From a virus: 64,000 nt of DNA. The stretch covers positions 1 to 64,000 of IMG/VR virus record IMGVR_UViG_3300042891_001963, one strand, 5' to 3'. The notes beneath the pieces are model-generated. The model searched no databases and had not been told where the DNA came from. It saw nothing but the letters and a program-made list of their open reading frames with translations. Made by a program: the position numbers and the translations under genes. Each line of letters begins with the position of its first letter. The first letter of the stretch is position 1. Positions 1-64,000 of this stretch are shown here, in pieces.

Positions 1-301
1 AAGCTTCTAATTGATGAGGTTGACCTGGTATTTGTCTTACTGTATCACCAATAGTTAATTTTTGTTCTATAACATCAGCAGTTTCAGTGTCTATCCAACG
101 ATATAAGAATTCACCTTTATCAACATACCAAGTTTCATCTTTAATCATATGATAGTGCATAGAGAATTTAGCACCTTTGTTGAAACAAAGTAATTTACCA
201 CAATAAAGTTCGTTATTTTCTATGATGACTTCTTTACCCCAACCTTTTGGAACACAACACCCTTCAGTTTGAAGAGCATTTATAACTACTGGTTTATCCA
301 T
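1..301 (-). CDS. Cupin-fold protein, partial at window edge
   Basis: The reverse strand reads 100 codons from an ATG at 299-301 and runs off the window without a stop, so the C-terminus is missing. The translation has a single-domain cupin pattern: a GWGKE segment, then HYH (about residues 63-65), a Glu eight residues later (KDETWYV), and a second-motif PGQPHQ with a His near residue 97. These His/Glu residues are the usual metal ligands of the mannose-6-phosphate-isomerase-like cupins, which bind sugars or other small molecules. It could be a sugar isomerase or epimerase-like enzyme serving the glycosyltransferase further down the same strand. That link is inference; the fold call is fairly secure. 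Confidence 0.7.
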   Translation of the reverse strand, partial: MDKPVVINALQTEGCCVPKGWGKEVIIENNELYCGKLLCFNKGAKFSMHYHMIKDETWYVDKGEFLYRWIDTETADVIEQKLTIGDTVRQIPGQPHQLEA

Positions 302-387
302 TTATTACTTGATTAATTTTATCCTTAGATATTATATATCATATCATGTGTGATGTTTAATCAATCTTGACTAAAAGTTAGTTCTAT

Positions 388-627
388 TTACTGGCTTTCA
401 TCATTCCAGTCAGATCCATTCAATATCTGTAGCATTTCTTGATAGGTATAAGGTCCTTCCGCTGTTGTTAATGTTTCAACACATTGAGGTGTTGTACTTT
501 CCCATTTAACAAAGGTCTTAGTACCGTCTAACGATCGCCTAACTGTATCTGAGCTGGTCTCTAATACCTCTTCAAAATTAATCTTTGATAATTCTGAAAT
601 GTTAAATACTATGAATGTTCTTTCCAT
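388..627 (-). CDS. Small hypothetical protein (79 aa)
   Basis: A 79-residue open frame on the reverse strand, lying between the cupin gene and the LamG gene and read in the same direction, with 16 bases to the next stop upstream. It begins MERTFIVFNISELSKINFEEV. I recognise no domain. The C-terminal NGSDWNDESQ carries an SDWND string that also occurs in the unrelated-looking gene at 33223, which may be chance. The pattern (structured start, single-domain length, tight packing between same-strand genes) supports a real gene, but no function can be given. Confidence 0.55.
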   Translation of the reverse strand: MERTFIVFNISELSKINFEEVLETSSDTVRRSLDGTKTFVKWESTTPQCVETLTTAEGPYTYQEMLQILNGSDWNDESQ

Positions 628-643
628 TTAAATTTTTATTATT

Positions 644-1693
644 TTAAATTCCTACTCTACCTCTTTGTGCATTAAAGTTATTTAGTATCTCAGTTGCGGT
701 TAAAGCACGAGAGTAAAACCTTGCGATATTGACACGAACTTTAGTCCATGTTTGTGGTGATGAGATTGATGGTCTTGCTGCGAGTGTAAGTCTAGATGAT
801 GTATTGTTTACGGTGAAAGTTATGTTTGTCGTCATTTTTAGAGAACCGTTACGATACATCAACACGTTGCTACCGTCATATACATAAACGACTTGATGCC
901 AGTTATTATAGAAATTTCCTGTGGTCATGGTCTCAGATGAATTATTTATATTTCCTGTACCACCAAGCCTTTCGCAATAACATGTAACGTAACCTGATGC
1001 TGCTGAGCCTGGATTTTGAGTAAAGTTAATACCCCAACCATGATTACCACCAGTTACGCTTGAATACCCACCAAAAATCATATAATACTGAGTTGTGCTA
1101 AGTGGTGTAGTTGGATAGAACCAAACCTCAGCGGTATAAGCTTGACTACCATTAACCGAAAATGCTGCATTATATGCGCTGGTGCTTAGAAAGTCATTTG
1201 TGCCATCAAATGACCAATATGATGCTGATCCGGATGAAACAAACGTTGGGCCGTTTGTCAAATTCTGAGAAACTACCTGACTACCCATGTCAGTCACTGA
1301 TGTTCCTGTGCGAGGATATGAAGGAGCAAAGGCAGCATCTACTGACCATACTAGATTAGTTGTATTAACTGCTTCATAATCTCTATCAATCACCATTTTA
1401 TCAACCTGCCCTTGATAGTACTGTAGAGCAAGTGCGGCACTGGCATATGTTGTGCCTGAAATAATAGAAGTTAGCCCGATAAGATCTGAATCGTTTGCGG
1501 CAACAAAAATAGATGGACCTTGACTCGCTTTATTTAGATATATTGTATAACCACCAGTAGGTGGTGATATACCGTTCCAGTAATCAGTTAATGGAGTAGG
1601 ACCTTTTGGAATATCTCCAGTTCCAATCCAGAAACTACTTTTCTTTAGGCTTGCTGCCTGAGTGACAGCTGAATACTTAATAACGTTAGGCAT
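644..1693 (-). CDS. LamG / concanavalin-like lectin domain tail protein
   Basis: The C-terminal half (about residues 155-345) shows a LamG-type jelly-roll pattern: YWSFDGTNDFL, AYTAEVWFYPT, NNWHQVVYVYDGSNVLMYRNG, and a closing ARFYSRALTATEILNNFNAQRG. This is the common phage version of the concanavalin A-like lectin/glucanase fold, usually at the tip of tail fibres or adhesins where it binds surface glycans. The N-terminal ~150 residues (MPNVIKYSAVTQAASLKKSS) look like an attachment region and contain a TGGYTIYLNKASQGPSI stretch. It is probably a receptor-binding or decoration protein of the virion. It lies upstream on the same strand of the cupin and downstream of the glycosyltransferase, with an AT-rich TATATATA leader at about 1709-1720. 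A non-fibre role such as capsid decoration cannot be excluded. Confidence 0.75.
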   Translation of the reverse strand: MPNVIKYSAVTQAASLKKSSFWIGTGDIPKGPTPLTDYWNGISPPTGGYTIYLNKASQGPSIFVAANDSDLIGLTSIISGTTYASAALALQYYQGQVDKMVIDRDYEAVNTTNLVWSVDAAFAPSYPRTGTSVTDMGSQVVSQNLTNGPTFVSSGSASYWSFDGTNDFLSTSAYNAAFSVNGSQAYTAEVWFYPTTPLSTTQYYMIFGGYSSVTGGNHGWGINFTQNPGSAASGYVTCYCERLGGTGNINNSSETMTTGNFYNNWHQVVYVYDGSNVLMYRNGSLKMTTNITFTVNNTSSRLTLAARPSISSPQTWTKVRVNIARFYSRALTATEILNNFNAQRGRVGI

Positions 1694-1723
1694 TTTAATA
1701 TGATAATTTGTAATTATATATAT

Positions 1724-3910
1724 TTATTTTACAACTTGATTTATTTTATCTATCACCATTTGTGAGGTAATTTGTTTTGTACATTCAAATTGTCTGTCTG
1801 TATTTTTATGATCTGGACACCAGTTCCAATCACCACTGTCTAATCTATGCCTATTAAAACATCCTGTGCAAACATTTTTATTTATAACACGATAAGTGTT
1901 TGATGTTGTTTCGCTATACTCTTCGCTGAATCCTGAGATAAGTATAGTTGGTAAACCAATTGTCCAAGATAACCAACTTAAACCAGAACCTAAACCAACA
2001 AAGAACTCACAGGAAGCCATTTCTTCAATTAATCTTTCAATTGAACCGGCTTCAAATTGTGTTATACCTTTTGGATGAAAGTTGCCCATATAACCATCAT
2101 TTTCTTTTGAATAAAGAACAACTTCATATCCAAGAGAGTTTAGATAGTCAACCACTTCTCGCCAACCATTTGGATTATTCCAATATTTAGCTTGACAAGT
2201 AGAGTGCATTCCAATTCCAACTTTCTTTTTCTTTTCAACATTTGGAACTTTTAACAAAGCTCTTGTTTCTTTATACTCTAATCCTAAAATATCGGAAGCT
2301 GTTTTTTGCAAAGGTTCACTTTTAAAGTCATTTGGATTTCTTGCTTCATCATATTTACCGTCTTTGTAAAACCAACCTATTTTATACATAGCGTGAATAT
2401 TATTTACAACTACTCCAGGTTCTGCAAATTCAATATCTGGATAACTTTCTCTAAAAAGATTATTCATAAAGGTGGAAACTATTAGTTTACAACCATGTTT
2501 ATCTTTGAATTCTCTAATAAAAGGAGTCCAAGCTAATGTGTCGCCTAATGAGCTACTTTCAAGTACGATAAAAACTCTTTTATCTTTTAAGTTTAAAGTT
2601 TGGTCATATATTAAAGAACCGCCTTCCCAAATTTTTGTATTCCATTTTGTGAAGTATTCTCTGTTTAGTCTAATCCAATGATTTATTGATAGTGTTTCTG
2701 AGTAATGACATTTACCAACTTCATCATAAAATTCAATTTTGAATTTACTATCAGAAGTTCCATTTATTTCTAAATAAGGATTAACAATAAAGTTTTGAAT
2801 AATTTCAGGTTTAGGTATAAATCTAGTTTGTTCCATAACAGGAATTCTGTTAACTTTTTTGTAAAAATTAACATAACTGTTTTTGAAAGACTCCAATTGG
2901 TCTTCAACTATATATTTTCTGTCTGAATAAAGTAAAGCTATTAATTTATATTTAGTTGAAGATATATCACCATTTATCTCTGTTATATAAGGCGTGAACA
3001 TATCCATATATTGTTCAAGATTTCTTGTTAGGATCTTTAATCCATATGACGTGGCTTCTCTTAAAACTAAAGGATTACATTCCCAAGTTGAATTAAACAT
3101 AAACAAATCCGCCGCTTTCATGAAATTATCAACATCAGATCTTTCATCCCAAACAGTTACATTTGATGGTAGATTTTTCATAACAGGTCCCCAATAATCT
3201 TCAAAGTTTGGAGCTTGATTTCCAATAAAGTGAAATTGAATTTCTGGATTAGACTCTTCTAAAGATCTAGCTACTTCAACTCCTTCCTTTTGATTTTTAC
3301 CAGATGTCCATAAGCCAACATTAATAACGTGTTTTTTATTAGGATCCATTCCTAATAAAACTTTAGCTTCTAACTTTTCCTCAGTTGTAGGTACTTTATT
3401 TTCTATTGGAAAAGGTAAAACTTCAGCATATGATGGCATTTCCGAGAAGGTTTTAAATTTATGCCAAGGAGTACAAAAAGCATAACCATCAGGATTAAAT
3501 CTTTTAGATGTGTTTGGATTAAACCAAACATTGTGACAAGTTTCAATCATCTTCCATGTTCTATCATTACTGTATAATTCATTTAACATAGAATCTGGAA
3601 TTTTATTTGAATGATCAAATCCTTCTAAAATCTCATCTGCGTGTATAATATCTATTTTATTATCGCGAATGATATTCATTAAAATAGATTTATCTTCATA
3701 AAGTGTGAAGAAGTTTTCAGGCTTAATTATTTTTTTGATTTCATTTTTTTGAACAACATAAGCCCATCCGCCAATATCAGCATACTCTACTACGAACAAC
3801 TCAAAATCTTCATTATCAATTAAAGCTTGTATTCTTTTTAAAAGGAATGAAGGCATTCCACCTGTAGAAAGATGTGGTGCTAAAAACAATATCTTTATTT
3901 TTTCTTGCAT
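1724..3910 (-). CDS. Two-domain glycosyltransferase: GT4-like plus autotransporter-heptosyltransferase-like
   Basis: The 728-residue protein has two parts. Residues ~1-370 read as a GT-B family 4-like transferase (KILFLAPHLSTGGMPSFLL start, NVGLWTSGKNQKEG donor-site region, FMFNSTWECNPLVLREA with the expected Glu). Residues ~440-728 resemble the GT9-related protein O-heptosyltransferases that glycosylate autotransporter adhesins (Aah/TibC type): VLESSSLGDTLAWTPF, GIGMHSTCQAKYW, FFVGLGSGLSWLSW, and a Cys cluster CTGCF...WCP...FEC that in that family binds iron. Those enzymes heptosylate strand-loop-strand beta-helix proteins. A beta-helical fibre lies nearby at 6148-7569, so self-glycosylation of a virion protein is possible; modification of host surface glycans is the alternative. 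Family assignment is from motifs; the substrate is inference. Confidence 0.75.
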   Translation of the reverse strand: MQEKIKILFLAPHLSTGGMPSFLLKRIQALIDNEDFELFVVEYADIGGWAYVVQKNEIKKIIKPENFFTLYEDKSILMNIIRDNKIDIIHADEILEGFDHSNKIPDSMLNELYSNDRTWKMIETCHNVWFNPNTSKRFNPDGYAFCTPWHKFKTFSEMPSYAEVLPFPIENKVPTTEEKLEAKVLLGMDPNKKHVINVGLWTSGKNQKEGVEVARSLEESNPEIQFHFIGNQAPNFEDYWGPVMKNLPSNVTVWDERSDVDNFMKAADLFMFNSTWECNPLVLREATSYGLKILTRNLEQYMDMFTPYITEINGDISSTKYKLIALLYSDRKYIVEDQLESFKNSYVNFYKKVNRIPVMEQTRFIPKPEIIQNFIVNPYLEINGTSDSKFKIEFYDEVGKCHYSETLSINHWIRLNREYFTKWNTKIWEGGSLIYDQTLNLKDKRVFIVLESSSLGDTLAWTPFIREFKDKHGCKLIVSTFMNNLFRESYPDIEFAEPGVVVNNIHAMYKIGWFYKDGKYDEARNPNDFKSEPLQKTASDILGLEYKETRALLKVPNVEKKKKVGIGMHSTCQAKYWNNPNGWREVVDYLNSLGYEVVLYSKENDGYMGNFHPKGITQFEAGSIERLIEEMASCEFFVGLGSGLSWLSWTIGLPTILISGFSEEYSETTSNTYRVINKNVCTGCFNRHRLDSGDWNWCPDHKNTDRQFECTKQITSQMVIDKINQVVK

Positions 3911-3992
3911 ATTTATAGTTATATTTTTTCTTATAGATTATATTAAAAATAAGAATAAAGTTATGACCTATAATTAAAAAGTGCCTATGAAA

Positions 3993-4007
3993 TTTAATAT
4001 ATACAAT
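3993..4007 (+). promoter_or_regulatory. Late-type promoter abutting the start codon
   Basis: TTTAATATATA ends at 4003 and is followed by only four bases (CAAT) before the ATG at 4008. The same spacing occurs in six other genes here. If this box is a T4-late-like -10 element, transcription would begin at or very near the ATG. Confidence 0.55.
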
Positions 4008-4754
4008 ATGAAACTTGTAAAATATTTTGAATTTAACCAACAAGATTTAGAAGCATCTAAATCATTTCGTGTTAAAGATGAATTAAATCCTAAAATATGG
4101 GATGATTTTAAGATAGATGATGAAGTTAGAGAAGATTTATTAAAAATTGCTCAAGACTTCTATGCTTCTACTGGCTTAGAAGCTGATGTTGAGGATATTG
4201 TCTTAACTGGTTCTTTAGCTAATTATAATTGGTCTGAGAAATACTCAGACTATGACTTACATATTTTAATTGATTTTACTAAAGTTAACGATGCTATTGA
4301 ATTAGTTAAAAAGTATGTTGATAGTGCTAAGTCTGTTTGGAATAAAGAACATGATATTAAGATAAAAGGTTACGAAGTTGAAGTTTATATTCAAGATATA
4401 TCAGAACCTCATAAATCAACTGGTGTTTTTTCTTTATTGAATAATAAATGGAATGTTAAACCTGAAGAGTTTGACTTTGAACCAGATGAAGATATGATTG
4501 CTGAAAAAGGTAAATCGGTTATGATGATGGTTGATGAGTTAGAAGAACAAGTAGATGAAGATAAATATGATGCTTTCATTGAAAAAGTTCAAAAAGTTTG
4601 GGAAAAGGTTAAAAATTACAGAAAAAGCGGTTTAGATTCTGAAGGTGGTGAGTTATCAATGGGTAATTTAGTATTTAAGTTTCTTAGAAGAAATGGATAT
4701 GTTGGTAAAATAATAGATCTTAAAAGAAAATCATACGATAATCAATTTAAATAA
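4008..4754 (+). CDS. Pol beta-type nucleotidyltransferase with capsid-targeting-like N-terminus
   Basis: The 248-residue protein carries the nucleotidyltransferase signature GSLANYNWSEKYSDYDLHI at about residues 68-86: the GS pair plus two Asp in SDYD that bind metal-NTP. A further acidic residue (EVEVYI, about residue 121) would complete the triad. Such small transferases adenylylate or otherwise nucleotidylate proteins, RNA or antibiotics. I chose the start at 4008 rather than an in-frame GTG at 3981 because the late-type promoter lies between them and because MKLVKYFEF...DLE then matches the head-targeting pattern shared by many genes here. It leads an operon with the next two genes (1-nt gap, then TAATG overlap). 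Target unknown; injection into the host is inference. Confidence 0.7.
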   Translation: MKLVKYFEFNQQDLEASKSFRVKDELNPKIWDDFKIDDEVREDLLKIAQDFYASTGLEADVEDIVLTGSLANYNWSEKYSDYDLHILIDFTKVNDAIELVKKYVDSAKSVWNKEHDIKIKGYEVEVYIQDISEPHKSTGVFSLLNNKWNVKPEEFDFEPDEDMIAEKGKSVMMMVDELEEQVDEDKYDAFIEKVQKVWEKVKNYRKSGLDSEGGELSMGNLVFKFLRRNGYVGKIIDLKRKSYDNQFK

Positions 4755-4755
4755 T

Positions 4756-5451
4756 ATGGAAATTAAAATATCAGAAATAGAACAAGTGTTCAAAGATGTC
4801 TTTGTCGCAGAAGAAGGTGTTGTAAATACAGTTGAATCTGTATATGAAATGTCAAGAGATGAAGATTTCTATAAACTTGTTATCTCTATACATGGTTTAT
4901 CTACTCAAGATACTTCTATTATACATACTAAATTCATTTTTAAGACAGATTTAGATAAAAGACACATAGTTGATAATTCATTTATTTACTTATATGATAT
5001 TAACTGTATCTATCATAAAATTGAATTTACAAGTGTGGTTGATATGAGGAAAAAGATAGAGGATATAATTGAATCAAAAAGTTTTGGAGAAGATTTACAA
5101 ATTCTTTCTGACTTTATTGAAGCTCCAGCAATGTTCTTAAACTACTATATGAGAAGAGATAATATTACTGATTATTCAATTTTTGATGTTGAGTATGAAC
5201 CTAAGTTCAAAACAACTCCTTGCGATAAAACAACATTTGATTTCAAAATTAACATTAATAACAACTATAATATGGAAATGTCTATTCATAAAATAGACAG
5301 AATTGATGAAGAAGAGTTAGATACTTATAAGTTTCAGTTCAAGTTTATGGATGAGATTGAAATCTTTGAAACAGATACAATTAAAAACGTTCACTTCTTT
5401 ATTGGTGACCATATTGCTAAAATTTTAGATAGAAAATTAAAGAATAAGTAA
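4756..5451 (+). CDS. Hypothetical protein (231 aa)
   Basis: This acidic 231-residue protein starts one base after the nucleotidyltransferase stop and its own TAA overlaps the next ATG (TAATG at 5449-5453), so the three genes are translationally coupled. I recognise no domain. It is rich in alternating hydrophobic strands (for example FYKLVISIHG and FDFKININNN) followed by a long IRDE-rich segment, which suggests a small beta-rich fold. It lacks the MK-h-K-x-F targeting N-terminus of its neighbours. It could be an antitoxin-like or chaperone partner of the nucleotidyltransferase, but this rests only on the operon position. Confidence 0.7.
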   Translation: MEIKISEIEQVFKDVFVAEEGVVNTVESVYEMSRDEDFYKLVISIHGLSTQDTSIIHTKFIFKTDLDKRHIVDNSFIYLYDINCIYHKIEFTSVVDMRKKIEDIIESKSFGEDLQILSDFIEAPAMFLNYYMRRDNITDYSIFDVEYEPKFKTTPCDKTTFDFKININNNYNMEMSIHKIDRIDEEELDTYKFQFKFMDEIEIFETDTIKNVHFFIGDHIAKILDRKLKNK

Positions 5452-6110
5452 TGAAATACCTTGAAAAGTTTGTCAATTACCTAAATGAATCTACTGAAGA
5501 TATAACTGATTTAACTAAAGAAGAGTTAGATGAATTACTTATTCCTATGTCTGATTTAGGAATTGAATATTCATTTACCACTCCAAGAGTTATCACTGAT
5601 GGTGAATTTTCTGGTTATAAATCAATGAATATTCAATTTAGAAACTCTTTTCAATTAGGTGCTTCAGGTGGTTATACTGAACAAATAATTGATGATAAGT
5701 TTTGGGATTTCTTAGATGAATTAATAGCTCTTAAAAATCGTTTAGAAAGTGCTAGAGTGTCTATCGGTACTAACTGGAGACACCATATAATTGTTACTTT
5801 TATACAAAAAGCTAAAGTTGAAGGTGATTTATTTACAATACAAAAGTTGTATAATGATATGGCTTTAAGAACTAATGCTTCAAAGAGTGATTTTACAAAT
5901 AACATGACTAAGACTTTAGATAAAGAAAATTTAAAAATCACTGTTAGATGTAATGGTGGTTTTGGATACTCTGATTATACAGATAGAAAATGGAATGGTC
6001 TTTTCAGAGGTATAGATTTTTCTAAATTTAATGTAGAAAAGGAAATTACTGAAGATAGATTTGGTGGTAAATCGGCTGTTATAACAATTACACTTAAAAG
6101 TGAATCTTAA
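5451..6110 (+). CDS. Hypothetical protein with capsid-targeting-like N-terminus (219 aa)
   Basis: The N-terminus MKYLEKFVNYLNESTED fits the shared head-targeting pattern: basic-hydrophobic start, aromatic residues, then L-N-E followed by Ser, which resembles a gp21-type cleavage site. The rest (about residues 20-219) has no domain I recognise; it holds conserved-looking YSFTTPRVITDGEFSGYKSM and IGTNWRHHIIVTF segments. It is the third gene of the nucleotidyltransferase operon, and the next promoter-like box begins just after its stop. A head-internal, possibly injected protein is the best guess from the N-terminus alone. Confidence 0.7.
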   Translation: MKYLEKFVNYLNESTEDITDLTKEELDELLIPMSDLGIEYSFTTPRVITDGEFSGYKSMNIQFRNSFQLGASGGYTEQIIDDKFWDFLDELIALKNRLESARVSIGTNWRHHIIVTFIQKAKVEGDLFTIQKLYNDMALRTNASKSDFTNNMTKTLDKENLKITVRCNGGFGYSDYTDRKWNGLFRGIDFSKFNVEKEITEDRFGGKSAVITITLKSES

Positions 6111-6113
6111 CAT

Positions 6114-6126
6114 TTAATATATATGT
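6114..6126 (+). promoter_or_regulatory. Late-type promoter motif
   Basis: TTTAATATATATG lies 22 bases before the ATG of the fibre gene at 6148, with an A-rich leader and no Shine-Dalgarno sequence. It matches the motif seen before many virion genes here. Confidence 0.5.
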
Positions 6127-6147
6127 TAATAAAAATATTATAGTAAA

Positions 6148-7569
6148 ATGTCTCATATATTATTAAAACAAGTACCGACTTCAGCAATTACAGCACCTGC
6201 GGCAACGTATGTTAAATTTTTTAGTAATTTTAACGATGGTGGTATTTTATATTATATGGATGATTCGGGTAATCCTTTACCTGTTGGTGCTGGTTCTACT
6301 TATAATCCAGTTACTGAAATAACATATTCAAGTTTATACAGTTTGAAAACTTCTAATGGATTTGCAACAGCTTCATATTATTTAATTACAGATTTTGATT
6401 CTGTTTATGATCAACCAGATTTTTACTGTGATGGTACTCCTAAAACAGTAGTTGATAACAAAGGTAAACCTGCGGGTTGGGGATATCAACCAATTTTAGT
6501 ATTAGCAACTTCAAAAAATAATTTATCTCCTGACGCTTATCAACCATCAATTGCATCAGGTTATTATTATGGATTTCCACTTGATAAGATTAAATATGAT
6601 ATTACTTGGAATAAAACAGAATTCAATAAAAATGCTAAGGGTAGAATAACTGAAAGAATAGATGAGTTTGGAAATAGAACTGATTATGATCATAGAACAA
6701 TAAGATTTAGAAGATATCAAAATTATGTAAAAGATACTCAACTTACTGGTGTTATTACAAATTATAATTGCACAACCGGTGTTGTTACTGGATCAGGTTC
6801 TTCATTTAGCTCAGAGCTTTTACTTGGTAATATTATAATAATAGACTCTAAGGCTGATTTAGGTTATGATATTGGACTTAAAGTTGGTACTCAAAGTGGT
6901 AGTATTGCTTCTGATGGTTCATTTACAGCCATTGTTGATACTTTATATGCTGGTGGTGTTCCTTCTTCGGTTCCGCTAAATAGCACTGGTTATATTACTA
7001 CAGAAGATTACAGTTTTTCTGGTAAGACTTATGATTTTTATTCAACAACTGCTACTGGTGATTTTAACCAATATAAAGAAATTTATTTTGGACAAGGTGA
7101 TGCTAATGATTGTGATAAAGAAGTTTATACATTTAATTTAACAAACTCTACTAATAATAAAATTGGAAACTATTCACAAGTTTATTTAAGTGCTGTTAAT
7201 AATGTTTTCATACTACCTAATAATGTATTTGGTTCTTCTTGTAAAAATAATACAATATTGGATAATTTTTATAATAATCAAGTTGGTGATAATTTCTTTG
7301 AAAATAGCATAGGTTATAACTTTAGTAAAAATTTTATTGGTGATAACTTCTCCAGAAATACTACAATTGATAATTTCTCTTCTAATATAATTGGTGATAA
7401 CTTTAAATGGAATATAGTACAAACTGGAGTTTCAAGTTATGATTTCACATCAGCTACTCATGTTTATGGTAACTATAACTGCTTTATGTTCTCAAACTCT
7501 ATTGGATTTGTTAGATTGTCTTATTACAACTCTTCTGATGTGTTAGTAATAACTGATGTTGATGCTTAA
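6148..7569 (+). CDS. Tail fibre / virion surface protein with beta-helical repeats
   Basis: The 473-residue protein has an N-terminal virion-attachment-like region, a middle region (about residues 195-300) with beta-rich Gly/Ser segments, and a repeat region at about residues 350-425. There a short unit of the form GDNFxxNxI recurs (VGDNFFENSIGYNFSKNF, IGDNFSRNTTIDNFSSN), the pattern of a beta-helix such as pentapeptide or tail-fibre needle folds. Virion fibre or spike function is inferred from this architecture, the late-type promoter, and the genomic setting. It is convergent with the small gene at 7566-7838, overlapping by four bases. A candidate substrate of the strand-loop-strand heptosyltransferase-like protein at 1724-3910. 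Confidence 0.65.
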   Translation: MSHILLKQVPTSAITAPAATYVKFFSNFNDGGILYYMDDSGNPLPVGAGSTYNPVTEITYSSLYSLKTSNGFATASYYLITDFDSVYDQPDFYCDGTPKTVVDNKGKPAGWGYQPILVLATSKNNLSPDAYQPSIASGYYYGFPLDKIKYDITWNKTEFNKNAKGRITERIDEFGNRTDYDHRTIRFRRYQNYVKDTQLTGVITNYNCTTGVVTGSGSSFSSELLLGNIIIIDSKADLGYDIGLKVGTQSGSIASDGSFTAIVDTLYAGGVPSSVPLNSTGYITTEDYSFSGKTYDFYSTTATGDFNQYKEIYFGQGDANDCDKEVYTFNLTNSTNNKIGNYSQVYLSAVNNVFILPNNVFGSSCKNNTILDNFYNNQVGDNFFENSIGYNFSKNFIGDNFSRNTTIDNFSSNIIGDNFKWNIVQTGVSSYDFTSATHVYGNYNCFMFSNSIGFVRLSYYNSSDVLVITDVDA

Positions 7570-7838
7570 TCTCTCATAAAAGAAATAACAGTATCTAAAT
7601 TTTCTCTGTTAAATCCATCTAATGGTTTTCCGCCAACTTTTAAATAGTCACCATAGATATTATTGTATTCATCTATTGTATAGAATTTATTATCTAATTC
7701 TGATAATATCACGTTAGTGTCGTGAAATGTAACAGTTTTATTCTGTAATCCTGTTTCACCATATGCTGGTCCGATGGGTCCAACTAATTCAGTACCTGAT
7801 ATTTCTTCATTAATAAACTGTTTGAATGATTTAATCAT
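7566..7838 (-). CDS. Small protein with strongly T4-like capsid-targeting sequence (90 aa)
   Basis: The N-terminus MIKSFKQFINEEISG is the closest match in the window to the T4 internal-protein capsid-targeting sequence (MKTYQEFIAE in T4), with F-I-N-E giving a gp21-type (I/L)xE cleavage site near residue 11. The mature part would be about 79 residues with a Gly/Pro segment LVGPIGPAYGETG. No enzymatic motif is visible. Its ATG overlaps the stop of the upstream gene (ATGATTAA), so the two are translationally coupled. Probably a small head-internal protein; its role after injection is unknown. Confidence 0.65.
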   Translation of the reverse strand: MIKSFKQFINEEISGTELVGPIGPAYGETGLQNKTVTFHDTNVILSELDNKFYTIDEYNNIYGDYLKVGGKPLDGFNRENLDTVISFMRD

Positions 7839-8289
7839 TTTTAGCTTCTATTTTTTCAAAATACTCATCTTGCTCTTCAAGTGAATATTCCTCTCTTCTA
7901 TTGTTATATATTAAATTATAAAGGAACTTATCATGTAATTTATGATGTTCATCATGAATCATAGTTATTTTACAAGTTTCTTCCTCAAAATTGTTTTCAA
8001 TTTTAACTATTTCCATTCCAAACTTACCATTTCTATCGTGTAAGTTACAGATAACCTTAACTTTACTTTCAAGTAATTCTAAAATTTTAGAAAAAGTAGT
8101 ATTCTTAGAAAGATATAGATAATCTTTCATTTCTTCCTTGTTTGTAGCTTGGTACAACTCTAAGAAATCACGTTCTCTTTTAGTTAAAGCTTTCTTTTTA
8201 GAAACTTTAACTCTTATCTTATTTAGTTCCATATCTTTAACAGATTCGTTTAATAAATAATATTTTATAAATCTTTCAATTTTCTTCAT
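7831..8289 (-). CDS. Basic protein with capsid-targeting-like N-terminus (152 aa)
   Basis: The start MKKIERFIKYYLLNESVKD fits the shared head-targeting pattern, with L-N-E before Ser near residue 15. The remainder is Lys/Glu-rich: a very basic stretch (IRVKVSKKKALTKRERDFLELYQ) then a mixed-charge C-terminus. The segment KKALTKRERDFLELY is similar to TGMASLTKRELEFLNNLSK at the C-terminus of the 32264 gene, so the two may share a short helical module. It precedes and overlaps the 90-residue tagged gene by eight bases. Likely packaged with DNA; no catalytic motif seen. Confidence 0.65.
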   Translation of the reverse strand: MKKIERFIKYYLLNESVKDMELNKIRVKVSKKKALTKRERDFLELYQATNKEEMKDYLYLSKNTTFSKILELLESKVKVICNLHDRNGKFGMEIVKIENNFEEETCKITMIHDEHHKLHDKFLYNLIYNNRREEYSLEEQDEYFEKIEAKND

Positions 8290-8370
8290 GCAAATATACT
8301 ACTTTATTGTTTTATATATTAAGAAGTATTTGTTTATTTTATATATACATTGTAAAATTACATTAAATAG

Positions 8371-11300
8371 ATGGATAAGAAATTACTTGATGCTCTAAAT
8401 AATTTATCTGTAGCTCTTGGAGATATAGCACAAGCACTTGCTGATAAAAGCGAGGCGAGTTCTGCTACCGCAAAGGCTATGCAGGGTGGTGACTTCATAA
8501 CTGAAATAAAAGAAATTAATGAAGGTGTAAAGGCTTTACAGAAAGATACTAAACTAATTTTGGCAAATCAGCAAACTATCATGAAAATGGGTAGTTCAAA
8601 GGCTAAGGATTCTAAAACATCTGATGTTGAAAATATGGGTAAGGATAAAACATCACAAAAGAATTTCAAAGAAGGTATTGGTGTTATATTACTTATCGCA
8701 GTTGCTGTATTAGCTTTGGGTGTTGCTTTTAATATAGTTGGTAAAGTTAACTTTTTATCAGTTATCGCATTGGCACTAGCACTTCCTTTACTTGCCATAG
8801 GCTTTTCTAAAGTTTTAACCACATTAAAAACGGTTGGTTTTAATGCCAAAGAGGATGGTAAAAATTTCCTTATTGCTATTGGTGTTATTGCCCTTTCTAT
8901 AACAATGGCATCTTGGATATTAGGTATGATAATTCCTTTATCATTCACTAAAGCAATGACCGCCACATTTATTGCCTTAACCTTTGCATTATTGGCTCCT
9001 TCTATACAGAAATTTATGTTGGCATTTAAAGATATGAGCTGGATGCAAATATTAAAAGCATCAGTAGCAATGGTTGTTATATTACCTGCTATGGCTTTAG
9101 GTATAGCCTTTGCTTCTTGGGCATTTCAACTTATTAAACCAATTGGTATTATGCAGTTTCTTACTGCTGTCGGTATCTCATTAGTTTTTGTTGTTATATC
9201 ATATGGTCTTAGAAAGATGTTGAAATCATTTAAAGGTATGGATATGGCAAGTCTTGCTAAAAGTGTTTTATTCCTACCATTGGTTCTTCCAGCTGTTGCA
9301 TTAAGTATAGCTTTAGCATCTTACGCTTTACAATTAGTTAAACCTGTTGGATTTATACAAATGCTTACTGCTATTGGTATTTCTATAGCCTTTACAGTTA
9401 TTGCGTATGGTTTGAATAAGATGTTAACTGCATTTAAGGGTGTTAGTCCTGCTCAAGCAATTGCGGCGGCTATAATGTTGCCTATATTGTTTGTTGCTAT
9501 ATCATATGCTATTGCTTACTCATCAGTTGCTTTTTCTCAAATAGTTCCGATTAAATTCAGTCAGTTCTTAACCGCTATTGGTATTGCGGCGGTGTTTGTT
9601 GTTATATCATTCGGTTTGAAAGTAATGGCTAATGCGATATCTCAGTTAAGATGGAAAGATGTTTTATTAATACCAGCTTTATTTACTGTAATGTCTGTTG
9701 CGATAACTATATCATCATTTATCTTATCTAAAGCGACTTCTATTCCTTTTGCAAAATTAATGTCTATTCTTGGATTTAGTATTGTAGCCTCTGCTGCTGT
9801 TGTTGTTATGGGTGGTGCTATTTGGGTCCTGAATAAAATGGGTGTATCTATTCCAACAGCTATTAAAGGAGGTATAGTTATTGTTATTTTAGCGGCAGTT
9901 ATTATGGCTTCTTCATTAATTTTAAATGTTGGTAAGTATAAAAACTATCCAAGTTGGAAATGGGCAATTGGTGTGGCTCTTAGTTTAGGTGCTTTTGGTT
10001 TAGGTGCTGTGCTTTTAGGAACACAAGCTCTTAATCCATTCTTTTATGCGGGTCTTGGTATTATACTTGTTGTTGCTGCTACTATAGTTGCTACATCATA
10101 TATTTTAGCTGAAGGTAGTTATAAAAAATATCCTACGCTCAGTTGGGCAATGGGTGTCGGTTTGGCAATGAGTGCTTTTGGTTTAGGTGCTGTCCTTTTA
10201 GGTACTCAAGTTTTTAATCCTTTATTCTATGCTGGTTTAGGAATGATTGTCGTTGTCGCTGCTACCATAGTTGCTACTTCTTTAATATTTGCTAAGGGTA
10301 ATTTTGATACTAAGAAATTTCCATCAATGACTTGGGTGTTGGGTGCGACTGCTATTATATTAGGTATGGGTCTTATTGCTGCTGGTTTGGCTATTGTATC
10401 ACCTCTTATCATAATAGGAAGTATTGCTATATTGGCTATTGCTGGTACTATTTGGGCTGTTGATAAAGTATTTCAGAAAGGTGCATTTAAGAGATATCCA
10501 TCAAAGAATTGGTTAACTAACGCTATGTCTGTTATAAAAAAGGTTGGAAATTTAGCTGTAGATTTTTCAATAAAATTACCTTTGATTATATTAGGTGCTA
10601 TTTCTATTGCTGCTGTTGCTGCAAGTATTTTAGTAGTTGATAAAATATTACAAAAAGGTAGGTTTATTAAATATCCACCAGTTGCTTGGGTTAATGGTAC
10701 TACTTTAGCTTTAACTAAATGGACTAAGTTAATGGATAGTATTTCATTTGGTAGTGTAGTTGGTGGTGGTATAGCCGACTTTTTTGGTGGTGGTTTGGGT
10801 GATGTTGCTGAATCTATTGTTAGTGTTGCTAAGATATTTGCAAAAGCTGGAAATGCTTGGAAAAGTTATCCTACAGGAGCTTGGGTTGATGGTGTATCAA
10901 GTGCGTTAACTAAATTTAGTAAACTATCGGAAAAATTAGATTTTGGTAGTGATAAAGCTGTTATTAAGGCAGCAAACGGTCTTACAAAAATAGCAACTGC
11001 TTATGATAAATTGGCAAGAGCAGTAAAAAGTTTCACTGCGGCTATTAATACATTAGATGTTAAAAAAATTGAATCATTTAAGTCTATTACAGGTGTTTTA
11101 ACCAATACGTCACTCTCTCCTGGTCAAAAAAGTAATGATAAAGGAGTATTTGATGCTTTATTAAAAGCTAGAAAAGATTTATCAAAGCCAGTTGCTGTAA
11201 AATCTAAATCAGGAGCTGTATCTCAATCCTCGCCAATAGACGTGCCTCAAGCAAGAGATAAAAAAGGTGAGACTCAATTAGATAAATTAGATAGAGTCAT

Positions 11301-11403
11301 TAATCTACTGATTCAGGTGAATAAACATTCAAAGAGTATTGATGAGCATCTTCAAAATCCTACCGGTAATAAAAATGAAGATTTGGGAGACACATCTTAT
11401 TAA
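8371..11403 (+). CDS. Tail tape measure-like protein (1010 aa)
   Basis: A long protein with an N-terminal helical, coiled-coil-like region (residues ~1-95), then at least ten strongly hydrophobic segments between about residues 100 and 720, often arranged as repeats ending in a WxxG or KYPSxxW motif (NYPSWKWAIG, KYPTLSWAMG, KFPSMTWVLG, RYPSKNWLT, KYPPVAWVNG, SYPTGAWVDG). The C-terminus is a charged, flexible region. This hydrophobic-repeat architecture and its size are typical of tape measure proteins, which set tail length and are ejected through the membrane. It reads away from a divergent tagged pair and is followed by three small genes. An unusual multi-pass membrane protein is the alternative, but no signal or transporter motif is seen. 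Confidence 0.7.
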   Translation: MDKKLLDALNNLSVALGDIAQALADKSEASSATAKAMQGGDFITEIKEINEGVKALQKDTKLILANQQTIMKMGSSKAKDSKTSDVENMGKDKTSQKNFKEGIGVILLIAVAVLALGVAFNIVGKVNFLSVIALALALPLLAIGFSKVLTTLKTVGFNAKEDGKNFLIAIGVIALSITMASWILGMIIPLSFTKAMTATFIALTFALLAPSIQKFMLAFKDMSWMQILKASVAMVVILPAMALGIAFASWAFQLIKPIGIMQFLTAVGISLVFVVISYGLRKMLKSFKGMDMASLAKSVLFLPLVLPAVALSIALASYALQLVKPVGFIQMLTAIGISIAFTVIAYGLNKMLTAFKGVSPAQAIAAAIMLPILFVAISYAIAYSSVAFSQIVPIKFSQFLTAIGIAAVFVVISFGLKVMANAISQLRWKDVLLIPALFTVMSVAITISSFILSKATSIPFAKLMSILGFSIVASAAVVVMGGAIWVLNKMGVSIPTAIKGGIVIVILAAVIMASSLILNVGKYKNYPSWKWAIGVALSLGAFGLGAVLLGTQALNPFFYAGLGIILVVAATIVATSYILAEGSYKKYPTLSWAMGVGLAMSAFGLGAVLLGTQVFNPLFYAGLGMIVVVAATIVATSLIFAKGNFDTKKFPSMTWVLGATAIILGMGLIAAGLAIVSPLIIIGSIAILAIAGTIWAVDKVFQKGAFKRYPSKNWLTNAMSVIKKVGNLAVDFSIKLPLIILGAISIAAVAASILVVDKILQKGRFIKYPPVAWVNGTTLALTKWTKLMDSISFGSVVGGGIADFFGGGLGDVAESIVSVAKIFAKAGNAWKSYPTGAWVDGVSSALTKFSKLSEKLDFGSDKAVIKAANGLTKIATAYDKLARAVKSFTAAINTLDVKKIESFKSITGVLTNTSLSPGQKSNDKGVFDALLKARKDLSKPVAVKSKSGAVSQSSPIDVPQARDKKGETQLDKLDRVINLLIQVNKHSKSIDEHLQNPTGNKNEDLGDTSY

Positions 11404-11432
11404 ACATTTTAAATAAATATTATATAATTTAT

Positions 11433-11879
11433 ATGGCTAATAAAATTTCATTTCTAAAAAAACTAAGAATTTTTAGAGATTTTAAAAAAGTATTGAAATT
11501 AAATAGAACCGAACTACAAGAAGTATTTGGTGCAAGAATTGATAATGCTTATAGAATCTACAATGTTATTAATATTCCTGTTGAGGAAATAGGAGAACCT
11601 TACAATTTAAGAAAGTCTGATATTGACTTAATTGCTGAGAAGTCTGTTAGAGATTATTCTTCAAATATTTCTAAATATCTAGACACAAAAGGATTACAAG
11701 AAATGTATGATTTCTATGAAATTAAAAAAGTAGATAAATATTCATACTTAATTGTTATTGGTTTCTCACTACCTAATGATCCTTTTAGAAGTAATATCTA
11801 TTATAATAGATTGTATTATAGAGCCTTGCCGACTATTTCGGTTATATCTTTAATTTTATTACTAATTTTCCTTCTTTAA
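11433..11879 (+). CDS. Hypothetical protein with C-terminal membrane anchor (148 aa)
   Basis: A basic N-terminus (KISFLKKLRIFRDFKKVLKLNR) is followed by a soluble middle region and a single C-terminal hydrophobic helix (about residues 132-148, ending in ISLILLLIFLL), so it looks tail-anchored. It starts six bases after a TATATA box (11421-11426). No family is recognised. Its place between the tape-measure-like gene and two conserved cytosolic genes suggests a role in late infection, but nothing more specific can be said. Confidence 0.65.
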   Translation: MANKISFLKKLRIFRDFKKVLKLNRTELQEVFGARIDNAYRIYNVINIPVEEIGEPYNLRKSDIDLIAEKSVRDYSSNISKYLDTKGLQEMYDFYEIKKVDKYSYLIVIGFSLPNDPFRSNIYYNRLYYRALPTISVISLILLLIFLL

Positions 11880-11933
11880 CTAAACTTTTACCACTACAGA
11901 ACTTATAAATAAAAATATAAATTCTAAAATAAC

Positions 11934-12365
11934 ATGGATAAATTTTATGAGGTATCAGAAGACGCAATCGCAAGATTTTATGAAGTCTTCAACAAAAAAA
12001 CTTTCCCAGTAGCTATCGGTTTTCAGTTTATTGGATGTGAAAAACAAAAAGAGCTAATCAAAATTTCAAAGATTGCTGACCAATACGCATTTCTTCTTAA
12101 AAAAGAAATTTTAATTTCTATTAATGATGACTTAATGAGTGTTTTTGATGATGAGTCAATTACAATCTTAATTGAACAAGAGATTGATAAAGTAACAATG
12201 AACATTGAAACTGGAAAAATCAAATTAATTAGAACTGACTTAAACACTTTCTCAGCTATTGTAAACAAATATGGTGTTGAAAAAGTAGCTCGTGCTAATA
12301 AAGTTGAAGAACTTTATCAAGAGCAAAAGAAAGACGGTAAAGCTGACGAAGAATTTATAGCTTAA
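11934..12365 (+). CDS. Conserved phage protein, unknown function (143 aa)
   Basis: This looks like a well-conserved single-domain protein: FQFIGCEKQKELIKISKIADQY, then an acidic stretch ending IEQEIDKVTMNIETGKIKL, then RTDLNTFSAIVNKYGVEKVARANKVEELYQEQ. I have an impression of having seen this family in other phages annotated as a putative metallopeptidase-like protein, but no HExxH motif is present, so I do not assign an enzyme activity. Codon use includes more C-ending codons than neighbours, which suggests good expression. It is followed after 22 bases by the next gene in an apparent operon. Confidence 0.6.
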   Translation: MDKFYEVSEDAIARFYEVFNKKTFPVAIGFQFIGCEKQKELIKISKIADQYAFLLKKEILISINDDLMSVFDDESITILIEQEIDKVTMNIETGKIKLIRTDLNTFSAIVNKYGVEKVARANKVEELYQEQKKDGKADEEFIA

Positions 12366-12387
12366 AAATAAAAAATAAAATATTAAT

Positions 12388-13044
12388 ATGGAAAACAACA
12401 TTGAAACAAGAGTAGTTAAACCAGCAGTATCATTTTTTGAAAATGAATTAAATAACTTAATTATAAGTTTTCAAGAAGAGTCTAATTTAGATTCTAAAAT
12501 CAAAGATATTGAGGACTATATGAAAAATAACTCAGGTAAAGGAAAAACTGAGCAAGAAAAAGACGAGTTATATCAAGGTGCTCAGAAGTTATGGCATGAT
12601 TATTCATCAGCTCTTAAAACAGCGAGGTATAATTTTTTCTTAAATAGACCTCAACATAAATTTTTAACTGACTTAATTCTTACTAAAATGGAATATGATG
12701 TTAATACAGTATTCTTTGCTATTGAATTAACTGATATGATGGGTGGTATGAAAGGCGCGAAATATACAAATGATACTGATTTAGTTTCTTTTGATGTAAA
12801 TGCAACTGAAATTACTTACATTTATCACTTAATCTCTAAGCATAAAGTAAAAGGTTTATCTAAAGATGCTTATACTTTCTCTCAAATTCTTTATAGAATT
12901 GGTAGCATTAGTAAAATTATTAATTTTTATGACGCTACACATAAAAATCTTTCAACTGATATTCAAAATTGGGTTCTTACATTTGATGAAGGTGTTGAGT
13001 TAGAGGCTCCTAAAAAAGCTAAGAAAGAAAAAGTTACTGAATAA
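12388..13044 (+). CDS. Hypothetical structural or assembly protein (218 aa)
   Basis: A mainly helical 218-residue protein; starts MENNIETRVVKPAVSFFENEL and ends in a Lys/Glu tail (APKKAKKEKVTE) like many phage scaffolding or assembly factors. It is last in a four-gene run after the tape-measure-like gene and is closed by a strong bidirectional terminator. No domain is recognised. Good C-ending codon use hints at high expression. Tail chaperone or tail completion functions are possible on position only. Confidence 0.6.
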   Translation: MENNIETRVVKPAVSFFENELNNLIISFQEESNLDSKIKDIEDYMKNNSGKGKTEQEKDELYQGAQKLWHDYSSALKTARYNFFLNRPQHKFLTDLILTKMEYDVNTVFFAIELTDMMGGMKGAKYTNDTDLVSFDVNATEITYIYHLISKHKVKGLSKDAYTFSQILYRIGSISKIINFYDATHKNLSTDIQNWVLTFDEGVELEAPKKAKKEKVTE

Positions 13045-13063
13045 TTAACTTAATATAAAAATT

Positions 13064-13093
13064 AAAACCTCTGTTTTCACAGAGGTTTTTTTA
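13064..13093. terminator. Bidirectional terminator
   Basis: AACCTCTGT and ACAGAGGTT form a 9-bp stem with a 4-base loop, flanked by A and T runs, between two convergent genes. Confidence 0.85.
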
Positions 13094-13096
13094 TTT

Positions 13097-16000
13097 TTAA
13101 TAAATTGGAGTAATTGGTTGAAACGGTCCTATCAAATCAATATATGATGTAGGTTCTCTTAAATCTTTAAGACCTCTAATTTCATAGTTCTTTTTATCTC
13201 TATAAATTAAACCATAACCATTATCCGTTGTTACTTCAATAACAATAAATGGATCTATATTAGAATCAATTGTAAAGTTGAAAGGTAATATAGGATTAGG
13301 TGGAGGTAACATAGATGTTGGTGATTGAGTAATCGGTCTAGGAATCGGTCTAAACTCTTTAATTGTTTGAACTGGTTCATAGTTAATCTCTTTCCACTCA
13401 GTTATTTTTAACCAGTTTTGTGTATCTATTATTGGTGCGACAGAAGCTGTTGATCCTAAACCACTATATACAAAAACATCTCTATTATATTCTACTGTGC
13501 TTGTAACTGAATATGAAGCTCCAAATGCCCAAGATTTTATATTTTCATACTTTCTTGGATTGTGAATCTTGTTACTATCAATTTGTGACTCATATATCTT
13601 ACCAAAATAACTTATTTTATCACCTTTATTATATGTTGTAAATGGATACCACTCTTTATATGTTTTGTAAGTTCTTACTGTTATATCTAGATAATCTGGT
13701 AACTCTAAACTAACTCCATTAAAAGGTTTAGGAGGTGTTACTAATCCTGTTGGATTTTTATCAGCGCCTATTTTATCTAATATTGTATAAAAATCAACTA
13801 CACAATTATAAACAGTTGATCCACTATTAATAGGCATCAAATAAGCCTCATTTAATTTAAATGACACTGGTGTCATATTCTGTCTAATATTAAATATTTG
13901 AACATCATATGATGTGTGTTGTATTTGAGTTTGGTCATTAAAATAAGCCTTACCTGTTATGTCTAATATCTTATGAGTTAAAGGTATAATATTTCTCTTT
14001 AACCAGTATTTAAGACCTTGTAGTTTAATAATTATCTCATCTATTGAATAGTTTATTATTATATTACCATCTTTATCTGTGATGTTATATGTTAAATTGA
14101 ACATATTAGTATCTTCATAATCATTGTTAGGGAAGTTGTTTTTAACAAACTCACTTTCTGTCCAACCTTCTACCGTATTATCAAATATATCTGGAATTTC
14201 CATCTTAAATAATTTTAAGAATTTCTCAGATTGAGGGTTAATATTTCTATAATATTCATTTAATTGTAAATCATTATAACCAAAGAAGTTAATAGCATTG
14301 ATAATTGATTTATAAGCACCGATATATGGATATATCAAGTGTTTCATCATCAACATCTCTTTTCTCTTTTTATTAAGATAAGTCCAATCAATACCACCTT
14401 CTAATATGTCATAGTCTTTGAAGATGAAAACCTCATTAGGTGCTACTAATTTACCAACATTTCCTAATTCTGTTTTAAATCGTATATCTTCAATTTCTGT
14501 TTGTCCGTAAGTTGTGAATCTACCAATTTCTCTATCAACTACTTTAATATCAACTCTACAATAAGTTGTATTTCCTGTAGTTGGATAATTTGATATAACC
14601 GTACTTTCTTGAAATAAATAATCATCTGTCCCTATAAAGTCAACAATAATACTTTTATAGAATATGTTTCTAATTTTAACAAGTGTACCATTATTATCGG
14701 AGATGTATTGTTTTTTCTTATTTGTTACATCCTTTACATATATTGCAATAATTTGACCTTCTTTTAATCCATTTCCTGTAAATTCATAAGGTGAGTTGGT
14801 ATTTAGATTTATATAACCTCTTTTATCTGGACCATATGGATCAATTGTCTCAAATGATATTTGAGAATTATTTGTTGATGTTGAGTTAAACGTTAGAAGT
14901 ATGTCTTCTTTTTTATAAAGTTGTAAAATAGATCTTATTGCGCCTTCTTCATCTGATCTAAATCCTACAAATAGCTCTAAAGGTTCTGGTGCGGTTGATA
15001 TATCAGTGTCGTCATCAATATAACTTAGAGTATCAGAAACAGTATCAAATATTGTTTGTTGATATTCCGGAGCATTTAACTTAGTCAAGTCTTTATTAGG
15101 TTTACTATTTAATACCGCTGTTGTTAAAGGTTTAGGCCCAGTATATGAATAACTAGTACCTGTTGGTAATTGAGTTCCTGAAAAATCATACATGAAAAAC
15201 TCAGGAGCTATATCAGAATACCATTTGTAATAGTAAATAACTGGTACATCATCTTTGAAGTTCTCTCTTGGTTTTCTTAAATACTCTTTAGTTTTTAACC
15301 ATAGGTCTGGATGTGGTACATAATTTGGATCTAAAGTTCCATATAAGTTATCTTCTGATATTTCACTACTTATAACTTCTGGTGTTATCACACTATTTAA
15401 TGTAACCTCTAATTCCAATATTGAGTTGGTGGATGGTTGTATAGTCCACATTGATTTTCTATCTGGGTTGTATATTATTCTATCAGAACCAGCGGATAAG
15501 GCTTCGGTGTGAACAACATTCCCACCTACTGGATTAATAACTTGTATTACATTTGATGTCTTTGATGATAAATAAACAGCGCCATCAAATTGACTTAGTG
15601 CTAAGTAACCATAGTTACCAATAGATGAGTCTACAGCTACTGCATTGGTTGTTAAATCTAAAGCTTTGAAAGAAGTTGATGAATCGGATGTATTAACATT
15701 TCCTGATAAATTATTGTAGATGATGTCTTCAAATCCTATTGTTGATACACCTGGTATAGACATTGTTAAACCATTATCTATTTTCCACAAAGATGTAGAA
15801 CCATATACATAAACTGACTCATTTACTGGTTCATAGAAAATTGTACCAGTTGCACCCGGAACACCAAATGTTGTTTGTATAGTTCTTGTTGAACCAAGAA
15901 TTCTTAAAACAGACCCTACATTTGAGTTGGTTACAACATACATTCTACTTTCAAACTCATTAAATACCATTGTTCCGGTTGATGTAGCATCAACTGGAAA

Positions 16001-18916
16001 AAGAGGCGATAATATTGTTAGTGTAGTCGTTAAAATATTATTTGAGTTGTATATTTCAACTCTTGCTATATTACTAAATGAGATATAAATATCACCATTA
16101 GCTGTATTTATCTGCATATCTACAGCATCATTACTTAAAGGCCACCCAGTAACAATAGTATTTAATAAAGGATCTATTACATATACTTTATTTTTTAATA
16201 AACAGTATAAATAATTATTTATACCATTAAATCTCATAGCTATGCTCTGAGTATTTCCTGGTAAGGGTATAGTGGCTATTTCATTTCCTAAATAAGAATC
16301 TAAAACAGTTAAACCATCATCACCAAATGCGTATATTGAGTTTGATAATTGAACATAAAGTATGTCTACTAAATTATTAGAAGTTGATGATGATAATGTG
16401 TAAGTATTTACATTATAACTATTTAAATTATATGTTAAACTAAATGCCGAGCTAAATTGTTCAACATTGAATGGCCCTCCGGACGCACTACCACCTGTTG
16501 GTCCAACTATTGGTCCACAGCCAGTTTGTCCAAATCCAACTTCAAATGCTAGAGTGATAAATGGCGAAGAGTTACAAATTGCGTTATTAGTTGCCCAGAA
16601 TGGACCTTGATAACTTAGATTCATTAAACCTCCATCAAGATAAGTTATATTATATTCTTGGTTGTTCCAAGTATGAAATGTATTATTTACGGAAAATGCC
16701 ATTCCGGTTGCAAAACCAGCATCTATGAATGAATAATTATCAACAGCGGTTGAAGATAAATTAACTTCATTTGATGCTATTAAAACACCTAAATTTCCTT
16801 TAATCTTTTTAGTTATAATATAATCATTGATACCGGGTAAAGTACTTTTACCAGTACTTATTGAATAGTCTAATCTTCTATCAACTCTTTTAACATTAAA
16901 CTTTAATAAGTTATTAATATTTGATACTAAGATACCAAAAGTGTTTAAGTAATCACCGTGTTCATCTACCCAAGCTTGTAATGTTGCTGGTATATCAGGA
17001 TATTGTGATGATGGTAAATAAATTGTATCTTGGTCATATGTGTCACTATTTATAGTAAATGATAAATAGCTACCCATATCATTAAATAGAACTCTTGAAT
17101 GTTCAATATAGTAATCCGCAGTTGTTCCAACTAGAACTTCATTTAAGTTAAATTCAACGTTTGGATAATCAGTTCTTAATTTTATAGAATTATAAAAAGG
17201 TGAAGAGAAAGATCCAACATATTGTAATTCGGCTATAATACCCAATTTCTGAAGACTAACATAGTTTCTAGTTAACCAAGATCTTAAAGTTCTATCAATT
17301 GTTCTTTGCATATCTGGTGAAGCACCACTGTATATCCAAGCAATTTCTTCTTCAAATACCTGTTTATTTAATTTAATTTTAAATCCATATTCATCTAAGT
17401 CGGTAAATACTATATTTACTGAGAAGTTTTCAGAAAAATTATAATTTAACTCTTTTGTTACTGGCTCTACTACCTGAATAAGCCTTTCGTATGTTTCTTT
17501 AGTTTTAGTAACTGAGTATGTAGGACCAATAGATGTTTGATAAAAATTAACTTCAATATATTTAGATGGATACATTAAGTCAGCTTTTAACTTGCTATCC
17601 TCATAGTATAATTCTACGTTAAATACTTTTAAATCGTTAGCATATTTTTGAGCAGCAGAAGCTAATGTTACCTCATTACTTTGAGTCCAGCCATATTGAA
17701 AATATATTTTATCTGTGGTTAAATATACTTGACAACTTGATAAAGACTCGGTTGTTATTTTTTGATCAACAGGAATATAAGAAATAATATTTGTCCAGTA
17801 ATTTGTACTTGTATTAGGTTTTACAAATTGAGTTGGTCCATTTGCAAAACTTTGTGTATAAGCTTGAATACACTCATATATTACATTATCATATATTACT
17901 TGAGATTGAGTTGCATAAAAAGTTTGTTGAGTATTGCCTGTAAATGATGGAATATTAGCAACAGTAAAAAAGTTTTGGTTATCATTAGAGCCAATTATCT
18001 TAAACTCTTTACCAGGTTTTAAAATAGCCGGTACTATACTACCAAATGATATTCTATTTAATTCTGGTGATGAGAACGAAGCCGCAGTGTGTTGTAATGT
18101 TAATGAGCCATCATATATTTTTGGCAAATCAGTTTTTGTTGCGATTTCAATTATTAAATCTTGACTTGATATATCTGATGTTGAGGTATAATATTCAAAA
18201 AACTTGGTATCTGTTATTTCATCTTCTTTAACTGTAAAGATGCTATTATTGTTATTACTATTAACAATGTTTAATTTCTTTTTCTTGTATAACTTGTCAT
18301 AGAAATTAGGCTCATTCCAAGTTGATAAATTATTTTGATACAGTCCATTTATATAGTTATAAACACCAATAGCATTTACACCTGATATAGATTTGCCTAC
18401 ATAAGTAGTATCATATATGTACTGATTATAAAAATTAGTTTCAAATGTAGAATTATCAACAGATGATATAATCATAATAGCACCTTTTTTGGTACCTACA
18501 ACAGTGTATGTTTGTAAAGGATTAGTAAACTCTAAGAGAGGTGAATCAAATCTTATAATTGTTCCTATTGGAAAAGACTTATCTAAAAGAGTACCGTATA
18601 TCCATTTTGAGTAAAATCCAGGATCATTATTAATAGGCTCAATACTTGTTATGGATTGTGTTGTGTAATTTCCCGCATAAAAATCAAATCCAAATTCGTT
18701 GAATAATTGAAACTTATTCAACGTCATTTCACCCGGTGATTCAAACTCAAAAGAAGGTATTTTCTCTAGTGTGTATAGACCAGCAGTCTTAAATGTATCA
18801 TTTGAGTTTTCATGGAAAAGAATAGTTCCTTCAAATCTATCATTTGTATTGCTATAGTTAAAATTTAAATTATCTCCTTCTTTATTGAAAAATAATAAGT
18901 TCTTGTGATTTGACAT
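13097..18916 (-). CDS. Giant tail/baseplate-associated protein with beta-propeller and carbohydrate-module-like parts (1939 aa)
   Basis: The largest gene in the window. Residues ~1-760 are beta-rich with many YxxN and SxxF strands. Residues ~770-1130 read like a six- or seven-bladed propeller of the YVTN/NHL kind (SIYAFGDDGLTVLDSYLGNE, YLYCLLKNKVYVIDPLLN, RMYVVTNSNVGSVLRILG, AVYLSSKTSNVIQVINP, KSMWTIQPSTNSILELE). Residues ~1490-1680 are helical and Tyr/Trp-rich (LMMKHLIYPYIGAYKSIINAINFFGY). Near residues 1790-1860 is KEWYPFTTYNKGDKISYFGKIYES, resembling a chitin-binding-type carbohydrate module. Such very large proteins of myoviruses of Bacteroidota are baseplate or tail-tip components; receptor or glycan contact is likely. 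Homology to a specific T4 baseplate protein cannot be claimed by eye. It is divergent from the tagged operon at 19005. Confidence 0.7.
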   Translation of the reverse strand: MSNHKNLLFFNKEGDNLNFNYSNTNDRFEGTILFHENSNDTFKTAGLYTLEKIPSFEFESPGEMTLNKFQLFNEFGFDFYAGNYTTQSITSIEPINNDPGFYSKWIYGTLLDKSFPIGTIIRFDSPLLEFTNPLQTYTVVGTKKGAIMIISSVDNSTFETNFYNQYIYDTTYVGKSISGVNAIGVYNYINGLYQNNLSTWNEPNFYDKLYKKKKLNIVNSNNNNSIFTVKEDEITDTKFFEYYTSTSDISSQDLIIEIATKTDLPKIYDGSLTLQHTAASFSSPELNRISFGSIVPAILKPGKEFKIIGSNDNQNFFTVANIPSFTGNTQQTFYATQSQVIYDNVIYECIQAYTQSFANGPTQFVKPNTSTNYWTNIISYIPVDQKITTESLSSCQVYLTTDKIYFQYGWTQSNEVTLASAAQKYANDLKVFNVELYYEDSKLKADLMYPSKYIEVNFYQTSIGPTYSVTKTKETYERLIQVVEPVTKELNYNFSENFSVNIVFTDLDEYGFKIKLNKQVFEEEIAWIYSGASPDMQRTIDRTLRSWLTRNYVSLQKLGIIAELQYVGSFSSPFYNSIKLRTDYPNVEFNLNEVLVGTTADYYIEHSRVLFNDMGSYLSFTINSDTYDQDTIYLPSSQYPDIPATLQAWVDEHGDYLNTFGILVSNINNLLKFNVKRVDRRLDYSISTGKSTLPGINDYIITKKIKGNLGVLIASNEVNLSSTAVDNYSFIDAGFATGMAFSVNNTFHTWNNQEYNITYLDGGLMNLSYQGPFWATNNAICNSSPFITLAFEVGFGQTGCGPIVGPTGGSASGGPFNVEQFSSAFSLTYNLNSYNVNTYTLSSSTSNNLVDILYVQLSNSIYAFGDDGLTVLDSYLGNEIATIPLPGNTQSIAMRFNGINNYLYCLLKNKVYVIDPLLNTIVTGWPLSNDAVDMQINTANGDIYISFSNIARVEIYNSNNILTTTLTILSPLFPVDATSTGTMVFNEFESRMYVVTNSNVGSVLRILGSTRTIQTTFGVPGATGTIFYEPVNESVYVYGSTSLWKIDNGLTMSIPGVSTIGFEDIIYNNLSGNVNTSDSSTSFKALDLTTNAVAVDSSIGNYGYLALSQFDGAVYLSSKTSNVIQVINPVGGNVVHTEALSAGSDRIIYNPDRKSMWTIQPSTNSILELEVTLNSVITPEVISSEISEDNLYGTLDPNYVPHPDLWLKTKEYLRKPRENFKDDVPVIYYYKWYSDIAPEFFMYDFSGTQLPTGTSYSYTGPKPLTTAVLNSKPNKDLTKLNAPEYQQTIFDTVSDTLSYIDDDTDISTAPEPLELFVGFRSDEEGAIRSILQLYKKEDILLTFNSTSTNNSQISFETIDPYGPDKRGYINLNTNSPYEFTGNGLKEGQIIAIYVKDVTNKKKQYISDNNGTLVKIRNIFYKSIIVDFIGTDDYLFQESTVISNYPTTGNTTYCRVDIKVVDREIGRFTTYGQTEIEDIRFKTELGNVGKLVAPNEVFIFKDYDILEGGIDWTYLNKKRKEMLMMKHLIYPYIGAYKSIINAINFFGYNDLQLNEYYRNINPQSEKFLKLFKMEIPDIFDNTVEGWTESEFVKNNFPNNDYEDTNMFNLTYNITDKDGNIIINYSIDEIIIKLQGLKYWLKRNIIPLTHKILDITGKAYFNDQTQIQHTSYDVQIFNIRQNMTPVSFKLNEAYLMPINSGSTVYNCVVDFYTILDKIGADKNPTGLVTPPKPFNGVSLELPDYLDITVRTYKTYKEWYPFTTYNKGDKISYFGKIYESQIDSNKIHNPRKYENIKSWAFGASYSVTSTVEYNRDVFVYSGLGSTASVAPIIDTQNWLKITEWKEINYEPVQTIKEFRPIPRPITQSPTSMLPPPNPILPFNFTIDSNIDPFIVIEVTTDNGYGLIYRDKKNYEIRGLKDLREPTSYIDLIGPFQPITPIY

Positions 18917-18934
18917 CTATTATATAAACTTTTA

Positions 18935-18955
18935 CATATATATTAATTTATCTTT
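18935..18955 (-). promoter_or_regulatory. Late-type promoter motif for the giant tail gene
   Basis: On the reverse strand the sequence reads AAATTAATATATATG about 20 bases before the ATG at 18916. It forms a divergent pair with the motif at 18970. Confidence 0.45.
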
Positions 18956-18969
18956 TCTTAGTAAGTGAT

Positions 18970-18981
18970 TTTAATATATAC
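18970..18981 (+). promoter_or_regulatory. Late-type promoter motif
   Basis: TTTAATATATAC, 23 bases before the ATG at 19005, drives a four-gene operon ending at the terminator near 21019. Confidence 0.5.
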
Positions 18982-19004
18982 AGTATCAAAATAACTAATA
19001 AATT

Positions 19005-19409
19005 ATGAAACACATTAAAAAATTCAATGAAACAAAAAAGGATGAAAAGGTTGAAGACCAAGAAGTTCTTTTTAATGCTGAAGTTTTAGTAGATAAAGAC
19101 GAGAAGCCATCTTTTACGACAGATGTTGAAGACCAAGAAAAACTTCAAAAAGAATTTGACAAAATAAGAAAGGTCAAAAATTTTGAAAACTTTACAATTG
19201 AAGTTGAAGTTGAGGTTAAACCTGAAGGTGAGGAAGAATCTGAAGAAGAATATAACACTACACATTCTTTTGAACCTGATCAAGAAGAGAAAGGTTGCGA
19301 GAGTTGCGGTTGTCAAGACTGTGCTTGTGGTTCTGAAGAAGAATCAAATCCAGAAACTGATGTTAAAGTTATGAATATGGCTGACTTTATGAACTCAATT
19401 GGTCAATAA
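19005..19409 (+). CDS. Acidic Cys-cluster protein with capsid-targeting-like N-terminus (134 aa)
   Basis: N-terminus MKHIKKFNETKKDEK matches the shared targeting pattern with F-N-E before Thr. Most of the protein is highly acidic and Val/Glu-rich (FTIEVEVEVKPEGEEESEEEY). Near the C-terminus is a Cys cluster, CESCGCQDCAC, six Cys within eleven residues, which could bind zinc, copper or an iron-sulphur cluster in a metallothionein-like way. It is the first gene of an operon with the next three. An acidic head protein neutralising or condensing with basic partners is one idea; a metal carrier is another. Neither is proven. Confidence 0.65.
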   Translation: MKHIKKFNETKKDEKVEDQEVLFNAEVLVDKDEKPSFTTDVEDQEKLQKEFDKIRKVKNFENFTIEVEVEVKPEGEEESEEEYNTTHSFEPDQEEKGCESCGCQDCACGSEEESNPETDVKVMNMADFMNSIGQ

Positions 19410-19423
19410 AAAAATATAATTTT

Positions 19424-20185
19424 ATGAAAATTATTAAATTCACAGAATCTGTAAATATATCAGAATCTCTTAAATATCATTTAGAGAATAATAAACCTAT
19501 TACTGAAAATATATTCAGACCAGGTTCCGAGGCTTTCTATGAAGTAATTAAAGAAGCAAGAGAACTATTTGATTTAGGTAGAGTTAATTTATGCGATGTT
19601 GATAAGGAATTATACGAATCAACTGATATTGGTAAGTTTGGAATGTTCAATGGTGAACTAGTTCCTTTGGATTTACCAATGGAATTTGTTGTTGAGACAA
19701 ATCAACCAGCATTTTCTATACATGATGTAACACCTGATTTCAAATATGATGTTATGGGTAAAATGGTTACAAATATTAAACCTTTGTCTTGGGTTAAAAA
19801 CGCAGAAGCCTCTTGTATTTCTTTTGAAGGAGAATTTGATGGTCAACCTTGTAAGTGTAAATATGATGATGGTCAAGATGCTTATGTATTTGAGGCTAAG
19901 TATCACAATAAAGAAGTTAAGTTAAACTATCCAATGCGTGGTGGTTCTAAGAAGTATCAAGTTTATGTTAAGAATCCTAAAACTGGTAAAGTTAAAAAGA
20001 TAGCATTTGGTGATGTTCATGGTGGATTAACAGCTAAAGTTAGTAATCCTAAAGCAAGAAAGTCATTTGCTGCTAGACATCAGTGTCATTTGAAGAAAGA
20101 TAAAACTAAAGCAGGATACTGGGCTTGTAGAATTAATAAATATGGTCATCTTTGGGGTGGTAAAACTTATCCTGGTTACTGGTAA
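19424..20185 (+). CDS. Tagged protein with C-terminal RHxC/GYWxCR phage domain (253 aa)
   Basis: The start MKIIKFTESVNISESL fits the shared targeting pattern (F-T-E before Ser). The C-terminal ~75 residues are clearly conserved-looking: KIAFGDVHGGLTAKVSNPKARKSFAARHQCHLKK...GYWACRINKYGHLWGG. I know this arrangement (S-F-x-A-R-H-x-C ... GYW-x-C-R) as a small domain at the C-termini of many phage proteins, with no established function; its Cys/His residues could bind a metal or form a treble-clef-like core. The N-terminal part (residues 20-150) is unrecognised. It sits 2 bases before the ADP-ribosyltransferase-like gene, suggesting coexpression. A head-internal or DNA-associated protein is likely. 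Confidence 0.7.
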   Translation: MKIIKFTESVNISESLKYHLENNKPITENIFRPGSEAFYEVIKEARELFDLGRVNLCDVDKELYESTDIGKFGMFNGELVPLDLPMEFVVETNQPAFSIHDVTPDFKYDVMGKMVTNIKPLSWVKNAEASCISFEGEFDGQPCKCKYDDGQDAYVFEAKYHNKEVKLNYPMRGGSKKYQVYVKNPKTGKVKKIAFGDVHGGLTAKVSNPKARKSFAARHQCHLKKDKTKAGYWACRINKYGHLWGGKTYPGYW

Positions 20186-20187
20186 TT

Positions 20188-20772
20188 ATGAAATTTCTAA
20201 AGACATATAAACTATTTGAATCTATTACAAATGAAAAATTATATCATGGTAATAGAAAGGGTGATTTTCCTCCTGAGAAGAAAAGATTCGCAGGTGCTAT
20301 ATTCCTAACAAGTAATTTAGACTTTGCTAAAAACTTTGCCTCACTTGATGAGAAAGATGAATTTCCTAATGCCTCAGTTTTTGAAGTTAAACTTAAATCT
20401 AATATTAAGTTATGCAATCCAATGGATAATGAAACAATGAAAGAGTTAGATTTGATTAAAGTTATTCAGAAGATGATAGATAGTAATTACATTGATGAAG
20501 TAAATGGTACTAAGTTTATCAAAGTTGGTAATGGCATGAAAGGATATAATCCAGATACTGATGAAGAATTTGATATAACAGAAAAAGAACAAAGTGTTTA
20601 TCATTACCTTTGGAGAGTAAAAAATGGAGCTTGGAGAGTTGTTGAGTGTGAGCCAATTATTAATCAAATAAAATCTAAAGGATATGATGGATTTTATGTG
20701 GTTGAGAGAGGTTCTAAAAATGTAGCAATATTTGATGAGTCTTCAATTGAAAATTTTAATAAAGTTATATAA
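20188..20772 (+). CDS. Putative ADP-ribosyltransferase with capsid-targeting-like N-terminus (194 aa)
   Basis: After the targeting-like start MKFLKTYKLFESITNE, the protein reads as a mono-ADP-ribosyltransferase fold of the kind found in polyvalent phage proteins: LYHGN at residues 18-22 (His of the NAD site), GAIFLTSNLDFAKNFAS (second beta core and Ser/Thr), VFEVKLKSNIKLCNP, then GYDGFYVVERGSKNVAIFDESSIENF at the end. The H...S/T...[acidic] spacing fits but the catalytic acidic residue is uncertain. T4 packages the ADP-ribosyltransferase Alt in its head and injects it to modify host RNA polymerase; this protein has both features, on a smaller scaffold. The next gene overlaps by one base (TAATG). 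Target unknown. Confidence 0.65.
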   Translation: MKFLKTYKLFESITNEKLYHGNRKGDFPPEKKRFAGAIFLTSNLDFAKNFASLDEKDEFPNASVFEVKLKSNIKLCNPMDNETMKELDLIKVIQKMIDSNYIDEVNGTKFIKVGNGMKGYNPDTDEEFDITEKEQSVYHYLWRVKNGAWRVVECEPIINQIKSKGYDGFYVVERGSKNVAIFDESSIENFNKVI

Positions 20773-21035
20773 TGCTACCATTTCAAGAAACTAAATTAAG
20801 TGATAATGAATTTATCAGATTATTCAGTCAAGATACCGATTCTGGTGAATATATGTGGCATCGTGATAGAGAAGATAGAATAATTGAATCTATTGGTGAT
20901 ACAGATTGGAAAATACAAATAGATAATGAGTTACCTAAAGTAATAGATAAAGCATTTATACCAATGGGTGTTTATCATCGTGTTATAAAAGGAACAGGAG
21001 ATTTGAAAATAAAGTTAATAAAAAACCCATCTTAA
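20772..21035 (+). CDS. Small cupin-like protein (87 aa)
   Basis: The core WHRDREDRIIESIGDTDWKIQ...LPKVIDKAFIPMGVYHRVIKGTGDLKIKL has the spacing of a minimal cupin/RmlC-like barrel, with His in HRD and in YHR as possible metal ligands. Proteins with this HRDRxDR...IP...YHR pattern recur in T4-like phages without a known function. Its ATG overlaps the stop of the ADP-ribosyltransferase-like gene by one base, so it may be a partner, inhibitor or modifier of it. It lacks the head-targeting N-terminus, so it would stay in the producing cell, consistent with a protective role; that is inference. Confidence 0.7.
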   Translation: MLPFQETKLSDNEFIRLFSQDTDSGEYMWHRDREDRIIESIGDTDWKIQIDNELPKVIDKAFIPMGVYHRVIKGTGDLKIKLIKNPS

Positions 21036-21050
21036 AGATGGGTTTTGTTT
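21019..21050. terminator. Bidirectional terminator
   Basis: ACCCATCTT/AAGATGGGT stem with flanking A and T runs between convergent genes. The CCCATCTT stem recurs in the two hairpins at 23301-23367. Confidence 0.85.
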
Positions 21051-22174
21051 TAGTCAGCTTTGACTTTATAATTCTCATTGTATATTTTAATGACTTCATC
21101 AAACTCATTTACAATTCCTGATTTGAACTTATCATTATCATACTTTTGTTTTAAGATATACTCCTTGATATAATCTTCATATTCTAATTGAACTGAAATT
21201 TCCATTCCATTTTCATCTAATTCAACTTCTAATGACTCATTTACTTCTTCACCATCAATTAACTCTTTAGTGATATCATCAATATATTCTACAGAAGCAA
21301 AGTTACCTTTTTCTAACATTACTTCTAGCTTTCTACGAAGCTTTCTATTATTGATTAAAAGGTTATTTGAGATAGCTAAGTCAATATAATCTTTAGTTCC
21401 TCTTAATTCATCTAATTTGTCAATATCTTCCTCATTAGCAACTCTAAACTTTCTAAATATTGGAGAGTATGTGTTGGGGATAAAATCAATTTTATCACTA
21501 TTTAGGTCAAGAATGGTGATGCCTTTTTGGTCTCCCATATCATTTCTATCCATTTGATATGGAGAGCCTATAAACGAGAAATTCTCACTTGTTTGACGAA
21601 TGTGAATGTGTCCGCTGAAAACGTGTTTATACTTTCTAAACTCATTAACATCAATCTTATCAGCATTTCTATGAGCTACTGAGTTTAAGTGCATTTTACA
21701 ACCATTTAAGTCAGAGTGGCAGAATAAATAATCACCTTGATTATTAGTGATTTCTTTAATCATATCTAATCTTTTCTCAGCCCAAGGCATAAGAACTAAT
21801 TTTTGACCATCTACTTCAATAGTTGTTGTATTGGTGTAAACATTTACATTATTAACGTGATTGAATAATCTAACAGAGTTAATATCATTTGATCCTTTGT
21901 TCCATAAGTCATGATTGCCTACAATAATATGTAAAGGAAGTATTTGTGATAGCTCTAGAAGTATTTTCTCGGCTTTATATGAAGCGATGATAGGAATAGA
22001 TGTTCTATTGTCATATAAGTCACCACAGTGAATAAGAATATCACCTGGTTTAGCATTTTCTCTGATGTAAGGAATAAAAGAGTTGTAGAAGTAATCTTCC
22101 ATCATATCTAACCACTTATCTAAGTTATTGAGATATACTCCAAAATGCCAATCTGTTGTAATAAAAACTTTCAT
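21050..22174 (-). CDS. SbcD/Mre11-type nuclease subunit, T4 gp47-like
   Basis: All calcineurin-like metallophosphoesterase motifs are present in order: DWHFG (D-x-H, residues 7-9), GDLYD (GDxxD, about 50-54), GNHD (about 90-93), CHSD (about 153-156) and GHIHIR (about 186-191). The 374-residue length and the extended C-terminal capping region fit T4 gp47/SbcD, the nuclease half of the recombination and repair complex that partners an SMC-like ATPase (gp46/SbcC). No gp46 is in the window. It functions in recombination-dependent replication and double-strand-end processing. Its stop lies against the terminator at 21019-21050. Confidence 0.9.
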   Translation of the reverse strand: MKVFITTDWHFGVYLNNLDKWLDMMEDYFYNSFIPYIRENAKPGDILIHCGDLYDNRTSIPIIASYKAEKILLELSQILPLHIIVGNHDLWNKGSNDINSVRLFNHVNNVNVYTNTTTIEVDGQKLVLMPWAEKRLDMIKEITNNQGDYLFCHSDLNGCKMHLNSVAHRNADKIDVNEFRKYKHVFSGHIHIRQTSENFSFIGSPYQMDRNDMGDQKGITILDLNSDKIDFIPNTYSPIFRKFRVANEEDIDKLDELRGTKDYIDLAISNNLLINNRKLRRKLEVMLEKGNFASVEYIDDITKELIDGEEVNESLEVELDENGMEISVQLEYEDYIKEYILKQKYDNDKFKSGIVNEFDEVIKIYNENYKVKAD

Positions 22175-22202
22175 TAAAAAATTGTTTTCTTTTTATATGA
22201 AA

Positions 22203-22550
22203 TTATTCAGGTATTGTTTCTTTTCTTCTGGCTTCTCTGGCACATTTTTCACAACCACTACCAGCATATAAATGAGCATTTGGTGTTTGTTCAAATTCTC
22301 CGTGAACCGGACATATTATTTTAACCTTACTTCTACAGTTTTCATAAAGAACTAAGTCATAGTTATATTTATTATTATGTTTAATATTTGACTTTTCAAC
22401 AAACTCTTTACTCTTTTTACTTCGTCTATTAAGTGATTTTACTTCTTTTTTAATTGCATTTTCTTTAGACTTACAATTTTTATTGCAAAACTTTCTATCA
22501 GGTCTACCCCATATAATCTCCTTATTACAATATCTATAGTTACAATTCAT
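22203..22550 (-). CDS. Truncated homing-endonuclease-associated zinc protein (115 aa)
   Basis: Two zinc-binding parts are visible: an N-terminal C-x4-C...C-x3-C knuckle (CNYRYC...FCNKNC) and the module HNNKYNYDLVLYENCRSKVKIICP followed by HGEF and GSGCEKC. The second is the repeat that typically precedes GIY-YIG, VSR or HNH nuclease domains in phage homing endonucleases. The protein ends directly after this module (ARRKETIPE) with no catalytic domain, so it is likely a remnant of a mobile endonuclease gene, or a minimal DNA-binding derivative. It sits in the gap between the gp47-like gene and the tail tube gene, a typical free-standing homing gene position. Confidence 0.7.
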   Translation of the reverse strand: MNCNYRYCNKEIIWGRPDRKFCNKNCKSKENAIKKEVKSLNRRSKKSKEFVEKSNIKHNNKYNYDLVLYENCRSKVKIICPVHGEFEQTPNAHLYAGSGCEKCAREARRKETIPE

Positions 22551-22633
22551 ATATTGTATTTATTAAAAAGTGGAAATGGCATTTTTTACAACATAATATT
22601 TTAAAATTGAGCTAAAGGGAGAAAGAAGAAAAA

Positions 22634-22650
22634 TATATAATTTATAAAAA
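22634..22650 (+). promoter_or_regulatory. Late-type promoter motif for tail tube gene
   Basis: AATATATAATTTATAA, 16-32 bases before the ATG at 22666, with an A-rich leader. It matches the late motif core and supports strong late expression. Confidence 0.45.
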
Positions 22651-22665
22651 ATAATTAAAAAAAAT

Positions 22666-23286
22666 ATGCCATTACCACATTTCACTCAGCTATTAAACAC
22701 AGGCTCACCAGGGGGTCCTGGTACATTACCTGATGAAGTAGTATATACAAATTTGTTTGAGACGACATTTGTATTACCTGTAATTTTACAGGCACAAGGT
22801 AGAAACCCTATCTTACTTCTTCAAAATGCTTTGAATATAGATTTTAACTTAACAGAATTTGATGTTGCGGTTAAAGAACAAAGATTCAAGTATTCAACAA
22901 GAGCGTTTTTAACGACTCCTACAAAAACTTCTGGTGCATTTAACATCAAGTTCAATGTTAACGTGAATCAACAAGGTTCTATGGAGACTTGGAATGCTAT
23001 GAAGGCTTGGTATGATTTAGTATTTAACTCACAAAATGGTTCACTTCATTATAAATCTGATATCATTGGTACTATTATTGTTAACCAACATGATAAAAAA
23101 GGTGTTGTATTGAGACGTGTAACTTTCCAAAACTGTCAAATCAGTAAATTACAAGGTTATACACTTGATTGGTCATCAAACAATATCATTGAATCAGTTC
23201 AAGCTGACTTTATTTATGATTACTTCATTGATGAGTACATTGATAATAACTTTACTATTAATCCTCCACTTATATCTGGATACTAA
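22666..23286 (+). CDS. Tail tube protein (T4 gp19-like)
   Basis: The 206-residue protein is of the right size and pattern for a myovirus tube subunit: LFETTFVLPVILQAQG, NALNIDFNLTEFDVAVKEQRFKYS, FNIKFNVNVNQQGSMETWNAMKAWYDLVFNSQNG, and DKKGVVLRRVTFQNCQISKLQGYTLDWSSNNIIESVQADFIYDYF. The segments F-x-N-C-x-I and ...V-x-A-D-F-x-Y-D-x-F are typical strands of gp19 family tubes that also occur in contractile injection systems. It forms the inner tube around which the sheath (24686-28552) contracts. It is followed at once by a pair of terminators. Confidence 0.85.
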   Translation: MPLPHFTQLLNTGSPGGPGTLPDEVVYTNLFETTFVLPVILQAQGRNPILLLQNALNIDFNLTEFDVAVKEQRFKYSTRAFLTTPTKTSGAFNIKFNVNVNQQGSMETWNAMKAWYDLVFNSQNGSLHYKSDIIGTIIVNQHDKKGVVLRRVTFQNCQISKLQGYTLDWSSNNIIESVQADFIYDYFIDEYIDNNFTINPPLISGY

Positions 23287-23300
23287 GAATAATATTAAAT

Positions 23301-23330
23301 TAAAAACCCATCTTTTAGATGGGTTTTTTT
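23301..23330 (+). terminator. Terminator of the tail tube gene
   Basis: AAAACCCATCTTTTAGATGGG followed by a T run. It is the first of two near-identical hairpins back to back. Confidence 0.85.
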
Positions 23331-23335
23331 ATGCA

Positions 23336-23367
23336 ACAAAAAACCCATCTAAAAGATGGGTTTTTAA
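23336..23367 (-). terminator. Terminator of the reverse-strand tail block
   Basis: ACCCATCTAAAAGATGGGT stem with A/T runs on both sides, six bases after the previous hairpin; read on the reverse strand it ends the 23398-24559 block. The stem is essentially the first hairpin with its loop reverse-complemented. Confidence 0.8.
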
Positions 23368-23397
23368 TATTTTAAGTTTGCGTCTTTATTTAGTATT

Positions 23398-23652
23398 TTA
23401 GAACTTTGGTAAGTTGCTTGTCATACTTGAGGCATTTCTCATCATTGAATTAGCATCAAAGTTTGGCATACCTTTTTGTTGTTCACCTTCTTGTTTCTTT
23501 CTATTTGTTTCTTCTTCTTCAACAATTTCGTTAACCATCTTGATATTTTCTTCAAACATCCAGAAGGGCCATTCATCCATAGCGGCTTCTTGTGTGTGAA
23601 AGTGTTTTTGTAAAAGTAACTTATTTTTTAATATATGCTTCAAAGGCATCAT
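23398..23652 (-). CDS. Tail assembly/baseplate hub small protein, overlapping the gp26-like gene (possible frameshift product)
   Basis: From ATG-ATG at 23647-23652 this frame gives 84 residues with the segment EAAMDEWPFWMFEENIKMVNEIVEEEE. A short aromatic-acidic helix of this kind (WPFWxFE) is typical of the second product of tail-assembly chaperone pairs and of gp51-like hub factors. The frame overlaps the end of the gp26-like gene by 32 bases and lies at +1 (equivalently -2) relative to it. The upstream gene ends ATT AAA AAA TAA, so slippage on the A6 run would fuse the two. No convincing ribosome binding site precedes the ATGs. Independent initiation is the alternative. Confidence 0.6.
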   Translation of the reverse strand: MMPLKHILKNKLLLQKHFHTQEAAMDEWPFWMFEENIKMVNEIVEEEETNRKKQEGEQQKGMPNFDANSMMRNASSMTSNLPKF

Positions 23653-24559
23653 GAATAACGAAAATACCTGACGCTCCGTTGGGAAATTGCATATCTGTGT
23701 GGACCTCCTCACCACACGAACAGGTTTTCTTCAATTCCTTGATACCAAATGTCATTTTACTAACTGCTGCATTTAAGAATTGGAAAGAAATATCATCAAT
23801 CTCTTCAAACTCCTTTAATTTAACTTTAACACCTTCATAAGTTATTGAATGTCTACCTGATAACATAAAAGGAATAATTTTCAAGAAAGATAAATTTGGA
23901 GTTCTTTTCTCGTTATTTTCTTTTAGGATGTAATCAGTAAATGCTTTTTGTAAACCAATGTTAGGTGGAGTTAATTCAAACTCTTTACCATTTACTGTTG
24001 TAAAGTGATATGATCTTGAAGAAGCACTAAAGTATCTATCAAGATTCTCATCAATTTCATGGAATGCGAAATTTTCTCTCTTCAATTCTAGTTGTAAATC
24101 AGTACCACATCCACATCTTGCTGGAACTGTTAATGAATTACCTTGCTGGAATGTTAATTCTCTAACTAAAAATATTAAGAATAATCTATCTTGGTCTTTT
24201 ATCTCAAGGTAAGAACCCATTTTACCATCAGAGTATTTAATTCTAACACAAGACTGTAGGATATCATTCATTTTTTCAACAATATCATAGAAGTTATTAT
24301 CATCCACCATTGAATATGATTGAATTTCTTTTACTTGAGCTGGTCTTACCATAAAGATAGTACCTGCTGGATAAAACTCACCACAAGGTAATTCTTTAAT
24401 ATCAAAGTTAAAGAATTGAAGATCTGTAGTTCTTGAGCTGTCATTTTTTGGTTGTTCTACAAATGGAATATCAGAATTTACCGGAGCTTTTGAATTTTCT
24501 AATTGACCTAAATGTTTCTTTAAGTAATCTTCTTCGCTCATATTATTTTGTTCAGACAT
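23621..24559 (-). CDS. T4 gp26-like baseplate hub assembly protein
   Basis: A 312-residue protein with two paired-cysteine motifs, ARCGCGTDLQ (about residue 146) and CSCGEEVHTDM (about residue 281), which would form a zinc ribbon. Between them lie VRELTFQQGNSLT, FELTPPNIGLQKAFTDYIL and FLKIIPFMLSGRHSI. This fits the T4 baseplate hub assembly family represented by gp26, members of which act as catalysts or tape-measure chaperones and are not in the final tail. It reads in the same direction as the sheath, and the next gene overlaps its end with a possible programmed frameshift. Confidence 0.7.
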   Translation of the reverse strand: MSEQNNMSEEDYLKKHLGQLENSKAPVNSDIPFVEQPKNDSSRTTDLQFFNFDIKELPCGEFYPAGTIFMVRPAQVKEIQSYSMVDDNNFYDIVEKMNDILQSCVRIKYSDGKMGSYLEIKDQDRLFLIFLVRELTFQQGNSLTVPARCGCGTDLQLELKRENFAFHEIDENLDRYFSASSRSYHFTTVNGKEFELTPPNIGLQKAFTDYILKENNEKRTPNLSFLKIIPFMLSGRHSITYEGVKVKLKEFEEIDDISFQFLNAAVSKMTFGIKELKKTCSCGEEVHTDMQFPNGASGIFVIHDAFEAYIKK

Positions 24560-24633
24560 ATAATGTTGTTATTTTTTATTTATATATTCATGGGACTATT
24601 ATCCCTATAAAATACCTTATTGTTATAACAAAA

Positions 24634-24666
24634 AAAAAGAGGAAAGTTTTCACTTTCCTCTTTTTA
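24634..24666 (-). terminator. Terminator of the sheath gene (bidirectional shape)
   Basis: AAGAGGAAAG and CTTTCCTCTT pair around a TTTTCA loop, with A run before and T run after. It lies 20 bases past the sheath stop on the reverse strand. Confidence 0.8.
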
Positions 24667-24685
24667 ATATAAATTTTATTAATTA

Positions 24686-27600
24686 TTATCCGTTGATAAA
24701 TCCACCGGCTGAGATAGCACCTGTTCTCAAGATTGTGATATTATTTACAATAATACCCATACCCTTGATTGGCTCAACATATGTATCTAGAACACCAATT
24801 TGGTTATCAATGATATCATTAGTGTTGTTTTCTTCATCCATCTTGTTGAAGTAGTTATATAAACCATTCTTACTTACATAAGTTTCACAGATAACGTCTG
24901 CTCTAAGTTTAATTTCTGATCTAATATCAGGTGTATTAAATTTCCATTGGAAGTCTAATAACATTCTTGATAACTCTCTTTCAAGTTCAATAAGAACTTC
25001 TCTAACGTGTAAGTAAGAAAGAGCCGATTTGTAAAGTGTTTGAGCTGTATTTTCAGTCTCAATTACATTTCCTCTATTTCTCTTGAACACGATTGGATTC
25101 ATTTGACCTTGGTTAATCCACTCAATATCAGTTGCAGTGAAGTCCATTTCAGTTGCTGTTATATTAGTAACTCTACCGTTAGTAACACCTGCAGCAATTG
25201 TCCAAGGAGTCATTCCGCTTATGTTAGAAATATGCTTTCTCATATAAGTTGAAGCAACCCAAGCTGCTGGTGGAACGTCTACTGGTCTACCATTATCATT
25301 TACTGTTACATAAGGCATGAAGTAACCTACTGAAGTAGATCCTAATCCATCGCCAAATGAGTAAAGGAATGCTGGAGAACTTTCTGGATCACCACCCTTA
25401 GAAACATACTCAAGTTGTAAAACACCTTCAGCATTTACAAATGATGGAGAACTTGAGTTCTTAAATGACTTCATAGAAGGCATATTGATAATTCCAAGAG
25501 CATCTAATCTATCACCACAAATATCTACTAATTGTTGTTTAGATCTTTCAGTTAAACCAAGACCAAATGAGTCAATTAAATATCTAAAGTCAATAGCTTC
25601 TTTATTAGTTATTGCTTTGAATAAAGGAGTACCTTTAGCCGCAATATTTAATATTGAGTTTTGTCTTGTTTCAGTACCATCAGGTAAAGAAGCTTGTCTA
25701 ACTCTAAATCCTTTCATAGCAATACCTTTGTAAGTAGTTGCATAATTTTCCATAGATGTGTATCTAGTTGTTTGTAATGCTGAACCTGTATAGCTAGTTA
25801 AAATTTTTGAATCACAAGTAATTTCAGCTAATGTTGAATCACCACTATAAGCTTTCTTACTTAAAATTCTTGTAAGTTTTCTTGGTGCCTCACCAACTTG
25901 AAGAGCATTAGCATCATAGTAAGCCAATAAGAAATCACCAACTTTTACTTCAGTGTATCTATTTGCTTTAACAAGAATCTTATTAGGTATTTGAACATAT
26001 CCATTAGGAACTTCAATTTCAACAGTTTGTGTGAAGTTTGATTTTTCTGACTGAATATAGAATGTATTATTTGTAATTACATCAAGATTCGTGTTTCCAG
26101 TGAATGATAAATCATCCCATAATGTAGCAGTAAGAACATTACTACTGTCTAAGTACATTTTAATATATTTCTTGTTTACATAATCATATATTATAGAGAC
26201 ATCAAATATTTCTTCATAAACCACTTCTTCTGTAACTTCATAAGCAAATGATCCAGAGTAACCTAAGGCAGTTGCTAATGTAGAAGGGTTTAAGTTTGAA
26301 TAGATTGTGAATGAGCCTTTATTTAATGTAGAACTTGGAACAATAAATTGCTCATATACATCAAATTCTGGATCGTCTACGCCATCAAAGATAACATAGT
26401 TTTTACCTGCATAAGATGATGTAGCACCTGCGGCATATTCACCGTCTATAAAGATGACTGTGTATGTGTCACCAGATAGTATCATTGATTGTGGTACTCT
26501 ATTAGTATAGAAGTAATCACCAGTATTTACAAGACCATCGTAGTATTTTGTATAAAATTTAGAATACATACCTACAACACCATCCGATGTAGTTGAAACT
26601 TCTGACTTAGTAGTCAATGAATCTTGACCTAAGATTGTTTCGTTATCTACTGTGTAAACTACAAAGTAACCATGTAGTATATCAACCAATTTAGCATTAG
26701 ATAAGCCAGTATTTAAGATAAACGACTTATTTGATGTAGTTGAAGTGACAATGTTTGTAATTGTCATATCTGCTAAACTAACTTTATCAAAGTCATTTGC
26801 AGGACCAAGACATAAAGTCATTTTATCTTTATTGGCGCTGTGTATTAAACTAACAAGTGTATTGAATAATTTAATTTTTCTATATTGTTCATAGTTTTTC
26901 ACAGAAGGTGCGGTATCAGTATCTAAGAATTCTACTTTAATAGAACCTGAGCTTTCTAATGTAATGTTATAATCACCTGTTGGTCCATGTTGATAGTCAA
27001 TAAAACCACCACCATCTACGTTTACATCTGTAAGAGCAACTGAGGCAGTTGCGATATCACCGTTAAATATTTGGAAGTTAACATATCCTAAAACTATATC
27101 AGCTGGATCAACTGAAGGGTTTGTTGTATTTAGCGTTGCTGATGAGCCAGTTGTGTTAGAACGAGTACTAATTGTACCAGTACTATCTAATACAAATGTA
27201 GAAACATATGACAATGTTCCGTATGTTGATGTGTAATCACTTGCATTAAGCGCAAGAGAGAAAGTACCAGAAACTGTAGCATAAGAATCACCTATTATAG
27301 TAAAACCATCTTGTGCTAGGTAAGTAACTGTGATGTCAGATGTTGTAGAAACTATAGAGTCTAAAGTAACATTATAAGTAGAACCTTCAGCAAACCAAGC
27401 AGTTCTATTACTACCGTTTTGTACAATACCTGATTGTATTGGAGAACCAAATGCGTGAGTTGGTTGATTTATATAACCATTACCCGACCAAGTACCACCT
27501 AATAAAGCAGTAACGTTACCTGGTAAGTCAAGAGGAGTTGATACTATCTCAACTGATTCAGATATTGTTTCTTTATAAGATAAAAATTCAATTTCTGACT

Positions 27601-28552
27601 CTAAAACACCAGCAGTTGTTTGACCTATTAAGTCTAATAAACCGTTATAGTAATCTGTTTCAACTAAATCTGCGTTGAATGAACAAAATAAACCTGTTCT
27701 ATCTGTATCTCTGTTAATTGTTGTTTCAATAAAAATATTAGTACCATTGGCATCTCTAAAATATGGAATCAAAGACAATCCTTCATAATAAGCTAATGAA
27801 GTAACATTTCTGTCATTAGCAAAATTTCTAATCTGTCCTTTGATAAGACCAGATGTATTAAAGTAAGCACTCCATCTGTTATCAACAGCTAAAGTTTGGT
27901 AGTCAGTCCAATCACCTCCTACAACTACAACATCAACTAAGTAGTCAGATGCGTAATCATTGGCATTAACATATGGCGGAAGTTTTTCTTGAGAACCATA
28001 CCATTCAATTAAGGTTCTATCAAAACCAATTCTTGCACTTTTAACAATAAATACAGTAATGTATTTATCAGAAAGGTTAGTGATATTGAAAGCTCTTTCA
28101 GTATAACCAGTATTACCTTTAGTTAAGTTAATGAAAGATTCAGTATCTCTTTTCCAGAAACCTGTTGTATCAAAGAATCTTCTATAAGCTCCTAATCTTT
28201 GTATATCATTATTATAACCAGAAGAAGCTGATAATGATTTATACTCAATAGTATCAAGTGTATCATCTGTGCTTAGCAAGTTGATAGCGAATACTGGAGC
28301 TGATTCCAACATTTTTTGGATAGTTCTGTGGAAAAACGAACCTTTTCTTTCCAAGCCTCTGTCAAGTTGACCAAATATTGACTCTAAGTCGTTAAGAGTT
28401 GTAAGTCTAATAGGTGTGTTTACTGGTCCTTTTTTAGAAACACCAATAACCATATTAGTAATACCCTCAACCACAGGAGTTGTAATAATTGAATTATCAA
28501 ATTCTTCTATGAAGATTCCTGGTCTTTTGTATTTTCCAATTTGAATTGCCAT
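24686..28552 (-). CDS. Tail sheath protein (T4 gp18-like), oversized
   Basis: The N-terminus KYKRPGIFIEEFDNSIITTPVVEGITNMVIGVSKKGPVNTP and the C-terminus (YLHVREVLIELERELSRMLLDFQWKFNTPDIRSEI... and IKGMGIIVNNITILRTGAISAGG) are classical contractile sheath signatures: the N-terminal linker strand and the C-terminal domain that intercalates with neighbouring subunits. Near residues 1040-1140 is the conserved core with MPSMKSFKNSSSPSFVNAEGV and the DNGRPVDVPPAAWVASTYMRK motif. At 1288 residues it is about twice the length of T4 gp18; the extra ~600 residues (roughly 330-900) are beta-rich surface insertions, for example the TSTTSDITVTYLAQDG stretch. It contracts around the tube at injection. Confidence 0.9.
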   Translation of the reverse strand: MAIQIGKYKRPGIFIEEFDNSIITTPVVEGITNMVIGVSKKGPVNTPIRLTTLNDLESIFGQLDRGLERKGSFFHRTIQKMLESAPVFAINLLSTDDTLDTIEYKSLSASSGYNNDIQRLGAYRRFFDTTGFWKRDTESFINLTKGNTGYTERAFNITNLSDKYITVFIVKSARIGFDRTLIEWYGSQEKLPPYVNANDYASDYLVDVVVVGGDWTDYQTLAVDNRWSAYFNTSGLIKGQIRNFANDRNVTSLAYYEGLSLIPYFRDANGTNIFIETTINRDTDRTGLFCSFNADLVETDYYNGLLDLIGQTTAGVLESEIEFLSYKETISESVEIVSTPLDLPGNVTALLGGTWSGNGYINQPTHAFGSPIQSGIVQNGSNRTAWFAEGSTYNVTLDSIVSTTSDITVTYLAQDGFTIIGDSYATVSGTFSLALNASDYTSTYGTLSYVSTFVLDSTGTISTRSNTTGSSATLNTTNPSVDPADIVLGYVNFQIFNGDIATASVALTDVNVDGGGFIDYQHGPTGDYNITLESSGSIKVEFLDTDTAPSVKNYEQYRKIKLFNTLVSLIHSANKDKMTLCLGPANDFDKVSLADMTITNIVTSTTSNKSFILNTGLSNAKLVDILHGYFVVYTVDNETILGQDSLTTKSEVSTTSDGVVGMYSKFYTKYYDGLVNTGDYFYTNRVPQSMILSGDTYTVIFIDGEYAAGATSSYAGKNYVIFDGVDDPEFDVYEQFIVPSSTLNKGSFTIYSNLNPSTLATALGYSGSFAYEVTEEVVYEEIFDVSIIYDYVNKKYIKMYLDSSNVLTATLWDDLSFTGNTNLDVITNNTFYIQSEKSNFTQTVEIEVPNGYVQIPNKILVKANRYTEVKVGDFLLAYYDANALQVGEAPRKLTRILSKKAYSGDSTLAEITCDSKILTSYTGSALQTTRYTSMENYATTYKGIAMKGFRVRQASLPDGTETRQNSILNIAAKGTPLFKAITNKEAIDFRYLIDSFGLGLTERSKQQLVDICGDRLDALGIINMPSMKSFKNSSSPSFVNAEGVLQLEYVSKGGDPESSPAFLYSFGDGLGSTSVGYFMPYVTVNDNGRPVDVPPAAWVASTYMRKHISNISGMTPWTIAAGVTNGRVTNITATEMDFTATDIEWINQGQMNPIVFKRNRGNVIETENTAQTLYKSALSYLHVREVLIELERELSRMLLDFQWKFNTPDIRSEIKLRADVICETYVSKNGLYNYFNKMDEENNTNDIIDNQIGVLDTYVEPIKGMGIIVNNITILRTGAISAGGFING

Positions 28553-28574
28553 ATTTTTAATATTTTTTTTTATG

Positions 28575-28590
28575 TTATAGAGTATATATA
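28575..28590 (-). promoter_or_regulatory. Late-type promoter motif for sheath gene
   Basis: On the reverse strand TTTTATATATACTCTATAAC precedes the sheath ATG by about 25 bases. The same TATATACTCTATA string is found before the protease-scaffold gene (54484), an indication that both are late genes. Confidence 0.5.
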
Positions 28591-28613
28591 AAATGTAAAA
28601 AATGATATTTTTT

Positions 28614-29174
28614 CTATTTTGATGTTTGATCTGACAACTTTTTAATATTATCCATCATATTTTTTTCTATACTTTTCATTTTATCATCTAATGACTTTTG
28701 AGCCTCTGCTATCTCTTTAACTAAAGATGCTATATCAGATGTATTTGTTGATATTCTATTAGTAATATCAGTTATTTTAGCTGTTACTGATTGTTTAGAT
28801 GTATTATCTGTAGATAATTTTAATTCTTCACTAAAATCATCTTTTTTTAATTTATCATTAGTTATATCATTTTGAAGCTTATCAACCTTTCTTTTAAGAT
28901 TGGCAACATGTAGATATTCAACTAAAAAAGGATTTTTAGGCGTTTTTTGATCGGCTTTACCAACAATTCCTTCTATCTTTGTTTGTAAATCAGCGTCTGA
29001 TTTAATTTTAAGATAAGCATTATCAATCAGCGTTTTTTTAGATTTGTATTCAGATAATTGTTTCTGAGTTATTGATAACTCATCTTTTTTCATTTTAATG
29101 TCTGGTTCATCTGTTACTTTCACATCAAATTCCGCTTCTTCGGTAAAAAGTTTATATGTTTTAAGAGTTCTCAT
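28614..29174 (-). CDS. Coiled-coil protein with capsid-targeting-like N-terminus (186 aa)
   Basis: The start MRTLKTYKLFTEEAEFDVK matches the tagged family (F-T-E before Glu/Ala). The remainder is almost entirely Lys/Asp/Ser-rich helix with heptad-like hydrophobic spacing (residues ~30-186), so a long coiled coil is likely. No catalytic motif. Its start codon overlaps the stop of the 973-residue tagged protein by one base (sharing the ATAATG/TTATT junction), so both are made together. Likely a head-internal rod or partner of the large protein. Confidence 0.65.
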   Translation of the reverse strand: MRTLKTYKLFTEEAEFDVKVTDEPDIKMKKDELSITQKQLSEYKSKKTLIDNAYLKIKSDADLQTKIEGIVGKADQKTPKNPFLVEYLHVANLKRKVDKLQNDITNDKLKKDDFSEELKLSTDNTSKQSVTAKITDITNRISTNTSDIASLVKEIAEAQKSLDDKMKSIEKNMMDNIKKLSDQTSK

Positions 29175-32095
29175 TATTTTGTAAAGTATGTTTTGTTGAT
29201 GTTATCTGCTTTTACGACAGGAAATCCACCAACAGATCTTATAACCTCTCCTATATTTTTATTTTCCAATTTAAATCTCTTAGTAACATCTTTACCATTT
29301 TCATCTTTACCAACCTCACATAAAGTACCCTTTTCAGATCCAATCAAAAATTTATCATCTTTATCATCAGCTGATAAAGCAGAAGCCGCCCCAGCATTAT
29401 TTTTATCATCACTATACTTTGTAAGGTATTTAACCTTATAATCACCATTTAGTACAAATTGACCATCATTCTTAATAAGGTCTGTTAATTTAATACGAGT
29501 CGCTTTTATGATATATTGTTTACCACCATCTTTTTCATCATCTTTAACAGGTATGCTTTTTTCTAATGAAATAGCTGATTTAGATATGTAGTTCTTAAAG
29601 AAGAACCAACTTCTACAATAAGTAACATAAACATATTCACCGTCTACTTCTTGTATGTAGAAAAAGAATTTTTTACCATCATTTTGAATGTAAAAAAATG
29701 TTCCAACTAAATCGCTATAATTTTCAAATTTAAAAGATTCTTTTTTGAAAGAAAGATCCCTAGCCTTAGGCATACTATTTGCTGTTTCAGGTACTTCTTT
29801 CTTATCTTTTTCACTTATATAAAGAGGTAGTTTCTCAGCATCTGTTGCTCCAAAGTATTTTTCAATAAATTCAGCTTGTTTTCCTTTACCATCCTTTGTT
29901 TTATAAAGAGTGTCACCGTCAAGCATATCATTCATAAATTTTAAAAGATTTCTACCCGCATCTTTTATAATGTTACCCTCTTCTGTTTTAAGAGTAGTTT
30001 CTTGTCTAAATATCTTTTGAAATCTAGTTTGTTTTTTAATTTCTTGAACAGCATTTTCCCATTGGTCAAAAATAACATTGTTTCTATATGGTCCACCTTG
30101 AGCACCGGCACTGTCTGGAGTACCACTACCAAATGATGTGTATTCTCTAAATGTTTTATTAGAAACCTTACCACCACTTCTTCCGGTTGGAATAACTTGA
30201 GTAGTGTGTAACTTATAAGCTCTGTTAAATACTTTAACAATCTCAATAATAGGATCTAAACCTTGGATAACAATATTATTCTTACTTGCTTTTTCAAGAG
30301 CTATTTGAGTTCTTTCTACTTCAGTTCTTGTCATTACATAACTTTTAATATTAATGTTTTTCTCCCAATAATCTTTTATTTCTTGAGCTGTAGTTTTCTT
30401 AACAGGATCAGAAACTTCTTCTCCTTTATTTGTAGTTGCTGTTTCGTCTCCTTGTACATCTTCAACAGATTGACCTTCTTCAGCTTCGTTTATAAAGTCA
30501 AAATATCTAAATAATTTAGATTCCTTCTTTAACTTAGTTGGGTCAACTGCAAATGATCCAGCTGATTTATCAGTTGCTACTGATATAAATTCTTTACCTG
30601 ATAAAGCATCACCCTTTTTATCATCAGATGTTAAGTATTTCTTATCAGGACCTGGATAAACAACAGTATCTTTATCTACTGCTAATACATCTTTAATCTC
30701 ACCTTTTTTGTTAGTGTATTTATAGCTTTTTCCTAATTCAATATCGTTTTCTCCTTTTATTTCAGATGTTGTTGCCTTATTTTCTTCAGGTTTAATAGCT
30801 TTTAACTTTGGTAAAAGTTCTTTTAACTTATCATAAGAAGTGATAAAATCTTTAATAGGTTGATTAGCTTCCACTAATTTAGTAGCAATATTCATATCAC
30901 CTTTGAATGCTAAAATAACATTTCCAAACAATGAAATAGCTTTTGGTATATCATTTTCTGAGTCAGGATTTAGTTCTTCTTTAACAAGTGCGTCAAGACT
31001 CAAAAGATTTTTACCAATAGTTTGTTCATTACTAACTACTTGATATCCTATTTTGTTTATAGTTTTTTTGTATAATTCTACATTTGATCCTGATTCGGAA
31101 TTCTTAATAAGATCTTGAATTCTAACAACCATATTACCAATGCCTGACTTATTGTAAGCATTATTAACTTTTTTCCAAGCATTAATAGATTTAACTTCTT
31201 TAGGGTCTACTTTAGACTCAAATATTGGAAGAGATTCGTTTTCATAAAAAAATCTTTCAGCAGTTACTTCTTCAGCTTTTACTGGTTCTTTTGTGGCAAC
31301 GGTTGTTGTTTTTTGTTGTTCAGCTGGCTCAGGTTGATTAGTACTTGAGTCACTTGTATCTATTTTTTTAGTTTTTATAACATCACATAAAGAAACAACA
31401 GACTTCAATAAAGTAATTGTAGTTGTATAAAATAGTTCACGAATTTTTTCAGCATCTTCCTCTTCTTTAGCCGGTTCGTCATCTCCACCAGGACTATCAT
31501 CTACTTCAGTCTTTACCTCTTCTTCTTCATCATAGTCAACGCCTTCATCATCATTGAAATCATCTAAGAATTTTCTAAAATCTTCCAATTGTTTAACTAA
31601 TTTTTCTAAATCAGTTTTATCAACAGCAAGTTCATCAGCCGGTGTGACTTCAATAAATTGTTTAAAGTCTCTAATAGCTAAGTCTGTTAGATTCTTAATA
31701 AGATATACTTTTTCACCAGATTCAACAGATTTTTGTAAAGCTTCTAAAAATTTGTAAATAGTTATCTTATTCTTTTGAGCTAATTCTTCTTTTGTAAGTT
31801 GTCCTTCAGCAGACCTTGCTAATAAGTCTTCAAAAGCACCATTTAATCTTTTAGCAACTTGTTTAATTCTAACTAAGTTTGCACCTACTTTAGCCTTTCT
31901 GATAGTAGAATTGATTAATCTACCAAGTAATGAGTCGTTCCAAGGTATATCATTAGCAAATGGGCCTGAGTCAGCCTCTTCATTTATTGAAGAGTTATCT
32001 TCTGTTGTTCTGTATTCATCTATCTTGATTATACTTCTTTTAAGGAATTCATCTCTATTACTAAGATACTTCATAAATTTATGTAATTTTTTCAA
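29174..32095 (-). CDS. Large head-associated protein with targeting-like N-terminus (973 aa)
   Basis: The 973-residue protein begins MKKLHKFMKYLSNRDEFLKRS and has INEEADSG near residue 38-45, giving an I-N-E site farther in than usual. Most of it is charged and helical with acidic low-complexity stretches (about residues 195-230, DDEGVDYDEEEE; and EEQ-rich parts near 260-280). The C-terminal ~200 residues are more globular (YSDLVGTFFYIQNDGKKFFFYIQEVDGEYVYVTYCRSWFFF). No enzyme motif is recognised. Very large internal proteins are packaged in some T4-like and giant phages; this is the biggest tagged candidate here and is coupled with the coiled-coil gene. Scaffold-like or DNA-core role is possible. 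Confidence 0.6.
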   Translation of the reverse strand: MKKLHKFMKYLSNRDEFLKRSIIKIDEYRTTEDNSSINEEADSGPFANDIPWNDSLLGRLINSTIRKAKVGANLVRIKQVAKRLNGAFEDLLARSAEGQLTKEELAQKNKITIYKFLEALQKSVESGEKVYLIKNLTDLAIRDFKQFIEVTPADELAVDKTDLEKLVKQLEDFRKFLDDFNDDEGVDYDEEEEVKTEVDDSPGGDDEPAKEEEDAEKIRELFYTTTITLLKSVVSLCDVIKTKKIDTSDSSTNQPEPAEQQKTTTVATKEPVKAEEVTAERFFYENESLPIFESKVDPKEVKSINAWKKVNNAYNKSGIGNMVVRIQDLIKNSESGSNVELYKKTINKIGYQVVSNEQTIGKNLLSLDALVKEELNPDSENDIPKAISLFGNVILAFKGDMNIATKLVEANQPIKDFITSYDKLKELLPKLKAIKPEENKATTSEIKGENDIELGKSYKYTNKKGEIKDVLAVDKDTVVYPGPDKKYLTSDDKKGDALSGKEFISVATDKSAGSFAVDPTKLKKESKLFRYFDFINEAEEGQSVEDVQGDETATTNKGEEVSDPVKKTTAQEIKDYWEKNINIKSYVMTRTEVERTQIALEKASKNNIVIQGLDPIIEIVKVFNRAYKLHTTQVIPTGRSGGKVSNKTFREYTSFGSGTPDSAGAQGGPYRNNVIFDQWENAVQEIKKQTRFQKIFRQETTLKTEEGNIIKDAGRNLLKFMNDMLDGDTLYKTKDGKGKQAEFIEKYFGATDAEKLPLYISEKDKKEVPETANSMPKARDLSFKKESFKFENYSDLVGTFFYIQNDGKKFFFYIQEVDGEYVYVTYCRSWFFFKNYISKSAISLEKSIPVKDDEKDGGKQYIIKATRIKLTDLIKNDGQFVLNGDYKVKYLTKYSDDKNNAGAASALSADDKDDKFLIGSEKGTLCEVGKDENGKDVTKRFKLENKNIGEVIRSVGGFPVVKADNINKTYFTK

Positions 32096-32148
32096 CTTAT
32101 ATATTAAAAAACTTTTACTGAAAAATAGTTAAAATGAATAATTATCCT

Positions 32149-32156
32149 TATCTTTG
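32149..32156 (+). promoter_or_regulatory. Bacteroidota-type promoter, upstream copy
   Basis: TATCTTTG is a -7 box of the TAnnTTTG kind; the -33 region is weak (ATAG at the expected place). The surrounding TTATCCTTAT...GTATAA string is repeated 83 bases downstream around the second promoter. Confidence 0.5.
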
Positions 32157-32207
32157 TATAAGATAAGAGTTAAGATAAAACAAAAAAACAAAATAAAGTA
32201 AATAAAA

Positions 32208-32239
32208 TTTGTAAGTTCGTTAAATTATCCTTATATTTG
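32208..32239 (+). promoter_or_regulatory. Bacteroidota-type primary-sigma promoter TTTG-N20-TATATTTG
   Basis: TTTG at 32208-32211 and TATATTTG at 32232-32239 are separated by 20 bases, the -33/-7 arrangement recognised by the Bacteroidota primary sigma factor. It lies 24 bases before the ATG at 32264, so this gene is probably transcribed early by unmodified host polymerase. The same spacing and boxes occur before the tmRNA. Confidence 0.7.
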
Positions 32240-32263
32240 TATAACAAAATAAACCACTATAAA

Positions 32264-32743
32264 ATGAAAGCTATGAATATTGACATCAACAAAATAGTTC
32301 ACTTAGAATTGAGAAATAAACACGGTAAAAAATTCTCTAATACAAGAGTTAGATTTATTGCTGATTATCTTAAAATTGATGGTGATTTCTTAATTGGCTT
32401 GAGTGATAAATATAAAAATGTTTGGTATACTAGCATTGATAAAACTACGCATTTAGTATATGCTATCGGTGCTGATACTTGTGAGTCTCCTTATTCTTTT
32501 CAACCTTTTAATGTTGAGTATAGTGATGTTAAAGATATCAAAGCTGTAGAAGTTCCAAAAACTCCTGCTCAAACTAAAAAAGAAAAAGTTGTTAAAACTA
32601 ATGAAATTAGCAACATCTTTATTGAAGACTTAATTGGTGATGTTGATTTAGATGTAGATACCATCCTTGATAAGATTTCTGCTACTGGTATGGCTTCTTT
32701 AACTAAGAGAGAATTAGAATTTTTGAACAACCTTAGTAAATAA
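32264..32743 (+). CDS. Probable early-expressed protein, unknown function (159 aa)
   Basis: The protein has an N-terminal beta-rich half (KIVHLELRNKHGKKFSNTRVRFIADYLK... WYTSIDKTTHLVYAIGAD), a Lys/Pro-rich linker (VPKTPAQTKKEKVV) and a C-terminal helical segment DLDVDTILDKISATGMASLTKRELEFLNNLSK. The last part, 'LTKRELEFLN', resembles a C-terminal motif often seen in small phage or host regulatory proteins and is also similar to part of the 7831 gene. It is the only protein gene here with a clear host-type promoter, so an early host-takeover or regulatory role is plausible. The start at 32264 is chosen for the promoter distance. Confidence 0.65.
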   Translation: MKAMNIDINKIVHLELRNKHGKKFSNTRVRFIADYLKIDGDFLIGLSDKYKNVWYTSIDKTTHLVYAIGADTCESPYSFQPFNVEYSDVKDIKAVEVPKTPAQTKKEKVVKTNEISNIFIEDLIGDVDLDVDTILDKISATGMASLTKRELEFLNNLSK

Positions 32744-32769
32744 AAAAAATCACTTTTTTACACATTCTT

Positions 32770-32798
32770 AAAAAACCGGGCATATGTCCGGTTTTTTT
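32770..32798 (+). terminator. Terminator
   Basis: AAAAACCGGGCATATGTCCGG followed by seven T residues, 27 bases after the stop of the early gene. Confidence 0.85.
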
Positions 32799-32910
32799 AT
32801 TTTAAAATATATTTTTTTTCAACCACCTTTGAAATTTTAATAAATTCCACGATTGTCTATTTGATAATAAAAAAATAGAATATATAAGTTATACAAATTC
32901 ATATTTTATT

Positions 32911-33204
32911 ATGAGATATTCAGAACTAAACTATCGTGGTAAGACATACACAAATACTAATGAGATACACGATATCCTTCTTAAAGAGAAATTCTATTGG
33001 CTTATTGACTCAGAAATTGAGAATGCTCAATTAGAAATAAAAAATAACACACTTATATGGAACAATGGTAGTTTCTATACAGGGGACTGGTACTACGGTA
33101 TATTTAAAAACGGAAACTTTTATGGAAACTGGGAAAATGGTATATGGGAAAGCGGCAATTTCAAAGGGAAATGGCTAAGCGGTATTAATCTTGCACAGAT
33201 ATAA
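32911..33204 (+). CDS. MORN-like repeat protein (97 aa)
   Basis: Residues ~45-90 contain four short repeats of the form NG-x-F/W-x-G-x-W: WNNGSFYTGDWYYG, IFKNGNFYGNWENG, IWESGNFKGKWLSG. This is a MORN-like or G-x-W beta-hairpin repeat that builds an extended beta sheet; the N-terminal 40 residues (MRYSELNYRGKTYTNTNEIHDIL) are a small cap. The start resembles the tagged family (MRY) but lacks a [LIF]xE site, so I do not count it as tagged. A TATATAAG box lies about 30 bases upstream. Function unknown; protein or membrane contact is typical of such repeats. Confidence 0.7.
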   Translation: MRYSELNYRGKTYTNTNEIHDILLKEKFYWLIDSEIENAQLEIKNNTLIWNNGSFYTGDWYYGIFKNGNFYGNWENGIWESGNFKGKWLSGINLAQI

Positions 33205-33222
33205 AAATTAACACAAATTATT

Positions 33223-33690
33223 ATGAAGAGAAAAAGAGTTGCTTTGGAATTTAAAAAACAAGAAGCTAATGAAATTTTGAATCAGAAGGAGTTGAGAGTG
33301 ACGAAAGAAGGAAATGATTACTTCTTTGAGATTGGACCAGAAATGACATCAGATTTAGCAGAAGCAGTATCAATATTAATGAGAAAATCTGACTGGAATG
33401 ATCCAATTTGGAATACAGCAGTAGACAAAAAAATGATTTATGAAAATATAACCCCTGAAAAAGCTTTATACTGGCTATCTGGTGGATACAAAGAATGGAA
33501 CTCATTGGACCACTATAACCAGCCTTGGTGTAATTGTTACCTAGAATTTCAAGAAGAGTTTGGATTCTTAATAATTAATATAGTTAAAAAATCAAAAACA
33601 TTATTAGATATAAGAGATGGATTTATGAAATACCTAAACTTACCAACACTTTATAATTTTGCAATAAGTAGAAGCATGGTAAAATACTAA
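33223..33690 (+). CDS. Hypothetical protein (155 aa)
   Basis: A 155-residue protein beginning MKRKRVALEFKKQEANEIL, with a central MTSDLAEAVSILMRKSDWNDPIWN and YWLSGGYKEWNSLDHYNQPWCNCYLEFQE stretch rich in Trp and Tyr. No family is recognised. It follows the MORN-like gene by 18 bases and is closed by a terminator, so the two are likely one transcript. Base composition is slightly richer in GC-ending codons (gag, gga) than neighbours, possibly an acquisition. Confidence 0.6.
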   Translation: MKRKRVALEFKKQEANEILNQKELRVTKEGNDYFFEIGPEMTSDLAEAVSILMRKSDWNDPIWNTAVDKKMIYENITPEKALYWLSGGYKEWNSLDHYNQPWCNCYLEFQEEFGFLIINIVKKSKTLLDIRDGFMKYLNLPTLYNFAISRSMVKY

Positions 33691-33704
33691 AAAATATAAA
33701 AGAT

Positions 33705-33737
33705 AAAAAATCCCGTTAGAAATGACGGGATTTTTTA
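33705..33737 (+). terminator. Terminator
   Basis: AAATCCCGT and ACGGGATTT pair around TAGAAATG, followed by a T run that merges into the next promoter motif. Confidence 0.85.
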
Positions 33738-33752
33738 TTTAATATATACTTT
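33738..33752 (+). promoter_or_regulatory. Late-type promoter abutting the start codon
   Basis: TTTAATATATA ends at 33748 and four bases (CTTT) separate it from the ATG at 33753. The promoter begins inside the T run of the preceding terminator. Confidence 0.55.
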
Positions 33753-34034
33753 ATGGAAAAAATGAAAAAAGTCTGTAGTAACCCTTGGTGTAAAGGACAT
33801 TTCTATTACACAGAGGCTGATATGGTTGAAGTAAAAAATGATATTAGATCATCTAAGATTGATAATGTTCTAGGTGAAGTTCAGAAAGTAGCACCAAAAG
33901 AATGCCCAAAGTGTAAAAGTTTTGCTACCGAGTTAAGTGGTGGTGTAGAGTGGAATACTAGAGAATATGAGGGTTCTAGATTTGATGGCATGTCACATCA
34001 AATAAAATATAAAGTAACAAATTACAAATTATAA
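33753..34034 (+). CDS. Zinc-ribbon protein (93 aa)
   Basis: Two Cys pairs, C-x4-C (CSNPWC, near residue 8) and C-x2-C (CPKC, near residue 51), would hold one zinc ion in a ribbon. The remaining sequence is polar with a C-terminal beta hairpin (SHQIKYKVTNYKL). It overlaps the next gene at ATAATG (stop at 34032-34034, ATG at 34034), implying coupling. The short distance to the promoter implies a leaderless message. DNA or protein binding is likely; no homologue recognised. Confidence 0.65.
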   Translation: MEKMKKVCSNPWCKGHFYYTEADMVEVKNDIRSSKIDNVLGEVQKVAPKECPKCKSFATELSGGVEWNTREYEGSRFDGMSHQIKYKVTNYKL

Positions 34035-34879
34035 TGAAAGCACATTTTTTTGACTTAGATACAATATTGAATACCAATAGTCAGGTTTGGATAGTTGATA
34101 AAACTAAACCAAATTTACCTATTATGAAAATATCAGAATCAGATTTTAATTTGATAAAAAATGGTATTTATAAAAGTCATGGTAATTCTATTGACTTTGG
34201 TGGACATATCTATTGGATTTCAAATGAAATGTTTGAAAAAATAAAAATCAAAGCAAAGAATTATAGAGCCGATATTTCAAATCTTGCTTTTTCTATGCAA
34301 GAATTTATGAATAAAGAATTAATAGAAAATTTAGAATATACTATTAATTTAGAAAATATTCTACATCTTAAAAATACCGATGATGATATCTATGTTATCT
34401 GTTCAAAGAATAATAAGTCAAATTATGAGTTAATGATTTCTAAAATAGAAGATAAACTAAAAGAAAATGGGTTATTTATTAAGAAGTTTTATTATATTTC
34501 TGAGACTTTTTACAATAGAAGTTCAGATGATATATCACATAAGAAAGTTAGATTGCTATTACAGCATATTGTTGGTTTAAAAACCGATGGTGATAAATTT
34601 ACTGATGAAGAGTTGGAACAATATGACGAACTTTTCTTTTATGATGATGAAGAAAATACTATAAAGTTGGCAAAAGAATCTAATAGAGTTTTAACTTTTA
34701 TTACATCAAATACAGATACTAATGTAAAAGAAATGGTTAAGGAAGAATTGAAGTCTAAGAAACACACATTATATGTTAACTATGTTAGTGGTAATAAAGT
34801 AAATAGATTTATAACTACAAAAGTAGATATTCAATTTAGTAATCTAATAACAGTGTTTGAAAGTTTTAGGTGGAAATAA
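34034..34879 (+). CDS. HAD-like phage protein (281 aa)
   Basis: Haloacid-dehalogenase-type motifs are visible: FFDLDTIL at residues 5-12 (nucleophile Asp and Asp+2), a Ser in DDIYVICSKNN (motif II), and LFFYDDEENTIKLA (motif IV DD) near residue 200. This fits a HAD phosphatase or phosphotransferase core with a long inserted cap (residues ~45-115). T4-like phages carry HAD-fold proteins such as polynucleotide kinase 3'-phosphatase domains, but no P-loop kinase part is present here. Substrate unknown. It is convergent with the next gene with no gap. Confidence 0.6.
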   Translation: MKAHFFDLDTILNTNSQVWIVDKTKPNLPIMKISESDFNLIKNGIYKSHGNSIDFGGHIYWISNEMFEKIKIKAKNYRADISNLAFSMQEFMNKELIENLEYTINLENILHLKNTDDDIYVICSKNNKSNYELMISKIEDKLKENGLFIKKFYYISETFYNRSSDDISHKKVRLLLQHIVGLKTDGDKFTDEELEQYDELFFYDDEENTIKLAKESNRVLTFITSNTDTNVKEMVKEELKSKKHTLYVNYVSGNKVNRFITTKVDIQFSNLITVFESFRWK

Positions 34880-35518
34880 TTACTTATCTTTCTCTTTGCT
34901 AATCATAGCATTCTTAATTAAATCATTAAGCTTTCTATTATCCATTATTTCTCCACCACCTATTGACTCACCTGATGATTCTTCAGCAGCTATATTCTGA
35001 GCTTTAATAACCTCAGGGTTCTCAATTTCATTAAGACCTAAATCTTTTCTTAATCCTTTATAGAATTTTTCAAGTTCAGTTCTTTGTGTTGATGAAAATT
35101 TAGAGTTTTCTCTAATTTGACCAATAGTTTGATTGACAACTTCATGCATTCTTGCTGAGTTATCACCATTATCAACTTGTCTTAATTGTGATAAGAAGTT
35201 CTTTCTAGTCATTTTTGATAAGAAGATTGTTTCAGCATAAACTTTAGCATCTTCTCTCATTTTATTTCTTATATAAGGATGTTCTTTTAATTGAGGTACA
35301 TCACTTAAATATAAATCAATAAGTGATTCTAATACTTCCATAGACTGCTGACTTGCAACTGTCATATCTGAGTCATAATCATATATTTCTATTTCACCTA
35401 AATCTGGTAGATCCTCAGGTCTAGCAAGGTGTTTACTTATATCAAATTCGCCACTCTCTGACTGGATTTCATCGAATTCGTCTTTGATTCTATTTCTTTC
35501 ATTCTCTGTTTTTGACAT
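34880..35518 (-). CDS. Candidate small terminase or head-assembly protein (212 aa)
   Basis: This mostly helical 212-residue protein lies divergently next to the large terminase. It has an acidic N-terminus, a central helical region (DLYLSDVPQLKEHPYIRNKMREDAKVYAETIFLSKMTRKNFLSQLRQVDNG) and a charged C-terminus (NDLIKNAMISKEKDK). Size, helicity and position fit a small terminase such as T4 gp16, which forms a ring and regulates packaging, but I see no diagnostic motif. The call is therefore positional. Its reverse-strand promoter motif lies in the shared divergent region at about 35530-35550. Confidence 0.4.
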   Translation of the reverse strand: MSKTENERNRIKDEFDEIQSESGEFDISKHLARPEDLPDLGEIEIYDYDSDMTVASQQSMEVLESLIDLYLSDVPQLKEHPYIRNKMREDAKVYAETIFLSKMTRKNFLSQLRQVDNGDNSARMHEVVNQTIGQIRENSKFSSTQRTELEKFYKGLRKDLGLNEIENPEVIKAQNIAAEESSGESIGGGEIMDNRKLNDLIKNAMISKEKDK

Positions 35519-35529
35519 AGAAGGTGGTT

Positions 35530-35550
35530 TTTTACAATATATATTAAAAA
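35530..35550 (-). promoter_or_regulatory. Late-type promoter between terminase genes
   Basis: The reverse strand reads TTTTTTAATATATATTG about 20 bases before the ATG at 35518; the forward strand of the same palindromic AT core may serve the large terminase at 35568. Confidence 0.45.
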
Positions 35551-35567
35551 ATATCTTTTCCTAAAAT

Positions 35568-37715
35568 ATGGCATTTGCTCCACAACAAGAAAGACAAATG
35601 GTTTTTACAACCAAATTAGTAGACGAGGCTACTGATAAGATTAACGATGGTATAGTCGTTAAAAGATATCAAAACCCTTGGCTAAAGAGTGAAGTGGGTT
35701 TGCGAAGAGCTGGTGTTTCATTTAGGATGACTGCTGATGAACAACAAGAATATGTTAGATGTGCCTTGGATGTTCATTACTTTGTAGAAAAATATTGTAA
35801 AGTAAAAAGAGAGGACGGTTCTGTTGGTTCAATTAAACTAAGAGATTACCAAAAAGAAATATTAGATAGTTTTGTTAATAATAGATTTAGTATCTTAATG
35901 GCATCTCGTCAGGTTGGTAAAACAATCTCATCTTCTATTTTTATGTTGCATAAAATATTATTTGATAATGATAAGAATATAATGATTGTAGCCAACAAAG
36001 GTGATACAGCTGTTGAGATTGTTGATAAGATTAAATCTATCTACTCTTTACTACCTTTCTTCTTAAAACCAGGTATTAAAACCTGGAACCAGAAGTCATT
36101 AACATTTGAGAATGGTTGTAGAATTAAAACATCAGCTAGAACAAAGACTCCAGCTATCGGTTTTACCATTGACGTACTTTACTTAGATGAGTTTGCTCAT
36201 ATTCCTTCAAATATTATTGAACCATACTATACTGCCGCTTTCCCTACAACTGCTGCTGTTCAAAACTCAAAGATTATTATCACTTCTACCCCAAATGGTA
36301 TGAATCTATTCCATAGATTATTGACAGATGCTGAGAGACCTGAGGGTGATCCAATGAAGAATAACTATAAACCAATGAGAGTTTACTGGTATCAAGTGCC
36401 TGGTCGTTTTGTTACTTACATTAGACTAAATCCACATAAAATGTATGAATATGGTGTAACTAAAGAAGAGATATTTGATTTAGTTAATCAGAAGTGGGGT
36501 AGCCAAACAAAGGTCTTTATGGAATATAACATGGATTTATTAAAAGATGTTATTAATATCTTTAATGATGATAAATGTACAGATGAAGATGTTAAAAAAT
36601 TAACATTTATTGATAAGAATGGTTTTGAAGTTCCTATTATGGCTATTGCTGAGGTCACAACTTGGAAAGAAGAAGCTATTAAGGATATTGGTGGTGAAGA
36701 TGCTTTTAACCAAGAGTATGGTTTAAGATTTATCAATGCTTCTAAGTCATTATTAAACGAGGCTATTATTGATGATTTATTGAGAAATAAAAAGCATTAT
36801 GTTCATGAGTCTATTGTAGAATTTGATAGAAGATTAAAATTTAGTTATACTGATTTAAAATGGGTTGAAGATGATGATAGTTTTTTACCTCTTATGCGAA
36901 AAGATTATAAAATGGTTATATCTGTTGATATTTCTGAAGGTCTTGGTCAGGATTACTCTATCATAAACATATTTAGAGTATCTGAGAAACCAAGAGATTT
37001 AATAGAGATACAGAAAAATAATTATAAATCGGTTGTTGATTTTTTTAGATTAGAACAAGTTGGTATTTATAGAAATAACTACATATCTGTTAAACAGTTG
37101 GCTGAGTTACTTTATATGATAGTATTTGAATACTTAAATCCTGATAACTGTAAAGTAGTTGTTGAGTTAAATAACTATGGTAATACTTTATTCGCTGAGT
37201 TACCTCATGTTTTTGATGGTAATAATAATTATGGTTCATCTGTTTTTGTTAGATATAAGCATAGGGCTGATGCTACTGAAGAGAAAGTGGGATTAAAAGT
37301 TGGTGAAAATAAGAATATGATGGTTAAAGATTATCAGGAACTAATGCAAAGTAAAGGATTTGTAATCACTAATGAAGATAATATTAGAGAAATCACAACA
37401 TTTGTTAAACATACTACATCAGCTGGTAACACAAGATATGCGGCAGACGTTGGTCATGATGATACTGTTATGACTATTGTCAATGCTACTACGGTATTTG
37501 GTAGACATGATTTTACTGAAATGGTTGAGGAGTGGTCAAGTAAATTTGTTGATAAAGAGTTTATGTCTTATGTTAGTGAGTCCTTAAAAAATATAGACTA
37601 TGTTGAAGGTGTTGATTATGGTCAGGTCTTAAAGATAAGAAAACAACAAATGAATAGATTTAAAGCCAATAGTAACGGATTTGGTGGAAATGGTACTAAT
37701 TGGTTTGGTAAATAA
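35568..37715 (+). CDS. Large terminase subunit (T4 gp17-like)
   Basis: The DNA-packaging motor: ATPase domain with Walker A SRQVGKT (residues 113-119), Walker B VLYLDEF (202-208) and coupling motif ITSTPNG (about 240-246); nuclease domain with VDISEG (about 452), the central acidic segment VVVELNNYGNTLF, and the VGHDDTVM motif (about 626-633) that supplies metal-binding Asp residues. The length of 715 is slightly above T4 gp17 (610). It translocates concatemeric DNA into the prohead through the portal (49863-51566) and cuts it at headful. Gene is followed by a terminator. Confidence 0.95.
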   Translation: MAFAPQQERQMVFTTKLVDEATDKINDGIVVKRYQNPWLKSEVGLRRAGVSFRMTADEQQEYVRCALDVHYFVEKYCKVKREDGSVGSIKLRDYQKEILDSFVNNRFSILMASRQVGKTISSSIFMLHKILFDNDKNIMIVANKGDTAVEIVDKIKSIYSLLPFFLKPGIKTWNQKSLTFENGCRIKTSARTKTPAIGFTIDVLYLDEFAHIPSNIIEPYYTAAFPTTAAVQNSKIIITSTPNGMNLFHRLLTDAERPEGDPMKNNYKPMRVYWYQVPGRFVTYIRLNPHKMYEYGVTKEEIFDLVNQKWGSQTKVFMEYNMDLLKDVINIFNDDKCTDEDVKKLTFIDKNGFEVPIMAIAEVTTWKEEAIKDIGGEDAFNQEYGLRFINASKSLLNEAIIDDLLRNKKHYVHESIVEFDRRLKFSYTDLKWVEDDDSFLPLMRKDYKMVISVDISEGLGQDYSIINIFRVSEKPRDLIEIQKNNYKSVVDFFRLEQVGIYRNNYISVKQLAELLYMIVFEYLNPDNCKVVVELNNYGNTLFAELPHVFDGNNNYGSSVFVRYKHRADATEEKVGLKVGENKNMMVKDYQELMQSKGFVITNEDNIREITTFVKHTTSAGNTRYAADVGHDDTVMTIVNATTVFGRHDFTEMVEEWSSKFVDKEFMSYVSESLKNIDYVEGVDYGQVLKIRKQQMNRFKANSNGFGGNGTNWFGK

Positions 37716-37741
37716 AAAAGACACATTTCTGTGTCTTTTTT
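37714..37741. terminator. Bidirectional terminator
   Basis: AAAGACACA and TGTGTCTTT with a TTTC loop and A/T flanks, between the convergent terminase and ClpS genes. Confidence 0.85.
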
Positions 37742-37744
37742 AAA

Positions 37745-38029
37745 TTAGTTGTTAGCTTCCATAGTAGCACTCAATCCGGCGCTCCTCATTTTGTCTTTTA
37801 ATGTTGCAATAGTTTCTATATCACCATATTTAACATCACATTTACCATTATAGTGAACAATATGAGCACATTGTGTGGCTTGTTCTTGATCGTGTTTACA
37901 AATCTTCATTAAACAAGTAATAACCCAATCAAATGTGTTATGGTCGTCATTGTGTAGAACCAATTTGTATGGTTTTGATAAAATTTCCTCTACTTTAGAA
38001 GACGTTTTCTTTTTAGTAATTGTTGCCAT
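37745..38029 (-). CDS. clpS: ClpS-type N-end rule adaptor
   Basis: The 94-residue protein shows the ClpS fold signature: PYKLVLHNDDHNTFDWVI (residues ~20-37) with the conserved NDD, then EQATQCAHIVHYNGKCDVKYG and the C-terminal GLSATME. ClpS binds N-terminal degrons and hands substrates to ClpA/ClpC with ClpP, while inhibiting degradation of ssrA-tagged proteins in bacteria. A phage copy could redirect the host Clp protease; together with the probable tmRNA and RNase R in this window it suggests control over protein tagging and turnover. A very short N-terminal extension of about 18 residues is Lys/Thr-rich. Family call secure; role inferred. Confidence 0.9.
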   Translation of the reverse strand: MATITKKKTSSKVEEILSKPYKLVLHNDDHNTFDWVITCLMKICKHDQEQATQCAHIVHYNGKCDVKYGDIETIATLKDKMRSAGLSATMEANN

Positions 38030-38053
38030 TAATTATTTTTAATTTTATGAGTA

Positions 38054-38584
38054 TTATATATTATTTGAGAAAATAGTTTCTTTCTTGTTTACAACATCAA
38101 CAACTTTAACATCAACACGATGTTCTGCTGCCCATTCTTCAAATCTAACTAAGTGTTCGTGTCTATCATCATACATAACAAATTCATGAACGCCAAGTTC
38201 TTCAATTTTTTCTTCAAATAATTTAGTTTTGAAATTGTAAGTATCACCACCCCAGTTCAAGTGAACTTCATCAAATGATAAGTTGTGCTGATTTAATATT
38301 GTTTGAATATGTTCAGACATACCTTCTTTCTTTTTAAGACGTCCTGTCGCTAAGATAACATAGTTATCTGGGTCTGATACGGCTTCTAGGTATTTTTTAT
38401 AAACCCACTGATTTAAGGGAATATGAAAAATTTCAGGGTCAATACTTTCTGGACGACCCCACCAACCACTATAGGGCCAATCAGTTCCTGTTTTTTCCTT
38501 CCAAATTTTTTCACCTTCTTCGGGTTTTGGTGTGTGAAAAAGTGTATCGTCAAAGTCAAATGATATTAATCTTTTGTAAGCCAT
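38054..38584 (-). CDS. HAD family protein, Swiss-army-knife RNA-repair-like
   Basis: HAD motifs are clear: ISFDFDDTLFHTP (nucleophile Asp10 and Asp12), YVILATGRLKKKEG (motif II Thr), a Lys in FKTKLFEEKI, and FVMYDDRHEH (motif IV DD). The combination GWWGRPESIDPEIF and FDEVHLNWGGDTYNFK is typical of the HAD branch named Swiss-army-knife RNA repair-like, which often sits in phage or fungal RNA-repair contexts. It likely dephosphorylates nucleic acid ends or a small phosphoester. It is 24 bases downstream of the ClpS start on the same strand. RNA repair would fit a phage facing tRNA-cleaving defences, but that is speculation. Confidence 0.75.
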   Translation of the reverse strand: MAYKRLISFDFDDTLFHTPKPEEGEKIWKEKTGTDWPYSGWWGRPESIDPEIFHIPLNQWVYKKYLEAVSDPDNYVILATGRLKKKEGMSEHIQTILNQHNLSFDEVHLNWGGDTYNFKTKLFEEKIEELGVHEFVMYDDRHEHLVRFEEWAAEHRVDVKVVDVVNKKETIFSNNI

Positions 38585-38664
38585 AAGTTGCTGTCTGTTT
38601 TTAAATTATTTACAAATATATATAAAAATTCTCAAAATTAAAAGGGTCCAAATAGAAAATAATA

Positions 38665-38680
38665 TATAATTCCAAAAATA
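38665..38680 (+). promoter_or_regulatory. Late-type promoter motif
   Basis: AATAATATATAATTC about 20 bases before the ATG at 38691, at the start of the lysis-like operon. Confidence 0.4.
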
Positions 38681-38690
38681 AACCGTTTTT

Positions 38691-39107
38691 ATGAAATTAG
38701 ACATGAAGTCAATTTTGATATTAATTTTACTTGGATTAACACTTTTGTTTGGCTTTAAGTGGTTTTTCTCAGGTGATAAAGCATCAAAAGAAAGAGTTAA
38801 ACAATTAGAGCAACAATTCAAAGAATTAGAAGCTCAAAAGAATGCAGTTGATTTAGAAATTACTACTTGGAAAGCAAAATCTGATAGTCTTAAACAATTG
38901 GATATTAAATTACAAGCCGAAATTGCTAAGCAGGAAGCACAAACTAAAAAGGCAGAAGCTGAGGCTAGTAAGTCTAAAGCTAACTTGAATAAGTTGAGAA
39001 GTGATTTAGCAGAAACTCAACATAAGATTGAAGAAATTAAGAATCATCCTCCTAATAGAACAGGTGACGCTCTTTTAGAATCTCTAAAAAATAAAACAAA
39101 ACATTAA
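38691..39107 (+). CDS. Putative inner-membrane spanin-like protein (138 aa)
   Basis: An N-terminal transmembrane helix (about residues 5-24, KSILILILLGLTLLFGFKWFF) is followed by a long coiled coil (residues ~30-115) and a short tail with NHPPNRTGDALLESLKNK. This type II membrane plus periplasmic coil layout is that of an i-spanin (Rz-like), which fuses inner and outer membranes in the last step of Gram-negative lysis. It is followed by one base and another secreted coiled-coil gene, as in spanin pairs. An internal start at 38703 is possible. No endolysin or holin is visible in the window. Confidence 0.6.
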   Translation: MKLDMKSILILILLGLTLLFGFKWFFSGDKASKERVKQLEQQFKELEAQKNAVDLEITTWKAKSDSLKQLDIKLQAEIAKQEAQTKKAEAEASKSKANLNKLRSDLAETQHKIEEIKNHPPNRTGDALLESLKNKTKH

Positions 39108-39108
39108 T

Positions 39109-39624
39109 ATGAAAAAGTTTTTATCACTTATAGTTGGTTTAGTATTGAGTTTGAGCGCTTATTCTCAATATTCTCAGGCCAAAATAGATTATCCAAAATT
39201 TGAAACAGACTCAAATGGTCAACAAGTTATTGTAATGACTATTGAACAAGCACAGTCACTTGATAACGGTACTGACTTATTGGCTCTTTTAGAAAAACAA
39301 AGTACTCAAATTGGTCAATATGATTCAGTTTGTGTTAGAGTTATTAATGATAAAGAACAAGTAATTGCTTCTCAAAAATTAGAAATTGCTAAATTAAAAG
39401 AGTCTTTGAACAATAAAGACCAACAAATTAAAGCTCTACAAGGTGAAGTTGCTGCTTATCTAAAGAAAATTCTTATTTTAGAAGAACAAGTTACTAATAG
39501 GCAACAAGTTATTGATGAGAAGAATCTACAATTAAGAAAAATGAAAACCAAAATGGTAGTTGGTGGTCTCGGTGGAGGCGTTGCTATCATAGGATTAATA
39601 CTGGGTTTATTAGTAATTCATTAA
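39109..39624 (+). CDS. Secreted coiled-coil protein with C-terminal membrane helix (171 aa)
   Basis: A signal peptide (MKKFLSLIVGLVLSLSAYSQ, cleavage probably near residue 19) precedes a coiled-coil region (residues ~80-145) and a C-terminal Gly-rich transmembrane helix (VVGGLGGGVAIIGLILGLLVI). With one end exported and the other in a membrane, it could act as a unimolecular spanin or as the partner of the preceding i-spanin-like protein. No lipobox Cys follows the signal peptide, so it is not a typical o-spanin lipoprotein. Coupled to the upstream gene by a one-base gap. Confidence 0.6.
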   Translation: MKKFLSLIVGLVLSLSAYSQYSQAKIDYPKFETDSNGQQVIVMTIEQAQSLDNGTDLLALLEKQSTQIGQYDSVCVRVINDKEQVIASQKLEIAKLKESLNNKDQQIKALQGEVAAYLKKILILEEQVTNRQQVIDEKNLQLRKMKTKMVVGGLGGGVAIIGLILGLLVIH

Positions 39625-39683
39625 ATGATAAAAAATGAGTTTTAATACTTAATATATAATCTATAAAAAATATTCAAATACAA

Positions 39684-40274
39684 ATGAAGCATATTAGAAC
39701 ATATGAAAACTATCGTATTAAAAAGAACAGAGAAGAAATCATTAAAGAGTCGGTTCTTCAAGTAAACGATATTTACAAAGTAAAGACAATGATTGATATT
39801 CCTCAATCTTTAATCAATGCTTATGTGAAAAAAGTAAAAGACACTACAGGTAAAAACCTACGCACGTTCTTTGGTGATGTTGATATTGCTGAAGAAATTG
39901 TAAAGTTTATTAATATGGATAACTTAGATGTTGATAAAATCCCTGGTGGTGCTTTAATGGGTGGTGGTCAATCACAAACTCAAACACAACCTGAGGCTCA
40001 ACCTCAAGTTCAAGTAGAGGCTCAACCTCAAGCTCAAACTCAAGAAGCTCCTCAAGCACAAGCTCAACCAGCTCAAACTGAAGCACCTGATCAAGCTCAA
40101 GCTCCAGCACAAGGTGAGTTTGAAGAACCTCAAGCACAAGCTCAACCAGCTCAACCAGCTCAAGGACAAGCTCAAGAAGCTCCAGCACAAGGTGAAGAAG
40201 CTCAAGAAGAGGAAGAAGCTCCAGCACAAGGTGAAGAAGAAAATAAAGAAGGTGAAGAAGAATTACCTCTTTAA
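39684..40274 (+). CDS. Head protein candidate with Gln/Ala/Pro-rich tail (196 aa)
   Basis: The start MKHIRTYENYRIKKNREEI resembles the tagged family, though the [LIF]xE site is not clear. Residues ~15-90 form a helical basic domain (QVNDIYKVKTMIDIPQSLINAYVKKVKDTTGKNLR); the rest (about residues 95-196) is a low-complexity tail of AQAQPAQ, EAPAQGE and EEEE units. Similar disordered tails occur on the portal protein here. A late-type motif CTTAATATATAAT lies 24 bases upstream. Probably a virion protein with a flexible acidic tail, for DNA or scaffold contact. Confidence 0.55.
   Translation: MKHIRTYENYRIKKNREEIIKESVLQVNDIYKVKTMIDIPQSLINAYVKKVKDTTGKNLRTFFGDVDIAEEIVKFINMDNLDVDKIPGGALMGGGQSQTQTQPEAQPQVQVEAQPQAQTQEAPQAQAQPAQTEAPDQAQAPAQGEFEEPQAQAQPAQPAQGQAQEAPAQGEEAQEEEEAPAQGEEENKEGEEELPL
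39967..40272 (+). repeat. Low-complexity CAA/GCT/CCA codon repeat
   Basis: About 300 bases encoding imperfect repeats of AQAQPAQ and APAQGEE at the C-terminus of the preceding gene. The repeat is irregular and varies in length, as expected of slippage-prone DNA. Confidence 0.7.
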
Positions 40275-40296
40275 TTTATAAAATATTCAAAGAATT

Positions 40297-40326
40297 AAAA
40301 CCCATCAAGAAATTGATGGGTTTTTT
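40297..40326 (+). terminator. Terminator
   Basis: AACCCATCAA and TTGATGGGTT stem with T6 tail; the following promoter motif starts directly after it. Confidence 0.85.
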
Positions 40327-40327
40327 A

Positions 40328-40342
40328 TTTAATATATATGTT
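40328..40342 (+). promoter_or_regulatory. Late-type promoter abutting the start codon
   Basis: TTTAATATATA ends at 40338, four bases (TGTT) before the ATG at 40343; leaderless arrangement again. Confidence 0.55.
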
Positions 40343-40723
40343 ATGAAGAATATCAAATACTTTTCTAAATTTAACGAAACTCTATCTAAGTCTGATTTAA
40401 ATGACTTTGATTTTGATGATATTAGTATGAGTTTAAGTGATTGGTGGATATCTGTTGAAGATTCTTTACCACCATCTGGTAAAAATGTTTTAATTTATTT
40501 AAAAAATGATAAAATTTCAATAGCATCTCTAAGTTATGGTATTTCAAAAATTGAAAGAGATGCACTAAAAGAATCTGATCCAGAAAGATATAGAACTTAC
40601 TCTTTTGCTGATGAAGATAGTAACAATAAAGTTGCTTATAGATGGAAAGAAAATGGACCCGGTTCTTACTTTGGTCAAGAAGTTTTATACTGGATGCCAA
40701 TGCCAATTAAACCTGAAAATTAA
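40343..40723 (+). CDS. Tagged protein with DUF551-type domain (126 aa)
   Basis: N-terminus MKNIKYFSKFNETLSKSD is a strong member of the tagged family (F-N-E before Thr). Residues ~30-126 match the DUF551 layout: WWISVEDSLPPSGKNVLIYLKN...W..., ending LYWMPMPIKPEN (the usual xHWMPLPxPP). DUF551 proteins are small, common in phages and of unknown function. I chose the start at 40343 over an upstream in-frame ATG at 40313 because the upstream part lies in the terminator and because of the promoter and the tag. Its stop is one base from the next tagged gene. Confidence 0.75.
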   Translation: MKNIKYFSKFNETLSKSDLNDFDFDDISMSLSDWWISVEDSLPPSGKNVLIYLKNDKISIASLSYGISKIERDALKESDPERYRTYSFADEDSNNKVAYRWKENGPGSYFGQEVLYWMPMPIKPEN

Positions 40724-40724
40724 T

Positions 40725-41336
40725 ATGAGATATATTAAAACATTTGAAAGTCATAGTAATGGAACATTAATCATAGTTGATGTTCAGAAGTCATTTAAGA
40801 AATACTTCTCTGAGATGTACTTGAATGAGTTAAAGAAGTATTGTAATAACTTTCAAAGTGTTTACCAAGTATGGGATAATCACATAGATGGTAACAATGT
40901 AGATAAAGATTATTTATACGATGAGACACCTGTAATACCTATTCATAAAGACCTTTATCATTTCCCTAATCAAAAAGAACTTATTGAGAAAAGATATAAC
41001 TATAAAGTTGATGCTGACTTTTATAAGAAAGTATTAGATAAAGAAGTTTATAATGAAATATCTGATAAAGAAGATAAGAAACTATTAAAGAAAGGTGATA
41101 TCTTCAATACTAAAGGAGGAACATACATTGTTTATATAGGAAACAATCATCAGTGGTATCACTGTCCTAAGAAATTATATGATTTACTAACATCATTAAA
41201 AGGTAAAGAAGTTACAATTGTAGGTGGTGCTGATGGTGAGTGTTTAGAGGATATTGTTACAACTGCTGAAACACTTGATGTTAAAATTAAAAGAGATTAT
41301 AAGTATATCTATACTGCTAATAGTTGTCCTATTTAA
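40725..41336 (+). CDS. Tagged isochorismatase/nicotinamidase-like hydrolase (203 aa)
   Basis: After MRYIKTFESHSNG the sequence GTLIIVDVQKSFKKYF carries the catalytic Asp19 of the cysteine-hydrolase family (LxxVDxQ-x-F). Further motifs are VYQVWDNHIDG and, near the end, VTIVGGADGECLEDIVTTAETLDV with the expected nucleophile Cys173. These match isochorismatase-like hydrolases, including nicotinamidase, which cleaves nicotinamide to nicotinate. The catalytic Lys is not certain; an insertion of about 75 residues lies in the middle. It could affect NAD recycling alongside the ADP-ribosyltransferase-like and NADAR genes. The start at 40725 is one base after the previous stop. Confidence 0.65.
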   Translation: MRYIKTFESHSNGTLIIVDVQKSFKKYFSEMYLNELKKYCNNFQSVYQVWDNHIDGNNVDKDYLYDETPVIPIHKDLYHFPNQKELIEKRYNYKVDADFYKKVLDKEVYNEISDKEDKKLLKKGDIFNTKGGTYIVYIGNNHQWYHCPKKLYDLLTSLKGKEVTIVGGADGECLEDIVTTAETLDVKIKRDYKYIYTANSCPI

Positions 41337-41727
41337 TAAAGTGCAATAAGTAAGGGTCTTTTGGGTCAGCAACTGTAGCACCACATCTTTGCCAGAACTT
41401 TTTACTATCCTTTGTACATCTTACAAATACCTCATCTTCTAAATAAATATCAAGTACTTTTTTGGCAAGATATTCACCTAATCCTTTACCTCTCATATCT
41501 GAGAATGCTGACATTATTTCAGGTTTGCCGTATTTTGAATTTGGATTAATTTCTATCTCTACTATTGGTTTACCATCTAATCTCAATTGGTAAAAATTAG
41601 TTTCACCCTTTTTGGCACCAAATGATGGTTTGAATATGGTTTTTTCACCAGTAGGAACTTTATAAAATTCTACTTTAGATATTAAATCTGTATCAATATA
41701 AGACTCAAATGTTTTTAGGTATTTCAT
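41329..41727 (-). CDS. Tagged GNAT acetyltransferase-like protein (132 aa)
   Basis: Targeting-like start MKYLKTFESYIDTDL, then a GNAT-type core: KPIVEIEINPNSKYGKPEIMSAFSDMRGKGLGEYLAKKVLDIYL with the acetyl-CoA loop RGKGLG (consensus Q/RxxGxG/A), and VRCTKDSKKFWQRCGAT, the usual C-terminal A-x-x-FYxxxGF strand. It would acetylate a small molecule or protein. Its late-type motif TTTAATATATA is four bases before the ATG on the reverse strand. Convergent with the hydrolase gene, overlapping by eight bases. Substrate unknown. Confidence 0.7.
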   Translation of the reverse strand: MKYLKTFESYIDTDLISKVEFYKVPTGEKTIFKPSFGAKKGETNFYQLRLDGKPIVEIEINPNSKYGKPEIMSAFSDMRGKGLGEYLAKKVLDIYLEDEVFVRCTKDSKKFWQRCGATVADPKDPYLLHFIK

Positions 41728-41742
41728 AGTTTATATATTAAA
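41728..41742 (-). promoter_or_regulatory. Late-type promoter abutting the start codon
   Basis: On the reverse strand TTTAATATATA is followed by AACT and the ATG at 41725-41727. Confidence 0.55.
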
Positions 41743-41749
41743 AATATAT

Positions 41750-42124
41750 TTAAGTTATAACAGCATATACATTATATTCGGCTATTTGAAATAGTATTTC
41801 CATATATTCTTGATATCTTTCCGGATCTTCATAAAAGTTAACTTGTAAATCATATGTTATAGAATCTAGTTCTGGGATATAGCTTTGAACTTGTTGTCTT
41901 AACTCGGCGGATATTGTCTCAGCAGATAGCCTTGTTTCATGTAGATATTTTGGTAAATCACCTCCAAAATCAGGCTCGCAAAATAATTCACCTTTGTTAG
42001 TGAATATCATCATTTCCCATTTTTGTAGAACAACTCTAACAAGGTCATCTTCAATAATTTGTGTATCATTGAATCTTGGGTGACCAGGGTACTCAATATA
42101 AAAATCTGTAAAGTCAAAAGCCAT
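41750..42124 (-). CDS. Baseplate wedge protein, gp25-like
   Basis: The 124-residue protein matches the GPW/gp25 family in order: DLVRVVLQKWEMMIFTNKGELFCEPDFGGDLPKYLHE. The N/KGE-x-F-x-x-P-x-FG-x-x-L-x-x-x-L-x-E core is diagnostic. gp25 is the sheath-initiating wedge component of contractile tails, sitting where the first sheath ring assembles. The late-type motif is four bases before its ATG on the reverse strand. Its presence confirms a contractile-tailed virion. Confidence 0.9.
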   Translation of the reverse strand: MAFDFTDFYIEYPGHPRFNDTQIIEDDLVRVVLQKWEMMIFTNKGELFCEPDFGGDLPKYLHETRLSAETISAELRQQVQSYIPELDSITYDLQVNFYEDPERYQEYMEILFQIAEYNVYAVIT

Positions 42125-42140
42125 AACATATATATTAATA
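42125..42140 (-). promoter_or_regulatory. Late-type promoter abutting the gp25 start codon
   Basis: The reverse strand reads TTAATATATA, then TGTT, then the ATG at 42122-42124, the same 4-base spacing as the other leaderless genes. Confidence 0.55.
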
Positions 42141-42156
42141 TATTATGGCTCTTTTG

Positions 42157-43119
42157 TTATAGTAAAATATCTCTGAACTTACCAATTATTGTTAGACCTA
42201 GAACAATAGGGTCTGTATTGGTTTCTAATTTAGATGAATAATCTGATATGATAAAATTACATTCAAATAATTTGTCTATATTTTTACTTTCTGATATAGA
42301 CCAATCAATAAATGGTTTTCCTAAAAGTCTAATCATCACATCAATCTTTTCAGCACCAAAGTTAGTCATCAAGAAGTGATAGATTTTCTCATAGTCTAAT
42401 GACTTATCATAGATACAAGAGTATAAATCTAATTTTACTTTATTAGATACATTGGATGAGTTCTCACCTAGACTACCAGTTTCTAAATAGTTTTGAACTT
42501 CAACCATTATAGACCTAAAGTCAGGAAACTTTTTAGTAATAATAGAAGCCAAATCTTCTTTAGGTATTTCTTTACCTTCTTTTGGTAAAATTACATTATT
42601 GATTCTTTTATAAACTTCTTGTTTAAGATACTTTTCTTCTTCAAGACTTTGGCAATCAAAGTTAATTTGAGGAATTCTAGACTTAATACCATCAGAAATC
42701 TTATTTAAGTGATTGGTAGTAATAATGAATCTAACATTCTTATTATACTTTTCAATAAATGCTTTGAAAGCATCTTGGAATTGTGCAGATACTCTTTCAA
42801 ACTCATCTAAGAAGATATATTTGATATCAGAGTCAGTCTCCATCATTGGAGTGAACTTACAGAAATCTTCAATTTCACTTCTTAAAACATCAATGGATGT
42901 GTATAAAGAAGAGTTCAGTTCTAAATAAGGTTTATCTTTTGTGTATTTACCGATAAGGATTCTAGCCAAACTGGTTTTTCCGGTACCAAAGTGACCGTAA
43001 AATATAAAGTTTTGGTTAACACCATTTTCAAAATGTTTTCTAATTCTAGGTAAAAGAATAACATCCTCCATATTTTTTGGACGCCACTTTTCCCATAAGA
43101 GTAATGATTTAACAGACAT
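42157..43119 (-). CDS. Sliding clamp loader large subunit (T4 gp44-like)
   Basis: An AAA+ ATPase of 320 residues: LWEKWRPKNMEDVILLPRIRKHF at the N-terminus, Walker A GHFGTGKT (residues 42-49), Walker B YIFLDEFERVSAQFQDAF (about 105-122), sensor-1 RFIITTNHLNKI, and the SRC-type motif GIKSRIPQINF near 146-156. This is the layout of gp44, which with gp62 loads the gp45 clamp for replication and, in T4, late transcription. No small subunit is recognised in the window. It reads in the same direction as the gp25 gene, 32 bases away. Confidence 0.88.
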   Translation of the reverse strand: MSVKSLLLWEKWRPKNMEDVILLPRIRKHFENGVNQNFIFYGHFGTGKTSLARILIGKYTKDKPYLELNSSLYTSIDVLRSEIEDFCKFTPMMETDSDIKYIFLDEFERVSAQFQDAFKAFIEKYNKNVRFIITTNHLNKISDGIKSRIPQINFDCQSLEEEKYLKQEVYKRINNVILPKEGKEIPKEDLASIITKKFPDFRSIMVEVQNYLETGSLGENSSNVSNKVKLDLYSCIYDKSLDYEKIYHFLMTNFGAEKIDVMIRLLGKPFIDWSISESKNIDKLFECNFIISDYSSKLETNTDPIVLGLTIIGKFRDILL

Positions 43120-43170
43120 ATTTATTCAATTAGTTAATAGGTATATAATCTCATGAAGAGAAAGTTTATA

Positions 43171-43186
43171 TTTAATATATACCGAT
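43171..43186 (+). promoter_or_regulatory. Late-type promoter abutting the start codon
   Basis: TTTAATATATA ends at 43181; five bases (CCGAT) precede the ATG at 43187. Confidence 0.55.
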
Positions 43187-44134
43187 ATGATAGGAGAAAG
43201 ATTTAATTTTGAAGACGTATTTTTTAGAGATTTAACAGTTTGTGTTTTAGATACTTTAGAAGGTCAAGTTAAATGGATCAACAGATTTTCATCTGGTGAT
43301 GTATTTGTTCAGGTTCCTTTCTATTACTCTTTAACAGGTGATGAAAGATTTCTTTTAGACTCTTTTACTGATGATATAGTTTCTGAAAATAGATTTGTTG
43401 AATTAAATACCGATATGATACCAAGAGGTCATTTAACTATGACTGGTTTCAATATTAAATCTGATGAATTTGCCAATCCTAACGTTTGGTTAAGAATGGT
43501 TGTTGAGAATGAAGTAGAGATTAGAAAAGTAATTGCTAAAGTTAGAGCAGTTCCTATAACAGTAAACTATGATTTGGAAATATTATTAAGTTCTGAGATT
43601 GATACATTTAAGTGTTCTCAAGCTATTATGGATACTCTTTGGTTATATAAGTTTATGTACTTTGAGTATAACTTTATGAATATTGATGCGGTTATTTTGA
43701 TGCCGGATTCAAATCAAATTGAAATGGCTAGAGAAAAGAATTTAACATCTGATAATAATATTAAAATGAAAGTTTCCTTTACAGTTGAAACTTATTATCC
43801 TGCGTTTAGAAGTGATAGAGTTAATGGTAAAGGTTATCCACAGTCATATGGTTCCGGTATGTCAGATTCTAATGGCTTTGCTTTTTCTGGTGGTTATTCT
43901 GACTTTTTTAATCAACCAGGTGATGCAACTCCTTATGGACAAACTGGTAGTTTCTATAATACTCAAACAGCATCACCAAATGGTCCGTATGGTCAATTTG
44001 CTAATTCTGATTATTTAATAATATCACCTAAGAGAACAAGGTGGTTTAATAACATTCTTAAAGCCAGAGAAAAGGCTTCTGGTAATATAATTAACCCAAA
44101 TGGTAAAGGTCCAGGAGGCCCACCCGATCATTAA
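43187..44134 (+). CDS. Tail sheath stabiliser/terminator (T4 gp15-like)
   Basis: The first ~215 residues match gp15 in pattern: FFRDLTVCVLDTLEGQVKWINRFSSGDVFVQVPFYYSLTGDERFLLDSF, RGHLTMTGFNIKSDEFANPN, RAVPITVNYDLEILLSSEIDTFKCSQAIMDTLW, then ...KMKVSFTVETYYPAF. In T4, gp15 has the R-x-x-SGD-K-F-I-x-VP signature and caps the tail. The C-terminal ~100 residues here are Gly/Asn/Pro-rich and flexible (SGGYSDFFNQPGDATPYGQTG). It closes the tail for connection to the head. Leaderless type promoter. Confidence 0.8.
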   Translation: MIGERFNFEDVFFRDLTVCVLDTLEGQVKWINRFSSGDVFVQVPFYYSLTGDERFLLDSFTDDIVSENRFVELNTDMIPRGHLTMTGFNIKSDEFANPNVWLRMVVENEVEIRKVIAKVRAVPITVNYDLEILLSSEIDTFKCSQAIMDTLWLYKFMYFEYNFMNIDAVILMPDSNQIEMAREKNLTSDNNIKMKVSFTVETYYPAFRSDRVNGKGYPQSYGSGMSDSNGFAFSGGYSDFFNQPGDATPYGQTGSFYNTQTASPNGPYGQFANSDYLIISPKRTRWFNNILKAREKASGNIINPNGKGPGGPPDH

Positions 44135-44174
44135 TATAACTATTTTAAAAAATGGTAAAAAATGACTTTTTATC

Positions 44175-44195
44175 TATAATATATAGAGTATATAA
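44175..44195 (+). promoter_or_regulatory. Late-type promoter motif
   Basis: ATAATATATAGAGTATATAA lies about 25 bases before the ATG at 44215, fitting the late motif with a longer leader. Confidence 0.45.
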
Positions 44196-44214
44196 AAAAA
44201 AATATTTTAAAAAT

Positions 44215-45498
44215 ATGAAGAATCTTAAACTTGAGTTATTTAACTTCAAAAAGGACCTTACTCTTGACCAGGAGGAAGTTTCTGTGATAGTTGAGGGACA
44301 TATGAATGCTTGTAATGAGTTATCAGAAAAGCAAATAATAGTTTCTCTTAACGAAAGACTTAAACCATACACTTATGATAAAAGCGTTAAGTCTCTATTA
44401 GAGAATCTTAATGATGATATGAAAAATTATGAGTTATTATATGAATTAAAAAATTTATATAATGTTCTTAATTCTAAGAATCAAGGTGAACTTTACAGAC
44501 AACCATTAAACGTTGTTCTTCAAACAATTAATTTGGAAACTGACCAAGATAGAATGTCTAAAATTCTTAATGAGTTAGCAGTTTATGACTGGGTTCCTGA
44601 AGTTAAGTTATTCGTTCATAATTTAACAAAATCACCAGAAAAAAGAACAAATCTTTTAAGTGGTGGTAAAGCAGAATCTACATTCACTATTGTTGAACAA
44701 GTAGAAGATGGTCACGTTGCTTTAGTTAAAGATTCATGGTTCTTATTATCTGAAAATACAATTGAAAAAACATTATTAGAAAATCACGTTAAAGATGAAG
44801 AATCTTTAAAATCTTTAAGAATGTTAGAAACGGCAATGAAATATGCTCAAGTTACAGAAGACAGAGTTAACTTCAGAATTTCTGAATACTTAACAATCGG
44901 TCTTGCAGTTGGTAAAAAATCTGGTCTATTTATCAATGATGACGAAATGAACGAAGAAACAACATTAGAGTCTTTATTCTCTTCTCCAATCGTTCCAATC
45001 GTTAATAAAAATTTCTACCCTATTTTATTAGAAGTTTCTAAAAACTTAGATAAATTTGTAGAATTAGATGTTGTTAAAAGAGTTAACAACTTAATCAATC
45101 CTTACTTAGAATTATTTGCTTTCAATTACAAAAACAATACTTTTGTTTACAGATGTGATGAAAGATATGGTAACTCATTCTTCAAATACGAATCAGCTTT
45201 AGAATTAGTAAACGAAGTAAGAAACGAATTAAACTATGATTTAACTTATTTCTTTGAAAATAAATTAGATAAAGAATTAATCGTTAAGAGAAAATTAGAA
45301 GACAAAGAAAGAGAAATCACTTTGAAACTTGAAGATGTTAATTTTAACATTTCTAAAGTTAAAGGTTCTATCCAAATGATTGGTGAATCAGAAGTTTTAA
45401 CTACAGCTCTTAAAAACTTAGAGAAAAGAAGAGAAAACTTAGATACTGAATTACAAGCTACTAAGGAACTTCAATATAACGAAAGAATTAAACTTTAA
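44215..45498 (+). CDS. Probable abundant structural protein (427 aa), unknown
   Basis: The start MKNLKLELFNFKKDLTL is chosen over an upstream frame extension because it follows the late-type motif and has an A-rich leader. The protein is helical with QEEVSVIVEGHMNACNELSEKQIIVSLNERL and a long C-terminal coiled coil (residues ~360-427, RKLEDKEREITLKLEDVNFN). Its codon use shifts markedly toward C-ending codons (AAC, TTC, ATC) as in the capsid gene, which implies high expression. A head or neck structural protein is likely. No family recognised; it is followed by a terminator. Confidence 0.6.
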   Translation: MKNLKLELFNFKKDLTLDQEEVSVIVEGHMNACNELSEKQIIVSLNERLKPYTYDKSVKSLLENLNDDMKNYELLYELKNLYNVLNSKNQGELYRQPLNVVLQTINLETDQDRMSKILNELAVYDWVPEVKLFVHNLTKSPEKRTNLLSGGKAESTFTIVEQVEDGHVALVKDSWFLLSENTIEKTLLENHVKDEESLKSLRMLETAMKYAQVTEDRVNFRISEYLTIGLAVGKKSGLFINDDEMNEETTLESLFSSPIVPIVNKNFYPILLEVSKNLDKFVELDVVKRVNNLINPYLELFAFNYKNNTFVYRCDERYGNSFFKYESALELVNEVRNELNYDLTYFFENKLDKELIVKRKLEDKEREITLKLEDVNFNISKVKGSIQMIGESEVLTTALKNLEKRRENLDTELQATKELQYNERIKL

Positions 45499-45512
45499 TA
45501 CTTAATATTAAT

Positions 45513-45545
45513 AAAAATCCTCAAAGAAATTTGAGGATTTTTTTT
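45513..45545 (+). terminator. Terminator
   Basis: AAATCCTCAAA and TTTGAGGATTT pair around GAAA, followed by T run. Confidence 0.85.
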
Positions 45546-45557
45546 ATTATATAAACT

Positions 45558-45594
45558 TTTTCATGATGCATGTATATAACATGAAAGCATGAAA
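45558..45594. promoter_or_regulatory. Inverted-repeat region upstream of the late sigma gene
   Basis: TTTCATG and CATGAAA halves are repeated around ATGCATGTATATAACATG, giving several overlapping dyads with a TATATAA centre, between a terminator and the sigma gene. It could be an operator or the hairpin of a leader; unproven. Confidence 0.35.
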
Positions 45595-45639
45595 CAAAGG
45601 TGTCTATTCCTAGAAACCTTAAAAAAATAAGTATTATGA

Positions 45640-46005
45640 ATGTACCTAAACAATAAAGACTTATACATTGAAGTTATCGTATCAAAAGCACAAGGCAAAC
45701 TAACAAGAAATGCAGAGAAAATGTTAGAACTTCTTGCCAAAAAAACAATTAAAAAAATGAGATATTGGTCTAATGACGATAAGTTAGACTGTTACCAATC
45801 AGGACTATTAGATATGTTCCAAAACTGGTATAATTTCAACGAAGATAAATCAGTAAATGCGTTCGCATACTTTACCGAGGTATTCAAAAGAGGAATCGCT
45901 AAGGGTTATAACGAACTTTATAAAAAGAAAGGTGATAACGAACACTTAATCAAATTAATCTCAATTGAAGGTTCAAATGATGGACAAGGACTTCACTCAC
46001 TTTAA
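45640..46005 (+). CDS. Late transcription sigma factor (T4 gp55-like)
   Basis: The 121-residue protein follows the pattern of phage late sigma factors of the gp55 group: KAQGKLTRNAEKMLELLAKKTIKKMRYWSNDDKLDCYQSGLLDMFQNWYNFNEDKSVNAFAYFTEVFKRGIAKGYNELYKK. The run DC-x-Q...F-x-NWY-x-FNE...NAFAYFTE corresponds to sigma region 2 (core binding and -10 recognition). It is shorter than T4 gp55 (185). It would direct host polymerase to the TTTAATATATA late promoters described here, in T4 together with the clamp and gp33. It lies between a terminator and a structured RNA-like region. Confidence 0.75.
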   Translation: MYLNNKDLYIEVIVSKAQGKLTRNAEKMLELLAKKTIKKMRYWSNDDKLDCYQSGLLDMFQNWYNFNEDKSVNAFAYFTEVFKRGIAKGYNELYKKKGDNEHLIKLISIEGSNDGQGLHSL

Positions 46006-46019
46006 TATAAAAACATTTG

Positions 46020-46070
46020 ATATAGTTATGACACCAGCATTTAGTGCTAGTATCATACCTATAACTATAT
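46020..46070. other. Long imperfect hairpin/cruciform
   Basis: ATATAGTTAT (46020-46029) is exactly complementary to ATAACTATAT (46061-46070); between them ATGA/TCAT and an AGCA-TTTAG-TGCT inner stem extend the structure. It has no T-run, so it is not a plain terminator; possibly a structured 3'-UTR or small RNA. Unexplained. Confidence 0.5.
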
Positions 46071-46121
46071 TTCCTTCAAGACAGAAAAGACGAAAGGAGA
46101 AAATTCAAAACATCTTTAAAA

Positions 46122-46152
46122 TAAAAAATCCACTCAATTGAGTGGATTTTTA
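46122..46152. terminator. Bidirectional terminator
   Basis: AAATCCACTCAATTGAGTGGATTT is a near perfect palindrome with A and T flanks, between the sigma gene and the glutamine synthetase gene. Confidence 0.85.
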
Positions 46153-46169
46153 CTTTATAATCATTTATG

Positions 46170-47264
46170 TTATGCTTCTGTTGAAACCTCAACTTCAGAA
46201 TAAACTGTTTGTAACATTCTAAGTGATACTTGGTAAGGATCGCAGTTAGAAGCAGGTCTTCTATCTTCAAAATAACCTTTGCCTTCAACAATTGCTTGAG
46301 CTGGAATTCTGATAGATGTATCTCTTGTAGAGAAACCGTAACTGAATTCATTGATACTTGATGTCTCATGAGCACCAGTTAATCTTTGGTCATTGTGTAA
46401 TCCATAAACAGCAATGTGTTCTTTTTGGAATTTTTCTAATTTAACCATAGTTTCTTTGATGATGTCTAATCCACCTTCTTCTCTCATTTCTTTAGTAGAG
46501 AAGTTAACGTGGCAACCTGTTCCGTTCCAGTCACCTTTTAATGGTTTAGGATGTAAAGAAACTTTAACATTGTACTTTTCAGCAACTCTTTGTAATAGAT
46601 AACGAGAAACCCATAATTGGTCAGAACCTTCTAAAGCAGTAACCGGTCCAATTTGATACTCCCATTGTCCTAAAAGAACTTCAGCGTTAATACCAGAGAT
46701 ATCTAAACCAATTTCCATACACATATTCATATGTTCTTCAACAATGTCTCTACCAACTACGTTATCAGAGCCGATACCACAGTAGTAGTCACCTTGAGGT
46801 CTTGGTGATTTATTTGAATCTAAAGTAAATCCTAAAGGAATACCTTCGCCTGAACCAAATGGAATCATTGGCTTGTGTGTAAGAGTGTATTCTTGTTCCC
46901 AGCCAAACCAAGGAAGTTCTAATTTGTCGCCAGAACTAACACCTAACTCATTCACTTTTTTAGCTAAAGCTCTTCTGTTATTTGTTTCATGTGTTGATCC
47001 GTCTGGATTAAGAACTTCACAGAAAACTAATTTGTTTGTTCCTTTTCTAAAAGGATCATAAGTTACAAATACAGGTCTTAGTAAACAGTCGGTATTTTTA
47101 CCTTTACCTGCCTGAGCTTGTAATGTTGAACTTCCATCAAAAGACCATACTGGATAGTCAGCTGGATTCATTGAATTAATTTCCGAAGCAATTTTAGTTT
47201 TACTTCTAATTTGTTGAGGCTTAGAACCATCAAGCCAAATGTACTCTAATTTGGTATTATTCAT
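46170..47264 (-). CDS. Glutamine synthetase, GSII (eukaryotic-like) type
   Basis: A complete 364-residue enzyme with the GSII pattern: EYIWLDGSKPQQIRSKTK, PVWSFDGSSTLQAQAGKGKNTD, LVFCEVLNPDGSTHETNNR, then catalytic WFGWEQEY, WEYQIGP, NGTGCHVNFSTKEMR, HETSSINEFSYGFSTRDTSIRIP and YFEDRRPASNCDPYQV. It makes glutamine from glutamate, ammonia and ATP. Length is normal and all key motifs are intact, so it is likely active. Such a full auxiliary metabolic gene is unusual in a myovirus; it could supply nitrogen for nucleotide synthesis. It reads alone between two terminators or promoters and has slightly higher GC than its neighbours, consistent with acquisition from a host. Confidence 0.95.
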   Translation of the reverse strand: MNNTKLEYIWLDGSKPQQIRSKTKIASEINSMNPADYPVWSFDGSSTLQAQAGKGKNTDCLLRPVFVTYDPFRKGTNKLVFCEVLNPDGSTHETNNRRALAKKVNELGVSSGDKLELPWFGWEQEYTLTHKPMIPFGSGEGIPLGFTLDSNKSPRPQGDYYCGIGSDNVVGRDIVEEHMNMCMEIGLDISGINAEVLLGQWEYQIGPVTALEGSDQLWVSRYLLQRVAEKYNVKVSLHPKPLKGDWNGTGCHVNFSTKEMREEGGLDIIKETMVKLEKFQKEHIAVYGLHNDQRLTGAHETSSINEFSYGFSTRDTSIRIPAQAIVEGKGYFEDRRPASNCDPYQVSLRMLQTVYSEVEVSTEA

Positions 47265-47346
47265 AAATGATTTGTTTTTTTTATTTTATATATTTTGCTA
47301 AACTTTGTTTAACATTATTACTAAAATAAATACAAAATTTAAAAAA

Positions 47347-47652
47347 ATGAATAAAGTATTTTTACAACTTTGGGAAGAATCTAACACCGAAGAAGGATTT
47401 CTTAGTGATGGGTGTTCATTGCATATAAATTTAAAAGAAAGAGATATTTTTGTTACCTCTATTTATAGGGGAAGAGATATTTCATTAGTTCCTAATCAAT
47501 ATGATAGAATTGTTGGAGAATGTATAGAAGTTTTTGTAGAAGATAAGCTATATAATATGATACTTAATGATAAGAGTGTTAAACTTCCTGAAAACTCTTT
47601 TCAAAATTTGTTAAAATTTGAAGAAATAATCTTTAACGAAGCCACTATATGA
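47347..47652 (+). CDS. Hypothetical protein (101 aa)
   Basis: From ATG at 47347 (after an A7 run) the frame encodes 101 residues, MNKVFLQLWEESNTEEGFLSDGCSLHINLKERDIFV, a small beta-rich protein with a TSIYRGRDISLVPNQYDRIVGECIEVFVED core. I recognise no family. It overlaps the next gene by four bases (ATGA), so the two are coupled. The leader between the divergent glutamine synthetase gene and this ATG has TTTGTTTAAC/ATTACTAAAATAAATAC elements but no clear promoter. Confidence 0.55.
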   Translation: MNKVFLQLWEESNTEEGFLSDGCSLHINLKERDIFVTSIYRGRDISLVPNQYDRIVGECIEVFVEDKLYNMILNDKSVKLPENSFQNLLKFEEIIFNEATI

Positions 47653-47993
47653 TAATTCTATTTTATTTAATATCAATTTTATTTGCTCTGAATGAGATTT
47701 ATTATGTTTTTAATAAATCAAAATTAGATACTAACTTTAAAAACTTAGATGTTAAATCATCAACTAAGTTAGATATAGCTCATTACTTATTAAGAATTAT
47801 GTTTTGGGTTTGGATGATTGTAGGTATTTGGTCTTCACAATCAAATCTGTTTATATTTCTAACAATTTTACATTTATTTAGATTTCCATTTTACCATTTA
47901 AGTAGAAGACTTTATATAATTTGGACTAATATTCTACCAAGTATATCTTTTATCTTTATACTTATAATACTGATTTTTAAAATTAAAGGTTAA
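47649..47993 (+). CDS. Small multi-pass membrane protein (114 aa)
   Basis: Four hydrophobic segments are visible: about residues 1-18 (MIILFYLISILFALNEIYY), 44-62 (AHYLLRIMFWVWMIVGIW), 66-78 (FIFLTILHLFRF) and 93-112 (LPSISFIFILIILIFKI). This could be a holin-like or superinfection-exclusion protein, or a small inner-membrane factor. No family can be named. It overlaps the upstream gene (ATGA) and converges with the gp4-like gene by 11 bases. Confidence 0.6.
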   Translation: MIILFYLISILFALNEIYYVFNKSKLDTNFKNLDVKSSTKLDIAHYLLRIMFWVWMIVGIWSSQSNLFIFLTILHLFRFPFYHLSRRLYIIWTNILPSISFIFILIILIFKIKG

Positions 47994-48510
47994 ACTTCTT
48001 TAGATGTTGTTCAGTGATAATGATGAACTCAAAACCTTTCTTATTACACCAGTTAATCATTGTTTCCCATTTGTTCTTATTCTTGTAAGCCATTTTAAGG
48101 TCATATTCAAAGTTTTTTAACTTCTTCATTCCATTCTCAGGAACGACCAGATTGCCTTCATTTAAGTCTTGAACCATCTTGTACTCTTTGAACGGTTTAA
48201 CCTCTACAACAACTTGTTTAAGTACTCCTTCAGAGTTTCTCATCTCATAGTAGAAGTCAGGATAATAACAATGTTCTTTTACTTTAGTATCACCGTTGTC
48301 AAAGTGTGTCATTTGATAAGGTATTCTCATACACTCAGCACCCCATTTAGTGATAGTTTTATTATTATCTAACCAAGTCATTATCTTCTTTTCCCAAGAA
48401 CTTCTATAGTAAACACCACCTTGAGTGTTTAATTTAATTACTTTGTCTTTGTATTTCGGTATATAGTTACCTTGATTATAGTTGGCGTTATTTGGTTTTG
48501 AATTTAACAT
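47983..48510 (-). CDS. Head completion nuclease (T4 gp4-like)
   Basis: The pattern YIPKYKDKVIKLNTQGGVYYRSSWEKKIMTWLDNNKTITKWGAECMRIPYQ closely follows T4 gp4 (YRSNWEKFFFEWLDKNPEIIAWGSE...IPY), followed by PDFYYEMRNSEGVLKQVVVEVKPFKEY, the D...E-x-K nuclease motif (PDFY, VEVKP). gp4 is a head completion protein of the PD-(D/E)xK nuclease fold needed for active, stable virions. 175 residues compared with about 150 in T4. It is divergent from a possible gp2-like gene, the same pair that are neighbours in T4. Confidence 0.85.
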   Translation of the reverse strand: MLNSKPNNANYNQGNYIPKYKDKVIKLNTQGGVYYRSSWEKKIMTWLDNNKTITKWGAECMRIPYQMTHFDNGDTKVKEHCYYPDFYYEMRNSEGVLKQVVVEVKPFKEYKMVQDLNEGNLVVPENGMKKLKNFEYDLKMAYKNKNKWETMINWCNKKGFEFIIITEQHLKKFNL

Positions 48511-48554
48511 ACCTTGGATTAGTTTATTTTATATATAAAAGAAAACAGATTTCC

Positions 48555-49250
48555 ATGGGAGAATTAGTAGATAGAATCGGTATTAGAATGTTGGTTGATG
48601 GTGATGGTTTAGCTGATAACTTCAAAAACAACTCACTATATTTTTATGAAAAATATCAAAAGTCTGATGATAAAGTAACTTCAGTTGATGTTAGTAGTAT
48701 TCTACCCGGTGGTTTTTATCACTTTCACTATTTAGATGATTCTAATTGGATGATGTATTCACCTGTATTTGTTACTAATTTTAAAAAGATATCAAATCAA
48801 ATAATAATATTTGGAGTTAATTTTAATTTTATACCGTTAGAAGTAAGAGCTTATTTATTTGATAATTTTATGATAGAAGAAGATTTTGAAAAGGATAGAT
48901 TACTAAAAGTTGATTATGAAGGTATGTATTCTGAATTAATTAAATATGGCTTTGAATATGCTTTAGTTGAATATAATGCTATTCAAATAAAATTAGTTCA
49001 TAAAATAAGTGTAGAAACAGTACCAAGATTTTTAATTGCGGCTCATCCTAAGAATAAATATGACCCTGGTAAGTTATTTGATATATGGAAAGCTAAGATA
49101 GGTGATAAGAGTAAACGAAATCAAGAGATAATGAAGTCTATGATAGATGACTTTTATGATGTGAGAGGTCAGATTAATGAAAAATATGTTTTACTCAAGG
49201 ATCATATTAAAAGAATACAAAATAGTGCGAAAAAATATGGTGGTAAATAA
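48555..49250 (+). CDS. Possible DNA end protector (T4 gp2-like) or head-completion protein (231 aa)
   Basis: The motif run LPGGFYHFHYLDDSNWMMYSPVFVTNF, IFGVNFNFIPLEVRAYLFDNFMIEED and ...VPRFLIAAHPKNKYDPGKL recalls a family in T4-like and cyanophage genomes annotated as gp2, the protein that caps DNA ends and blocks RecBCD. The match is by general shape (P-G-x-F-x-F-x-Y; G-x-N-x-x-x-x-P-x-x-x-R-x-x-L), not by a diagnostic residue, so confidence is limited. It lies divergently next to the gp4-like gene, which is adjacent to gene 2 in T4. The start at 48555 avoids upstream antisense coding. Confidence 0.45.
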   Translation: MGELVDRIGIRMLVDGDGLADNFKNNSLYFYEKYQKSDDKVTSVDVSSILPGGFYHFHYLDDSNWMMYSPVFVTNFKKISNQIIIFGVNFNFIPLEVRAYLFDNFMIEEDFEKDRLLKVDYEGMYSELIKYGFEYALVEYNAIQIKLVHKISVETVPRFLIAAHPKNKYDPGKLFDIWKAKIGDKSKRNQEIMKSMIDDFYDVRGQINEKYVLLKDHIKRIQNSAKKYGGK

Positions 49251-49262
49251 ATAATATATACA
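49249..49262 (+). promoter_or_regulatory. Late-type promoter motif
   Basis: AATAATATATACAC about 22 bases before the ATG at 49284. Confidence 0.45.
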
Positions 49263-49283
49263 CTATAAAAATTATAATTCTAA

Positions 49284-49757
49284 ATGAAACATTTAAGAAA
49301 ATTTGAAGAACTTGATTATTCTACATATATGAGTGCTGCTGATAAGTTAGCTTCTTATGGACAAACTGATAGAGCTAAAGAGATTAGATCTCATGCAGTT
49401 GATATGTCTAGAAAAGAAATTGATAGTATGACTTTTGGTATATTAGTTGGTAATGTTAGACCATTTCCAGATGCTAAATTTACCAGCTTAGATATATTCA
49501 AGTCTGGTAGTGGTTGGATTATGAATTCTGTATTTCAATCAGGTAATAATACACATAAAGTAACTTCATCTGTTTCTCCTACAGGAGATATAACCTGGAT
49601 GGAAGGTAATAAATTTTTAGATAGAAAATCTGTTTTGAATTTTCAAAAAATGATAGTTAAACTGTGTGAATCACAAGATGATTTACAATCATTCTTATCA
49701 GAGAATGGATTAGCTCCAGAGAATTTGAAACCTGTTCTGAGAACGTTCTATGTATAA
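49284..49757 (+). CDS. Hypothetical protein with tag-like N-terminus (157 aa)
   Basis: Starts MKHLRKFEELDYSTYMSAADKLASYGQTDRAKEIR. The first nine residues resemble the tagged family (K-F-E-E), with a possible L-R-K-F-E site. Residues ~60-125 hold VGNVRPFPDAKFTSLDIFKSGSGWIMNSVFQSGNN, a beta-rich stretch, and the C-terminus is helical (DDLQSFLSENGLAPENLKPVLRTFYV). No domain recognised. A terminator follows. It could be head-internal; the tag call is moderate. Confidence 0.55.
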   Translation: MKHLRKFEELDYSTYMSAADKLASYGQTDRAKEIRSHAVDMSRKEIDSMTFGILVGNVRPFPDAKFTSLDIFKSGSGWIMNSVFQSGNNTHKVTSSVSPTGDITWMEGNKFLDRKSVLNFQKMIVKLCESQDDLQSFLSENGLAPENLKPVLRTFYV

Positions 49758-49767
49758 TACTCTAAGT

Positions 49768-49800
49768 GAAACCTACAATAAAATGTAGGTTTTCTTTTTT
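49768..49800 (+). terminator. Terminator
   Basis: AAACCTACA and TGTAGGTTT with an ATAAAA loop and a CTTTTTT tail. Confidence 0.8.
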
Positions 49801-49827
49801 AATAGTGTTTTGGAGGAAGATTAAAAA

Positions 49828-49839
49828 TTTAATATATAA
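49828..49839 (+). promoter_or_regulatory. Late-type promoter motif for portal gene
   Basis: TTTAATATATAA, 23 bases before the ATG at 49863. Confidence 0.5.
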
Positions 49840-49862
49840 ACGAAATACTTATTTTAAAATAA

Positions 49863-51566
49863 ATGGCATCTTATAATCAATTTAACGCTGGTTCTGGTCA
49901 AAATAATTTCACCTACACTAATAGTGCTGTTGAAAATAAAGGACTTTTTAATAGAATTTTAAGAGGTTTATCATCTTATGGTATGAACTATGATGATATG
50001 ATTGTTAGAAATCAAGTTGGTATTGGTATCAATGAAGATCCATTTGCGGCTAGAGGAAATTCAATGTATGACTTCTTTTCACAAAGAGCTGTAGCTTCTG
50101 TATTAAATAGAAAGTCAATTCCTTATTTAGATAAAGCATATGCTGATAAAAGAAGAATTCTAAGAGAGTATTCAATTAAAGATGAGATTAGAGATTTTGT
50201 TAGTTCTTTAGCAGATGAAAGTATTGTTTATAATGATGAAAGAGATTTCTGTTCACCTAAGCCATTAGGTAATGATTATTCACAAGAGATTAAAGATAAG
50301 TATCAAGAGTATTTTGAAAAAATTTATAATAAGTTTGGATTCTCTGATAGTATCACGGCTTGGAATATGATGAAGGATTTCCTTATTGATGGATATATCG
50401 CTTTAGAAATTATCTATGATGATAAGAAAAAGAATATTATTGGTTTTAATAGATTAAGACCAGATACTTTAGTTCCAGCATTTGAACCAACTATTGGTCA
50501 CTTATGGATTCAGTTTCCTGAAGATCCTCAATTAAGAAGAATCTTCTTAGATTCTCAGCTAGTTTATATTTCATATTCTACTCAAAATGATTATTCAGAA
50601 ACATCTTATGTAGAAGGTTTAATTAAACCTTATAACCAATTAAAAATTCTTGAGCAAACAAGAGTAATGTTTAACATTATTAATGCTACAGTTTATCAAA
50701 AGTTTACTATTCCTATTAAAGGTTTATCAAGACAAAGAGCTGAAGAACAAATTGGTCAATTAATCAATGATTATTCAGAAGAAGTTGAATGGGATGATTC
50801 ATTGGGTACATTAACTATTAATGGTGCTAAACACTTGCCTTATAACAAACAAATTTGGTTTCCTGAAGGAGATGCTGGTACACCAGCTATGGAATTAGTT
50901 TCACCTGAAGGACACAACTTAAATGAATCAGATATGTTGACTTGGTTCTACAATGCTCTAAAAAGAGCTTCTAAGATTCCTTTTCAACGTTTTGATAAAG
51001 AAAATGGTGGTGGTAACTTAATTAATGACTCGGCTGATATGACGAGAGATGAGATTAAATTCTACAACTTTATTAATAGATTAAGAGCTAACTTTAAAGA
51101 ACTTATTGTTAAGCCTTTGAAATTACAAATGTTAATTGAATTTCCTGAGTTAAAAGATGATGAGGTTTTAGTAAATCAAATTGATATTAACTTTAACTCT
51201 AATCAAGTATTTGAAGAGTGGAAAAAATTAAATAACTTAGCTAAGAAAGCCGAAATCTTTGGTACATTAGTTGGTGTTATGAATGGTGAGAAACCTTACT
51301 TCCATATTGAGTACTTAATTGATAATGTATTTAAATTAACTCCAGAAGAAAAAGCTGAAAATCAGAAATACTGGGCTAAAGATGCTGCTGGTGTTGCCGC
51401 TGGTGGTGCTGAAGCCGGTGCCGCTGGTGGTGCTGAAGGTGGTGAAGGTGGTGACGCCGCGCCTGCTGAAGGTGGTGAAGCCGCGCCGGAAGCTCAAGCC
51501 GCACCTGAGGCACAAGCCGCCCCTGAAACTCCTCCTGCTGAAGGTGGTGAAGAATTTGAATTCTAA
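49863..51566 (+). CDS. Portal protein (T4 gp20-like)
   Basis: 567 residues, about the T4 gp20 length. Typical parts are KRRILREYSIKDEIRDFVSSLADESIVYNDERDFC, DLFW-like FNRLRPDTLVPAFEPTIGHLWIQFP, SYVEGLIKPYNQLKILEQTRVMFNIINATVYQKFTIPIKGLSRQRAEEQIGQ and EGHNLNESDMLTWFYNALKRASKIPFQRFDKENGGG, the last being the conserved tunnel/wing region. It forms the dodecameric ring for DNA entry with the terminase. The last ~60 residues are Ala/Gly/Glu/Pro-rich, GC-rich DNA and probably disordered (AGGAEAGAAGGAEGGEGGDA). A terminator follows. Confidence 0.88.
   Translation: MASYNQFNAGSGQNNFTYTNSAVENKGLFNRILRGLSSYGMNYDDMIVRNQVGIGINEDPFAARGNSMYDFFSQRAVASVLNRKSIPYLDKAYADKRRILREYSIKDEIRDFVSSLADESIVYNDERDFCSPKPLGNDYSQEIKDKYQEYFEKIYNKFGFSDSITAWNMMKDFLIDGYIALEIIYDDKKKNIIGFNRLRPDTLVPAFEPTIGHLWIQFPEDPQLRRIFLDSQLVYISYSTQNDYSETSYVEGLIKPYNQLKILEQTRVMFNIINATVYQKFTIPIKGLSRQRAEEQIGQLINDYSEEVEWDDSLGTLTINGAKHLPYNKQIWFPEGDAGTPAMELVSPEGHNLNESDMLTWFYNALKRASKIPFQRFDKENGGGNLINDSADMTRDEIKFYNFINRLRANFKELIVKPLKLQMLIEFPELKDDEVLVNQIDINFNSNQVFEEWKKLNNLAKKAEIFGTLVGVMNGEKPYFHIEYLIDNVFKLTPEEKAENQKYWAKDAAGVAAGGAEAGAAGGAEGGEGGDAAPAEGGEAAPEAQAAPEAQAAPETPPAEGGEEFEF
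51382..51566 (+). repeat. GC-rich GGTGCTGAAG-type repeat at the portal C-terminus
   Basis: About 185 bases of GGT/GCT/GAA/GCC codons encoding AAGGAEAG, GGEAAPEAQ and similar units. GC content is visibly higher than anywhere else in the window. Confidence 0.65.
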
Positions 51567-51581
51567 AACTTACTATAAAAA

Positions 51582-51612
51582 GAAAAACCTCTCAAATTTG
51601 AGAGGTTTTTTT
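51582..51612. terminator. Bidirectional terminator
   Basis: AAACCTCTCAAATTTGAGAGGTTT palindrome with A/T flanks; its right end overlaps the last codon of the reverse-strand gene at 51611. Confidence 0.85.
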
Positions 51613-52060
51613 ATGCTGTCATTTTTGGATATATGAAGTAAAAAGATTTGACTTGATTATCTACTATATTCTGTCTGAGTTCTAGTTCAAGTCCTGATTC
51701 AATTAGTTCTCTTATAATCTTACCCCATTCGGTAGTCATTGTTTTAATTGTTATTTCTAATTCTAAAACATTATTTCCTTTGAGTATAAACTTCATAAAC
51801 TTTATGACTGATGATGCTTTTTTAAGCACTTCAAAGTCGTCTGTGTCATCAACAAAAACATTTACATACATAACACCGTGAGCATGACCTGATATATCTA
51901 AAGTAAACTCAATCTTTTTATCTTCTAAAATAGAGTTTAGTTTAATCTCTCTTTTATATTGAGACCAATTATTAAAATTAGATAATAATTTCTCGTACTG
52001 TTCCAAGGTATTATTATCTAATTCAATATTAAAAGATTTTGTTACACTATGACCATCCAT
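51611..52060 (-). CDS. Hypothetical protein coupled to RNase R (149 aa)
   Basis: A 149-residue protein, MDGHSVTKSFNIELDNNTLEQYEKLLSNFNNWSQYKREIKL, with beta-strand-like alternation in the middle (HGVMYVNVFVDDTDDFEVLKK, NVLELEITIKTMTTEW) and ending FYFIYPKMTA. I do not recognise it. Its ATG directly follows the RNase R stop (TAA-ATG), so it is co-translated and may be a partner or regulator of that nuclease. Nothing more can be said. Confidence 0.6.
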   Translation of the reverse strand: MDGHSVTKSFNIELDNNTLEQYEKLLSNFNNWSQYKREIKLNSILEDKKIEFTLDISGHAHGVMYVNVFVDDTDDFEVLKKASSVIKFMKFILKGNNVLELEITIKTMTTEWGKIIRELIESGLELELRQNIVDNQVKSFYFIYPKMTA

Positions 52061-53938
52061 TTACAATAAAGTAAAATCTATTTGTTTTCTTTCTAAGTCT
52101 ACTGACTTAACTACAACTTTAAGAGGATCTCCTAATCTGATTTTATCACCATTTTCACTTGTTATGGTGTAGTTGTTTGTATCAGCTGACCATTTACCTT
52201 CAAGTGATTGATATCTAACCATACCTTCACATTTACTTTCAACCAATTCAACATACATACCCCAATCAGTTACACCAGAAACGATGCCATCAAATACTTT
52301 TCCAATCTTATCTAAAAGATATTCAGCTTGTTTGTATTTAATTGAATCTCTTTGAGCTTTAGCCGCTACTAATTCTCTAGCAGAACACCATTTAGCTTGT
52401 TCTTCAATCTTACCAGGATTACCTTGAGATTTCTTATCTAAGAAATCAAGTAAAATTCTATGTGTGATTAAATCAGGATATCTACGAATAGGTGAAGTAA
52501 AGTGAGAATAGTGAGTAAATCCTAAACCATAGTGACCTATGTTCTTGATTGTATAAGTAGCTTTAGACATACATCTAGTAACTAAGGTTTCAATCATATT
52601 TTCCTCAGGAGTTTCTTTAATCTCTTTTAATAAATTGTTTAAAGTCTTTTTAATCTCAGTGGAATCATCATATATTTCTATATCATATCCAAAAGTTTTA
52701 CAAACACCAACTAAAGCATTTAACTTTTCCATATTTGGAGTATCGTGAACTCTATACACATTTGCCCAACTAGCATCTGATAAAGTTTTAGCAACTGACT
52801 TATTAGCCAATAACATAAACTCTTCAATTAACTTGTTAGCTTCTTTTTGTTCTTTGAAATAAACACCAATTGGTTTCTTATTATCTGGTGCTAATTTGAA
52901 TCTAACTTCAATACCACCCATCTCAATAGAACCTTCTTTGATTCTTTTCTTTCTAATCTTTTTTGCTAAAGTATCAAGTAATCTAATTTCAGTTGAATAA
53001 TCACCATCACTTCCTTCAATAATTTCTTGAGCTTCTTCATAAGCATATCTTCTATCAGAGTGAATAACTGTTTTACCTTGCCAAGTATTTAAGATATTAC
53101 CATCTGAGTCTAAAGTAAAGATAACAGAGAAAGCCAATCTATCTTCGTGTGGTTTCAATGAACATATACCATTACTTAAACGTTCTGGTAACATTGGTAC
53201 ACATCTATCAACTAAATACACTGATGTGGCTCTTTTGAAAGCTTCATCATCTAATTTAGTTCCTGGTTTAACATAGTGACCTACGTCAGCAATGTGAACT
53301 CCTACTTCAATTTTATTATTAACAATATTGACTGAGAGAGCATCATCAAAATCTTTAGCATCAACTGGGTCAATAGTTAAAGTAGTGATACCTCTCATAT
53401 CTTTACGAGATTTAATTTCTTTTTCACTAATAACTTCGGGTACTAAGAAAGATTCATTAATAACATCTTGTGGAAATTCAATAGGCAATCCATACTCAAT
53501 CATAATTGAGTTCATTTCTGTGTTATTATCTCCAGAATCTCCTAAAACTCTTGTGATTTTTCCTTGTGGTGATTTTGAGTCTTCCCACTTTACTAATTCT
53601 ACTACAACCTTTTGGTCGTGTTCTGCTTTTAATCCACCTTTAATATAAAAGTCAACAGGTACTTTATTACTATCCGGAACAACAAATATTGTTTTCTTTC
53701 CTATTTGTACTCTACCGACATACTCAGTCTTAAATCTTGAAACAACTTCAATGACTTTTCCTTCTAGTTTTCTTTCAGCTTGAAATATTTGAACTTTTAC
53801 TTTATCTAAGTGTAATGAGTTAGCTGTGTGTTTCTTGTAAATGAAGATTTCTATATCTTCTACTGCTAATGATGCGTTACCGTTTGTTGAGAACTCAATC
53901 TGACCTTCGTAAACATCACCTTCTTTTAATTTTATCAT
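52061..53938 (-). CDS. RNase R-type 3'-5' exoribonuclease (RNB family)
   Basis: 625 residues with an RNB catalytic domain: GITTLTIDPVDAKDFDDALSVN (residues ~180-201, with the four Asp cluster), GVHIADVGHYVKPGTKLDDEAFKRATSVYLVDRCVPMLPERLSNGICSL, and YGLGFTHYSHFTSPIRRYPDL. A C-terminal S1 domain follows (KVFDGIVSGVTDWGMYVELVESKCEGMVRY, about 545-575). Shorter than E. coli RNase R (813) because the N-terminal cold-shock parts are reduced. RNase R degrades structured RNA and, in bacteria, helps tmRNA/SmpB to remove non-stop mRNA; the probable tmRNA at 61118 makes that pairing interesting. A phage RNase could also recycle host RNA. Confidence 0.9.
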   Translation of the reverse strand: MIKLKEGDVYEGQIEFSTNGNASLAVEDIEIFIYKKHTANSLHLDKVKVQIFQAERKLEGKVIEVVSRFKTEYVGRVQIGKKTIFVVPDSNKVPVDFYIKGGLKAEHDQKVVVELVKWEDSKSPQGKITRVLGDSGDNNTEMNSIMIEYGLPIEFPQDVINESFLVPEVISEKEIKSRKDMRGITTLTIDPVDAKDFDDALSVNIVNNKIEVGVHIADVGHYVKPGTKLDDEAFKRATSVYLVDRCVPMLPERLSNGICSLKPHEDRLAFSVIFTLDSDGNILNTWQGKTVIHSDRRYAYEEAQEIIEGSDGDYSTEIRLLDTLAKKIRKKRIKEGSIEMGGIEVRFKLAPDNKKPIGVYFKEQKEANKLIEEFMLLANKSVAKTLSDASWANVYRVHDTPNMEKLNALVGVCKTFGYDIEIYDDSTEIKKTLNNLLKEIKETPEENMIETLVTRCMSKATYTIKNIGHYGLGFTHYSHFTSPIRRYPDLITHRILLDFLDKKSQGNPGKIEEQAKWCSARELVAAKAQRDSIKYKQAEYLLDKIGKVFDGIVSGVTDWGMYVELVESKCEGMVRYQSLEGKWSADTNNYTITSENGDKIRLGDPLKVVVKSVDLERKQIDFTLL

Positions 53939-53953
53939 ATATGAGTATTCTAT

Positions 53954-54349
53954 TTAAGAAACCTCATTTTGTTTATCTCTTTTTGATATATTATCTACTC
54001 CATACTTTTCAATGAGTGTATTCTTCATTTTACTAAGCACTTTTTTATTCTGTATTGGATAGTCAACTCCAAAGTTTTTTCTTAAAGTTTCTTTTCTTTT
54101 TGATTCAGAACATTTTCTACAATAATATTCTCCAAAGTTGTTATCATATTTAACATAGTTTTTGAATATTACTTCCTTTTCAACACCACATCCATCACAT
54201 TTACATTTTATCTTATAATGTGATCCTTTTGACATTAGCTCAATTGGTATTTTAATAATCTCTCCAATTGCTACATCATATCCTAAATCATCATAGTACT
54301 GATAATTTGATTCATTAATTTTTATTTCTATCTCTCTTGTAAGGATCAT
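53954..54349 (-). CDS. Truncated homing-endonuclease-associated protein (131 aa)
   Basis: The sequence MILTREIEIKINESNYQYY...DLGYDVAIGEIIKIPIELMSKGSHYKIKCKCDGCGVEKEVIFKNYVKYDNNFGEYYCRKCSESKRKETLRKNFGVDYPIQNKK is the zinc-binding N-terminal region often fused to phage homing endonucleases: C-x1-C...C-G, C-x2-C and the KNFGVDYPIQN repeat. It ends after a second YGVDN repeat without a nuclease domain, so it is a remnant or a shortened DNA-binding protein. It lies between RNase R and the protease gene, another typical insertion site. Confidence 0.7.
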   Translation of the reverse strand: MILTREIEIKINESNYQYYDDLGYDVAIGEIIKIPIELMSKGSHYKIKCKCDGCGVEKEVIFKNYVKYDNNFGEYYCRKCSESKRKETLRKNFGVDYPIQNKKVLSKMKNTLIEKYGVDNISKRDKQNEVS

Positions 54350-54520
54350 AAAAAACCGCTCAATTTCTTTTATTTATTAATTTTTGCCTCTCTCCTCCAT
54401 GATTTTATACATGTTATAGCCGGTTTGAAACTCCACACCACTGTAAACAATCCACGTTGAAAAAAAGGCGGTTTCTTACTGATTATATATACTCTATATT
54501 TTAAAAAATAATAAACTTAA
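54350..54520. other. Non-coding gap upstream of protease-scaffold gene
   Basis: This 171-base gap holds AAACCGC and GCGGTTT sequences (54354-54360 and 54467-54475) that could pair over a long distance, a CCTCTCTCCTCC tract and, at its right end, the late-type motif TTATATATACTCTATA (54483-54498). No gene is visible; it may be the scar of a removed endonuclease sequence. Confidence 0.4.
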
Positions 54521-56647
54521 ATGAAACCAGTATTAATTATAGAAAATTCACAAAACTCTCTTATTAGAGAGAATAATGGTTCTACTAAGAAGGATTATAT
54601 TTTAGGTGGTACATTCACAGAGTTCGGTGTTAAAAACCGTAATGAAAGAATTTATACTGCTGATAAATTTCTTCCAGCTTTAGATGAATTAAATGAAAGA
54701 ATGAGCAGTTTAGGCGTTGTTTATGGTGAGTTTGATCACCCAGATGTTTTTGACACATCTCTTTCAAGAGCATCACACATTATCACAAAAGCTAATTATG
54801 TAAAAGAATCAAATTTAGTTAATGGTGAAATTAGATTACTAAATACTTATTGGGGTAAAGAAGCAAAGGCATTAGTTGATGACGGATGTCCTGTTTTCGT
54901 TTCTTCAAGAGCTGCTGGTATCACTGAATCAGATGGTACTGTTTCATTGAAAAAATTATTTACATATGATATCGTTGCTGATCCGGGTTTTGCTTCTGCT
55001 AAAATGTCGGTTAAGAATATCAACGAATCATTAGGATATAATGAAAACTCTAACTTTAGGATATATGAAATGTCCGATGAGTCCAAAATAAATCAACTAT
55101 TTGATATGAACAAAAATGAATTTGTAACAAAGCAACAGTTAACTGAGTATTCACAATATTTAGTTAAAGAATTAGCTTCTACACAGAAAGAAGTTAAAGG
55201 TGCTCTTACTAAAGGTAACTTGTCTCCTAAGAAAATGGAGCAACTTTTAGAGTACTATGATGAGTTAAATTCAACTAATGCTCAAGTCGTTAAGTATTTA
55301 GATTATTTGGCTGAAAAAGTTCAAATTATGGTTAATGAAAACAAGTCTTTAAAGGAAACTACTGACAAACTTATTAAACACAATGACTATTTAGCTGAAA
55401 GTTTAGAAAAAGCTGTTAACTACTCTGAATATTTAGCTGAGAATTTAGACAAAAATATTGAGTATTCTGAATATTTAGCAGAAAACTTAGATAAAAACAT
55501 TTCTTATGCTGAGTATATCGCTGAGAACTTAGATAAGAATATTTCTTATTCTGAATATTTAGCAGAAAACTTAGATAAAAACATTGAGTACTCTGAGTAC
55601 TTAGCTGAAAATCTTGATAAGAATATTGCTTACTCAGAATACATCGCTGAAAACTTAGATAAAAACATTGCTTACTCTGAATACATTGCTGAGCATGTTG
55701 ATAACTCAATTGCTTACTCTGAATATTTAGCTGAACATGTTGAAGGTAACATTGCTTACTCTGAATACATTGCTGAACATTTAGATGATAATATTGCTTA
55801 CTCAGAATACATTGCTGAGAATCTTGATAAATCAATTAACTACCAAGGAATGATTGTTGAAAAATTAAATTCTGGTAAATTAAACGAATCAATGAATGAA
55901 AACGAAGAAGCTTTCCCTTCATTACAAGCCGCAGGTTTTGAAAATATGGAAGAGGAAGAAGAATCTTATAGTTCTGAAGAAGAAAATAATCAAGAAGAAT
56001 ACAATGGTATTGCTCCAGCTCACGAAGAAGAAGCATATAATAAAGAAGAAGATGAAGACTGCGGTCCATCTACAACTGAAGAAGAAAATGAAGAAGAAGC
56101 TCATGATTATGAAGTAACTGGTAACAGTGATTCTGAATTATCTGAGTCAATCAACAAATTAATAGAAGAAGCTAAAAAACGTAAAGTTTCTGAATCAAGT
56201 GACTTGAATTTCTTAAAATTCTTAAACAAGTCACAAGTAGATAGCTACTACGCTTTGTCTGATGAAGACCAAGAGGCTGTTAAATTTCACATAAGCGAAA
56301 GAAATTACTTCACATCTAAAGATGTGTTAAGCCTAATCGCAGAAGCGCTATCATCTAAGAATGAATCTCTTGAAGAAAGAGTAATCAGATTAATGCCTGA
56401 AAACACTAAGGCTATCTGGAGTCAAATGAATGAATCTGCTAAAAAATCTATCTTATCACAAGCTAGACTTTACCCAGCTGAAGTTTTAATGACTGAATCA
56501 CAAGTTGAGCATTTCTGGTTAACTAGAAAGCTTAAAACAAACGAGTCTGTAACTAAAAAGTTAGTAGCTCATGAAAGTTTAATACAAGAAGATAAACTTT
56601 CTGATAATGACGTTACTGCAATTATGGAAAGATTCAAAAACATTTAA
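54521..56647 (+). CDS. Prohead protease fused to scaffold (gp21 plus gp22-like)
   Basis: Residues ~1-165 are a gp21-type (S77) prohead protease: TFTEFGVKNRNERIY, GEFDHPDVF with catalytic His73, PVFVSSRAAG with Ser128/129, and YDIVADPGFASAKM. Residues ~165-300 are helical. Residues 301-440 are ten 14-residue repeats (YSEYLAENLDKNIE type), then an acidic region (EEEESYSSEEENNQEEYNG) and a final helical domain to residue 708. T4 has separate gp21 and gp22; here the scaffold core seems to be part of the same chain. The repeats contain LAE/IAE, like the protease's own cleavage sites. Followed by the capsid gene, as in T4. Confidence 0.85.
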   Translation: MKPVLIIENSQNSLIRENNGSTKKDYILGGTFTEFGVKNRNERIYTADKFLPALDELNERMSSLGVVYGEFDHPDVFDTSLSRASHIITKANYVKESNLVNGEIRLLNTYWGKEAKALVDDGCPVFVSSRAAGITESDGTVSLKKLFTYDIVADPGFASAKMSVKNINESLGYNENSNFRIYEMSDESKINQLFDMNKNEFVTKQQLTEYSQYLVKELASTQKEVKGALTKGNLSPKKMEQLLEYYDELNSTNAQVVKYLDYLAEKVQIMVNENKSLKETTDKLIKHNDYLAESLEKAVNYSEYLAENLDKNIEYSEYLAENLDKNISYAEYIAENLDKNISYSEYLAENLDKNIEYSEYLAENLDKNIAYSEYIAENLDKNIAYSEYIAEHVDNSIAYSEYLAEHVEGNIAYSEYIAEHLDDNIAYSEYIAENLDKSINYQGMIVEKLNSGKLNESMNENEEAFPSLQAAGFENMEEEEESYSSEEENNQEEYNGIAPAHEEEAYNKEEDEDCGPSTTEEENEEEAHDYEVTGNSDSELSESINKLIEEAKKRKVSESSDLNFLKFLNKSQVDSYYALSDEDQEAVKFHISERNYFTSKDVLSLIAEALSSKNESLEERVIRLMPENTKAIWSQMNESAKKSILSQARLYPAEVLMTESQVEHFWLTRKLKTNESVTKKLVAHESLIQEDKLSDNDVTAIMERFKNI
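55421..55840 (+). repeat. Ten in-frame 42-bp repeats (14 residues each)
   Basis: Ten copies of a 42-base unit encode Y-S/A-E-Y-L/I-A-E-N/H-L/V-D-x-N-I-x (14 residues, two heptads). The flanking units at 55379-55420 and 55841-55882 are degenerate copies. Each contains an (L/I)-A-E tripeptide. The unit length of two heptads predicts a parallel coiled coil. Confidence 0.85.
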
Positions 56648-56689
56648 TCTATAAAAAATCCACACTTGAAATTATTGAAATTTCAAAGG

Positions 56690-56706
56690 CTAATATATAG
56701 ATAAAC
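56690..56706 (+). promoter_or_regulatory. Late-type promoter motif for major capsid gene
   Basis: CTAATATATAGATAAAC followed by an A-rich leader (about 20 bases) before the ATG at 56729. Confidence 0.5.
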
Positions 56707-56728
56707 ACAAAAAAAAATTAAAAAAATT

Positions 56729-58399
56729 ATGTCACACATTAGAATAGACAAATCAAAAGCGGTTAAGAAATGGGCTCCAGTTTTGGAAAACATGGGTGTA
56801 ACTGAGGATAGAGTTGAATGGATGTCAGAAATGGCTGAGTATCACTCAATCAATGAAAATGCGTATGTAAACGCAGCAAACGTAGCAGGTATGGGATCAG
56901 TTGTCGCTGCTCAACCATCATCACTATCTGGTTATTTAGGTGGTGCTACAATCGCTAACGGTCAAGTTGGATCAGGCGATGTTGGTCAAAACTTATTACC
57001 AGTTGCTATGAAAATCGCAGCTCAAACAATCGGTTTAGATTTAGTAGCTGTAAAACCAACTCCAGGTCCAAAAATTGATTTACTTTATATTGATTTCCAA
57101 TATGATGATATTGATACAACAACAAACGAAAGACCTCAAGTATTCAAATTAGCTACAACTACCCAAGATGCTGCTATTTACACTGCATTAGACAATGCTT
57201 TACCTGCAGGTGCTACTTTAAACCAAGGTGGTATCCAAGGTGGTAGACTTTGGTCAAAAATCAACAGTAACTCTTCACCAATGACATCTACTGAACCACC
57301 TGTAAAAACTAACCAAGTTGAGTTCTTAGGTTTCTCTCGTATTGATAATTTACCAATATTCAGAGCTTATAGACAAAGTAACTCTACTTCTATTGGTTCT
57401 TACAACAACTGGTTTGATGCTTCATTAAATACATTTGGACCTACTGTTTCAATGGTTTCTCAAATTACAAACGTAGCTGGTCTTACTGTTTCTGGTACTC
57501 CTACTATTACTTTAGTATCTGCTTTAGAAGATCATATCCCAGGTTTCTCTGCAAACTGGACATCTGCTGCTTCTGGTCAAGCTGCTGGTCAATACCCAAT
57601 GGGTCGTTTGGCTGATGATCAATCATATGCTGGTGTTATCGGACCAAAAATTTCTTCTAAAACTGTTGCAGTTGGTACTATTGAAGTATCTTCAGCTCTT
57701 AGAAGAACTGAAATTGAAGATATCAAAGCTAACACAGGTATGGATATCGTTCAAAAAATGGAGTCTATCCTTGTAAACGAATTATCTCAAACAATTTCTA
57801 AACAAATTGTTGCTAAGATTTTTGAAATGGGTGCTCTTAATGCTTCTACCGCTCCTATCAGAACAGGTACTGAGACAATCTTTGACTTAAACACTAACTA
57901 TGCTACTACTGCTGGTAATGTTGGTGGTGAAACTACTCACGCTGTTCAACGTAAGTTAATCACTAAGATTGCTCACGCTTCTAACTACATCGCTACTGAA
58001 GGTCGTGTAGGTCCTGCTCAATACCTTATCACAAACGGAGGTCTTGCTGCTGCTTTACAAGATATCGCTGGTTACACAATTAACCCAGTTAAATCTAAAT
58101 TAAACGGACAAGGTCAATTATACCCTGTAGGTTCAATCGGAGACATCTCTATCTATGTAGATCCATATATGAGATATAACGATAACAGAATCGTGTTAGG
58201 TCGTAAGAACAACCCTGACCAACCAGGTATCATTTTCGTACCTTACTTAATGGCTCAGTCTATCTCAGTTATCTCTGAAGCTACATTCGCTCCAAGAATG
58301 TTGTTACGTTCAAGATACGCTGTAACTGAAGTTGGTTGGTATCCACAAAAACAATATATGACTATTACAGTTACTGACGCTGCTCAGTTATTAAACTAA
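56729..58399 (+). CDS. Major capsid protein (T4 gp23-like)
   Basis: 556 residues, near gp23 size. The N-terminal ~43 residues (MSHIRIDKSKAVKKWAPVLENMG...YHS-INE) form a delta-like domain ending in I-N-E (residues 41-43), a good gp21-type cleavage site, after which NAYVNAANVAGMGSV begins the mature protein. Typical later parts are QNLLPVAMKIAAQTIGLDLVAVKPTPGPKIDLLYIDFQY and the HK97-fold core with ISSKTVAVGTIEVSSALRRTEIEDIKANTGMD. Codon use is shifted to C-ending codons, fitting the most abundant protein. It directly follows its scaffold-protease. Confidence 0.92.
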   Translation: MSHIRIDKSKAVKKWAPVLENMGVTEDRVEWMSEMAEYHSINENAYVNAANVAGMGSVVAAQPSSLSGYLGGATIANGQVGSGDVGQNLLPVAMKIAAQTIGLDLVAVKPTPGPKIDLLYIDFQYDDIDTTTNERPQVFKLATTTQDAAIYTALDNALPAGATLNQGGIQGGRLWSKINSNSSPMTSTEPPVKTNQVEFLGFSRIDNLPIFRAYRQSNSTSIGSYNNWFDASLNTFGPTVSMVSQITNVAGLTVSGTPTITLVSALEDHIPGFSANWTSAASGQAAGQYPMGRLADDQSYAGVIGPKISSKTVAVGTIEVSSALRRTEIEDIKANTGMDIVQKMESILVNELSQTISKQIVAKIFEMGALNASTAPIRTGTETIFDLNTNYATTAGNVGGETTHAVQRKLITKIAHASNYIATEGRVGPAQYLITNGGLAAALQDIAGYTINPVKSKLNGQGQLYPVGSIGDISIYVDPYMRYNDNRIVLGRKNNPDQPGIIFVPYLMAQSISVISEATFAPRMLLRSRYAVTEVGWYPQKQYMTITVTDAAQLLN

Positions 58400-58419
58400 T
58401 AGTTTTATTGTAAATATTG

Positions 58420-58447
58420 AAAAAAGACCCTTTATGGGTCTTTTTTC
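58420..58447 (+). terminator. Terminator of the capsid gene
   Basis: AAAAGACCC and GGGTCTTTT pair around TTTAT, followed by T6, 20 bases past the capsid stop. Confidence 0.85.
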
Positions 58448-58464
58448 TTTTTAAACAATTTCTA

Positions 58465-58479
58465 ATTAATATATACAGT
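58465..58479 (+). promoter_or_regulatory. Late-type promoter abutting the start codon
   Basis: ATTAATATATA ends at 58475; four bases (CAGT) separate it from the ATG at 58480. Confidence 0.55.
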
Positions 58480-59184
58480 ATGAAATATTTACTAATTGAA
58501 AATAGTGGTGATGATTCTGAAAATCGTGAATACGGAGATATAATTGTTAAATACTTTGATGATTTGACTGATGTTTATTCACATATCTGTAATGAACTAA
58601 TATATGAGGATTTAGACATAGAAGATTTTAAGAATGATCCTTATAGTAATGTTGAAGAAAGAGTTGAAGAACATGGATCTAGTTATTATATTTTTGAAGA
58701 TGAGAATGAATTGATATCATTAAAAATAGGTAATATAAAAGATGGTGATTGGGATAAATTCACAGATTTTTGTCTAGGTTTTATAAAAGAAAATAAAATA
58801 ATGAACTATAAATCATTTAACGAATCTAAAAAAGAAAAATTTCCTAACATACAGAAGTTAGAAATAGAAGGATTTATTGTTTATGTTGGTAAAGATGCTA
58901 AATCTAACGATCATTTGACTTTTAATGTTGCTGACAAAGAAGATATTTGGATGCATGTTAAAGGTGTTCCTGGTAGTCACGTTGTTATTCGTGTTAGAGA
59001 GAATTTACCAACAGAAACTGTTATTAAATCTGCTGCGGAATTGGCTAAAAAGAATAGTAAAGCATCAAAAGATGATAAAGCAACTGTTGTTTATTGTCAA
59101 AGTAGATTTGTTAAGAAAGAATCAGGTATGAATGATGGTCAGGTTAAAGTGGATTATACAAATTCCTATCAAATTGTAGTTTAA
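58480..59184 (+). CDS. NFACT-R (RqcH C-terminal-like) RNA-binding protein with internal targeting-like sequence (234 aa)
   Basis: Residues ~125-234 match the NFACT-R domain: EGFIVYVGKDAKSNDHLTFNVADKEDIWMHVKGVPGSHVVIRV...LPTETVIKSAAELAKKNSKAS...ATVVYCQSRFVKK. This is the domain of RqcH/NEMF-type ribosome quality-control factors that bind the 60S/50S subunit and tRNA. Residues 1-107 are an unrelated acidic region. At 58801 an in-frame ATG starts MNYKSFNESKKEKF, a perfect member of the tagged family, so the NFACT-R part might also be made alone from an internal start. The start at 58480 is set by the leaderless promoter. Role in ribosome rescue is inference. Confidence 0.75.
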   Translation: MKYLLIENSGDDSENREYGDIIVKYFDDLTDVYSHICNELIYEDLDIEDFKNDPYSNVEERVEEHGSSYYIFEDENELISLKIGNIKDGDWDKFTDFCLGFIKENKIMNYKSFNESKKEKFPNIQKLEIEGFIVYVGKDAKSNDHLTFNVADKEDIWMHVKGVPGSHVVIRVRENLPTETVIKSAAELAKKNSKASKDDKATVVYCQSRFVKKESGMNDGQVKVDYTNSYQIVV

Positions 59185-59185
59185 T

Positions 59186-59201
59186 ATTTAATATATAATA
59201 C
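59186..59201 (+). promoter_or_regulatory. Late-type promoter motif
   Basis: ATTTAATATATAATAC about 20 bases before the ATG at 59221. Confidence 0.5.
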
Positions 59202-59220
59202 ATAATAAAATAAATTAAAA

Positions 59221-60594
59221 ATGGCAGATAATAAAGAACCTATAAGAATTAAATTTTCTGAAGAACTTCATGATTTATTAAAAGTTTTAGAAGATGAGAA
59301 TAGCTATATAGCATTTGAAATGCTTTGGTTGAACGAGCCTAATTCTAAATATCACAATGGTCTAGGAATTAGTGATGTTAATATATCTAAAACAAAATCT
59401 TGTTTAGATGTTACGTCTACAATTAATGGTGTTGTTGATGGTAAAGTTCACCCTATGAAAATAGAAAACTTTCTTAAATTTTACTTTAAGAATTACTTTC
59501 AAACTTCTGATATTCAAGAATTCATTGAACAGTATAATATATTAGCAGGTGGTGGTTCGGTTGAAAGTATTGCTGTTAATAGAATTACACCAGAACCTTT
59601 TAGTTACAATCCTAAAGATGTTAGAAGTACATTTATTTCATTGGTTACTAAGACATATCCTCACGGACATGAAGAAGAAGTAATGGCTTTTATGCCTAAA
59701 TTAGAAAAAGATATTGTAGGTAACTATTATAAAATCATTGGTGAGAATCCAACAACTATGTTTACATCTCACTTAGATACTGCTGATAGAAAACAAGGTA
59801 CTACTAAACTTCTTTCTAAGAAAGATGAAAATGGTGATGAAATTATTTATACTGATGGTTCTACTATATTAGGTGCTGATGATAAGTCAGGTGTTGCTGT
59901 TATGCTTTATATGATGGCTCATAATGTACCAGGTCTTTATTACTTCTTTATGGGAGAAGAAAGAGGTGGTATTGGTTCAGGTTTATTATCTTCGGTTTAT
60001 GAAAAAGTAGAATATGTTAAGAATATTAAGAGATGTGTTTCTTTTGATAGAAGAGATGTTAAATCTGTCATTACTTCACAATTAGGTAGAACTTGTTGTT
60101 CTGATGAATTTGGAACTGCTTTGGCTAAACAATATAATGCAAATGGTCTTAATTTATCATTAGATCCTACAGGTATATACACAGATTCTGCTTCATTTTT
60201 AGAACAAATTGCTGAATGTACTAACATATCAGTTGGTTATTATAATGAACATACTGGTAAAGAAAGACAAAATATTAACTTTCTGGAAAGACTTGCTAAG
60301 GCTAGTGTTCAAGTTAATTGGAATTCATTACCAACAGTTAGAAAAGTAGGAATTGATGAAGAAACTATTAGAAAATATGGTAAGTTAATTAATGACTTAA
60401 AAGCAACACCATTTGGTATTGATATTAAAATAGCATCTGATAGAGCTACTACTTTTATTCAATGTGATTTAGAAGAAGGTTATATTGATGAGACTTATGA
60501 AGCTTTAACAACACTACAATTCTTATTGAATAAACACAAAGTAAGTCAAAAAGTATATTTTGATGGAGAATACATAAAAATAGATTTATTATAA
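59221..60594 (+). CDS. Zinc aminopeptidase-like (M20/M28/M42-clan) protein (457 aa)
   Basis: Ligands of a co-catalytic zinc peptidase appear in order: MFTSHLDTADR (His, about residue 183), STILGADDKSGVAVMLYMM (Asp, about 221), YYFFMGEERGGIGSG (Glu-Glu, about 248-249), a CVSFDRRD (Asp) and GYYNEHTGKE (His, about 343). The N-terminal ~150 residues and the end (IKIASDRATTFIQCDLEEGY) are phage-specific. These enzymes remove N-terminal residues from peptides or hydrolyse peptide-like amides. In a phage with ClpS and many cleaved internal proteins, peptide recycling is conceivable. Its TAA overlaps the ATG of the next gene by one base. Confidence 0.75.
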   Translation: MADNKEPIRIKFSEELHDLLKVLEDENSYIAFEMLWLNEPNSKYHNGLGISDVNISKTKSCLDVTSTINGVVDGKVHPMKIENFLKFYFKNYFQTSDIQEFIEQYNILAGGGSVESIAVNRITPEPFSYNPKDVRSTFISLVTKTYPHGHEEEVMAFMPKLEKDIVGNYYKIIGENPTTMFTSHLDTADRKQGTTKLLSKKDENGDEIIYTDGSTILGADDKSGVAVMLYMMAHNVPGLYYFFMGEERGGIGSGLLSSVYEKVEYVKNIKRCVSFDRRDVKSVITSQLGRTCCSDEFGTALAKQYNANGLNLSLDPTGIYTDSASFLEQIAECTNISVGYYNEHTGKERQNINFLERLAKASVQVNWNSLPTVRKVGIDEETIRKYGKLINDLKATPFGIDIKIASDRATTFIQCDLEEGYIDETYEALTTLQFLLNKHKVSQKVYFDGEYIKIDLL

Positions 60595-61046
60595 TGAAAC
60601 TTAAAAAATTTAACCAACTATTTGAAAGAGAAGGTTTTGATGATATATATGAGCCTTTTGATGATGATGATTATAATGATTATCGTTATGATAAAGAATA
60701 TAAAGGTGAAGATGAGGATGATTCAGATGATGATATGTCACATCTTTGTTATCTTTTAAGATCTATGTTTAATAATAATAATATTGATGTTAATGTTGAA
60801 AATAGTGGATTGGATTTATCTATTACTGCTCAATTTGCCAGAAGAGAATCACTTAGTGATATCGTTAGAGTATTTGAAGTTATTAAGAAAATTAAAAAAG
60901 ATATTTTAGCTCAATACTCTTCGTCTTATGAAATGTGGGAAACTAAATCTGGTTCACCTATGATTACATTTGAATTTATGTTAGAAGATGATGATGATAA
61001 AGATGGTGTAGTTACAGATGATAAGGATGATGATTATCCTTGGTAA
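60594..61046 (+). CDS. Acidic tagged protein (150 aa)
   Basis: MKLKKFNQLFEREGFDD is a tagged-family start with L-F-E near residue 11. It continues with highly acidic stretches (YEPFDDDDYNDYRYDKEYKGEDEDDSDDD and MLEDDDDKDGVVTDDKDDDYPW) around a small helical core (LCYLLRSMFNNNNIDVNVENSGLDLSITAQF...VFEVIKKIKKDIL). The core resembles none I know. An acidic, DNA-mimic-like or charge-balancing head protein is possible. It overlaps the peptidase stop by one base. Confidence 0.65.
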   Translation: MKLKKFNQLFEREGFDDIYEPFDDDDYNDYRYDKEYKGEDEDDSDDDMSHLCYLLRSMFNNNNIDVNVENSGLDLSITAQFARRESLSDIVRVFEVIKKIKKDILAQYSSSYEMWETKSGSPMITFEFMLEDDDDKDGVVTDDKDDDYPW

Positions 61047-61066
61047 TTTTTAAAATTTCTAAACTT

Positions 61067-61098
61067 TTTGCTATTTCAGAATATTATATATATATTTG
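61067..61098 (+). promoter_or_regulatory. Bacteroidota-type promoter TTTG-N20-TATATTTG for the tmRNA
   Basis: TTTG at 61067-61070 and TATATTTG at 61091-61098 are 20 bases apart, exactly like the promoter at 32208. It lies 20 bases before the mature 5' end of the tmRNA. Confidence 0.75.
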
Positions 61099-61117
61099 TA
61101 GAATAATAAACACACTT

Positions 61118-61496
61118 GGGGATGTTTTAGAATTGATTTGCGGAGTGGTGGTGATTATGCGGGTATCGGGTTGTCGTATGACCGATTAATAAATTAGATG
61201 GTAAAGTCGTAAATGGCAAAACAAATGAAGTAGCTAGCAATGAAGATTTAGTATTTGCGCTACAAAACAACATGATCTTGGTAGAAGATCTAGCAACTGT
61301 CTAACAACAGTTACTATCAAAAAATTCTCCAACTTGTTTCACACAAGAATAAAATAGTGAAATGGTTTTTTGTTACTTATTAGAGTTTCTCAAAAAAAGT
61401 AAAAAGTTTGTAAGTTTATAAAAATTTACTACGCCTGTGAATGAATAATTATTAACAACCGAAAAAGACACGTTGGGCAGTACAACGTCATCTCCA
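61118..61496 (+). ncRNA. ssrA: Probable transfer-messenger RNA (tmRNA) with unusual tag
   Basis: No protein gene fits this 379-base stretch. Its ends pair as a seven-base acceptor stem, GGGGATG (61118-61124) with CATCTCC (61489-61495), followed by A. Just before the 3' strand is a T-arm-like hairpin CGTTG-GGCAGTA-CAACG. Inside, after AAAGTC (near 61203), an open frame reads GTAAATGGCAAAACAAATG... to TAA at about 61301-61303, about 31 codons, ending -EDLATV; its stop lies in the loop of the stem AACTGT/ACAGTT, as in helix 5 of tmRNAs. The conserved G-A-U-U-C-G-A region is degenerate and CCA is not encoded. SmpB is not in the window. It is flanked by a host-type promoter and a terminator. Confidence 0.7.
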
Positions 61497-61501
61497 CAAG
61501 A

Positions 61502-61530
61502 ACAAAGACCAGTAATGGTCTTTTGTTATT
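61502..61530 (+). terminator. Terminator of the tmRNA
   Basis: ACAAAGACCA and TGGTCTTTTGT pair around GTAA (one bulge), followed by TATTTT, six bases after the mature 3' end. Confidence 0.75.
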
Positions 61531-61571
61531 TTAAAGAGGTAAACTTTATTAATTTGATTGATATAATAACT

Positions 61572-62090
61572 ATGATTGATAAATTTGAAGGTCGTTATAG
61601 ATTCTTATCCAATTTCTATCCGTGTAAGATAGAACACCAAGGTATTAAATACCCGTCAGTTGAGAACTTTTATGTGGCTATGAAAGTAAATGACCAACAA
61701 TTAATTAATGGTACTTACTATACGCCAGGTGATTTTCGTGAAATGATTGCTAGAATTACCAATCCTGCTGAGGTTAAAAAACTTGGTTCTAAAGTTAAAT
61801 TAAGAACGGGTTGGGATGAAAAGAAATTAGAAGTTATGAATTGGGCTGTACGTCAAAAATTCAAAGAAGAAACTTTAGCTGAATTATTATTATCTACTGA
61901 AGACCAAGAGTTAATTGAAGGTACGTGGTGGCATGATAAATTTTGGGGTATATGTGTTTGTACAAAATGTGCTGGTAAAGGTGAGAATCATTTAGGTAAG
62001 ATTCTTATGGAAGTAAGAGAAGAATTAAAATTATCAAATCAAAAACCTTCAATTCAAGATATAATAAAAGACAAAAATAAATTAAATTAA
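61572..62090 (+). CDS. NADAR-family protein (172 aa)
   Basis: The start MIDKFEGRYRFLSNFYPCKIEHQGIKYPSVENFYVAMKVNDQ is a typical NADAR/YbiA opening (FLSNFYP..., YPSVEH/N-x-Y-x-A-x-K), followed by FREMIARITNPAEVKKLGSKVKLRTGWDEKKLEVM and ELIEGTWWHDKFWGICVCTKCAGKGENHLGKILMEVRE. NADAR proteins cleave N-glycosidic bonds in NAD/ADP-ribose derivatives and can remove ADP-ribose from nucleic-acid bases. In phages this could counter DarT-like defences. I place the start at 61572 rather than at an upstream in-frame ATG that overlaps the tmRNA. Its neighbour is a Dam-type methylase. Confidence 0.85.
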   Translation: MIDKFEGRYRFLSNFYPCKIEHQGIKYPSVENFYVAMKVNDQQLINGTYYTPGDFREMIARITNPAEVKKLGSKVKLRTGWDEKKLEVMNWAVRQKFKEETLAELLLSTEDQELIEGTWWHDKFWGICVCTKCAGKGENHLGKILMEVREELKLSNQKPSIQDIIKDKNKLN

Positions 62091-62092
62091 TA

Positions 62093-63076
62093 ATGAGTGT
62101 AATTTCATATTTCGGAGGTAAGTCCTCAAATGTATTCATTGAGTTTATTAACTCAAAAATCCCTAAAGATGGTTCAATCAAAACCTACTTAGAACCATTC
62201 TCTGGCTCAATGGGAACGTATATGGACGACCCAAACTTAAAGTTTGATGTAGTTGTCTATAACGATAAAAATCGTCACCAGGTGAATCTATATAAGTGCG
62301 CTTCTCAACCAGAAGAATTTGTTAAGTATTTAGAAGCTTTGAAAAGAACTTTACTTCATACAGATGAAACTGATCCATTGAAGAAGTGGGATTTCTATAA
62401 AGAGATTTACAAAAGATATATTAAGAATGATTTCTTAGATAATATGGATTTTGAGATTGGTGATTTCAAAAAAGCGGCTATTTATGCTTTCTTAATTACA
62501 TCAGCTCACAATTCGGTTTATCCTCGTGGTGCTGGTTTCAATGGTTATAAGAAAGATAAAGATCGTTTGAAATTAGAGGTTCTTATTGACAAGTTGAAAA
62601 AGAACAAATACACAGCTAAGTTATCTACTATTACTGACTTCTATAATATTGACTTTGAGGAATTGATTAATCAATATGATTCTGAAGATACTTATTTGTA
62701 TTTGGATCCTCCTTATCACAGACCTGATGAGAATGGTGATGATGATGCTAAGAGATTATCTTGGTATGGTGCTGATAAAGAAGGAATGTTTGGACCTGCT
62801 TCACATAGAAGATTGTTAGATTTGATTAAGAAATCTAAATCTCGTTGGTCATTATCATATTACTATTTCCCTTTGTTAGAGGAATTGTTACCAAGAGACC
62901 AATACATTTGGACTGAAAAAGAAGTATTTAGAAGTTCAGCTCAAGGTGGTAATAACTCTGAAGGTAAAGGTGAACAAGCTAAAGGTGTAGAGTTATTGAT
63001 TTTAAATTACGATCCAGTTACTGGTAAAAAATTAAACATTCAAGATGGAGTATCCGCTACCGAGACAGAGATATAA
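62093..63076 (+). CDS. DNA adenine methyltransferase, Dam/D12 class
   Basis: Motifs of the D12 class are in order: VISYFGGKSS (AdoMet-binding, residues 3-12), TYLEPFSGSMGTYM (about 31-44), and TYLYLDPPYHRPDENG (catalytic DPPY, about 201-210). At 327 residues it is somewhat longer than T4 Dam (259). It methylates adenine, probably in a short palindromic site, to protect phage DNA from restriction or to regulate packaging. Begins 2 bases after the NADAR stop; its 3' end overlaps the next gene by 32 bases in another frame. Confidence 0.9.
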   Translation: MSVISYFGGKSSNVFIEFINSKIPKDGSIKTYLEPFSGSMGTYMDDPNLKFDVVVYNDKNRHQVNLYKCASQPEEFVKYLEALKRTLLHTDETDPLKKWDFYKEIYKRYIKNDFLDNMDFEIGDFKKAAIYAFLITSAHNSVYPRGAGFNGYKKDKDRLKLEVLIDKLKKNKYTAKLSTITDFYNIDFEELINQYDSEDTYLYLDPPYHRPDENGDDDAKRLSWYGADKEGMFGPASHRRLLDLIKKSKSRWSLSYYYFPLLEELLPRDQYIWTEKEVFRSSAQGGNNSEGKGEQAKGVELLILNYDPVTGKKLNIQDGVSATETEI

Positions 63077-63245
63077 GCATTACAAAGGTGGTACTTATGA
63101 AGTAATTACTTTAGCCACTCATACAGAAACCGGAGAAAAGTTAGTAGTCTATAAGTCTATCAACTTTGGCTCTATTTATGTTAGACCATTAGATATTTGG
63201 AACTCAAATTCTGAACTTGGTCATAAAAGATTTGAATTAATATAA
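63045..63245 (+). CDS. DUF1653-like protein (66 aa)
   Basis: RYKHYKGGTYEVITLATHTETGEKLVVYKSINFGSIYVRPLDIW fits the DUF1653 pattern (YxHxKGG-x-Y-x-V-x-x-x-A-x-H-x-E-T-x-x-x-L-V-V-Y...VRPLxMF). The family is small, single-domain, common in bacteria and phages and of unknown function. It overlaps the methylase end by 32 bases and ends one base into the next gene (TAATG), so the three form one translation unit. Confidence 0.75.
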   Translation: MEYPLPRQRYKHYKGGTYEVITLATHTETGEKLVVYKSINFGSIYVRPLDIWNSNSELGHKRFELI

Positions 63246-63469
63246 TGGCAATAGCTTGTAATCCTAGTGTATTTAATATAAATAGCTCATCAAACTCAAC
63301 CGCAATTAATGTTGATGTTGATGGTTGTACAGTTGTTAGTAAGTTAGTTCTATTAGATGAGAAGACTGGTAACAAATGGCAAATTAAAATATCAGATGGT
63401 GAGTTAATAGCTGAGCCATTAGAATTAGAAGATAAAAGAGAATATAAACTAAATAAAATACTAAAATGA
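63245..63469 (+). CDS. Hypothetical protein (74 aa)
   Basis: A small protein MAIACNPSVFNINSSSNSTAINVDVDGCTVVSKLVLLDEKTGNKWQIKISDGELIAEPLELEDKREYKL, beta-rich and acidic, with no recognised motif. Its stop overlaps the next ATG (ATGA), so it is part of the methylase-DUF1653 operon. The two Cys might be structural. Function unknown. Confidence 0.6.
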   Translation: MAIACNPSVFNINSSSNSTAINVDVDGCTVVSKLVLLDEKTGNKWQIKISDGELIAEPLELEDKREYKLNKILK

Positions 63470-64000
63470 AAAAGTATAAAGTTTCCATTTATGGATATGG
63501 AGCAGAAGTAACAATTGGTTCTGTAAATGAAGAACAGAAAGAAATTCTTAATAACAATGATAAAGAGTTATGGGAAATTGTGACTAATGATTTAGAAGAT
63601 TGGGGTGGTTGGTATGAAGTTGATGACCAATATCATCGTTGGGGAGCTTCAGGTACATTTACTATTCTTATTGAAGATGAGAATGGAGAAGAAGTATATA
63701 AAATTGATTCTGATAATTTAAGTGAATTTGATACTGATGATTTTCAGTTAGTAGATTATGAATATACTGAAATTGATGAGTCTAAAGACTTATTAATGTG
63801 TGCTTCATTTGAAAAGGGTGGCTTCTTTGAAGGTGATATTGAAACTGAAGAGTTTGATATTACTAAACTTAAAATCACTATTGATGAAGAGATTGGTATT
63901 GAAGAATACTACTTTGGAGATATTGTAGCTGGTGTTTACTATGATGATGAAGAAGTAGATAACTACGGTGGTAGTACTAACGGTAAGTCATTTGATGTTA
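63466..64000 (+). CDS. Acidic hypothetical protein, partial at window end
   Basis: From ATG at 63466 an open frame runs to the window end (178 codons): MKKYKVSIYGYGAEVTIGS... It is very acidic (YEIDEELY-type stretches with E/D every third residue) and carries a Trp-rich DWGGWYEVDDQYHRWGAS stretch near residues 45-62, then several EYY/ExD repeats. No family recognised. The C-terminus lies outside. It overlaps the previous gene by ATGA. Confidence 0.6.
   Translation, partial: MKKYKVSIYGYGAEVTIGSVNEEQKEILNNNDKELWEIVTNDLEDWGGWYEVDDQYHRWGASGTFTILIEDENGEEVYKIDSDNLSEFDTDDFQLVDYEYTEIDESKDLLMCASFEKGGFFEGDIETEEFDITKLKITIDEEIGIEEYYFGDIVAGVYYDDEEVDNYGGSTNGKSFDV

Follow-up and report, generated by a model that had tools for sequence, protein, structure and literature searches.

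The window analysed here comprises the first 64,000 nucleotides of virus record IMGVR_UViG_3300042891_001963, which is 67,963 bp long. It carries a major capsid protein gene at 56729-58399 and, downstream of this, a stretch of 379 bases (61118-61496) between a small acidic open reading frame (60594-61046) and a NADAR-domain gene (~61575-62090). A first-pass annotation made from the sequence had singled out this stretch as gene-free and had proposed that it encodes a tmRNA with an unusually long tag; we found the gene-free stretch at precisely this place, and all features of the RNA and its flanking signals described below lie on the plus strand. For the capsid protein, identity is 73% with the 635-kb phage LR745206.1, 72% with the 642-kb phage LR756502.1, ~52% with both LR756501.1 (735 kb) and LR756504.1 (636 kb), and 29% with the Prevotella Lak phages. 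Judging from these identities, the window belongs to a megaphage of the Mahaphage type. For Mahaphage genomes larger than 634 kb, the predicted hosts are Bacteroidetes (PMC7162821).

Several other proteins encoded in this region deserve mention. A prohead-protease-like protein (54521-56647, plus strand) contains many near-identical repeats of ~14 residues (NIxYSEYLAENLDK), i.e. a long repetitive stretch within a head-assembly protein. A stand-alone NFACT-R domain protein (58480-59184, plus strand; Pfam E 5e-16) is encoded ~2 kb upstream of the gene-free stretch, can be aligned to RqcH (residues 428-552), a ribosome quality-control factor of bacteria, and was found in 64 of 85 related loci, mostly at a similar position; it is possibly a second ribosome-rescue component. 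The product of 59221-60594 (plus strand), conserved near the capsid gene, weakly resembles peptidase T (NCBIfam E 7e-11, far under the cut-off; no Pfam match). The NADAR-domain protein (61575-62090, plus strand), which lies immediately 3' of the stretch at a conserved position, belongs to the riboflavin-intermediate N-glycosidase family and also weakly matches an anti-phage NADAR family, and could be a counter-defence enzyme.

We searched for relatives of the stretch by blastn, which located it in LR745206.1 (79% identity) and LR756502.1 (71%), and gathered 80 IMG/VR loci via the capsid protein. Of 85 related loci, 61 contained the element according to an nhmmer search that started from the window's copy alone; as a rule it follows the capsid gene at a distance of 2-4 kb, and the related loci without it mostly stop shortly after that gene. 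Altogether, 48 distinct full-length homologous sequences were obtained. A pattern derived from the predicted tag region matched 106 IMG/VR contigs and had no exact match in 84,980 prokaryotic genomes. Some sequences were misaligned at the 5' end in the two alignments used (A1 and A2; L006 in A2), and leaving them in or dropping them did not change the result.

The ends of the element resemble those of a tRNA. As the first-pass annotation had recognised, GGGGATG (61118-61124) and CATCTCC (61489-61495) form a 7-bp acceptor stem, which was 99.2% paired across 38 homologues, with double changes at two pairs. The third pair, corresponding to the G3.U70 identity pair, was a G.U in 37 of the 38. The window encodes ACAA at 61496-61499 and the homologues encode ACAA, ACTA or ACCA at this 3' end; therefore, the CCA terminus would in most cases need to be completed. 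Next to the acceptor stem is a T-arm (61470-61488, ACGTTG-GGCAGTA-CAACGT), the 6-bp stem of which was 98.7% paired with compensatory changes in five of the six pairs, and the 7-nt loop of which departs from the UUCRANU consensus in being GGCAGUA-like in nearly all sequences of the family. The D-loop-like region (61128-61140) reads TAGAATTGATTTG in the window, whereas two homologues, L032 and L073, have TGGATTCGCC, which is near the canonical GGATTCGAC; that is, the GGxUUCGA consensus is degenerate in the window (where UAGAAUUGAU stands in place of UGGAUUCGCC, retained almost canonically in L073 and L032). The comparison with homologues thus upholds the hairpin proposed as a T-arm as well as the earlier observation that the T-loop lacks TTC and that the D region is off-consensus. 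We note that the UUCRANU T-loop and the GGxUUCGA D region are typical of tmRNA and are not required for membership.

A structure of 51 base pairs, drawn by hand for the whole predicted RNA body (61118-61495), was scored on the 38 homologues in alignment A2. It was paired in 92.0% of 1915 cells, compared with 33-41% when slid along the alignment and 82% when shuffled; the structure was drawn partly from the same alignment, and the slid control is flattering for that reason. That alone, however, does not account for the compensatory changes: both sides had changed in 35 of the 51 pairs, and the covariation score was 0.341, compared with 0.160 after shuffling. Within this structure, helix H2 is formed by 5' strands in 61141-61164 (61141-61143 and 61159-61164; 99-100% paired, with double changes) and by the covarying 3' strands GCCTGT and CCG in 61433-61461, which the RF00023 alignment also places; the region of the canonical CTAAGCATGTAG motif in the 3' strand reads CTACGCCTGTGA in the window. 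Pseudoknot PK1 (61165-61202) consists of stems 61165-61169/61182-61186 and 61173-61176/61199-61202, which were 100% and 93% paired, respectively, with compensatory changes. Both stems of PK2 (61333-61361; CTTG/CAAG and TTCAC/GTGAA) covary and were 79% and 87% paired. The PK4-like hairpin (61410-61429; GTAAG...TTTAC, with a conserved A-rich loop) was 93% paired with double changes in all five pairs, and a PK3-like stem (61373-61402; TTACTT/AAGTAA), 70% paired in an ambiguous part of the alignment, is less certain; for PK3 and PK4 the structure covers one stem each. On this comparative evidence, we conclude that 61118-61495 is a divergent one-piece tmRNA gene with tmRNA-specific architecture.

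The standard tools gave a mixed picture. ARAGORN found no tRNA and no tmRNA in the window, Rfam returned nothing relevant in the window at the gathering score and nothing tmRNA-related in 61000-61600 at E values up to 10, and a search of the window's own record with the bacterial tmRNA model RF00023 returned nothing. RF00023 did match homologues L073 (33.4 bits, E 9e-12) and L032 (32.8 bits, E 1.6e-11) end to end, over model positions 1-374, with scores under the model cut-off of 47 bits; apart from these two, ARAGORN and Rfam miss the whole family. Faint partial RF00023 matches at other places in the megaphage genomes were not counted; those checked lay mostly inside tRNA arrays. The match across 61118-61496 that the first-pass annotation had named as support was thus absent from the window itself and present in its homologues. 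Because close homologues do match RF00023, the missing match in the window, which the first-pass annotation would have taken as a refutation, is best read as divergence and not as absence of a tmRNA. An unrelated conserved non-coding RNA or small protein gene, resembling a tmRNA by chance, would account for the window having no direct ARAGORN or Rfam match and for the inner frame having no ATG at its start. However, this explanation is already contradicted by the end-to-end RF00023 matches to homologues, by the covarying tmRNA-specific architecture and by the UAAAU/G resume site (the slash precedes the resume codon) that the recognised tmRNAs of sister phages have as well, and we find it scarcely credible.

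We then considered the internal reading frame. One inner frame was open in 48 of 48 homologues, and stops were always present in both other frames. Gaps inside this frame were only 3 or 6 nt long, whereas those beyond it were mostly 1 or 2 nt. By parsimony, the tag had 90 changes at first, 78 at second and 136 at third codon positions, a moderate third-position excess. Because pN/pS differed little between the frames (0.61 vs 0.70 and 0.73), we relied on the open frames, the indel phase and the parsimony counts. Taken at the sequence level, the tag frame is real, conserved and translated-looking, and it would presumably be translated. The first-pass annotation had described a frame of about 31 codons from near 61203; the frame and its end held up, but the start did not. 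Resumption at GGC 61215 would give 29 codons followed by a TAA stop at 61302-61304 (61215-61304 in all), and the figure of ~31 corresponds to a start at GUA 61209. GGC is preceded by UAAAU (61210-61214), in which U at -5 and A at -4 are invariant (alignment columns T95, A96 and A97); these are equivalent (61210-61211) to E. coli U85 and A86, which have a role at the resume site (PMC2481249). A start at 61203-61209 was rejected, as the invariance of U-A at -5/-4 holds only relative to GGC 61215. Given this invariance, the RF00023 alignment of model UAAuU/GCa on UAAAU/GGC in the homologues, and the reading of the same UAAAU/GGC site by ARAGORN in sister phage LR756500, GGC 61215 is most likely the resume codon.

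The predicted tag, GKTNEVASNEDLVFALQNNMILVEDLATV, is 29 amino acids long, bearing out the expectation of a tag that ends DLATV and has about three times the usual length, the commonest length in the 2025 tmRNA database being 10 amino acids (PMC11915505). Across the family, tags are 27-30 amino acids long and have A or V as their last residue (LVVA, LATV, PELV, LATA, LELA and others), always with an aliphatic residue close before this hydrophobic end; the tag of homologue L001, for example, is GNVNEVVTREDLVAALQNNMLLVEEPATV. The stop codon had been placed in a hairpin loop, and indeed a predicted hairpin (H5; 61294-61311, AACTGT-CTAACA-ACAGTT in the window) encloses it in 48 of 48 homologues (mean z -2.0), with a hairpin sequence that differs between lineages.

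The element is flanked by candidate expression signals of the kind that the first-pass annotation had anticipated. A Bacteroidetes-type promoter-like sequence (61068-61098) consists of TTG at 61068-61070 and a predicted -7 element, TATATTTG (TANNTTTG), at 61091-61098, which ends 19 nt before G1 of the tmRNA. TANNTTTG ends 20 nt or less from G1 in 11 of 49 distinct upstream sequences, where chance would give 0.014 per sequence in 21 offsets, and within ~30 nt in most. We regard 61068-61098 as a putative promoter of the tmRNA. On the other side, AAAGACCAGTAATGGTCTTT (61504-61523) is a predicted rho-independent-type terminator hairpin, and most homologues likewise have a hairpin downstream of the gene, with varying sequence.

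We next looked for the protein partners of a tmRNA. SmpB genes are present in LR745206, LR756502, LR756501 and LR756504 and in two element-carrying IMG/VR contigs, and the two SmpB proteins that were scanned both scored above SmpB equivalog cut-offs; SmpB was not found in the 68-kb record holding the window, which is a fragment. The proposal of a phage-encoded tmRNA with a long tag is therefore supported by covariation, by the RF00023 matches to homologues, by the conserved open frame and by SmpB in relatives. A tmRNA-derived decoy is an alternative, in which the tRNA-like domain is kept and titrates host SmpB or occupies ribosomes without tagging. Phage DS6A, with its TLD-only tmRNA, has been proposed as such a case, and inhibition of host tmRNA by TLD-only phage tmRNA (PMC4131195, PMC11915505), together with the divergent T-loop of the window family, would fit it. 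We nevertheless consider a decoy very improbable, since it would lose the tag frame, the resume-site UA, the H5 stop hairpin and PK1, all of which are conserved here, and since the relatives have SmpB genes of their own.

With respect to degradation, ClpP-family genes occur in LR745206 and LR756502, ClpP was found in five of the seven phage records searched, and the one LR756502 ClpP that was scanned scores above the equivalog cut-off of the ClpP model PRK14514. The same seven records yielded no Lon. LR745206 and LR756502 also encode a double-AAA+ protein; like ClpC, the one in LR745206 contains both a UVR motif and a VGF loop. This protein scores under the ClpA and ClpB equivalog cut-offs, and the description "ClpC-like" therefore rests on the motif and the loop. 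We note that LR745206, LR756502 and LR756504 have two or three ClpP-family genes per megaphage besides a ClpC-like AAA+ unfoldase, possibly a phage-owned protease system.

Overall, we think it very probable that 61118-61495 is a functional, highly diverged one-piece tmRNA, tagging mechanism included, of a Mahaphage-clade megaphage infecting Bacteroidota; what the compared sequences show directly is homology to tmRNA, a conserved structure, a conserved frame and the joint presence of SmpB and Clp genes. We infer the steps of transcription, charging, tagging and degradation, and the involvement of a protease, as follows. The RNA would be transcribed from its own promoter and trimmed, CCA would be added, and, by analogy with established tmRNA biology, AlaRS would charge it with alanine via G3.U70. 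Together with SmpB (phage-encoded in relatives), the tmRNA would enter ribosomes stalled at broken mRNA ends, and the nascent chain would be transferred to its alanine. The ribosome would then resume at GGC 61215, append GKTNEVASNEDLVFALQNNMILVEDLATV and end at the TAA in H5. The hydrophobic A/V C terminus would be expected to act as an ssrA-type degron for host ClpXP or for the phage ClpC-like/ClpP proteins; which protease reads the tag is a matter of speculation.

It had been suggested that a divergent tag end could change which protease sees the tag, and this is plausible. In E. coli, tags ending LAA or LVA are more destabilising than those ending AAV or ASV (PMC9097571), and V-ending tags might for this reason be slower degrons for host ClpXP, or might be read by phage ClpC-like/ClpP. 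More specifically, the megaphages could run their own trans-translation and degradation line, in which divergent tmRNA and phage SmpB feed phage ClpC-like/ClpP instead of the host pathway, perhaps with the NFACT-R protein; we offer this tentatively and think it rather unlikely. The family could also be a working tmRNA with a tag that is not mainly a degron, so that ribosomes are rescued and proteins are left with a long tag that is fairly stable or routed in a special way. Ribosome rescue can matter by itself without degradation, the tags end in TV, LV, VA, TA and the like and not in LAA, and the weaker E. coli AAV and ASV degrons (PMC9097571) point the same way; yet every tag retains a hydrophobic A/V end and a nearby aliphatic residue, and the phages possess ClpP and a ClpC-like unfoldase, so we judge a mainly non-degron tag unlikely.

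Compared with the bacterial one-piece tmRNA (ssrA, RF00023), the tmRNA proposed here has the same acceptor with a G.U pair, T-arm, H2 and PK1, a resume codon that begins with G and is preceded by UA at -5/-4, a stop codon within H5, probable further pseudoknots and a CTAAGCxTGT-like motif. It differs in that the window falls under detection, the T-loop is GGCAGUA and not UUCRANU, the D region is TAGAAUUGA and not GGAUUCGA, and the tag is 27-30 amino acids long. A long tag with a hydrophobic end is also found in the Mesoplasma florum tmRNA, the 27-amino acid tag of which (AANKNEENTNEVPTFMLNAGQANYAFA) is recognised by Mf-Lon, an instance of a long tag that functions as a degron for a dedicated protease (PMC9097571). 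That tmRNA, however, is cellular and Lon-dependent, whereas the phage records hold ClpP (5/7) and no Lon (0/7), and the NTNEV string common to the M. florum and window tags is probably a coincidence.

Lists of phage tmRNAs date back to 2014 or earlier and include those of the mycobacteriophage Bxz1 group, Wildcat, Bacillus phage G and DS6A (PMC4131195), and tmRNA and SmpB have already been reported in huge phages (PMC7162821). The Bxz1 group, Wildcat, phage G and DS6A tmRNAs are likewise phage-borne but belong to other hosts, and are likened here by description and not by sequence. One tmRNA is reportedly present in Mar_Mega_1 (OU342829). What is new here is a divergent, widespread family that ARAGORN misses and that Rfam misses at its cut-off, with a non-canonical GGCAGUA T-loop and a long non-LAA tag ending in A or V; a search of papers available without subscription found no description of it. 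Earlier megaphage surveys assigned tmRNAs by ARAGORN (PMC7162821), and the 2025 tmRNA database was built mainly on ARAGORN and on BLASTN searches of RefSeq viruses (PMC11915505). The family would escape both, and the homologue alignment would allow it to be detected and counted.

The other Mahaphage tmRNAs share the phage clade and the UAAAU/G resume site with the window family, but are more canonical and have another genome place and another tag. In sister Mahaphage LR756500, the tmRNA scores 95 bits with RF00023 and ARAGORN reads the tag GNNAEMRMAA. The Lak phage tmRNAs score 48-49 bits (Lak-B5 tag by eye, DDEIEFRMAA), and that of LR756504 scores 65 bits (tag by eye, DNVNSFEQSILNELFAPVEMAVAA). 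The 735-kb LR756501 has a weak RF00023 match of ~21 bits (L100, 718200-718900), where neither the acceptor nor the T-arm is easily assigned; its tag, again by eye, has 33 codons and ends VEDLVLA (GDYKMNAEDMMSIPTSLTGKVATESFVEDLVLA). Going by these by-eye readings, LR756504 and LR756501, the two largest of the sister phages compared, thus have long tags like the window family. Tags in this one phage clade therefore form a graded series, from 10 amino acids ending MAA (Lak and a 462-kb phage) to 24-33 amino acids in the largest phages. This series is a natural setting in which to study which features are indispensable to a tmRNA tag, and whether tagged proteins can be steered by a phage towards a protease that it encodes itself.
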